37,888 nucleotides of DNA from an uncultured Clostridia bacterium (GTDB lineage: Bacteria > Bacillota > Clostridia > UBA1212 > UBA1255): positions 1 to 37,888 of the forward strand of contig CANQOI010000020.1 of NCBI GenBank assembly GCA_947625435.1. The letters run 5' to 3'. Made by a program: the position numbers and the translations under genes. The notes beneath the pieces are model-generated. The model was not told where the DNA came from. It ran no database searches and saw only the letters and a list, made by a program, of their open reading frames with translations. Shown in pieces: positions 1 to 37,888 of this stretch (position 1 is its first letter; every line of letters starts with the position of its first letter).

Positions 1-3000
1 CAATCTCCCGGTGTGCTGAAGTCATATTTGACATCCCAACCGGACTTTACGATCTCCTCTGTTCCGTTGTCGTACACAAGTTTAAGCTCCATGCCCGCGT
101 CTTCAAACTTAGTACCCTCTATGTACTCCATCTTGTTCGGGTTTTTGTTTACGGATATCGATACCAAGGACTTTTCGCGCACAGACACATCAAACGAAGC
201 CGAAAGGCCTTTATATTTTACAGTTATACTGTGCAGGCCGGGTTTCGAAAAATCGTCCGGTATCTCTATCGTATAATCGCCTGCCGCAACAGGTTCCTCA
301 GAGCCGTCGCTGTATACCGCCGTCACCTCAAGACCCGCCGTCTCAAGCTCCTGTCCTTCAATATATTCAGTCTTGTCGGGCTCCTTGCTGATCTCTATCG
401 CCGTGAGCCTGATATACGGCAGATCGATGCTCTCTTCCCACGTCTCAGGCTCGGTGAAATGCTCCGGATCGCCCTTCTCGCTCACAGTAACAGTAAGCTT
501 TGCCGTCCGCTCCTCTTTCGTCAGTTCATATGTAAAAGTAATGCGCACGGACGGTTTTTCTATCTCATCCGCATCCGCAAAAGCGATCGTTATAATTCCG
601 TTTTCCTCGTCTACGGTATATGAATTATACAGCATCGATGCCGAAAGGCTCTTATACTTAAGCGTATCTGCATCATATTTTACCGACACAAGACCGTTCG
701 TCGTATTTTCACACGTGAAATCATATGTGACCGTCTTCTCATCCTCATTTATTTCAAAGTCGGTATCATCTGCATTCATATTGATCTCGGAAGAAGAACC
801 GGCCGCATTCACGGGGAGTCCCTCATAATCCGAATAGTCATATTGATACAGAATTCCGACCTGGCGCACGTCATCGTCAAATTCGCGCGTCATTACAAGT
901 GAATGATTTGCAGGATTTATAATCTGAAGCTTAGCGGGATTCTTTCCTATTTTGCTGACAAGTACGAGCATGCCTGATTCGCTGTCATAAATCATTGACG
1001 ATGTTGCATCGGATTGCATATTGCTGACGCCGGGCAGACTTACATTAGGCACATTTCCAATATATTTCGTATATGTCGTTTCACTCAAGAAATATTTGCC
1101 GTTGCTTAATACGGTGCCTTCATAGCAGTAGAATTCATATAGGTCTCCGCTTTCGTTGATTATATAATATACGTCTGCTTCGCGTTTTGTGCCCGGGCTT
1201 AAAGGATCGTCGAAATCATCCGTAAAGCCCTTGTATGCTATGCCGCCCATTGTTCCGACATTTGCATAACCTGTACTCAGGTGAACGGTCACTGTCTCAA
1301 AGCCTACCGGCGGATTGCTGGTCAGCCTTGAACCAAAGAACATATTTCTGTCGCCGACAATGGTCATATAACCGAAATTGGTAAAGTGTCCCGTCGATCT
1401 TCCGGGAGCAGCGTCAGCATGTAAGTTTTGGCTGTCAATTGCAGCTTCAAGCGGATGTTCGCTGAAGTCCTTGGGATCGACTTTGTATCCCCAGACTCCT
1501 CCGAACAGATACAGCATATCGCCGGCACCGTTCATTGTGCCCACTGTATACGCGTGCTGCGTAGCAGCAAGGCGTTTGCGCTCGTTAGGCGCGGCAGTAT
1601 TAAAGTTTTCCCAATAATATACGCTGTTGCCCTCGCGGAACAGAGCCGTAACGTTTATGCTCGGAGCCGGCGTAATGTGAACATCAAACTTTGCTGTGAG
1701 TGTGTCGCCGTTTTTGGTCGCGTAGCTCGCCGTGATCGCGGCGTCTCCTGCCTTAACGGCAGTGAGTTTTCCGTCCTTGTCAACCTTAAGCGTATTTTCA
1801 TCGTCCGTATCCCATTTTACGCCGTTGCTCACAAATTCGGCGTTCCAGGGAGTGACCGCAGCCGAAAGCTGTAAAATGTCTCCCTGCATCATTTCACTTC
1901 TTGCGCCGAGTATATTGAGCTTTTCGGGCGCGGGTGTTTCGCCTTCGTTTATTATGCCGAGTGTCGGCATGGCAGGCAGATTCACGAGTCCGCGCACTGC
2001 TTCGTAAAGAAACGATGCCGTATAATTAAATCCAGAATTGGATTTGTATATCGTACTTGTGCCCTTTTCGAAATCCATGTTGTAAATAACATACATGTAG
2101 TTATCCATGCTCGGAGTATCGAGCTCCTGCGCGCACGCGGCATACAGCGTATCGTAATTCTTATCCTTCCAGCTGAGGCTTATATATTTTGCCGCCACAT
2201 TCTTTTTAGAAACTATGTCTACGATTTCACACTTTTGAGCGGCGGGCTCGCCGTCTTCGGATATCTCCCACGTCAGGATCGCGTTCTTGCCGAGAGCTTC
2301 ATCGTAGTGTGTGGAAAATGCTTTTCCCTTATCGTTTATGGCAAGACCGTAAAGCTCGGCGTCATGTCCGTCTATTGTTACTTTTTGTACCGGCTCCGCA
2401 CCGCCGTACATGGGATCGATCTTCCAAAGTGTGTCTGTGCCGTCCGTTGCATAGAGCATGTTGTCGCCCGGATTGAATGCAAGATCGCGCACTGTCTTCA
2501 TTCCGCTCTGCGAAAGGTCACATATGAAACGCTTTGCATTCACATCGTCTATCGGCGCGGCGCAGAGGCTGCCGTCTTCAAATGCCTGCCATATGTAACC
2601 GTCCGCGGCGTCAGCACCCGCAAGAAGAGCCGAATCATCCGCACATGTGAAAACGAACATATTTCCGAGCTTATTTGTGTCAAAAGAGAATCTGTCCGGC
2701 TTCAGCGCTATCCAGTCTCCGCGGTTTATGGGCGAACTGTTGCGATATGAGCGCACGTATGCGATCGCTCTATCTGTTATATCCTGCTTCTGTCCGTATG
2801 TGAAACGGTACATGCTCCTGTTGCCCGCATAGTCTCCGAGCACGATACTGTATGTTCCGCCTTCGGTAAACGTGCTTGTATTAAAATTGTATGTGACTGT
2901 CTTAGCGGCATTGGCTCCGTCGGGTACATAACTTCCGTATGACACGGTGCAGTTTCCGCTGTAGAGCCCTATATATGCCACATTCTCCGCATCCTCGGCG

Positions 3001-6000
3001 GTAATGCTTATTTTCTTTTCGTAATCGAGCTTTTTGACCTCTTTTACCGTAGGAGCCGTGCTGTCGAGAGTGACTGTCGTTGTGAGATATGCGCCCTCTC
3101 CGAGCACATCGTTTTCTATGAGCTCCTTCATTCTCTTTTGTGTGATCTGCTTGCCCGGTGTTTCCTCGTAATATTCGGGCACGGCAACGGCGCCCAGCTC
3201 GATCCTGTCGCCCTCTTTTATGTTCGAGTCCTTAAGCATCTTCTTAAGCGAGTTGCGTACCGCCAGATCGAAAACATTGTTGCTCCATCCACCGTTCTGT
3301 TCTCCCGCAGGATGCGGAAATGCGCACGTCTGATGTAAATACAATGAGTCTATATGCTCAACATGGCGATTGCCGTTCTCATCTACCGTCATTATCACAA
3401 AGCATACTGCGCCCGCAGGACGTATGAGAGTGAGATAAACGTCGCGTATCGTGTTGTTTATGCTGAGTGCGAGCTTGTCAAGAGGAATGCGGCTGTTGCT
3501 GCTGTACGGATTTACCGTCTGCTTTAGCACGTTTCCGTTCTCATCCTCATATGTCATATAATTTATATTGTAGACATCTGCAGGATTCTTCGTATAAGGA
3601 ACTCTGTCATTTGTGTCGTTTGAGCTTTCTATGAATGTGTTGCGGTCAAACATTGAAGGATCCGACCAGTTGCCGCAGAAGCCTATTATCGGAATAGTGT
3701 GTGTAACATCCGCATCCGCTTCTTCCTCGCCCATATCTACGGGCATCACGTATGTAAAGCCTTCCAGATACGCTCCCTTGGGATATTTTGCTTTAACATC
3801 TTCCGTAACCTTTATAGTTACGTCAACGGTCACGCTTTCGTTCGCATTCACCGTGAGCGCATACGTTTTGACAGCATTCAGTATCATATGCGCGTCATAT
3901 GTAGTCTTATTTCCGTCCTTGTCAACGTCCGCCGCTTCAAGGTCAAGATCATTTCCGTCATTTTTACCGGAAATGTAATCGAGCAGCGCCTGCGCATCGG
4001 CCGCATCGGTCTTACCGTTTTTGTCCACGTCGGCTTTTATGTCGGAGTTAAAATCAAGCGTTTTACCGTCTGCTTCATATGTTACCGTGCCCAAAAGCGT
4101 GCGCGTGCTGTCTGAGAGATAATCGATCCCGTTCTCGCTTACGATATCCTCAGTGAAAAGATCTGTCCTGAATACGTAGCTCCTGTCCGTGTCGCTCACA
4201 TTGTGAAGCGTGAATGTGTAGTGAAATGTATTTGTGCCGTTCGGGCAGTCGCCCACCTCCGCCTTAACGCGTCCGCGGCTCTGTCCCTCTACCTCTATAA
4301 AAGATTTTGCATGAACTGCGCGCTCTGTATTGAGAAGGCCTGCGCCCTGGCGCAGCAGCGAATAATATTTGCCGTCCGGGTCGATCATGGGTTCGGCGGT
4401 GGACATCAGGAGCCCTCCTATTATCATGCCCTTGTTGAGATCCTTATTTTGCGATATCGCGCGGTCTAAAAATGTATTGCTCCCGAACACGTCCAGCTCT
4501 GTGCGCAGATATTCTGCTATGACAGCCGCCGCGCCAGCCACATCGGGCGATGCCATTGAGGTGCCCGACAGCTCTGTGTACCCGTTTTTCGTGTCGCCGT
4601 TGACTGAATTAACATGTGTTCCGCATGCCGTTATCTCAGGCTGCAGCATAAGGCTGCTCGGTATGCCGTACGCGCTGCTCTTATTTATCGTGGGATGCGA
4701 GCCGTCCTTGCCGTTGCCGTCCGCCCAGGCAACGCCCATGAAGTCCGCAAATGACGAAGGAGGCGTGCAGAGCGACATACTGACATCGTCCGCGTATAGC
4801 TTGTTCGGCCTGCCGTTTTTATTCTCGCTCATCCATGCGCCGTCATTTCCGACAGCACCCATTATCACAATGCCTTCAGCCGCGAGCTTCTTAAATACGT
4901 CTCCGAAAACGCTGTCCGAGCAGGAAAATCCTACTTCCGCCGTTCCGAGAGACAGGTTCAGCACGTCCGCTCCGAGAATGAGCGCATCTTCGATCGCCGT
5001 CGCTATAACGGCGTCGGTACATAACGCACTGCCGAACACTTTAAGATTGAGTATCTGCGCATCGGGAGCGGTTCCTACCATGCCTCCCGCAGCCTCAGCC
5101 TCTGTAAATGTACCGTTTTCCCCCGGAATGTAAGCGTTGGCCGCCGCGATACCCGATACGTGGGAGCCGTGGATGCCCGCGCTTCCGTTCCGTGTGAACA
5201 TGTCGTAATCGGCATAATTATATGCAAACGGTATCTTTTCGTTAAGATAAAGTCTCCCGGCGTCCAGATGCCCCGGTAAAACGTGAAGACGGCCTGTATT
5301 CATTGCGTTTAAAACATCGTCCTGCGTCATGAGGCCCAATTCTTTTTTATATTCCTCAAGCTCCCCGTCATCGACCGTTCCGTTATTGTCTCTGTCGGGA
5401 GCGGACTGCCTTAATGAGTGATCGAGTGCGGCGGCGTCAAATGACTGGTGTTCATCGTTCATGCCCGAGTCTATGACGGCTATCTTTGAACCCGCCCCTG
5501 TGTATTCTGTCAGCAGCTTTTCGATCTCGGCGGCTCCGTCACCCGTTTGCCCCTCGCTCTCCAAAGGCTCATAAATGTTTTCGATGAGGACGTCTTTAAC
5601 GCCCTTGACATTCTTTATATCTTCTATCTGCGAATATTTTATATCCGCCGAAACAAAGTTCGCTATGAGCGTGAGATTTGCAAAAACATCCAGCTTCCTG
5701 CCCTTCAGGACATCTGTTTCTATTCTGTCAACGACCGCTTCCTGCCTGCCGAGCAGCTCCGCCTGATAAGCAGCTGCCGCTCTGTCCGTTCCGATCGTCG
5801 CTATTGAAAATCCCTTGTCTATCGCAGGAGCGTCTTCCATAACGATCGCCACGCGCACGATATCGTCCGGCGCGTATTTCTGCCCGGTCGTGTCGCCGTC
5901 CTGTACAAACAGCTCCGGCAGCCGCGGGTCTACGGCAGGCTCAACCTCAGTAAAACTTATACTGCCGTCCTCAGCCGGATATATATCTTTGTTCAATGAT

Positions 6001-6077
6001 AAAACGGCTGTCGGCAGACTCCCTGCCAGAAGAGCGACCGCTAACAGAAATGACAGAGCAGTCTTCAAATGTTTCAT
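1..6077 (-). CDS. Giant secreted S8 (subtilisin-like) protease, lactocepin/C5a-peptidase type, 3' end cut by window
   Basis: At least 2025 residues are present with no stop before the window edge, so the C-terminus is missing. The start ATG follows a GAGGGGG ribosome site. Residues 1-28 are a signal peptide. The subtilase triad is visible: Asp203 (VIDSG), His303 (HGSHVSG), Ser507 (GTSMASPDVAG), with oxyanion Asn411 (GAVGND). An EF-hand loop (residues 228-239, DRDNNGTVDDGE) is inserted between Asp and His. An Fn3-like C5a-peptidase/lactocepin module follows (about 585-800, including GFCGNWSDP) and is interrupted by two dockerin-type repeats (about 683-738, DVDKNGKTDAADA...). Further on are a possible propeller-like stretch (about 1120-1300), a Big_2 Ig-like domain (about 1379-1472) and two Big_3-like repeats (from about 1888, sharing the EYIEG pattern). 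It probably degrades extracellular proteins or peptides, held at the cell surface or in a complex; the anchor lies outside the window. Substrate unknown. Confidence 0.9.
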   Translation of the reverse strand, partial: MKHLKTALSFLLAVALLAGSLPTAVLSLNKDIYPAEDGSISFTEVEPAVDPRLPELFVQDGDTTGQKYAPDDIVRVAIVMEDAPAIDKGFSIATIGTDRAAAAYQAELLGRQEAVVDRIETDVLKGRKLDVFANLTLIANFVSADIKYSQIEDIKNVKGVKDVLIENIYEPLESEGQTGDGAAEIEKLLTEYTGAGSKIAVIDSGMNDEHQSFDAAALDHSLRQSAPDRDNNGTVDDGELEEYKKELGLMTQDDVLNAMNTGRLHVLPGHLDAGRLYLNEKIPFAYNYADYDMFTRNGSAGIHGSHVSGIAAANAYIPGENGTFTEAEAAGGMVGTAPDAQILNLKVFGSALCTDAVIATAIEDALILGADVLNLSLGTAEVGFSCSDSVFGDVFKKLAAEGIVIMGAVGNDGAWMSENKNGRPNKLYADDVSMSLCTPPSSFADFMGVAWADGNGKDGSHPTINKSSAYGIPSSLMLQPEITACGTHVNSVNGDTKNGYTELSGTSMASPDVAGAAAVIAEYLRTELDVFGSNTFLDRAISQNKDLNKGMIIGGLLMSTAEPMIDPDGKYYSLLRQGAGLLNTERAVHAKSFIEVEGQSRGRVKAEVGDCPNGTNTFHYTFTLHNVSDTDRSYVFRTDLFTEDIVSENGIDYLSDSTRTLLGTVTYEADGKTLDFNSDIKADVDKNGKTDAADAQALLDYISGKNDGNDLDLEAADVDKDGNKTTYDAHMILNAVKTYALTVNANESVTVDVTIKVTEDVKAKYPKGAYLEGFTYVMPVDMGEEEADADVTHTIPIIGFCGNWSDPSMFDRNTFIESSNDTNDRVPYTKNPADVYNINYMTYEDENGNVLKQTVNPYSSNSRIPLDKLALSINNTIRDVYLTLIRPAGAVCFVIMTVDENGNRHVEHIDSLYLHQTCAFPHPAGEQNGGWSNNVFDLAVRNSLKKMLKDSNIKEGDRIELGAVAVPEYYEETPGKQITQKRMKELIENDVLGEGAYLTTTVTLDSTAPTVKEVKKLDYEKKISITAEDAENVAYIGLYSGNCTVSYGSYVPDGANAAKTVTYNFNTSTFTEGGTYSIVLGDYAGNRSMYRFTYGQKQDITDRAIAYVRSYRNSSPINRGDWIALKPDRFSFDTNKLGNMFVFTCADDSALLAGADAADGYIWQAFEDGSLCAAPIDDVNAKRFICDLSQSGMKTVRDLAFNPGDNMLYATDGTDTLWKIDPMYGGAEPVQKVTIDGHDAELYGLAINDKGKAFSTHYDEALGKNAILTWEISEDGEPAAQKCEIVDIVSKKNVAAKYISLSWKDKNYDTLYAACAQELDTPSMDNYMYVIYNMDFEKGTSTIYKSNSGFNYTASFLYEAVRGLVNLPAMPTLGIINEGETPAPEKLNILGARSEMMQGDILQLSAAVTPWNAEFVSNGVKWDTDDENTLKVDKDGKLTAVKAGDAAITASYATKNGDTLTAKFDVHITPAPSINVTALFREGNSVYYWENFNTAAPNERKRLAATQHAYTVGTMNGAGDMLYLFGGVWGYKVDPKDFSEHPLEAAIDSQNLHADAAPGRSTGHFTNFGYMTIVGDRNMFFGSRLTSNPPVGFETVTVHLSTGYANVGTMGGIAYKGFTDDFDDPLSPGTKREADVYYIINESGDLYEFYCYEGTVLSNGKYFLSETTYTKYIGNVPNVSLPGVSNMQSDATSSMIYDSESGMLVLVSKIGKNPAKLQIINPANHSLVMTREFDDDVRQVGILYQYDYSDYEGLPVNAAGSSSEINMNADDTDFEINEDEKTVTYDFTCENTTNGLVSVKYDADTLKYKSLSASMLYNSYTVDEENGIITIAFADADEIEKPSVRITFTYELTKEERTAKLTVTVSEKGDPEHFTEPETWEESIDLPYIRLTAIEISKEPDKTEYIEGQELETAGLEVTAVYSDGSEEPVAAGDYTIEIPDDFSKPGLHSITVKYKGLSASFDVSVREKSLVSISVNKNPNKMEYIEGTKFEDAGMELKLVYDNGTEEIVKSGWDVKYDFSTPGD

Positions 6078-6142
6078 ACAAAAATCCCCCTCTTAACTTG
6101 TTTGACGAACTCATTTTTTTATATTGCCTGACATACCTGCAG

Positions 6143-6171
6143 ATTGTATCACCATTTTACCGATAATTCAA
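6143..6171 (-). promoter_or_regulatory. Probable promoter of the S8 protease gene
   Basis: On the minus strand TTGAAT (6171-6166) and TACAAT (6148-6143) are separated by exactly 17 bases. The predicted transcript starts about 60 bases before the protease ATG. The spacer contains one copy of the over-represented ATTTTAC word (6154-6160). This suggests the protease has its own promoter rather than depending only on read-through from the phosphoesterase gene. Confidence 0.6.
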
Positions 6172-6179
6172 TGCGTACC

Positions 6180-6968
6180 TTATTCAAAAATCACTGCCTC
6201 GGCTCTTGAGCCGAACCTTATCGGCATGGCGGAGCACCCTATGCCCGACGTGATATACAGCCTGTTGCCGCCGTATTCATGCATGCCGTAGAATATGTTC
6301 TTTTTCGGAAGTATGTCTTTCTTAAGTAATCTGAATTCAATATTGAATGGAACCCTTACCTGGCCTCCGTGCGTGTGTCCCGCAAGGATCAAGGTGAGCG
6401 CCGAAAGATCGGGCATATCTATGACGATATCCGGGTTGTGCGTGAGCAGTATATATTTATATCCGTTTTCCTCGGCTTCCTCATTCCATTTTACCGCACA
6501 TCCGACATAATCGTCGTCGTTCGATCTCAGATCTCCCAGCCCGCCTATCAGTACGTCTTTATAAACGACTCTTTCGTTCTCGAGCACGCGCACATTCGGT
6601 GAAATGCTCTCGAGCACACTTATATACTTTTCTTTTGTGCATTTTCCCGATTCAAATATGCGGCAGTCATGATTCCCCAGTGTGATAAATACCGGGCATG
6701 CCGCTTTATAGGCGAGCAGATCTATAAATGAAGTTACTCTTTCAAAATATTTCAGATCGGAACACAGATCGCCCGTTATCGCGATGACATCGGGAGACCG
6801 CGCGCATATTTCATTTACTATCAGTGAAGGCTTGATAAGCACCGTATCAAAATGCAGGTCGGATATGAGCGCCACCCGTATGCCGATCCCGGCCTCTATA
6901 CATTTTACCGAGAGTTTTTTTGCCCGTATATTCATCAATATACAGGCTATCATGAAAAGTGTAATCAT
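6180..6968 (-). CDS. Calcineurin-like metallophosphoesterase, YkuE/YaeI type
   Basis: This 262-residue protein has the metallophosphoesterase motifs in order: SDLHFD (Asp37, His39), ITGDL (Asp67), LGNHD (Asn99, His100), LTHNPD, and GHTHGGQ. These ligate two metal ions in the family. The first 20 or so residues are hydrophobic, which fits a membrane-attached enzyme as in YkuE/YaeI relatives; some of those act on phospholipid or wall-polymer phosphoesters, but the substrate here is unknown. The start overlaps the stop of the preceding gene in an ATGA arrangement, so the two are probably translationally coupled. It lies in a run of envelope-protein genes. Confidence 0.85.
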   Translation of the reverse strand: MITLFMIACILMNIRAKKLSVKCIEAGIGIRVALISDLHFDTVLIKPSLIVNEICARSPDVIAITGDLCSDLKYFERVTSFIDLLAYKAACPVFITLGNHDCRIFESGKCTKEKYISVLESISPNVRVLENERVVYKDVLIGGLGDLRSNDDDYVGCAVKWNEEAEENGYKYILLTHNPDIVIDMPDLSALTLILAGHTHGGQVRVPFNIEFRLLKKDILPKKNIFYGMHEYGGNRLYITSGIGCSAMPIRFGSRAEAVIFE

Positions 6969-7711
6969 ATATCACGTTTGCGTTTGTTCGAAAGCCGTTT
7001 TTTGAGCGCGGCAAATGATATATCCTTCTTGAATATCACGAGTCCTACAAGTCCTATCACGCCGTATACTATCGAAAGAACAGCCAGCACATACATTACG
7101 TCGACCGCGTATGTTATAAGGTCGAACCACCTGAATCTGCCTGACCCGGATGCGTCGATATCCTCCACCTGTACTATCCCTATGGACGCGGTGCTGACTT
7201 CATCGGCAGACGGTTCGGGTGCGACCGTTTGCTCGTTTTCGTGTGAGCCGTCAAGAGGCGGTACGGTAAAATCGGGCAGGAACTCCAGCGGCGGTGTTTC
7301 TGTGGGAACAGGCGTGGGCGTTATTTCCGGTGTGGCTGTTATGATCTCTGTGGGGCGCTCTGTGGGAGTGGGAGTCGGCGTCGGCGTCGGGCTCGGCGTT
7401 TCCGGGGCCTGAGAAGGAGTCTGTTCTTCCGGCATCGTCTCGGAAGGCGTTTCCTCCGGTGTCACATCCGGTGTGACCGCGGGATCCTCTGTCATGTCGG
7501 GGCCGGGGTCTCCGTCCGTAGGCACTGATGTTTCATACGGGGAGGGCGCCGTCTCCGTTATCTCGGGCGCAGGTGCATCCTCTGACGGCGCAGCGCCGGA
7601 GATAGCCGGAGCCGCGGCAAACTGCAATAGCAGGAGCACAAAAACTCCTGCGGCAGACAGCAGTAATTTTTCTCTTATTTTCTTTTTTGTGCTCTTATCG
7701 TCACTGTGCAT
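6965..7711 (-). CDS. Membrane-anchored Pro/Thr-rich surface protein of unknown function
   Basis: The protein has 248 residues and no family I recognise. Residues 8-40 hold a basic segment followed by a hydrophobic signal sequence (LLLLQFAAAPAISGAA). Residues about 45-160 are a low-complexity linker of Pro, Thr, Glu and Ser, with TPTP and PTE-type repeats, typical of an extended wall-spanning stalk. A hydrophobic helix lies near residues 200-230 (VMYVLAVLSIVYGVIGLVGLVI), then a basic tail (KKRLSNKRKRD). The predicted topology is outside linker, one membrane span, short positive cytoplasmic tail. It ends in ATGA overlap with the phosphoesterase gene and starts 19 bases after the stop of the gene at 7731-8573. 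Confidence 0.7.
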   Translation of the reverse strand: MHSDDKSTKKKIREKLLLSAAGVFVLLLLQFAAAPAISGAAPSEDAPAPEITETAPSPYETSVPTDGDPGPDMTEDPAVTPDVTPEETPSETMPEEQTPSQAPETPSPTPTPTPTPTERPTEIITATPEITPTPVPTETPPLEFLPDFTVPPLDGSHENEQTVAPEPSADEVSTASIGIVQVEDIDASGSGRFRWFDLITYAVDVMYVLAVLSIVYGVIGLVGLVIFKKDISFAALKKRLSNKRKRDI

Positions 7712-7730
7712 GATCTCTGTCCGTGTACAC

Positions 7731-8573
7731 CTATTCGCCTATGACTTTCGGTCCTCTTTTAACCCGTTTCGTTTTGTATTTGCCCCACATTACGTAGCCT
7801 ATCCCCATGCCGGCTCCTATTCCGGCCGCAAGCGCTGTCAGCAGCCATAAAACAAAAGCTCCCGGTGAAATTATCTCGTTTTCGTCTCTGCCCGTATCTG
7901 CCCCCGCCGTGGGTATGCCGGAGGCCGTTGCGCCCGCATTTTCTCCGGGCTGCTCGGGAGATGCCTCCGTATCGCCTTCACCGGGCGTTGTTTCTCCGCC
8001 GCCGGGCACTCCCGTGAAAACAAATACGCCCATTTTATCTGTGCTGAATGTTATATATCCGTCAGCTTCCTCTGCCTCTATCTTTGTCACCGCTTCCGGC
8101 GCTTCCGTTCTGAAAACGCTTATGCTTTCGTAATCTGAAAATTCTTCCGTTATCTCAACATAAATGTTTATTTTTTTCGTAAGCTCGGTATCTCGGCCGT
8201 TCTTCTGTAAGGTAAGCCTTGCCGCGGCAAATATATCCTGCTCTCGCTCCGCGCTGCGCACCGCGTTTACGATCGCTTCGAATTCACTGCTTTTTGTCAT
8301 ATCTTCGGCGTTTATCGAGACATTTTCCTCGAAGATGCTGTTATCCGAATACGATGCTTTTATTTTGAGATATCCCGTAGAACCTATCTCATCCCTCACC
8401 GGCGTCGGAGTCGGTGTTTCCGGCGCGGTTGTTTCCGCAGTGACGGGAGAGGTCGGAGCCGCAGCGGTATCCGGTCCCTGCGCATAGTACGGACCGCCGC
8501 CTGTATCATTAAGACACAACACTGTTATTAACATGATCATACAGGCGGCCAAAGCCCGTTTATATCTCACCAT
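7731..8573 (-). CDS. Exported beta-domain protein with Pro/Thr linkers and C-terminal membrane helix
   Basis: This is a 280-residue protein. An N-terminal signal sequence (RALAACMIMLITVLCL) is followed by a short Pro/Thr linker. Residues about 63-190 form a folded domain ending in GYITFSTDKMGVFVF, which resembles the beta module often found near the C-terminus of large clostridial surface proteins. A Gly/Glu/Pro linker, a membrane helix (about 240-265, GAFVLWLLTALAAGIGAGMG) and a basic tail follow. It has the same overall plan as the proteins at 6965-7711 and 10064-10807. Only 4 bases separate it from the esterase stop upstream, so the genes are probably co-transcribed. Function unknown. Confidence 0.7.
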   Translation of the reverse strand: MVRYKRALAACMIMLITVLCLNDTGGGPYYAQGPDTAAAPTSPVTAETTAPETPTPTPVRDEIGSTGYLKIKASYSDNSIFEENVSINAEDMTKSSEFEAIVNAVRSAEREQDIFAAARLTLQKNGRDTELTKKINIYVEITEEFSDYESISVFRTEAPEAVTKIEAEEADGYITFSTDKMGVFVFTGVPGGGETTPGEGDTEASPEQPGENAGATASGIPTAGADTGRDENEIISPGAFVLWLLTALAAGIGAGMGIGYVMWGKYKTKRVKRGPKVIGE

Positions 8574-8577
8574 ACAT

Positions 8578-9987
8578 TTATATTGAAGCCTTAAAAGCCG
8601 GCGCGGGTATATTCTCGCTGTTTATGAGGTTCGCGCCCGCCTTGTCAGGCAGCACCTGCACTGCATAACAAACATATTCCGCAGCTTTGTCCGTTATTAC
8701 TTTAACGGTGTTCCTGCCTGTTATGCTCGCCTTTGCATCTGTAAGTTCTCCGTTTGCCTCAAGCTGGAAGCCCTTAAGCTCCGAACCTTCGCTGAGTCTG
8801 AGTCCGTCGCCCACATATCTGAATACTATATTAACGCAGCCGTCCTCTTTGTACACCTTGTCGACGCACGGGCACGACGAATATTCTATATCGGCGAGCT
8901 TGTATTCCTCGCTGAGTACGAGCTTCGCTATTCTTTCTCCGGGCAGCTTTTTATAATACGGATGCGCGAAGTCCGGATCCTCATCCTTCTTTCCGCAGTC
9001 ATATGAAGGCACGATATAGTAATCCGGTATCGTATTTACCGCGTCATACTGTACGGCTCTTATCTCGCCTATCGTGGGCCAGCTCGTTTTGCTCTCTTCT
9101 CCGTGAGACGACAGCTGTACATTGTAAAATTTAAACGGTATCCCCCACACATTTCTTAAATCCTTCACAAGCTCATCCAGATTGCGTCCGTAATCCGGCG
9201 TTGCCGTAGGCCAGCACTCGCTTTCTCCCTGATAATATATCATGGCGCGTATGGGCATCCTTATGAACGGATTTATAAGATTGTTGTAATAACCCGATGC
9301 TCCCACGGTAGCCGATTGCGAATATCCCAGTCTCTTTGATGTTTCGCCGCTCATGAGCTCTATTATCTGGCTTCCGCCTGCGGCTCCCATGATGAGTCCT
9401 ATGGGAAGCTCCGGCAGCTTATCCGCTATCACCCTTCCGAAAAAGTATCCTATGGCCGAAAATTCGTATATTGCCGCATCATCGACAGCCTTTTTCCAGT
9501 GCCATTCCGGATTTACGACATCCTTCTGAGGCACCGGCCACAATTCTTTTCTTTCTATTATATACGGTATCGACTGTGTGAACAAACGCACATTTTCTCT
9601 GTAAAGATCCGATCTTTCTTCAGGATATGCATTTATACATGAACCGATCGCCATTTCCGCGTTGGACTGGCCGGTTATAAAGTAAACATCTCCTATTAAA
9701 ACATTGTCGAAAACGACCGGATCAAGTCCGTCTGCACATATCTTGAGTATCTGAGAAGAATTGACCGTATCTCTCGCCGAAAATTCAAGCGTCCATTCAC
9801 CCGACTCATCAACCCGGGCGCATGCCGATTCACCCATGAATTCCCCGGATACCGACGTTATGCCTTCATCGGCCGTTCCCCATACCTTTATCGGCGCATT
9901 TCTCTGTAATACCATGTTTGAAGAAAAAGCGCGCGATACTTTGATTGTTTGTGTCCCTGCATTGCTCATTTTTGACCGCATCTCCAT
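8578..9987 (-). CDS. Sialate O-acetylesterase-like SGNH hydrolase (SASA family)
   Basis: The protein has 469 residues. The SGNH/SASA signature is clear: ITGQSNAEMA (nucleophile Ser block), MIYYQGESECW (second block), and DFAHPYYKKLPGERIA (catalytic Asp-x-x-His block). Its opening, FSSNMVLQRNAPIKVWGTA, matches the N-terminal beta domain of the family. Members remove O-acetyl groups from sialic acids or plant and host glycans. No signal peptide is seen, so it may act in the cytoplasm on imported sugars, or it may be exported by another route. Three in-frame ATGs lie within the first seven codons and none has a well-spaced ribosome site, so the exact start is uncertain. It sits 76 bases from the upstream gene stop and 4 bases before the next start. 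Confidence 0.88.
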   Translation of the reverse strand: MEMRSKMSNAGTQTIKVSRAFSSNMVLQRNAPIKVWGTADEGITSVSGEFMGESACARVDESGEWTLEFSARDTVNSSQILKICADGLDPVVFDNVLIGDVYFITGQSNAEMAIGSCINAYPEERSDLYRENVRLFTQSIPYIIERKELWPVPQKDVVNPEWHWKKAVDDAAIYEFSAIGYFFGRVIADKLPELPIGLIMGAAGGSQIIELMSGETSKRLGYSQSATVGASGYYNNLINPFIRMPIRAMIYYQGESECWPTATPDYGRNLDELVKDLRNVWGIPFKFYNVQLSSHGEESKTSWPTIGEIRAVQYDAVNTIPDYYIVPSYDCGKKDEDPDFAHPYYKKLPGERIAKLVLSEEYKLADIEYSSCPCVDKVYKEDGCVNIVFRYVGDGLRLSEGSELKGFQLEANGELTDAKASITGRNTVKVITDKAAEYVCYAVQVLPDKAGANLINSENIPAPAFKASI

Positions 9988-10063
9988 TCTGTCTATAAAA
10001 ATGGACGCAGCTTTGATTTTTTAGATCGTCTGCCGCGTCATATTACTCATATTCCGGTTATAT

Positions 10064-10807
10064 TTATTTCTTTTTCTTTTTGATCACTATCACAACTACA
10101 ACGGCAGCCACGATAACAACGGCAGCCGCCGCTATTATGATCCACAGCACCGTATTGCCTCCCGAAGTATCGGCAGCCGTGTCTTTTGTTGGTGCCGGTG
10201 ACGGTGTTACGGTCACTTTCGGGGTAGGTGTAACACTTGCGGTATTCTCTGCCGGCTTTTCCGTAGGAGCTTCCGTCGGTGCCTCTGTAGGCTCCGCTGT
10301 CGGTTCGGCGGTAGGCTCCTCCGTGGGTTTTTCCGTGGGCTGCTCTTCCGCTTCATCCGTTATCTCGAAATCAAACTCCGCGGACCGCTCGTCGTAGGCC
10401 GTATCCGGATCGTCTCCTCCGAGAATGAGTGCGAAATATTCGCCCTCCTGAAGCGCGCCGCCTACCGTACCGCCTTCAAGCTCCGCAGGACGGTTGTCGG
10501 AACGTACCGTGATCCCCTCATTTGTACCGGGATATGTCACGGAAACGGTCTGATCCTCTCCTACAGGCAGATACCACCACAAAAGAGATGTCACTCCGCC
10601 GGCCGTTGCGTCATATGTCTCTCCGGAGCGATATATTCCCACCCAGTCATTCTGCGTAAAAGTTCCGACGGCAGTGACTGTTATCGTTCCGTCTTTATTT
10701 ACAGTCACCGACACCGTAGGATCGTCGGCCGCAAAAGATGACAACATGCCGCAGGCCGAAAACGCCAAAACAAATACCAAAACCGCTATTACAAATCTTC
10801 TCTTCAT
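10064..10807 (-). CDS. Signal-peptide / beta-domain / PTE-repeat / membrane-tail surface protein
   Basis: This 247-residue protein has a signal peptide (residues 1-27) with a weak lipobox-like FSAC. Residues about 28-150 form a beta-rich domain containing QNDWVGIYRSGE and SLLWWYLPVGEDQ; I do not recognise a named family. Residues about 152-205 are PTE/PTA repeats. The end is a strongly hydrophobic helix (TVLWIIIAAAAVVIVAAVVV) followed by five lysines. The C-terminal helix and lysines predict a membrane-anchored ectodomain on a flexible stalk. A GGAGG ribosome site precedes the ATG. It lies 21 bases downstream of the foldase gene and is the first of the envelope genes. Confidence 0.72.
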   Translation of the reverse strand: MKRRFVIAVLVFVLAFSACGMLSSFAADDPTVSVTVNKDGTITVTAVGTFTQNDWVGIYRSGETYDATAGGVTSLLWWYLPVGEDQTVSVTYPGTNEGITVRSDNRPAELEGGTVGGALQEGEYFALILGGDDPDTAYDERSAEFDFEITDEAEEQPTEKPTEEPTAEPTAEPTEAPTEAPTEKPAENTASVTPTPKVTVTPSPAPTKDTAADTSGGNTVLWIIIAAAAVVIVAAVVVVIVIKKKKK

Positions 10808-10828
10808 AACGTTGCCTCCGTTATCGCA

Positions 10829-12247
10829 TTATATGCCGTAATCCTGAAATACTTCGCTGCTGAGATCCGATATAAGATCTTCCTTGCGGCTTCCCAGATT
10901 ATATTTGGAGCCGGAATCGTTTACCTTCTGCTCTATCTCTTCTTTTGCCTTATCTGCGAGATATTGTGTTTTAATTTTGTCTTTTATGCTGTCGGCAGCG
11001 CCCTCAGATGACTCGGTAGAGTTGTCAAAATCCGTTATGGATTCGGCGCGTACAACGTAGATCGCATCGTCCGTTTCTATTATCTCAAGATCGGTCATGA
11101 CCGAAGCTTCCTCGGTGTCTTCACCCTCATCCGCATCCTCATCTGCGTCTTCGTCATTTCCTGCCTTGTCTTCTTCGTCCTTGTCTTCGCTGTCAGTCGA
11201 CTTGGCGCCGTCCTCCGCCGTTTCACCGGTCTTGACTATCTTCGTGCGGTCCTCGTTCCACTGCATGGAAAGAGCATATTCCGTTATCTCGTCTACCGCG
11301 CTCTTATTCAGCTCGTTTATCTGCTCGAGACCGCCCGTTTTGCTCGAGTTGTCATCATCCGAAGCCGCCTTTATATAATTCTCGAACGTCAGGTTCTTCT
11401 GATCGATCTCCGTTTTGTCTTCATCCTTGTATGTCGACATGAGCTTGCCGCTGTTATAGGTATCTCTTATTTCCTCGGCTTTCTTCAGAGCCGCTTCCTT
11501 TGCGGCCTCATATTTGGACATATCCTCGTTCTCGCCGGTGGGCTTTTTCTCGTCGATATCTATTTTGAAGCTCCTAACGCCTACCGTTCTGTATTCGTCG
11601 GGCTTCTCATCGTATATGGCTCTCAGGACTTCATCCGACGTATCGTATGCCTTCTTGAGCTCATCCTTGTAGCTCTCCACGGTCGCCTGCATGATCACGA
11701 AATCCTTATAATCCGAACGTGACATGCCGGCAAAGAGATAACTCGTTATCTGCTCTTTCGATATTCCGCTGTTTAAATATGTCGTATATGTCGAATCTAT
11801 ATTGTCTTTTATCTCATCTTCCCTGTCGCCCGATATCTTAAATCCGGCGTCAACGGCGAGCCTGTACTGAGCTTTGAACTGACGGGCATCCTCCAGCGCG
11901 TCCTCTATGCATTTATTCTTTCTGTCCTCTGTCCAGAAGGCTTTGAAAACCTCATATTTCTCCGAGTCCGTCATATCGTCGTAGCCTTCGGGCTCTTCAA
12001 AATTCTCCTGCTGCTCCGTATATACGGCATTCTGCAGGAAATAAGTATATTCATGGTCATATATCTTAAGTCCGTCGACCTTCGCCACATAACTCTTCGT
12101 ATAAGTAAGAATGACTACTATCGCCACAACGATCGCAACAAATGCGGCAAGTCCGCCCGCGATCCATTTAATTATCTTGGTATCGTAGCTTTTTTTGTTC
12201 TTCTTAACTCCGAGTTTTTTGTTAGTTGTTTTCCTGGCCATTATCAA
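10829..12247 (-). CDS. Membrane-anchored PrsA/SurA-like foldase (peptidyl-prolyl isomerase type)
   Basis: This is a 472-residue protein. A lysine-rich cytoplasmic start is followed by one membrane helix (about 30-50), then VAKVDGLKIYDHEYTYFLQ, the typical opening of SurA/PrsA N-terminal domains. A parvulin-like stretch (KTGGLEQINELNKSAVDEI ... DDAIYVVRAESI) is split by a very acidic insert (Asp/Glu run at about 350-385). Such proteins assist folding of exported proteins outside the membrane. It lacks a lipobox, so it is held by the helix instead of lipid. The start is probably TTG at 12247, 6 bases from GGAG; ATG at 12241 is the alternative. It follows mfd by 31 bases, a pairing common in this phylum, and precedes the surface-protein genes. 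PPIase activity is not certain. Confidence 0.72.
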   Translation of the reverse strand: MIMARKTTNKKLGVKKNKKSYDTKIIKWIAGGLAAFVAIVVAIVVILTYTKSYVAKVDGLKIYDHEYTYFLQNAVYTEQQENFEEPEGYDDMTDSEKYEVFKAFWTEDRKNKCIEDALEDARQFKAQYRLAVDAGFKISGDREDEIKDNIDSTYTTYLNSGISKEQITSYLFAGMSRSDYKDFVIMQATVESYKDELKKAYDTSDEVLRAIYDEKPDEYRTVGVRSFKIDIDEKKPTGENEDMSKYEAAKEAALKKAEEIRDTYNSGKLMSTYKDEDKTEIDQKNLTFENYIKAASDDDNSSKTGGLEQINELNKSAVDEITEYALSMQWNEDRTKIVKTGETAEDGAKSTDSEDKDEEDKAGNDEDADEDADEGEDTEEASVMTDLEIIETDDAIYVVRAESITDFDNSTESSEGAADSIKDKIKTQYLADKAKEEIEQKVNDSGSKYNLGSRKEDLISDLSSEVFQDYGI

Positions 12248-12278
12248 TTACAGCTCCTTAGTATATCTATTGTATCTT

Positions 12279-15200
12279 TCAACAGCTAAAACCGCTTGTG
12301 CCATTATATATTCCATTCTTATTTTTTGCAACGGTAAATTGCAAAAACTGCTCCGAAAAGTACCTCGACAGTTCGAGAACGCCGTCAAGCCCGGTCTTTC
12401 CCGCACGGCCGTAAACAAGATACGGCTCCTTCGCCGCCGTAAAACGCAATCCTTCGGGCTTTTTAAGCGAGGCATAAAAGATCACCGCCGCATGATCGAT
12501 CATGAACTGTACCGTGTCTTTTTTCTGTATGACCGAATTTATGCCGCATTTCGAGCATTCATATCTTATTCTCGATATTTTAATGAGATTGTTCACGCTC
12601 TCGGGGACCGTGCCGTATCTGTCGATGAGCTCATCCGTCATCTCGAGCGCGTCGTTTTCGGTCTCAATGCGCGATATCTTCTTATATATGTCAAATCTCG
12701 CTTCCTCATTTTCTATATAATCCGGATCGATGTACCCGTTCACATTAAAGTCAACGCTCACCTGCTTCTTTTCCTCCGGCATTTTACCGGACTCCTCGGA
12801 AACGACCTCCGAAAGGAGCCTGCAATATGTGTCGTAGCCTACTGTCGCCAGCTGTCCGTGCTGCTTTTCGCCGAGTACGCTGCCGGCGCCCCGTATTTCG
12901 AGGTCCCGCAGAGCGATCTTGAAGCCCGAACCGAATTCCGTGAAATCTCTTATCGTGCGCAGCCTTTTTTCGGCGGTCTCATTAAGTGTCTTATCCTTTT
13001 TATATGTGATGTACGCATATGCGGTCTTTGAGGATCTGCCCACTCTGCCGCGTATCTGGTACAGCTGCGCCAGTCCCATATGATCGCTCTCTTCTATTAT
13101 GACGGTGTTCACGTTGGGCATATCCAGGCCGGATTCGATTATAGTCGTGCAGAGTAAAATGTCATATTCCCTCTTGTAAAACGCGTCCATCACGTCTTCC
13201 AGTTCACGCTCTCCCATCTGTCCGTGTCCCACTGCTATCCGGGCCTCGGGCACGAGCTCGCTCAGCTGCCTGCGTTTTTCTTCAATACCCTTTACTCTGT
13301 TATACAGGTAAAATACCTGCCCTTTTCTGCCCATTTCACGATATATGGCGTTTTGTATCATTGAAGGCTCCCATTCGGCCACATATGTCTGCACCGGGTG
13401 CCGGTTCTGCGGGGGATCCTCCAGAAGGCTTATGTCTCTTATTCCCGAAAGCGACATGTGGAGCGTCCTCGGTATGGGGGTGGCCGAAAGAGTGAGTATA
13501 TCCACCTCCGGCCTGTCCTGCTTGAGCTTTTCCTTGTGCATGACGCCGAAGCGCTGTTCCTCATCTATTATGACGAGTCCGAGATCGCGGAATCTGACAT
13601 TTCCTTTTATTATGCTGTGCGTACCTATCAATATATCTATTTTACCCGACGCAGTATCGCTCAATATCCGTTTTCGTTCCGCGGGCGTTCTGAATCTGCA
13701 CAGATAATCGATCTTTACGGGGAATTTTTCGAAACGCGGCACAAAATTGTTGTAATGCTGCTGAGCGAGCACCGTAGTGGGAACGAGGAACGCCACCTGT
13801 TTTCCGTCGCACACCGCTTTAAAAGCGGCTCTCAGCGCTACTTCTGTCTTGCCGTATCCCACGTCCCCGCACAGAAGTCTTTCCATGGGCCGCGGGCTCT
13901 CAAGATCCTTCTTTATCTCTTCTGTACACCTGAGCTGGTCATCAGTCTCCTCAAACGGAAAAGACTCCTCAAATTCCTTCTGCCACACGGTATCCTCGGA
14001 GTATGCGAAGCCTTTTATCGCCGAACGCTTTGCATAAAGCTCCACGAGCTCCTTTGCGTAGGAGCGCAGCGACTCCTTGACCTTGGACGTGGTGCGGTTC
14101 CATTCGGCCGAACCGAGCTTGTTCAGCTTGGGACTGACGCCCTCAGGTCCTATATATTTCTGTACGCTGTCAAGCTGCGGCGTAGGCACATAAAGTATCC
14201 CGTTATCCCTGTAATTTATCTTGATATAATCCCGGCGCACGCCGTCCACTTCTACCGTTTCTATCTTTTCAAAGCGGCCCACTCCGTGAATATCGTGGAC
14301 CACGAGATCTCCCGGTTCTATATCGGTAAAATCCGTTATGGGTTTTCCCTTTAATTTTCTTTTTGACGCGGCGCGCTCTCTTCTGAAAAGCGATTCATCC
14401 GTGAAAACGGCTGTCCCGACATCATCTAATATAAAACCTGAGGAAAGTCCTCCGCCGTAAGACAATATTTCAACGTCCCTGTTGAGTTTGCCCTCCTCCC
14501 TCAGCGTCATGAATCTTGATCTTTTTGATTCGCTGTCCGTTATCACAGCAGTATCGTATCCCGATCCCGCAAGCTCATCGCAGGCATCGAGCAGCATCTG
14601 AAGATTTCCTCCGAAGGGAGCCGCGCTCCTGCAAGCGAATTCAAAAGCCTCACAGGCTTCTCTTTTTGTTATAAATTCATCGATATATGTTGTATTATAT
14701 GCCCTTTTATCACATATCTCCTTTATTTCGTCGGGAGTCATCATCAAATCATACGTCCCGCGCAGCAATCCGGTGTTTTCCTGTATCGTATCGCATATCT
14801 TAAGATAATCTTCTCTTGCGGCATTCAGCGTCTCACAGAACGATGCATAATTTTCAAAAAATATCGGTTTTGAGCCTGTATAGTCAAATATATTGTGCGA
14901 ATTTCCTAAAATGTACGGTAAATATCTGTCGTATCCCTGAAAAAAATTTCCGGGCATAATCATATCTGCATCGTTCGTGACTCTTTTATATAACCCGGAT
15001 GTTTCCGGCAGCTTCAGCCGCTCAAGCTCCTGCCTGATGCGCCTCTTTACGGCGTCCGCATGCCGCTGATCCCATATCATGGCTTCGCTTAGCGGCAGCA
15101 CCGTCGCACTGTCGATATTCTGAATAGTCCTTTGAGAAACAATATCAAATATGCGTATGGAATCTATCTCATTGTCGAAGAACTCTATCCGCAGCGGATT

Positions 15201-15779
15201 TTCAGAATTATACGGGAATATATCCACTATTTCTCCTCTTACTGCGAATTGTCCTTTTCCGTCCGTTTCCGACAGTCTTGTATACCTGCTGCCCGAAAGG
15301 CGATGTATAAGATCATCTATTTCCGTTATATCCCCGCATTTTAAGTTTATGGCATATTTTAAGATATATTCCGGGTCCGGAAGCCACTGCGCCAGCGCCG
15401 CCGGAGTGGTCACGAGTATTTTCCAGTCGCCGGTCGCAAGCCTGTACAGCGTTTCAACTCTCAACGCACTTATATCCGAGCTCTGTACCTCAACATCGTA
15501 CAGCATGTATTCATACGGTTCGAGCAGCAGTATATCTTCTCCGCCGCAGCCGCAGGCATCCGAAAAAAACCTGAGATCATCCGCAGTCTTAGACGCATTT
15601 AAAGAATTCGGCGCCACATATACGGCCTTTTCGTTCATATCCGTCATAACGGAATATATCAGATCCGCGGCGGCAGAGCGAACGATACCGGACAACGCAA
15701 ACTGCCCGCCTTTTGTGTTAAGGCGGGATCTGTATCTTACGTATGTCGGGCTTTCTGTTATCCTTTTAAATATCTCCAT
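12279..15779 (-). CDS. mfd: Transcription-repair coupling factor Mfd
   Basis: The 1166-residue length is usual for Mfd. N-terminal UvrB-like domains come first, then the RNA-polymerase-interacting domain near VVHDIHGVGRFEKI. The helicase core follows: Walker A GDVGYGKTE, DEEQR box, LSATPIPRTLHMSL, TTIIESGLDMPN and QIRGRVGRS, and last the C-terminal TRCF domain. Mfd pushes or removes stalled RNA polymerase and recruits UvrA to the lesion. It lies 3 bases after pth and 31 bases before the foldase gene, so it is almost certainly in the same transcript. Confidence 0.98.
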   Translation of the reverse strand: MEIFKRITESPTYVRYRSRLNTKGGQFALSGIVRSAAADLIYSVMTDMNEKAVYVAPNSLNASKTADDLRFFSDACGCGGEDILLLEPYEYMLYDVEVQSSDISALRVETLYRLATGDWKILVTTPAALAQWLPDPEYILKYAINLKCGDITEIDDLIHRLSGSRYTRLSETDGKGQFAVRGEIVDIFPYNSENPLRIEFFDNEIDSIRIFDIVSQRTIQNIDSATVLPLSEAMIWDQRHADAVKRRIRQELERLKLPETSGLYKRVTNDADMIMPGNFFQGYDRYLPYILGNSHNIFDYTGSKPIFFENYASFCETLNAAREDYLKICDTIQENTGLLRGTYDLMMTPDEIKEICDKRAYNTTYIDEFITKREACEAFEFACRSAAPFGGNLQMLLDACDELAGSGYDTAVITDSESKRSRFMTLREEGKLNRDVEILSYGGGLSSGFILDDVGTAVFTDESLFRRERAASKRKLKGKPITDFTDIEPGDLVVHDIHGVGRFEKIETVEVDGVRRDYIKINYRDNGILYVPTPQLDSVQKYIGPEGVSPKLNKLGSAEWNRTTSKVKESLRSYAKELVELYAKRSAIKGFAYSEDTVWQKEFEESFPFEETDDQLRCTEEIKKDLESPRPMERLLCGDVGYGKTEVALRAAFKAVCDGKQVAFLVPTTVLAQQHYNNFVPRFEKFPVKIDYLCRFRTPAERKRILSDTASGKIDILIGTHSIIKGNVRFRDLGLVIIDEEQRFGVMHKEKLKQDRPEVDILTLSATPIPRTLHMSLSGIRDISLLEDPPQNRHPVQTYVAEWEPSMIQNAIYREMGRKGQVFYLYNRVKGIEEKRRQLSELVPEARIAVGHGQMGERELEDVMDAFYKREYDILLCTTIIESGLDMPNVNTVIIEESDHMGLAQLYQIRGRVGRSSKTAYAYITYKKDKTLNETAEKRLRTIRDFTEFGSGFKIALRDLEIRGAGSVLGEKQHGQLATVGYDTYCRLLSEVVSEESGKMPEEKKQVSVDFNVNGYIDPDYIENEEARFDIYKKISRIETENDALEMTDELIDRYGTVPESVNNLIKISRIRYECSKCGINSVIQKKDTVQFMIDHAAVIFYASLKKPEGLRFTAAKEPYLVYGRAGKTGLDGVLELSRYFSEQFLQFTVAKNKNGIYNGTSGFSC

Positions 15780-15782
15780 GTT

Positions 15783-16391
15783 CTATACTGCGCCGTTATA
15801 AAGATTCATAGCCTGCTGCGTTCCGTTTTCGATCACATACAGCGCGGCCTCCGCGGCTCTGTCAAAAGCATTATTCATATTCTGCCTGTCCTCTTCCGTA
15901 AAATGTCCGAGCACAAACCTGATTATATCCGCTTCCGCAGGCTTCGGGCCTATCCCTATCCTTATTCTCGTAAACTCGTCCGTGTCCGTATGCATGAGCA
16001 CGGATCTCATTCCGTTGTGCGTTCCCGCACTGCCTTTGGGTCTTACGCGTATCTGTCCCTTTTTTATATCGAGATCATCATAAATAACGATCAGATGCGA
16101 TTCATCGGTCTTGAACCACTTCATTGCATCACTTACTGCCTCACCGCTCAGATTCATATATGTTTCCGGCTTAAGGAGTATCAATTTCTGTCCCTTATAC
16201 TCGCACTGAGTATATCTGCTCTTAAATTTATGCATTTCACGCACGCGGGAGCCGCCGGCGTCCGATATTTTGCTCCCGAGCCTGTCTATTGCCATATAAC
16301 CGCAGTTATGGCGTGTACCCTCATACTCGGGGCCCGGATTGCCGAGACCGGCGATTATCCATACGCGTTGTTTATTTCTGAATCCGAACAT
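15783..16391 (-). CDS. pth: Peptidyl-tRNA hydrolase
   Basis: This 202-residue cytoplasmic enzyme cleaves the ester bond of peptidyl-tRNAs dropped by ribosomes. The family motifs are present: AGLGNPGPEYEGTRHNCGY with the catalytic His, KPETYMNLSG, IYDDLDIKKG and GSAGTHNGMRSV. It starts 4 bases after the DUF4446 stop and ends 3 bases before mfd, so the cluster is tightly packed. The pth-mfd pairing is conserved in Bacillota. Confidence 0.97.
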   Translation of the reverse strand: MFGFRNKQRVWIIAGLGNPGPEYEGTRHNCGYMAIDRLGSKISDAGGSRVREMHKFKSRYTQCEYKGQKLILLKPETYMNLSGEAVSDAMKWFKTDESHLIVIYDDLDIKKGQIRVRPKGSAGTHNGMRSVLMHTDTDEFTRIRIGIGPKPAEADIIRFVLGHFTEEDRQNMNNAFDRAAEAALYVIENGTQQAMNLYNGAV

Positions 16392-16395
16392 TATA

Positions 16396-16893
16396 TCAGC
16401 TTCTTCTCCCCATTACATCCACTGCGCTCGTCCTGTCAAGAGACCGCTTTTCCTCCGGCGAGAGATCGTAATCCGGAACGCCTTCTCTTACCTGCTTATA
16501 ATACATATTGCAGCCCTGTCTGTATTGAAGTCCGGTTATCACAAGCCCGTCTCCGTCCTCGTTTGACAGACCCACCGAGTAACTGAGCTTTGCTTCGTTA
16601 TCCGAGGTCGTGTGATATCTTATTATCTTTACTTTATCAAAGCATTTATTCTGCCTGTCCTTCAGCCTGCCTATTTCTTTCTTTATGATATCTATCTCGC
16701 GGTTCTGCGAAGACTCCTCGTCAAATATATCAAGTAAAACGTCCTCCGCCTTTCTGTTTCCCAGCTGTTCCGAAAGTCTGAGCTGTCTCTTCTTCATATC
16801 GCAGAGCTTCGAGTAGAGCATATATATGAGTGTAAAACATATTATCAGCAGTACTCCCATTGCGATGAGCCCTATCAAAAAGTACTTTTCCAT
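16396..16893 (-). CDS. DUF4446 family membrane-anchored protein
   Basis: The protein has 165 residues. One N-terminal membrane helix (about 5-27) is followed by a charged, coiled-coil-like stretch (about 30-80). The conserved DUF4446 core comes next: KVIRYHTTSDNEAKLSYSVG, DGDGLVITGLQYR, and DYDLSPEEKRSL near the end. The biochemical function of the family is unknown. In many Clostridia it lies next to parB, as here (11 bases downstream), which hints at a link with the chromosome pole or envelope. That link is context only. Confidence 0.85.
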   Translation of the reverse strand: MEKYFLIGLIAMGVLLIICFTLIYMLYSKLCDMKKRQLRLSEQLGNRKAEDVLLDIFDEESSQNREIDIIKKEIGRLKDRQNKCFDKVKIIRYHTTSDNEAKLSYSVGLSNEDGDGLVITGLQYRQGCNMYYKQVREGVPDYDLSPEEKRSLDRTSAVDVMGRRS

Positions 16894-16904
16894 AGCATGC
16901 CCCT

Positions 16905-17786
16905 TTATTTCGAAATAAGATACTCGATTATACGCTCGCGTTCATCTTCGGAATAATATTCGATCGTTATCTTCCCTTTGCCGTTATCATCGCTGAGTAT
17001 AACCTTTGTGCCGAGCCGCGAACGCAGCTCATCCTGAACATGAGCTATTTCCTGCTTAAGAGTCTCATCCGCCGGCTTTTCGCCTTTGTCTTTTTTATCC
17101 TTTTTCCCTCCGGAGGCCGTCAGTTTTTTTACATACTGCTCCGCCTGTCTCGAATTCATATCGTTCTTTACTATGTGATCCGCCGCTTCCGACTGAACAT
17201 CCGGGCGTTCGACAGCGAGCAGCGGCCTTGCCTGTCCCACTGAAATCTCTCCGCTAATAAGGAGCTTCCTGATATCCTCCGTAAGATTCAACAGTCTCAG
17301 TGAATTTGCTATGGCCGGACGGCTTTTGCCCACCACGGAAGCTATCTGTTCCTGCGTCATGCCGTACTCCTTAATGAGTCTTTCATACGCTTCCGCTTCC
17401 TCTATGGGATTCAGATCCTCTCTCTGAATATTTTCTATAAGGGCAAGCTCCGTTATTTCCTTCGGAGACGCATTTCTCTCTATTACGGGAACTGTCTTCA
17501 GTCCCGCAAGCCTTGCCGCTCTCCAGCGCCTTTCTCCCGCAATGATATGATATGTACCTTTTTCCTTTGTAACTATGATAGGCTGTATTATTCCGTGCTC
17601 TCTGATCGACTGCGCGAGAGCCTCGGTCTTATCCTTATCGAAATTTTTTCTGGGCTGTCCTTTGCCCGGTTCCACGCTGTTTATATCAACTTCGATCACA
17701 TGACCGTCTTCATTTACATCATCAAGCTGTTTGTCCGTTATTAATGCTCCCAGCCCTTTTCCCAATGCCGATCTTTTCACTGCCAT
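16905..17786 (-). CDS. parB: Chromosome partitioning protein ParB (Spo0J)
   Basis: This 293-residue protein binds parS and, as a CTP-dependent clamp, spreads on DNA and loads SMC. Visible features are the N-terminal ParA-stimulating segment (KRSALGKGLGALI), the CTP-binding motif AGERRWRAARLAG, the ENIQREDLNPIEEA motif, and the helix-turn-helix MTQEQIASVVGKSRPAIANSL. A Lys-rich linker and a C-terminal dimerisation domain complete it. The helix-turn-helix carries ParB-type residues (Arg in GKSR, Ser in ANSL, Gly in SVGQAR), unlike the Noc paralogue at 31623-32630. It lies 23 bases after parA, with two perfect parS sites just upstream of that gene. Confidence 0.97.
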   Translation of the reverse strand: MAVKRSALGKGLGALITDKQLDDVNEDGHVIEVDINSVEPGKGQPRKNFDKDKTEALAQSIREHGIIQPIIVTKEKGTYHIIAGERRWRAARLAGLKTVPVIERNASPKEITELALIENIQREDLNPIEEAEAYERLIKEYGMTQEQIASVVGKSRPAIANSLRLLNLTEDIRKLLISGEISVGQARPLLAVERPDVQSEAADHIVKNDMNSRQAEQYVKKLTASGGKKDKKDKGEKPADETLKQEIAHVQDELRSRLGTKVILSDDNGKGKITIEYYSEDERERIIEYLISK

Positions 17787-17809
17787 ACAATCATCCTCCC
17801 GTCAGTCCG

Positions 17810-18571
17810 TTACGACATATTAATAAGCTCGTCAGCCAGTTTAAGATACGCCTCGGCGCCTTTTGATTCACTGTCATATAATATAATAGGAAGTCCGTAG
17901 CTCGGAGCTTCGCTCAGTCTGACATTTCTCGGTATCAATGTCTGATATACTTTATTCGTAAAATGTTTTCTCACTTCTTCCGCTACTTCTATGGACAGAT
18001 TGGTCCTCGCGTCAAACATAGTGAGTACGACTCCTTCAACCTTTAACGATCTGTTAAGGTGCTTCTGCACGAGCCTTACCGTATCCATAAGCTGAGACAA
18101 TCCTTCGAGAGCGAAATATTCGCACTGTATCGGCACCAGCACAGTGTCCGCAGCCGTAAGAGCATTCAACGTAAGAAGTCCCAGAGACGGCGGACAATCT
18201 ATGAATATGTAGTCAAATTCATCCGTTACATCGGACAGCGCATATTTTAACCTGTTCTCTCTCGACAAAAGGCTTACGAGCTCGATTTCGGCGCCGGCAA
18301 GATTTATACTCGACGGGCAGAGCATGAGCGACTCCTGAGGCGTAGTCACAATGACGTCCTTGACAGGTTCTTCATTTATGATCACATCATATACAGATTT
18401 ATTCGTACTCTTTTTGTCAATACCGAGCCCTGTCGTGGCATTACCCTGCGGGTCAAGATCCACAAGCAGTGTTTTTTTGCCTCTGTACGCAATACATGAA
18501 CTGAGATTTATTGACGTTGTCGTTTTGCCTACGCCGCCCTTTTGATTTGCCACAGCAATGATCTTAGACAT
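17810..18571 (-). CDS. parA: Chromosome partitioning ATPase ParA (Soj)
   Basis: The protein has 253 residues with a deviant Walker A box at the N-terminus (NQKGGVGKTTTSINL), LLVDLDPQGNATTGLG (Walker A') and FIDCPPSLGLLT (Walker B). ParA binds DNA non-specifically as an ATP dimer and is released by ParB. In relatives it also controls DnaA, which fits its place close to the origin. The gene follows gyrB after a 97-base gap that holds both parS sites. An AAAGGA ribosome site lies somewhat far (about 14 bases) from the ATG. Confidence 0.97.
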   Translation of the reverse strand: MSKIIAVANQKGGVGKTTTSINLSSCIAYRGKKTLLVDLDPQGNATTGLGIDKKSTNKSVYDVIINEEPVKDVIVTTPQESLMLCPSSINLAGAEIELVSLLSRENRLKYALSDVTDEFDYIFIDCPPSLGLLTLNALTAADTVLVPIQCEYFALEGLSQLMDTVRLVQKHLNRSLKVEGVVLTMFDARTNLSIEVAEEVRKHFTNKVYQTLIPRNVRLSEAPSYGLPIILYDSESKGAEAYLKLADELINMS

Positions 18572-18597
18572 AAAACAAATAACCGTCCTTTCAAAAA

Positions 18598-18613
18598 TGT
18601 TTCACGTGAAACA
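18598..18613. other. parS site 1 (ParB-binding palindrome)
   Basis: TGTTTCACGTGAAACA is a perfect 16-base palindrome identical to the Bacillus subtilis parS consensus. It lies in the gyrB-parA gap, in the leader of parA. ParB should nucleate here and slide outwards. Confidence 0.97.
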
Positions 18614-18639
18614 TTTTCAGAGTGTGAATTCTGACATTT

Positions 18640-18655
18640 TGTTTCACGTGAAACA
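18640..18655. other. parS site 2 (ParB-binding palindrome)
   Basis: This is a second perfect copy of the same 16-base palindrome, 42 bases centre to centre from site 1 and 13 bases after the gyrB stop. The near-integral number of helical turns places both sites on the same face of the DNA. Confidence 0.97.
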
Positions 18656-18668
18656 TTATGCGTGACTT

Positions 18669-20600
<1,932 letters not shown>

Positions 20601-20870
20601 TTAATCTCTAATATTTCTCTTCAGTCTTTCATTCAATGTGGAGGACGATATCGGTGAAATGTAAACCTTATGTTCTTTTCTTTTTCTGCCTTCCTCAACG
20701 AGAATGAACGACCTCGGCATCTCATCGGATATTGAAACGGTCGTGCCCTTCTGTTCGGATCTGCTCAGAAAATTCCGGGTCTCACCTGTGACCGTGGTCT
20801 TATCTATGTCAAATATTCCCACTATATCCCTGTCTGATACGGAAACATCGCTGCCGATATGCAAATACAT
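20601..20870 (-). CDS. remB: RemB-like regulator (DUF370 family)
   Basis: The 89-residue protein starts MYLHIGSDVSVSDRDIVGIF and contains RSFILVEEGRKRKEHKVYISPI, the DUF370/RemA-RemB pattern. Bacillus subtilis has remB at exactly this position, between recF and gyrB. RemA relatives are DNA-binding activators of biofilm matrix and osmoprotection genes; the role of RemB is less clear. The basic RKRKE patch could contact DNA. Twelve bases separate it from gyrB. Confidence 0.88.
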   Translation of the reverse strand: MYLHIGSDVSVSDRDIVGIFDIDKTTVTGETRNFLSRSEQKGTTVSISDEMPRSFILVEEGRKRKEHKVYISPISSSTLNERLKRNIRD

Positions 20871-20943
20871 AAACTTCTCCTGCCGTTTATTGTTATCCTG
20901 TATATTTTATCACAAATTTTATCTGTCGACAACACCGCGGGGA

Positions 20944-22074
20944 TCACACGACATGACCGCTGTTTATATTAAAAAAGCGTATATTTCTGTCTTTTATATG
21001 CACGGAATCCATATCGGTGCATGAAATGAAAGCCTGAACATCGCCTATATTTGACACAAAAGCTCTCCTTCTGTCCTCATCAAGCTCCGAGAGGACATCG
21101 TCAAGGAGCAATACGGGCTTTCTTCCGGAAATTTTTTCCGCCGTCTCAAGCTCCGCAAGCTTTACGGATAATACCGCCGTTCTTATCTGACCCTGCGAGC
21201 CGAACTTTCTGAGATCACAGTCATTTAATCTGAATTCTATATCATCTCTGTGAGGGCCGTACAAAGCCGTCTCTCTTTCAATTTCTTTTGCTTTTCTCTC
21301 GTTCATGAGCAGAAGAAGCTCATTTTCAATACTTTTCTTATCTTTAAAATCTACGATATCGCATGAAACATCAGTTTTATATAATAATGTCAGATTTTCT
21401 TCTTTTTTTGAGCTTCTGAAAGATATGTTCATATTTTTACGTGACGCAGTCTCGCTTATGATATTTATAAATTCGTATCTGGCGGATATCACAGATGACC
21501 CGGCCTCCGAAAGCTGCGCGTTCCATACACTCAATATATCGTCATACTCCGATATCTTACCGTATTTTATACTTTTAAGAAGATTATTTTTCTGAAAAAG
21601 TATCTTATTATATTTTATAAGATCAAAATAATATGTGGGTCTTATCTGACTTATGGCAATATCCATGAATTTTCTCCTTACCGACGGGCCTTCCTTTATG
21701 AGATTCATATCGTCGGGTGAAAATATAACAGAAAGCATGTTTCCCATAAGCTGTCCGAGCTTCCGCAGATACAGACCGTTTACTTTAATAAATTTTTCTT
21801 TATTTTTATTGTAATTTATATAAATTTCTTCTGTGATGTCATTTTTCACCGAAGTGATTATTTTAAAATGATCTTTATTATCAAAATTCGTTATGATATC
21901 GGCGTCTTTTGTATTTCTGAAGGATTTTCCTATAGTATTGTAATATATGGCCTCTATGAGATTTGTCTTACCCTGTCCGTTATTTCCGTAAAAAACATTA
22001 ACATCATTGGATAATCCGATATCCAATGATGTATAGTTTCTGAAATTTTCTATTATAATGCGGTCAATATACAT
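20944..22074 (-). CDS. recF: DNA replication and repair protein RecF
   Basis: The protein is 376 residues long. It is an SMC-like ATPase that helps load RecA at gaps. It shows Walker A (YGNNGQGKTNLIEAI), the ABC signature region (FGSQGQIRTAVLSVKLAE) and Walker B (VLLLDDVLSELDEDR). I place the start at 22074 because MYIDRIIIENFRNY is the family N-terminus. That ATG shares one base with the dnaN stop (TAATG), so the two are translationally coupled. The small S4-domain gene (rlbA/yaaA) often found between dnaN and recF is absent. Confidence 0.96.
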   Translation of the reverse strand: MYIDRIIIENFRNYTSLDIGLSNDVNVFYGNNGQGKTNLIEAIYYNTIGKSFRNTKDADIITNFDNKDHFKIITSVKNDITEEIYINYNKNKEKFIKVNGLYLRKLGQLMGNMLSVIFSPDDMNLIKEGPSVRRKFMDIAISQIRPTYYFDLIKYNKILFQKNNLLKSIKYGKISEYDDILSVWNAQLSEAGSSVISARYEFINIISETASRKNMNISFRSSKKEENLTLLYKTDVSCDIVDFKDKKSIENELLLLMNERKAKEIERETALYGPHRDDIEFRLNDCDLRKFGSQGQIRTAVLSVKLAELETAEKISGRKPVLLLDDVLSELDEDRRRAFVSNIGDVQAFISCTDMDSVHIKDRNIRFFNINSGHVV

Positions 22075-23183
22075 TATTTGGATGTTATCTTTCCCGGCAT
22101 CACGATATATCTGAATGTCTTGTCCTCCGCACCGGTTATAACGCACGGTCCGAGCGGATGTGTGAGCGATATTATTATATTTTCATCTTCTATCGCTTTA
22201 AGACAATCAAGCATTACTCTTATATACATGCCGAATTCGATCTCATCACCCGTGATCTCGGCATTTATCTTTTCTTTTAAAGTACCGTTTTCCGCATTTA
22301 CATGCAGCATTATGCTGTCGTCACTCGTCATTTTAATAGTAAGAGGATATTTTCTCTCATCGACTATCACAAGAGACGACCTTTCAAAAGATGCTATCAA
22401 TGCCTTATTGTTCACGACACAAGTGGTCTTGTATTCATTGGGGAACATTTTACGGTAATCTATATATTCTCCTTTATACAGCTTCGATACCATCCTGAAT
22501 GTGTCGCAGAAGAACATTATCTGATTGTCGTTGCAGCAGAAATGTATTACTGAATCGTCGCCTTTAACAGATTTAGAAAGCTCATTCAATATCTTTGTGG
22601 GAACGACTATACCGAACTCTCTCGTATCGTCTACACTCACGGCTTTCTTTGCCAGCCTGAATCCGTCTATGGCCACAAAGCTGAGCTCTCCGTTTTTCTG
22701 CTCCATGAAAACGCCTCTGAGTATAGCTCTTTTTTCCTCCTGAGGTGCAGCCGCGAATGCCGTCTGCCTTATAAGATCTACGAGAGTATTCTCTTTTATA
22801 TCGTATGAAACGGCTGTATCCAAAAATGCCACGGGAGGATAGCTTTCGGTAGAATATGTCTTTATCTTATAATCCGCATTTCCGCTGGTAATAGACAGCA
22901 TCGAGCTGTCATTAAGCGTCTCAAGAGTGACATATATATCGGGAAGCTTTCTTACTATGTCTCCGAATGTTTTGGAATTGACTACGATGCTTCCTATCTC
23001 TTCTATTATAGCGGGTATCTCATATACTATACCGAATTCGTTGTCGTTGCCAGTGAGTCGCACCTCTTCGCCTACCTCGATCAGTATCCCCTGTAAAATC
23101 TCCGTTGTTGTCTTGGACGGTACGGCCTTCTGTACTATGTTGATACCGCTTATCAGATTATCTCTGTTGCAAGTTAATTTCAT
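22074..23183 (-). CDS. dnaN: DNA polymerase III sliding clamp (beta subunit)
   Basis: The protein has 369 residues and forms the ring that tethers the replicative polymerase to DNA. The N-terminus MKLTCNRDNLISGINIVQKAV and the C-terminal hydrophobic-pocket segment near LTHPLGPCVITGAED are typical. I chose the start at 23183 because a strong GGGAGG site lies 7 bases upstream and the family begins there; an in-frame ATG 13 codons earlier has no such support. The stop overlaps the recF start. Confidence 0.96.
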   Translation of the reverse strand: MKLTCNRDNLISGINIVQKAVPSKTTTEILQGILIEVGEEVRLTGNDNEFGIVYEIPAIIEEIGSIVVNSKTFGDIVRKLPDIYVTLETLNDSSMLSITSGNADYKIKTYSTESYPPVAFLDTAVSYDIKENTLVDLIRQTAFAAAPQEEKRAILRGVFMEQKNGELSFVAIDGFRLAKKAVSVDDTREFGIVVPTKILNELSKSVKGDDSVIHFCCNDNQIMFFCDTFRMVSKLYKGEYIDYRKMFPNEYKTTCVVNNKALIASFERSSLVIVDERKYPLTIKMTSDDSIMLHVNAENGTLKEKINAEITGDEIEFGMYIRVMLDCLKAIEDENIIISLTHPLGPCVITGAEDKTFRYIVMPGKITSK

Positions 23184-23220
23184 TGTATTGTCCTCCCGAA
23201 AAGTTTTGTATGCATGTATC

Positions 23221-23226
23221 ATTATA
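23221..23226 (-). promoter_or_regulatory. Probable extended -10 element of the dnaN promoter
   Basis: On the minus strand this reads TATAAT preceded by TG one base away (extended -10). No good -35 is visible: the equivalent position 17 bases upstream falls inside the DnaA-trio run. Transcription would start about 30 bases before the dnaN ATG. Confidence 0.6.
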
Positions 23227-23239
23227 ACATATTTCTCTT

Positions 23240-23257
23240 TAGTAGTAATAGTAGTAG
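23240..23257 (+). other. DnaA-trio element
   Basis: Six trinucleotides TAG TAG TAA TAG TAG TAG are followed directly by GGGGC and a DnaA-box-like TGTGGAAAC. In Bacillus subtilis such repeats next to a DnaA box guide a DnaA filament onto one strand to open the duplex. Confidence 0.85.
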
Positions 23258-23325
23258 GGGCTGTGGAAACTGTGTAAAACCTCTTTTTTTGTTTTATTTA
23301 AGACAAGTCTGCTTATTGATAACTC

Positions 23326-23334
23326 TGTGGATAA
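23326..23334 (-). other. DnaA box, perfect match
   Basis: The plus strand reads TGTGGATAA, the complement of TTATCCACA. Confidence 0.93.
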
Positions 23335-23344
23335 CCGTTGAAAA

Positions 23345-23353
23345 TTATCCACA
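23345..23353 (+). other. DnaA box, perfect match
   Basis: TTATCCACA on the plus strand, facing the box at 23326-23334 with a 10-base gap. Confidence 0.93.
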
Positions 23354-23414
23354 ATTTCCACAGGTAAAATATTTTCAAAAATTTTCCACTCGTTTTCCAC
23401 AAGTATTTTTCCAC

Positions 23415-23423
23415 TTATCCACA
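23415..23423 (+). other. DnaA box, perfect match
   Basis: TTATCCACA, 21 bases before the dnaA stop and next to the near-match TGGGGATAA at 23430-23438. Confidence 0.93.
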
Positions 23424-23443
23424 AAAAAATGGGGATAAGCGGA

Positions 23444-24805
23444 TCATACGATTATATTCTTCTTAAGCTCGTCCATTATGTGTTTAAGCTCAGGATTGCT
23501 TTCGACCTGTTTTGCTATCTGATCGCACGCGTACATAACGGTGGTGTGATCCTTGTTGAATGCCTTTCCTATGTTGGGGTAAGACATGTCCGTGAGACTC
23601 TTGCATAAAAACATGGATATCTGTCTCGGAAATACCAGCTCCTTGGTCCTTTTTTTAGAAAGGATATCTTCTACGCTCAGGTTGAAATATCTTGAAACAC
23701 TGTCTATTATAACGCTTGAATTGATCTCGTGCACGTCGTTTGTCTGATAATGCTTCAGTGCTTCCTTTGCGAGATTGAGAGTTATCTCCTTACCCTGCAT
23801 GAGAGATATAGAAAGATGATTTATGACGCCCTCAAGCTCTCTTATGTTGTCGCTTGTATAATAAGCGATATAATCGAGTATCTCATTGTCTACGTCTATG
23901 GAATTCTCGGAGGCTTTTCTGTTAAGGATAGCGACCTTAGTCTCAAAGTCCGGAACCTGTATGTCAACTATGAGTCCCCATCCGAACCTTGTCCTTAAAC
24001 GGTCTTCAAGCACTTCTATCTTATTGAGAGGGCTGTCGCAGGATATGACTATCTGTTTCTTATCCTCATACAGAGTGCTGAATGTGTAGAAAAACTCCTC
24101 CTGAGTCCTTTCCATTTTTGAAATGAACTGAATGTCATCTATCAAAAGAACGTCTATCTTTCTGTATTTGTTCCTGAATTCATTGTTCTTCTTGTTGGCG
24201 ATAGCTTCAATAAATTCATTCGTAAAAATTTCCGATGTAACATACAGTACCTTTTTGGTAGGATCGTTCTGCACGATCTGATTTCCTATCGCGTGCATGA
24301 GGTGAGTTTTGCCGAGACCGGAATTTCCGTATATGAACAGCGGGTTATATGAATTTCCGGGAGAATCGGATATGGCAACGGCTGCGGCGTAAGCCATCCT
24401 GTTGCTGTTACCTATGATAAAAGAATCAAAAGTATACTTGGGGTTCAGATTGGACTTGAACGGCTCCTTGTCCGTATAATGTGAAGACGTATATGCATAA
24501 TCGGGCTCCGTGTTCTTTTTTGATTCGGGCGTATATTCGCTCTCAACATGAAACGCCAGAGTCAGATACTGATGTGTCTCTTCAATAAGTACATTCTTAA
24601 TATCATTGTAATATTTAGTCTCAACCATATTAATACAAAATTCAAAAGGTACAGTAAAATGAGCAGTCTCATCACGTATCTCGACAAGCTTAAGGGGAGA
24701 AATATACGTGTCAAAATGAAGAGAAGATATAGTTTTCTTAAGTTCTTCTTTGCAATTATCCCAGATTTTACACAGTTCTTCCCCGCCGTAACGATGAGTT
24801 TCCAT
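23444..24805 (-). CDS. dnaA: Chromosomal replication initiator DnaA
   Basis: The protein has 453 residues. Domain I (about 1-85) is followed by a variable linker, the AAA+ domain with Walker A at 160-167 (GNSGLGKT) and Walker B (VLLIDDIQFI), and the C-terminal DNA-binding domain with DHTTVMYACDQI, the DnaA-box-reading signature. It binds the boxes in the adjoining gaps and opens the origin. A GGAGG site precedes the ATG. The gene is followed by the origin and then dnaN, the order usual in Bacillota. A long (about 115 base) leader separates the likely promoter from the start. Confidence 0.98.
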   Translation of the reverse strand: METHRYGGEELCKIWDNCKEELKKTISSLHFDTYISPLKLVEIRDETAHFTVPFEFCINMVETKYYNDIKNVLIEETHQYLTLAFHVESEYTPESKKNTEPDYAYTSSHYTDKEPFKSNLNPKYTFDSFIIGNSNRMAYAAAVAISDSPGNSYNPLFIYGNSGLGKTHLMHAIGNQIVQNDPTKKVLYVTSEIFTNEFIEAIANKKNNEFRNKYRKIDVLLIDDIQFISKMERTQEEFFYTFSTLYEDKKQIVISCDSPLNKIEVLEDRLRTRFGWGLIVDIQVPDFETKVAILNRKASENSIDVDNEILDYIAYYTSDNIRELEGVINHLSISLMQGKEITLNLAKEALKHYQTNDVHEINSSVIIDSVSRYFNLSVEDILSKKRTKELVFPRQISMFLCKSLTDMSYPNIGKAFNKDHTTVMYACDQIAKQVESNPELKHIMDELKKNIIV

Positions 24806-24926
24806 AGGTGGCCTCCGTATATGTTTGTGTCATCAGTTCATTAACAACTTTATTTAATTTATCCTATGTAAGCCGCATCAGCGGAAAAAATCGGACTTAA
24901 TATCATGTACTTTGCAGTGCTGTAAT

Positions 24927-24956
24927 AATATAACAGAAAAGGGTAAAAAATTGCAA
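24927..24956 (-). promoter_or_regulatory. Possible dnaA promoter
   Basis: On the minus strand TTGCAA (24956-24951) is followed after 18 bases by TATATT (24932-24927). The leader would be about 115 bases. It is the best match I see, but it is weaker than the rpmH promoter. Confidence 0.45.
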
Positions 24957-25029
24957 TAGCCTGATTTTGACAGAAAACCGGACTGAAATCAGCAGATTTA
25001 CAACTTTTTGTATGCCTGTGGAAAACGTC

Positions 25030-25043
25030 CACAACATGTTGTG
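25030..25043. repeat. 14-base perfect palindrome between dnaA and rpmH
   Basis: CACAACATGTTGTG reads the same on both strands. It abuts an inverted TGTGG/CCACA pair and a copy of ATTTTAC (25044-25050). It is probably a protein-binding site; the protein is unknown. Confidence 0.7.
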
Positions 25044-25064
25044 ATTTTACCGAAAAAAGTTTTT

Positions 25065-25078
25065 AAAAAAATTTTTTT
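25065..25078. repeat. A7T7 palindrome in AT-rich strip
   Basis: Seven A followed by seven T, flanked by more A/T tracts (GTTTTT before; AAAATTTTTTTAAA a little after). Such tracts bend DNA and melt easily; it lies about 56 bases upstream of the rpmH -35. Confidence 0.75.
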
Positions 25079-25133
25079 ATCGCGGGGAAAATTTTTTTAA
25101 AGCGCCGGAATGAACGGAAATCGGGATATGATA

Positions 25134-25162
25134 TTGACTTTTGAGAGGCGCGCAATTATAAT
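25134..25162 (+). promoter_or_regulatory. Promoter of the rpmH-rnpA operon
   Basis: TTGACT (25134-25139) and TATAAT (25157-25162) are spaced by 17 bases. The transcript would start near 25169, giving a 75-base leader before rpmH. Confidence 0.88.
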
Positions 25163-25200
25163 AAGGCGTGCTTTTGTCCGCAAAGAGACAGGACATCAGA

Positions 25201-25219
25201 CTGTATCAGATCGATACAG
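25201..25219 (+). promoter_or_regulatory. Hairpin in the rpmH leader
   Basis: CTGTATC and GATACAG are perfect inverse arms around a 5-base loop, ending about 12 bases before the GGGAGG site of rpmH. There is no U-tract, so it is not a terminator. It may affect mRNA stability or translation. Confidence 0.6.
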
Positions 25220-25243
25220 ATCATATATAAGGGAGGTGCCGAT

Positions 25244-25378
25244 ATGATCAGACCGTATCAGCCTAAGAAAAAGCAGAGAAGCAAGGTTCACGGATTTCGT
25301 GCAAGGATGAAGACAGCTAACGGAAGAAAGGTTCTCAGAAGAAGGCGTCTGAAGGGAAGAAAGGTTTTATCAGCGTAA
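25244..25378 (+). CDS. rpmH: Ribosomal protein L34
   Basis: This short 44-residue protein of the large ribosomal subunit is almost entirely basic. Its start [19 protein letters not shown] and its continuation [17 protein letters not shown] match L34 throughout. An AGGGAGG site lies 6 bases before the ATG. It is first in an operon with rnpA, which begins 28 bases after the stop. Confidence 0.97.
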
Positions 25379-25406
25379 CAGACGGTTATCCGGGGAGGAT
25401 TTTACG

Positions 25407-25778
25407 GTGATCGATACTCTCAGGAATAACGGTCAGTTCAAGAGAGTGTATAAGAAGGGCAGATATAAAGCCGGCCGATATTTGGTCATATATGCTCTTC
25501 CCAACAGAACGGACAAGAATATAATAGGAATAACGACAGGAAAGAAATTCGGCAACAGTGTACAGAGAAACAGGATCAAAAGATTGATAAGAGAGTCGTA
25601 CAGGAGCATTCCGTATGAAGATATAGATCAAGGTTTTGATATTGTTTTTATGGTGCGGGCGTCAGAGAGGAGAGCAAACACTCCCAATAATAAGCTCAAA
25701 GCCGTTTATGTACCCTCGTATAATGAGATCAACAGAGAAATGATGAGACTGTTGCGTGCACTGGAGATATTGCATTGA
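25407..25778 (+). CDS. rnpA: Ribonuclease P protein component
   Basis: The protein has 123 residues and binds the RNase P RNA to help remove tRNA 5' leaders. The signature [18 protein letters not shown] (the RNR motif) is clear, as is the early [10 protein letters not shown] segment. The start is GTG, 8 bases after GGGGAGG. It ends in TTGA overlap with yidD. The C-terminus is of ordinary length. Confidence 0.96.
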
Positions 25779-25984
25779 AGAGAGTTTTAATAGCTGTGAT
25801 CCATTTCTATCAGAAGAACATTTCACCGCTTAAGAAACCGTGCTGCAGATTTTATCCCTCATGTTCCGAATATGCGGTTCAGGCGATAACGAAATACGGC
25901 GCGATCAAAGGCATTTTTATGGCTGTATGGAGGATCCTCAGATGCAATCCGTTCTGTAAGGGAGGATATGACCCGGTCAAATAA
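25775..25984 (+). CDS. yidD: Membrane protein insertion efficiency factor YidD
   Basis: The 69-residue protein has the family pattern: [33 protein letters not shown], and [16 protein letters not shown]. It is a small membrane-associated protein that assists YidC. The start is TTG, whose last two bases are the first two of the rnpA TGA stop, so translation is probably coupled. yidC follows 20 bases later. Confidence 0.94.
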
Positions 25985-26004
25985 GAGAGGAACAGTACTG
26001 ACAC

Positions 26005-26745
26005 GTGAGTTTGATAACAGAGCCGTTCGGCGTATTAATGAAATATATTTACGAATATTTGTCTTTTCACAGCTACGGCGTGGCTATAATACTGTTCACT
26101 CTGTTTGCGAGGATACTTTTATTTCCCCTTAACTTAAGCCAACAGAGAAACATAGACAAGCAGCAGGCACTTATGCCGGAGATAGAGGCGCTCAAGAAAA
26201 AGTACGGAAACGACCAGAAGAAGCTCCAGGAGGAGCAGCAGAACCTCTATATGAGATACAATATAAATCCCATGATGGGATGTCTGCCCCTGCTCCTGCA
26301 GTTTCCGATACTCATGGCTTTGTACAATATAGTAAGACAGGCCGAGGTGTATATAGGCAGCGACGTAAATAAAGTGTTCCTCGGTGTATTTGACCTCAGC
26401 TTAACGCCCAAATGGCAATTATGGAAATTATCGGGTTCCGATTGGAAGGTATATCTGCCTTTGATAATATTCCCGGTACTCGCATTTGCCACCACATACA
26501 TTTCACAGTATCTTTCAATGAGAAAATCGGGGGCGGGGAGCAAAAAGGACAGCGGAGAGCCGGCGCCTAATCCCATGAGCGGAGCTATGAAGTTCATGCC
26601 TTTCATGACTCTTATATTCGGATTCATGGTTCCCGCGGGACTTGCTCTTTATTGGGCTGTCGGAAATATTTTCAGTATGTTGCAGACACATCTCATAAAG
26701 AGTGTGTTCTCAAAGAAAAAAGAAGGAAGTGTGAAGAATGCCTGA
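26005..26745 (+). CDS. yidC: Membrane protein insertase YidC (Oxa1 family)
   Basis: At 246 residues this is the short Gram-positive form with no large periplasmic domain. The family core is visible: HSYGVAIILFTLFARILLFPL with the groove arginine, GCLPLLLQFPILMALYNIV, and FMTLIFGFMVPAGLALYWAVGN. It inserts membrane proteins with or without SecYEG. Its start is a GTG just after an in-frame stop, with a weak and distant ribosome site, so coupling to yidD is likely. No lipobox is present. It overlaps jag by 8 bases. Confidence 0.95.
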   Translation: MSLITEPFGVLMKYIYEYLSFHSYGVAIILFTLFARILLFPLNLSQQRNIDKQQALMPEIEALKKKYGNDQKKLQEEQQNLYMRYNINPMMGCLPLLLQFPILMALYNIVRQAEVYIGSDVNKVFLGVFDLSLTPKWQLWKLSGSDWKVYLPLIIFPVLAFATTYISQYLSMRKSGAGSKKDSGEPAPNPMSGAMKFMPFMTLIFGFMVPAGLALYWAVGNIFSMLQTHLIKSVFSKKKEGSVKNA

Positions 26746-27397
26746 ATTTGTTGAGAAGGAAGCCAAGACGGTTGACGAGGCGATACAGCTTGCTCTGGAA
26801 GAATTGAATATAGATCTTGAGGATGCGAGCGTAGAAATACTTGACGAAGGCAGCAAAGCGATGCTCGGTCTTTTCGGCGGAAAGGGTGCGCGCGTAAGAG
26901 TGACCGTTGATATTCCCGACACAAAGCTTGTAGCGAATTTTCTGGATGAGATCATAAACCGTTCCAGAAGCGAGGACGATTATCCCAAGTATTCCATAAC
27001 GGAAGAAACGGAAGACGGCGTAAAGGTGATCAAGGTCGATATAACGGGAAACGACATCTCTCACCTCATAGGAAGACACGGCGATACGCTTTACGCTATA
27101 AACTATATAGCAAGTCTCATCGTGAACAGAAACAAGGATGAATATAAGCGCGTATACATTGACGTAGAGAATTACAGGAAACACAGAGAAGAGACGCTTG
27201 TGGCCATAGCTAACAGAGCGGCGGAGAGAGTCGCAAAGTATAAGCGCCCCGTGGCTCTTGATCCTATGCCCGCGTCCGAAAGAAGGATCATACATTCCGC
27301 TCTTCAGAGCAACAGGAATGTCATAACGGAAAGTCAGGGCGTGGAACCGAACAGGAGCGTTGTGATAAAAGTAAAGCCTTATGTAAAGAAATTCTGA
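26738..27397 (+). CDS. jag: RNA-binding protein Jag/KhpB (Jag-N, KH and R3H domains)
   Basis: The protein has 219 residues. Domains in order are Jag-N (about 1-55; AKTVDEAIQLALEELNI, GSKAMLGLFGGKGARV), a KH domain with the GxxG loop LIGRHGDTL (about 108-150), and an R3H domain with SERRIIH. KhpB-type proteins bind many mRNAs and small RNAs and affect cell elongation and division. It overlaps the end of yidC by 8 bases, a very conserved pairing. Confidence 0.95.
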   Translation: MPEFVEKEAKTVDEAIQLALEELNIDLEDASVEILDEGSKAMLGLFGGKGARVRVTVDIPDTKLVANFLDEIINRSRSEDDYPKYSITEETEDGVKVIKVDITGNDISHLIGRHGDTLYAINYIASLIVNRNKDEYKRVYIDVENYRKHREETLVAIANRAAERVAKYKRPVALDPMPASERRIIHSALQSNRNVITESQGVEPNRSVVIKVKPYVKKF

Positions 27398-27417
27398 TAT
27401 ACCGAGTATTTGATAAT

Positions 27418-28827
27418 ATGAAATACGATTTTGAAGATACGATAGCCGCGATATCTACTCCGCCCGGGACAGGCGGTATAGGTATAATACGTATGAGCGG
27501 CGAAGCCGCTGTGCGTGCGGCGGATAAAATTTTCAGTACGAACATAAAACGGGCAGCCGGCAGCAATGCGGTTGCCCGTATGTCATCTCATACTCTCAGA
27601 CACGGATATATAACAGATCCCGGAACAGGTGAAATGATAGACGAGTGCATCATTTCAGTCATGAAAGCGCCCCGATCGTATACGAAGGAGGATGTTGTCG
27701 AGATAAACTGCCACGGCGGCAGCGCCGTGATGCGCAGGATACTCTCACTTCTTTTCGAATGCGGCGTAAGACCGGCGGAGCCCGGGGAGTTTACAAAAAG
27801 AGCATTCTTGAACGGCCGCATAGATCTTTCAATGGCTGAAGCCGTTATGGACATAATAAACGCGGGAAGCGAAGCGGGCCGCAGAGCGGCGGCAGATCAG
27901 CTTTCCGGAAGGCTCAGCCGTGAAATAAGTGAAATACAGGACAAAATAAAATTGTGCCTTGCCGAAACAGAAGTGGCCATAGATTATCCGGAATATGAGA
28001 CAGAAGAGGATACGGCGGCTCACGCGATGGCGCTCCTTAAAGAAATAAAAGAGAAGCTCGTAAGGCTGTCGGAAACATTTTACAGGGGAAGGATAATGAA
28101 GGAGGGCATCAAGGTCGCTATAGCGGGCATTCCGAATGCGGGCAAATCATCTCTTCTGAACATGCTCTCCGGAAGAGACAGGGCCATAGTTACGGATATA
28201 CCGGGAACCACACGGGACACGATAGAGGAATATGTGGATCTGGACGGGATACCGGTGATACTTACCGATACGGCGGGACTCAGGAAAACGTCGGACACAG
28301 TTGAAAAAATAGGAGTTGACCGCACATACGGCGCGATAGAGAGCAGCGACGCGGTACTTTTTACCGCGGATATATCAAGTAAGGATGCGGCAGAGCGATC
28401 CCTTAAGCTGTTGAATGACATAAAAGAGCGTTTTAATAACGATAAGCATATGATCGTTCTCATGAACAAGAGCGATATAGAATCGGAGGGAGCCGCGGAG
28501 CTCTTCGGAAGCGATGCGGTCCGTATATCTGCCGGAAAAGAACAGGGAACGGAAGCGATCATAGCAAAGATAAGAGATGCGGCAGGGCTCGGCGCGGAAG
28601 CGGGAGGGCACACTGCGATCATAACGAGCAGACGGCACAAACAGCTCATAGACAACGCTCTCGATGCACTTTCCAAGGCGGAGGAGAGCTATGAAGCTCA
28701 TATGCCCGTTGACTGTATCTCGTATGATCTGTGGGAATGCGGAAGATATCTCGGTGAGATCACGGGCGGCACGATAGAAAATGACGTTATTGAAACGATA
28801 TTCAGTAAATTCTGTCTCGGAAAATGA
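27418..28827 (+). CDS. mnmE: tRNA modification GTPase MnmE
   Basis: The protein has 469 residues. With MnmG it adds aminomethyl or carboxymethylaminomethyl groups to the wobble uridine U34 of certain tRNAs. Seen are the N-terminal folate-binding domain (TIAAISTPPGTGGIGIIRMSG), the G domain (Walker A GIPNAGKSSLLNML, DTAGLR, NKSD) inserted in a helical domain, and the catalytic C-terminus FCLGK. The ATG is 20 bases after jag with only a weak ribosome site. Confidence 0.97.
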   Translation: MKYDFEDTIAAISTPPGTGGIGIIRMSGEAAVRAADKIFSTNIKRAAGSNAVARMSSHTLRHGYITDPGTGEMIDECIISVMKAPRSYTKEDVVEINCHGGSAVMRRILSLLFECGVRPAEPGEFTKRAFLNGRIDLSMAEAVMDIINAGSEAGRRAAADQLSGRLSREISEIQDKIKLCLAETEVAIDYPEYETEEDTAAHAMALLKEIKEKLVRLSETFYRGRIMKEGIKVAIAGIPNAGKSSLLNMLSGRDRAIVTDIPGTTRDTIEEYVDLDGIPVILTDTAGLRKTSDTVEKIGVDRTYGAIESSDAVLFTADISSKDAAERSLKLLNDIKERFNNDKHMIVLMNKSDIESEGAAELFGSDAVRISAGKEQGTEAIIAKIRDAAGLGAEAGGHTAIITSRRHKQLIDNALDALSKAEESYEAHMPVDCISYDLWECGRYLGEITGGTIENDVIETIFSKFCLGK

Positions 28828-28842
28828 GAAGGTGCACATTAT

Positions 28843-30747
28843 ATGGGAATTTGTTTCGGAAATTACGATATAGCCGTTATAGGCGCGGGACACGCGGGCT
28901 GCGAGGCGGCAATGGCGTGCGCGCGCATGGGTTTTAAGACGGTCATATTTGCCGTGAATATAGACAGCATAGCCAATATGGCGTGCAATCCGAGTATAGG
29001 AGGTACCGCAAAAGGCCAGCTCGTGAGGGAAATAGACGCTCTGGGAGGCGTTATGGGTAAAATGGCGGACAAGACCGCCATACAGACAAAGCTTCTCAAC
29101 AAGGCAAAAGGCCCCGCCGTGTATTCGCCTCGCGCGCAGATTGACAGAAGGCAGTACCAGACGGAAATGAAGCATCTTCTGGAGCTTCAGGACAATTTAG
29201 ATCTTAAACAGGCGGAGATAACGGAAATACTCACCGAAACGGACGGCTCGGGCGCAAAGCGCGTGACCGGGGTCGTGACGCATCTCGGCGCGGAATACAG
29301 GTGCAGATGCGCCGTAGTATGCACCGGAACGTACTTAAAAGGGCGCGTCATAATAGGAGAGCACAGCTACAGCAGCGGGCCCGACGGGCATTTTCCCGCA
29401 AATAAGCTCTCGGACTGCCTGAAGGAATTGGGTTTTACGCTCATACGGCTCAAGACGGGAACGCCGCCGAGAGTGAACAGAAGGAGCGTGGATTTCAGCA
29501 AGACAGAGCCGCAGTACGGGGACGGGAAGCCTTTCTCATTTTCGTTTGACGAGGATGCGCCCCAAAGAGAGGAACTTCTGTGTTATCTCACGCACACAAA
29601 CGCGCGCACGCATGAGATAATCAAGTCGAACCTGCACCGTTCGCCTCTGTATAACGGCCTTATAGAAGGAGTCGGTCCCCGCTACTGTCCGTCGATAGAG
29701 GATAAAGTGATGCGTTTTGCCGACAAAGAGCGGCATCAGCTATTCATAGAGCCCATGGGCAGGGACACGGAGGAGATGTACGTACAGGGAATGTCTTCAA
29801 GTCTCCCGGAGGATGTACAGTGCGAATTCATACATTCGATAGCCGGCCTTGAAAATGCGTCCATAATGAGGCCCGCGTATGCCATCGAGTATGACGCCAT
29901 AGACGCAAGGCAGCTCAGACTGTCGCTGGAGAGCCGCGATATAAGCGGACTGTTCTGCGCGGGGCAGATAAACGGATCGTCCGGATACGAGGAAGCCGCG
30001 GCGCAGGGCATCATGGCGGGAATAAATGCCGCGCGCAAGCTGCAGGGAAAGGAACCGCTCATAATAGACCGTTCTGAGGGCTATATAGGCGTGCTCATAG
30101 ACGATCTCGTAACGCGGGGAACTAAGGAGCCGTACAGGATGATGACGTCCCGAGCGGAATACAGGCTCGTATTGAGGCAGGACAACGCAGACAGCAGGCT
30201 CACCGAAAAGGGTTACGAGGCGGGGCTCATATCGGAAGAGAGATATGAGCGTTTCAGGCGTAAAACGGAGCATATCTCGGGTGAGATCGCACGGCTTAAA
30301 AATACATATATATCACCGACCGACAGGACAAACGATATGATCAAAAGAGCGGGAGGCGCGCCTCTTAAGAGCGGGTGCGCGCTCGCAGAGCTTTTAAAGA
30401 GGCCGGAGATAAGCTATGAGATGCTGCAGGAAATAGAAGGAAAGAAAACGGAGCTTTCGTTCCGGGAGGCCGAGCAGGTAGAGATATCGGTAAAATATGA
30501 GGGATATATCAGCCGTCAGGAGGCTCAGATAAGACAGTTCCGAAAGCTTGAGAAAAGGAGCCTGCCCGTGCCTTTCGACTACGGAACGGTAGACAATATA
30601 TCAACAGAGGCCCGCGAAAAGCTCACAAGGATACAGCCCGAGTCGCTGGGACAGGCAAGCAGGATAACGGGCGTTTCACCGGCGGACATAACGGCGCTCA
30701 TGATCTATCTTAATATTAAGGAGAGAGACGGGCATGATGAGTCCTGA
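28843..30747 (+). CDS. mnmG: tRNA uridine-34 modification enzyme MnmG (GidA)
   Basis: The 634-residue FAD protein partners MnmE. The dinucleotide fold is at the start (DIAVIGAGHAGCEAAMACAR), followed by NPSIGGTAKGQLVREIDALGG, GTYLKGRVIIGE, and the later FCAGQINGSSGYEEAAAQG block. It begins 15 bases after mnmE and overlaps rsmG by 14 bases. Confidence 0.97.
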   Translation: MGICFGNYDIAVIGAGHAGCEAAMACARMGFKTVIFAVNIDSIANMACNPSIGGTAKGQLVREIDALGGVMGKMADKTAIQTKLLNKAKGPAVYSPRAQIDRRQYQTEMKHLLELQDNLDLKQAEITEILTETDGSGAKRVTGVVTHLGAEYRCRCAVVCTGTYLKGRVIIGEHSYSSGPDGHFPANKLSDCLKELGFTLIRLKTGTPPRVNRRSVDFSKTEPQYGDGKPFSFSFDEDAPQREELLCYLTHTNARTHEIIKSNLHRSPLYNGLIEGVGPRYCPSIEDKVMRFADKERHQLFIEPMGRDTEEMYVQGMSSSLPEDVQCEFIHSIAGLENASIMRPAYAIEYDAIDARQLRLSLESRDISGLFCAGQINGSSGYEEAAAQGIMAGINAARKLQGKEPLIIDRSEGYIGVLIDDLVTRGTKEPYRMMTSRAEYRLVLRQDNADSRLTEKGYEAGLISEERYERFRRKTEHISGEIARLKNTYISPTDRTNDMIKRAGGAPLKSGCALAELLKRPEISYEMLQEIEGKKTELSFREAEQVEISVKYEGYISRQEAQIRQFRKLEKRSLPVPFDYGTVDNISTEAREKLTRIQPESLGQASRITGVSPADITALMIYLNIKERDGHDES

Positions 30748-31459
30748 CACCAAAGAGCTTTTGCGCCGCGCCGCAGACAGCGTGACCGGTATAAAGGGCG
30801 CGCTCACGCGTGGGCAAGCGGAAAAATTTGACAGATACGGGGATATTTTACTCAGATGGAACAGCGTCATGAATCTGACCGCCGTAACGGACGAAAGGGA
30901 AATAGTCATAAAGCACTATGCCGACAGCCTGACCGCGCTCAAATATACGGACAGATGCGGCGCGCGTAATTTCGCGGATATAGGGACCGGAGCGGGCTTT
31001 CCGGGCATACCCGTTAAGATAATGAGACCTGAGCTCGATGTGCTGCTTATCGACTCTCTCGGGAAAAGGGTGAATTTTCTGAACGAAGTCATATCGGAGC
31101 TGGGGCTTAAGGGTATACGCGCGGTCCACGCGAGGGCGGAGGACGCGGGAAGAGATACCGCATTCAGAGAAAGATTTGACTGCGCCGCCGCGAGGGCAGT
31201 GGCGCCTATGAATATCTTACTTGAGTACTGCATGCCGTTTGTAAGGAAGAACGGCACTTTTATAGCCATGAAGGGCTCCTCCGAGGAGACGGACTTTTCG
31301 AATGCTCTTGCCGAGCTTAAGGGCAAGATACTGTCGGACGACACATTTACTCTCCCCGAAAGCGATTACACGAGACGTATAATATGCATATCTAAAACTG
31401 ACTTTTTATCGACGCGCTACCCGCGGCAGGCCGGGATTCCGAAGAAAAAACCGTTGTAA
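30734..31459 (+). CDS. rsmG: 16S rRNA (guanine-527-N7) methyltransferase RsmG (GidB)
   Basis: The protein is 241 residues long. The SAM-binding motif FADIGTGAGFPGIPVKI and the upstream NLTAVTDEREIVIKHYADSL are typical. It methylates G527 of 16S rRNA; loss gives low-level streptomycin resistance in relatives. The start lies within the end of mnmG after an AAGGAG site, so the genes are coupled. A probable terminator follows about 60 bases after the stop. Confidence 0.95.
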   Translation: MMSPDTKELLRRAADSVTGIKGALTRGQAEKFDRYGDILLRWNSVMNLTAVTDEREIVIKHYADSLTALKYTDRCGARNFADIGTGAGFPGIPVKIMRPELDVLLIDSLGKRVNFLNEVISELGLKGIRAVHARAEDAGRDTAFRERFDCAAARAVAPMNILLEYCMPFVRKNGTFIAMKGSSEETDFSNALAELKGKILSDDTFTLPESDYTRRIICISKTDFLSTRYPRQAGIPKKKPL

Positions 31460-31517
31460 AACGGTGAAAAACGACGAATCATTGTACGGATACGGTGTAT
31501 GAGTCGGTAAAAAGTGC

Positions 31518-31549
31518 GGAACGGACGCGGTCCGGAACCTTTATTTTTT
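31518..31549 (+). terminator. Probable intrinsic terminator after rsmG
   Basis: CGGAC-GCG-GTCCG makes a 5 bp stem with outer GG/CC pairs beyond a small internal loop, followed by TTTATTTTTT. Confidence 0.6.
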
Positions 31550-31606
31550 GAATAAAATGCGATATAAACGTATCAGACGTCCTGATTTCAGAGCGGCGTT
31601 TTATTC
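31550..31606 (+). repeat. Nested inverted repeats in the noc leader
   Basis: GAATAAAA (31550-31557) and TTTTATTC (31599-31606) are perfect inverse arms. Within them ATCAG (31572-31576) and CTGAT (31582-31586) form a second stem. The outer arm ends 4 bases before the AGGAGG site of noc. A TATAAA at 31563-31568, 17 bases after TTTATT, is a possible weak promoter for noc. Confidence 0.5.
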
Positions 31607-31622
31607 TTAAGGAGGGTTAATA

Positions 31623-32630
31623 ATGAATCGTGTTCTAATGCATGAAGCAATCAACGACGGACCGGGACGGGATTACATTACTGAGATCCCGGCTAACAGA
31701 ATAAAGGCGAATCCGTATCAGCCGCGCAAGGAATTCTCGAGGAGTGCGCTATATGATCTGGCAAATTCAATAAAAGAGTACGGCATTTTACAGCCTATCA
31801 CCGTAAGGCCCATAAGAGGGGAGAATACATACCAGCTCATTGCGGGCGAGCGTCGGCTGAGAGCGGCAAAGATCGCGGGACTCTCCACAGTACCGGCCAT
31901 AGTTTATAACGCCTGCGACCATGACGCCGCCGTGATAGCGCTCATTGAAAATTTACAGAGGGAGAATCTCAGCTTCCTCGAAGAAGCTGAGGGCTATTAC
32001 AGTCTGCTCACGGATCACGGCATGACCCAGGAGGAAATAGCGCATAAGGTGGGCAAGAGCCAGTCCGCTATCGCAAACAAGGTAAGGCTTCTGAAGCTCC
32101 CGCCCATGGTGAAGAAGATACTGTGCGACAACAAGCTTTCGGAGCGCCACGCACGCGCTCTGCTCCGCATGTACGACGAGCAGCTGCAGCTCAAGGCTTT
32201 GAAAATAATATGCGAAAGGCACTGCAGCGTTAAAGAGGCGGAGGAAATAATCGACAGACTCATTGAAGAGCACAACAAAAAGAACGGGATCCCCGGCTGC
32301 GTGCCGCTGCAGCTTTCTCAGGGCCAGTCCGGAGCGGCCGCTGCATCCGCCGCGGACTTTTTGTCGGGGCGCGATAATATACAGAAGAGCAAAAAGGGGA
32401 ATGTCAAATTCGTTGTGCGCGACATCAAGATATTCGTAAATACGATCAAACAGACCGTTTCTCTCCTGAAACGGTCGGGCGTGGAGGCAAAGGCCGCCCA
32501 GTTCGACAGGGGAGATTATTATGAATTTGTGATAAGGATACCTAAGCAGGCGAACGGGCTCGTTATAAACGGGGGCATAGAAGCTTCGGTAAGAGGCCCG
32601 TCACTGCTCACCGAGAAGGGCGTGATATAA
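31623..32630 (+). CDS. noc: Nucleoid occlusion protein Noc (ParB paralogue)
   Basis: This is a 335-residue ParB-like clamp. It shows the CTP motif AGERRLRAAKIAGL, ENLQRENLSFLEEAEG, and a helix-turn-helix with GKSQSAIANKVRLLKLPP followed by LSERHARALL. Gln, Lys, Lys and Arg at the four specificity positions are those of Noc rather than ParB (compare 16905-17786). Bacillus noc also follows rsmG, which supports the call. Noc blocks septation over the nucleoid. The first residues (MNRVLMHEAINDG) do not look like the strong amphipathic membrane helix of Bacillus Noc, so membrane binding is uncertain. parA does not follow; gyrA does. Confidence 0.88.
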   Translation: MNRVLMHEAINDGPGRDYITEIPANRIKANPYQPRKEFSRSALYDLANSIKEYGILQPITVRPIRGENTYQLIAGERRLRAAKIAGLSTVPAIVYNACDHDAAVIALIENLQRENLSFLEEAEGYYSLLTDHGMTQEEIAHKVGKSQSAIANKVRLLKLPPMVKKILCDNKLSERHARALLRMYDEQLQLKALKIICERHCSVKEAEEIIDRLIEEHNKKNGIPGCVPLQLSQGQSGAAAASAADFLSGRDNIQKSKKGNVKFVVRDIKIFVNTIKQTVSLLKRSGVEAKAAQFDRGDYYEFVIRIPKQANGLVINGGIEASVRGPSLLTEKGVI

Positions 32631-32636
32631 ATAAGG

Positions 32637-32660
32637 CGGCAGCCTCCGGAGGCCGTTTTT
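32637..32660 (+). terminator. Probable intrinsic terminator after noc
   Basis: CGGC (32637-32640) pairs with GCCG (32652-32655) around an AG/AG internal loop and CC/GG pairs, followed by five T. It begins 7 bases after the noc stop. Confidence 0.6.
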
Positions 32661-32671
32661 ACATTATACAA

Positions 32672-32700
32672 TGGACTTTTGAGCGCAAAAGTGGTAGAAT
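32672..32700 (+). promoter_or_regulatory. Probable gyrA promoter
   Basis: TGGACT (32672-32677) and TAGAAT (32695-32700) are 17 bases apart. The leader is about 50 bases and ends with an AAGGAG ribosome site. With the preceding terminator, this makes gyrA a separate unit from noc. Confidence 0.68.
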
Positions 32701-32755
32701 AACACGGATATTTTAAGAGTACTTATTACACATTCCATGAAGGAGTTTTACCATA

Positions 32756-35371
32756 ATGAGTGAAGAGATTACCACAGAAGCTTCGGAAGCCGCGAATAAT
32801 ATTTTACCCGTAGACATCGTCAGGGAGATGAAGAAGTCTTTCATAGACTATTCAATGAGCGTTATCGTGGACAGGGCGCTTCCGGATGTAAGGGACGGAC
32901 TTAAGCCGGTTCACAGACGTATCATATACTCGATGTTCGAGCAGGGTTATACGCCGGATCAGGCATACAGGAAATCCGCGAGAGTAGTCGGCGATGTAAT
33001 GGGAAAATATCACCCTCACGGCGACGCAGCGATCTATGACAGTATGGTCCGTCTCGCACAGGACTTTTCAATGAGGCACACTCTCGTGGACGGAAACGGA
33101 AACTTCGGTTCGAGAGACGGAGATCCGCCGGCCGCTTCACGTTACACGGAAGCCAGGATGTCGAAGCTCTCCATGGAAATGGTGGCCGACATAAACAAGG
33201 ACACCGTGGACTTCAGACCGAATTACGACGAGCACGAAACAGAGCCCTGCGTGCTGCCCGCCCGTTTTCCGAATATGCTCGTAAACGGATCGTCGGGCAT
33301 AGCCGTGGGCATGGCGACGAACATTCCGCCTCATAATCTCGGAGAGGTGATAGACGGCGTGATTCAGGTGATAGACAATCCGGAGATAACCGTAGATGAG
33401 CTCATGCAGTACATAAAAGGGCCCGATTTTCCCACCGCCGCCAATATACTCGGCATACAGGGCATACGCGAGGCGTACAGGACGGGTCGAGGCAAGATAC
33501 TCGTAAGAGCCGAGGCTCAGATAGAGGAAATGCCCAATAACAGGCACCGCATCGTTGTCACGGAAATACCGTATCAGGTGAATAACGCAAGGCTCGTAGA
33601 GAAGATAGCAGATCTTGTAAAGGACAAGCGTATAGACAGCATAAGCGCGCTTCGCGACGAATATTCGAAGGCCGGCATACGCATAGTGATAGAGCTTAAA
33701 AGGGATGCGAACCCCAATGTTGTGCTCAACCAGCTTTATCAGTATACATCCATGCAGGAAGCGTTCAATGTGAACATGCTCGCGCTAATTCCCACGGCGG
33801 ACGGCAAATCCCAGCCGCAGCTCGTTAATCTTAAGGATGCGCTTGTTTATTACATAGATCACCAGAAAAATGTGGTCACGAGACGCACGCAGTTCGATCT
33901 CAATAAGGCGCTCGACAGGGCGCACATTTTAGAGGGAACACTCATCGCTCTCGACCATATCGATGAGATAATAAATATCATACGATCATCAGCCACGGAG
34001 CCGCAGGCGAAGGAAGGCATGATGGGGAGGTTCGGCTTCACGGAGCGGCAGGCTCAATACATAATAGATATGCGTCTGGGACGCCTCACCGGAATAGAGA
34101 GAGATAAGGTTTTACAGGAATACGAGGAGAAACAGAAGGAGATAGCCAACTACAGGAGCATTCTCGAGAACGAATCTCTCCTTATGGGTATCATAAAGGA
34201 CGAGCTGTTGGCGATAAAGAGCGCGTACGCGGATCCGCGGAGGACACGCATCGTGCCGTACGAGGGTGAGATAGACATAGACGACCTCATACACGAGCAG
34301 GATGTGGCCGTTACTCTTACTCATTCCGGGTATGTGAAACGTACTCCCGCCGCCACATATAAGGCGCAGAGACGGGGCGGCCGCGGCATCATGGGACTCA
34401 GCATGCGCGAAGAGGATTTTGTGAAGAACCTTCTTATAACGTCCTCCCACAGTAAAATGCTCTTCATAACAAATATGGGACGCGTTTACACGCTTAAAGC
34501 GTATGAGATACCGGATGCGGGAAGAACGGCCAAGGGCATTGCAATCGTCAACCTGCTACAGCTCGGACCCGACGAGAAGGTTGCCACTATGATACCGATA
34601 AGCAGCTTTGAAGACGGCAAATATATCATTATGGCCACAAAAGAAGGCATTGTGAAGAAAACTGAGCTTAAAGAGTACTCGAACATACGTAAAGGCGGCC
34701 TTATAGCGCTGGATCTGAGAGACGGAGACGAGCTCATAAATGCGTGTCTCGTGAATGAGGATCAGGATATCATGATAGTTACGAGAAAGGGTATGTCCAT
34801 ACGCTTCTCGGAAAAGGATGTACGCGCTACGGGGCGCGCTTCGATAGGCGTGAGAGGCATAATGCTGCGTGAAGGCGATCATGTCATAGGCATGGATATA
34901 TGCAGTGACGATAAGTCTCTGCTCATAATAACGGAGAAGGGCTTCGGAAAGCGCACCGACATATCGGAATACAGAATACAGTCGCGCGGCGGAAAAGGGC
35001 TGCTCACTTATAAGATATCCGAAAAGACAGGCGAGCTCACGGGCATGATGATGGTGGACGATTCAAACGATGTCATGCTCATTACGAGCGAGGGCGTTAT
35101 AATAAGGATACACGCTTCCGATATAAGCGAGATAGGCCGTAACACGAGCGGTGTGAAACTCATGCGCACCGCCGACGATAATCGCATAGTAAGCTCCGCA
35201 AGGACAGACCGCGAAGAGGATACAACAGACGATGCAAGAGAAGATTCTATCGGCGAAGATGCCGCCGCGGAGGAAACTGTTGATACGGCAGAAGCCGGCG
35301 AAACAAAAGCAGCCGCTTCTGACGAAGCAGCTGCCGGAAGAGATGTTCTCGATAAGCTCGGAATAGAATAA
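32756..35371 (+). CDS. gyrA: DNA gyrase subunit A
   Basis: The protein has 871 residues. It contains the breakage-reunion domain with the catalytic tyrosine Tyr130 in SRYTEAR, and the C-terminal wrapping domain with the GyrA box QRRGGRG, which marks gyrase rather than topoisomerase IV. The quinolone region reads [14 protein letters not shown]: Ala91 stands where Escherichia coli has Ser83, while Asp95 (Asp87 equivalent) is kept. After the propeller there is an acidic, Ala-rich tail (about 820-871). gyrB lies across the origin at 18669-20588, not beside it. Confidence 0.97.
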
Positions 35372-35385
35372 AATATATCTGTTTG

Positions 35386-36531
35386 TTACAGGAGCCGTTT
35401 TCCGTCTGCGAAAACGGCTTTTACTTTATGGAATACCTCAAAAGGAGACCCTTCGGTGATGACAGCGTCGGCGTCCTTGCCCGTTTCAAGCGACCCTACG
35501 CGGTCGCCTACTCCCGCGTGCCTTGCCGCGTTGATCGTGATAGCTTTAAGGGCGTCGAAGGGATCCATGCCGGCGTTTATCGCCATGCCTGCGCAAAGCG
35601 GCAGATACTGCTGAGGTATGACGGAGTTGTCGGTAATTATGGACACGTCGCACCCGGCTGAAGCAAGGACTCCCGGCGTTGTCCAGCTCTTGTTCTGAAG
35701 CTCGAATTTTGAAGCATGTGTGAGGGTGGGCCCCACCGCGAGAGGAACATGTTCCTTTGCCAGCTCGTCTGCTATGAGATGACCCTCCGTTACGTGCTCT
35801 AAAGTTATATTTACGCCGAATTCATGTGCTATGCGAAGCGCCGTGAAAATGTCGTTTGCCTGGTGGGCGTGGGCTTTAAGAGGTATCTTCTTATCCAGAA
35901 CGGGGATCAGCGCCTCCATTTTCATATCAAACTTGGGCATTTTTGAAATATCGCCTGCGGCGGCCTCCTTGCGTTCTCTGTAATCGGCGGCCTCAAAGAG
36001 GGCGCGGCGCAGTATGGCGGCCGTTGACATGCGCGTTGAATCGCATTTGTCCTTATAACAGCGCTTGGGATTCTCGCCGAAGGCGCACTTCATGGCAGCC
36101 TCCGCCTTGACAGTCATGCTGTCTACGCGCTTGCCCGCGGTTTTGATCACCGTGAAAGTGCCGCCCAGGACATTGGCGCTTCCCGGCCCCGTGCACACCG
36201 TCGTTATGCCGGCTTCTCTCGCCGCCGCAAAGCTCGGGTCCATAGGATTTATGCCGTCGATGGCACGCAGCTGAGGACAGCATATATCGTTCATTTCGTT
36301 GTAATCGTGTCCTTCGTAGCCTATCCCGTAGCCGTCAAGACCGATATGTGTGTGCGCGTCAACAAAGCCCGGCCACACGTCGAGACCCGAGGCGTCAAAT
36401 ACATCGCAGCCCTCGGGCGCCGGAAGGCCGCTTCCTATGGCGGCTATTTTCCCGTCTTCCATTAAAATATCCGATATGTAGGGTTCTCTTCGTACCGCGT
36501 CGTGGATGTTTCCGTTTCTGATAAGTGTCAT
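35386..36531 (-). CDS. Amidohydrolase family protein (imidazolonepropionase-like)
   Basis: This 381-residue enzyme has an amidohydrolase fold. Metal-site motifs are DAHTHIG (His60, His62), KAHAHQAND, TLEHVTEGH and ITDNSV. The start (IRNGNIHDAVRREPYISDI) and end (LETGKDADAVITEGSPFEV) are the usual small beta domain of the superfamily. It probably hydrolyses a cyclic amide or a related C-N bond; the substrate is unknown. It lies 24 bases after the YgjP-like gene and converges on gyrA, with its last codons inside the shared hairpin at 35393-35423. Confidence 0.85.
   Translation of the reverse strand: MTLIRNGNIHDAVRREPYISDILMEDGKIAAIGSGLPAPEGCDVFDASGLDVWPGFVDAHTHIGLDGYGIGYEGHDYNEMNDICCPQLRAIDGINPMDPSFAAAREAGITTVCTGPGSANVLGGTFTVIKTAGKRVDSMTVKAEAAMKCAFGENPKRCYKDKCDSTRMSTAAILRRALFEAADYRERKEAAAGDISKMPKFDMKMEALIPVLDKKIPLKAHAHQANDIFTALRIAHEFGVNITLEHVTEGHLIADELAKEHVPLAVGPTLTHASKFELQNKSWTTPGVLASAGCDVSIITDNSVIPQQYLPLCAGMAINAGMDPFDALKAITINAARHAGVGDRVGSLETGKDADAVITEGSPFEVFHKVKAVFADGKRLL
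35393..35423. terminator. gyrA terminator, embedded in the 3' end of the amidohydrolase gene
   Basis: AGCCGTTTT (35393-35401) pairs perfectly with AAAACGGCT (35411-35419), followed by TTTTAC on the gyrA strand. On the minus strand the same hairpin is coding (KAVFADGKRLL). Confidence 0.8.
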
Positions 36532-36555
36532 AAGTATCTTCCTGCCTTTCCGTGA

Positions 36556-37077
36556 TCATTTTTTTAATATTGCTTCTCTTTTTTTATAATCGGGCATAAA
36601 ATACGCGATGAGTCGGTAAAATTCCTTTCCGTGATCTTTATACCGTATATGCGCCAGCTCGTGCACTATCACATAATCTATCGCTTCCTGAGGGTAGAGC
36701 ATCAGTCTGTATGAAAAATTAAGGCTGTTATCCGAGCTGCAGCTTCCGAATCTTTTCTGTGCCGACGATATTTTAACACGGGCCGGATATAGGCCCATGA
36801 TATCGGCAAAATATTTCACGCGAGGGGGTAATCTCGTGTGTGCGGCCTCCTTGAGCCCGCATATCTCGGCTTCTGTGAGAGGTCTTCTGTACGGCGATCC
36901 CATGCGCTCGGATTGACGCGCACGTGCTCTTTCTACCCAATCGGCGTGCGAGCTCACGAATTTCGCTATCTCCTTTTCGGGCGTTCCCCGCGGCGCGCGT
37001 ATCATCACCGATCCGTCCGTACCGACCTCGGCGCACAATGTACGTCTTTTTGAGTAAATTACTGTGTAATCGAACAT
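36556..37077 (-). CDS. YgjP-like zinc metalloprotease (SprT/WLM-type, DUF45)
   Basis: The protein has 173 residues. The zinc motif HELAHIRYKDHG (HExxH plus a third His) and the preceding KISSAQKRFGSCSSDNSLNFSYRL are typical of the YgjP family, as is the N-terminal TPEKEIAKFVSSHADWVERA. Substrates are unknown; some members may act on DNA-protein crosslinks or in stress. I place the start at 37077 because GGAG lies 6 bases upstream and a consensus-like promoter (37108-37136) rules out longer versions. It is followed by the amidohydrolase gene. Confidence 0.85.
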   Translation of the reverse strand: MFDYTVIYSKRRTLCAEVGTDGSVMIRAPRGTPEKEIAKFVSSHADWVERARARQSERMGSPYRRPLTEAEICGLKEAAHTRLPPRVKYFADIMGLYPARVKISSAQKRFGSCSSDNSLNFSYRLMLYPQEAIDYVIVHELAHIRYKDHGKEFYRLIAYFMPDYKKREAILKK

Positions 37078-37107
37078 ACGTTTCTCCATTCGGTAAAATG
37101 CTATATA

Positions 37108-37136
37108 AGTATAGCAGTGCCCGGGGCTTTTTTCAA
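37108..37136 (-). promoter_or_regulatory. Promoter of the YgjP-like / amidohydrolase unit
   Basis: On the minus strand TTGAAA (37136-37131) and TATACT (37113-37108) are 17 bases apart. It is divergent from the tRNA-His promoter about 40 bases away. Confidence 0.75.
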
Positions 37137-37174
37137 CGGCATGAACGCAGCCGCACGCAGCGGAAAATAACATA

Positions 37175-37204
37175 TTGACACAGGTCGCTGAAATAACGTA
37201 TAAT
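37175..37204 (+). promoter_or_regulatory. Promoter of tRNA-His
   Basis: A perfect TTGACA (37175-37180) and a perfect TATAAT (37199-37204) are 18 bases apart, as expected for a strong stable-RNA promoter. Confidence 0.88.
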
Positions 37205-37216
37205 ACTTCCCGCTTG

Positions 37217-37232
37217 TTGCTTATGGAAGCAA
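37217..37232 (+). other. Hairpin in the tRNA-His precursor leader
   Basis: TTGCTT and AAGCAA form a perfect 6 bp stem with an ATGG loop, 23 bases before the mature tRNA. It may guide processing of the leader. Confidence 0.5.
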
Positions 37233-37255
37233 TGTTTCATGGGTGACTTGCTTAT

Positions 37256-37333
37256 GGTGGCTATAGCTCAGCTGGTTAGAGTACCAGGTTGTGGCCCTGG
37301 GGGTCATGGGTTCGAATCCCATTAGCCACCCCA
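37256..37333 (+). tRNA. tRNA-His (anticodon GTG)
   Basis: It folds as a cloverleaf: acceptor GTGGCTA with TAGCCAC, anticodon stem CCAGG/CCTGG with GTG at 37291-37293, and T-loop GGTTCGAATCC. The extra G at position -1 (37256) faces the discriminator C, the hallmark of tRNA-His. CCA (37331-37333) is encoded. Confidence 0.97.
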
Positions 37334-37365
37334 TACTTACCGGGCAAAATAGCCCAAGACCACGA

Positions 37366-37397
37366 AAAACCCCGATCGCCTTATCGGGGTTTTCGCA
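37366..37397. terminator. Terminator after tRNA-His, probably bidirectional
   Basis: AAAACCCCGAT (37366-37376) pairs perfectly with ATCGGGGTTTT (37383-37393). The T run on each strand allows termination of both the tRNA and the convergent ArsR-like gene. Confidence 0.88.
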
Positions 37398-37415
37398 TTT
37401 TGCCGGTCGTCTGTG

Positions 37416-37888
37416 TTATTTCAGCGGATCTGACCCGTGTTTGTTTTTTTCATAGTCGATCCCGCCTAATTTGTTATTTATGATATTAAAGGCTCTTATA
37501 AGCATTTCATAATTGATCTTATAGAAAATATTCAGTCCTTTTCTCTGTGAAATGTAAATAATATTATTTGTATAAAGTATATCTATATGACGAAGTACCG
37601 TGGCCACCGGCTGATCGACTGTTTTGGCGGCCATTGTAGCAGTAAGCTCTTTATGTTCGGTCAATGCCTTAAGTACCGAAAGTCGGGTATCATTGCCGAG
37701 CGCAATGAAAAAATGCCTCAGATCGATACTGTCTTCATCTGTTCTTGATTTTAAATAATTTTCATAAAATACGCCGAAAAGCACTTCCGTATATTCATTT
37801 TTACCGGCACTTCTCATAATATACGGATTCAGCAAAGAAACTGCAAAATGAGTTTTATCATAATCGTCTGTAAAATCATGCCGGAGTA
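37416..37888 (-). CDS. ArsR-like winged-helix regulator, 5' end beyond the window
   Basis: The reading frame is open up to the window edge, so at least 157 residues are present and the true start lies outside. The C-terminal part is a winged helix: FIALGNDTRLSVLKALTEHKE, AAKTVDQPVATVLRHIDIL (recognition helix), and NIIYISQRKGLNIFYKIN (wing). No metal-binding Cys-x-Cys typical of metal sensors is seen. An N-terminal segment before the helix-turn-helix (YTEVLFGVFYENYLKSR) makes it longer than simple ArsR proteins. Ligand and targets are unknown. Confidence 0.75.
   Translation of the reverse strand, partial: LRHDFTDDYDKTHFAVSLLNPYIMRSAGKNEYTEVLFGVFYENYLKSRTDEDSIDLRHFFIALGNDTRLSVLKALTEHKELTATMAAKTVDQPVATVLRHIDILYTNNIIYISQRKGLNIFYKINYEMLIRAFNIINNKLGGIDYEKNKHGSDPLK

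Follow-up and report, generated by a model that had tools for sequence, protein, structure and literature searches.

Does the gap between dnaA and dnaN in an uncultured Clostridia genome carry the element at which its chromosome is opened for replication? We examined this in a window of 37,888 nucleotides (the whole stretch of DNA analysed, contig CANQOI010000020.1), where the original prediction had placed a complete DnaA-trio unwinding element. Our analysis identifies the element, with a probability of about 93%, as the basal unwinding system (BUS) of the chromosomal origin in this Clostridia-class genome; it is an ordinary BUS, a textbook example of a known mechanism. Both flanking genes lie on the − strand, dnaA at 23444-24805 (453 aa) and dnaN at 22074-23183, with its start ATG at 23183, where the dnaN starts of relatives align; a longer dnaN reading frame from 23222 is a mechanical call only. 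A possible dnaN ribosome-binding site lies at 23192-23197, and the rnpA-side genes are found on the + strand, past dnaA. The cumulative GC skew reaches its minimum in the interval 23001-24000, at the dnaA-dnaN boundary, and the window holds eight TTWTNCACA boxes versus 1.94 expected, five of them inside 23271-23423. The gap, the skew minimum and the box cluster, all read from sequence, point to the chromosomal-origin location that the published BUS rules (PMC8287927) ask for.

Other features of the neighbourhood were observed in passing. Two perfect 16-bp palindromes, TGTTTCACGTGAAACA, lie at 18598-18613 and 18640-18655, between a ParA-like gene and gyrB, and we take this sequence to be the parS consensus. 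Judging from the translations, a protein that looks like a ParB-family member is encoded at 16905-17786 and a second one at 31623-32630 (+), across dnaA; the latter is possibly a Noc-like paralogue. In the region upstream of dnaA, the palindrome CACAACATGTTGTG at 25030-25043 recurs with at most two mismatches in seven relatives (G001-G004, G007, G008 and G013), and some other relatives have an inverted DnaA-box pair in its place.

The heart of the element is a run of six DnaA-trios, TAGTAGTAATAGTAGTAG, at 23240-23257 on the + strand, with letters and coordinates as originally predicted. The BUS rules call for at least three consecutive trios of the form 3'-NAN-5', with 3'-GAT-5' preferred; numbered from the box side, trio #4 is TAA (3'-AAT-5') and the other five are GAT. 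Read in the orientation of dnaA, the order is TTTTACACA GTTTCCACA GCCC CTA CTA CTA TTA CTA CTA, the AT-rich strip, GGGAGG and the dnaN ATG. A GC block does adjoin the trios, as proposed, but the GGGGC named in that proposal includes, as its first letter, the final G of trio six (counted along the + strand), and the spacer proper is 4 nt long (GGGC on the + strand, 23258-23261). The DnaA-box-like 9-mer described at 23262-23270 is also present; overlooked was a second box, at 23271-23279, that abuts it in the same orientation. Both are on the − strand: the proximal box, GTTTCCACA, differs from the consensus TTATCCACA at two positions and reads TGTGGAAAC on the + strand, and the distal box, TTTTACACA, reads TGTGTAAAA. 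The BUS rules place the boxes within 16 nt of the trios and allow up to two mismatches in a sole or better site and up to four in its partner; here the pair TTTTACACA and GTTTCCACA begins 4 nt from the trios. Closer to dnaA, consensus boxes TTATCCACA occur at 23326-23334 (−), 23345-23353 (+) and 23415-23423 (+), along with the box TTTTCCACA at 23393-23401 (+) and the box-like sequences ATTTCCACA at 23354-23362 (+, two mismatches) and TTATCCCCA at 23430-23438 (−, one mismatch).

The strip at 23203-23239, which separates the array from the dnaN ribosome-binding site, is 76% AT, which bears out its predicted AT-richness. Within the gap, the 40-mer of lowest stability (23217-23256) links this strip to the trios, and only 65 of 37,849 such 40-mers are less stable, so the easily melted, AT-rich neighbour expected of a BUS lies directly beside the array. 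A scan of 23150-23460 for a dnaN promoter in the AT strip detected no promoter-like site on the − strand.

The proteins that would act on such an element are encoded in the same genome. Aligned to B. subtilis numbering (E 1e-117 to chain 8btg_A), the window's DnaA keeps N187, I190, R202, E223, E228 and R264, so that the guanine contacts, the adenine contacts and the arginine finger are all retained, and the cognate DnaA has the trio-binding pocket that the BUS rules look for apart from two sites: K222 is aligned to Met, the residue just before it being Lys, and Lys also stands in place of N196. These two substitutions and the two mismatches in the proximal box count against the BUS reading. 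A DnaB_2 (DnaD-type) protein is also encoded in the genome, and five in-phase TnnT motifs lie on the − strand, across from the trios.

Taken together, these features suggest a mechanism in which DnaA would bind the abutting box pair at 23262-23279 and contact the GC spacer, after which an oligomer of ATP-bound DnaA would extend along the + strand from 23257 down to 23240, so that a single trio falls between one protomer and the next. The oligomer would strip the + strand off its partner and so open the AT strip that lies toward dnaN, and the exposed − strand (CTACTACTATTACTACTA), with its five TnnT motifs, may provide a seat for a DnaD-like loader. Sequence, place, uniqueness, conservation, the DnaA pocket residues and the DnaD-type protein come from this genome; binding, direction, opening and loader recruitment are modelled on B. 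subtilis and C. difficile. Anatomy and conservation support the original prediction that the strands open toward dnaN and that DnaA coats the + strand, and both the direction and the coated strand would follow by analogy with the B. subtilis cryo-EM structure.

We also compared the array among relatives, since conservation of the trio phase had been named as a check on the prediction. All four congeners examined carry six trios, without interruption and in the same phase. Among the 15 other genomes of the family, 13 gave a DnaA match; the G013 contig stops short of the array, which leaves 12 readable gaps. Ten of these keep at least five trios in phase: in nine, five or more CTA/TTA trios follow one another without a break, and G005 has five and one broken (CAA at #4). 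The pattern is lost in G007 and G008, which belong to one genus. A wider comparison added order, class and phylum samples to the named relatives; 276 loci were read and another 16 dropped out at the motif filter, 249 loci were unique, and 182 of these passed the box-plus-array threshold. The window's 18-nt array was the commonest (26/182) in this sample, a non-random one in that similarity to a query peptide determined the ranking of a large part of it. The distance from proximal box to first trio was 4 nt in 161 of the 166 arrays with a usable proximal box, and a GC spacer is no more than a tendency, the congener spacers being GATA or GACA. As a side observation, the DnaA proteins of G002-G005 (L084, L085, L086 and L090) have Thr in place of Asn187, and their trios are canonical except for the broken one in G005. 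A special conserved role for trio #4 was considered and rejected: CTA occupies this position in 45 of 182 arrays versus 100-148 at the other positions, but the signal was lost once the loci were collapsed to 37 lineages (20 observed versus 21.1 expected, with a value this low in 2049 of 5000 permutations) by single linkage, a coarse grouping that lumps many Clostridia together.

Slippage can produce triplet runs and this one sits in the dnaN leader, so it might in principle be a chance microsatellite, or a feature of that leader, with no role in origin opening. We regard this as very improbable, as the perfect six-trio TAG/TAA run occurs once in the 2.03 Mb genome (the reversed-pattern control gave none), a TAR repeat of six units occurs once in the window and in none of 100 dinucleotide shuffles of it, and the same phase and 4-nt spacing to the box pair recur across the compared loci. 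A more substantial alternative is that the element works but depends in addition on another box cluster, located upstream of dnaA, in which case the origin would be bipartite and the 68 bases originally called complete would not be. This is the arrangement in C. difficile, which is described as needing both regions in vitro (PMC7561715), and the upstream region here does have a box, TTTTCCACA, at 25017-25025, next to the conserved palindrome described above. However, within 700 bases that region holds a single box that departs from the consensus at no more than one position (degenerate boxes fall outside this count), and the corresponding 700 bases of the congeners G002-G004 have none. A C. 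difficile-like bipartite origin is thus not evident, since the rpmH-dnaA region has one near-consensus box, and we consider it unlikely.

Under the favoured BUS reading, the likely start point, the opening direction and the DnaA-coated strand would be fixed for an uncultured genome. The wider value lies in the relatives, where natural variants of the guanine-reading residue occur with altered trios and would offer a handle on the base-capture model. G007 and G008 (L093 and L094), from another genus of the window's family, have a DnaA with Ile202 and Val227. In the conserved register and after an intact box pair, their arrays read ATA TTA TCA CTA TCA TCA and ATA TTA TCA CTA CCA CCA, respectively; G008 is the weaker evidence because its dnaA match contains one stop. 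An unrelated genus in another family of the class, represented by G209 and G416 (L261 and L262), has Ile202 and Ile227 with the array TTA TTA TTA CTA TTA TTA, whereas in the Arg202 congeners all 15 loci fetched begin with two CTA trios and contain three to five CTA in total. Guanine-first GAT trios have thus nearly disappeared from both Ile202 lineages, the array shifting from mostly 3'-GAT to mostly 3'-A-first. In three of the four genomes #4 is the sole G-first trio, and the single intact GAT of G008 is also at #4.

It is possible, though we hold it with less than even confidence, that the trio code co-evolves with the base-capture pocket of DnaA (Arg202 to Ile, Glu227 to Val or Ile, and the shift in the array). 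Co-evolution is suggested only, because guanine-poor arrays also occur with Arg202. A strict coupling of Arg202 to guanine was rejected: where residue 202 is Arg or Lys, 20 of 179 arrays contain no more than one CTA, as do 5 of 27 of a second locus set, one Arg202 locus (L027) has a nearly inverted array, and family f207 (L298-L300) combines Arg202 and Glu227Val with nearly all-TTA arrays. Family f101, with Glu227Val and Arg202, has kept its CTA trios. With about one lineage in nine guanine-poor, two of two would arise by chance about once in 80, an estimate that ignores phylogeny and concerns a lead found after looking, and two Ile202 events are too few to settle the coupling. Among the literature matches listed, nothing relevant on trio-DnaA co-evolution appeared, and, within the papers searched, DnaA-trio and Arg202 occurred together only in PMC10721633, the cryo-EM paper. 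If the co-evolution is real, the Ile202 lineages would be natural specificity mutants of origin opening, with one such genus inside the window's own family.

Finally, the element can be set against the known systems, among which a BUS is reported for 1755 of 2070 origins (PMC8287927). In the original prediction the order was likened to that of B. subtilis, and the likeness holds for order, strand, spacing, trio number, place and conservation. The incC BUS of B. subtilis, as described in excerpts of PMC6669920 and PMC10721633, shares with the window tandem co-oriented boxes, a short GC spacer, six trios, an AT-rich flank and the dnaA-dnaN gap. The trio that stands out from the rest (3'-AA) occupies #3 in B. 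subtilis and #4 in the window, and the two DnaA proteins differ at N196 and at K222, the latter essential in B. subtilis. PMC10721633 describes a cryo-EM structure in which six trios engage seven DnaA protomers. The protein captures two bases per trio, the first and the second: Arg202 and Glu228 contact the guanine, and Asn187 contacts the adenine. The same source reports that all-AA trios impair wild-type B. subtilis and suggests that homologues of DnaA might recognize other single-stranded sequences. The 18-nt array in oriC2 of Clostridioides difficile (PMC7561715, in part) is letter-identical to that of the window (CTACTACTATTACTACTA) and lies in the same dnaA-dnaN gap, which DnaA opens in vitro with both origin halves present; upstream of dnaA lies a box-rich oriC1 in C. 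difficile, whereas the window has a single near-consensus box there. In B. subtilis, DnaD recognizes a TnnT element (PMC10201434, in part), and the window's five in-phase TnnT motifs, together with the DnaD-type protein, may allow similar binding here.
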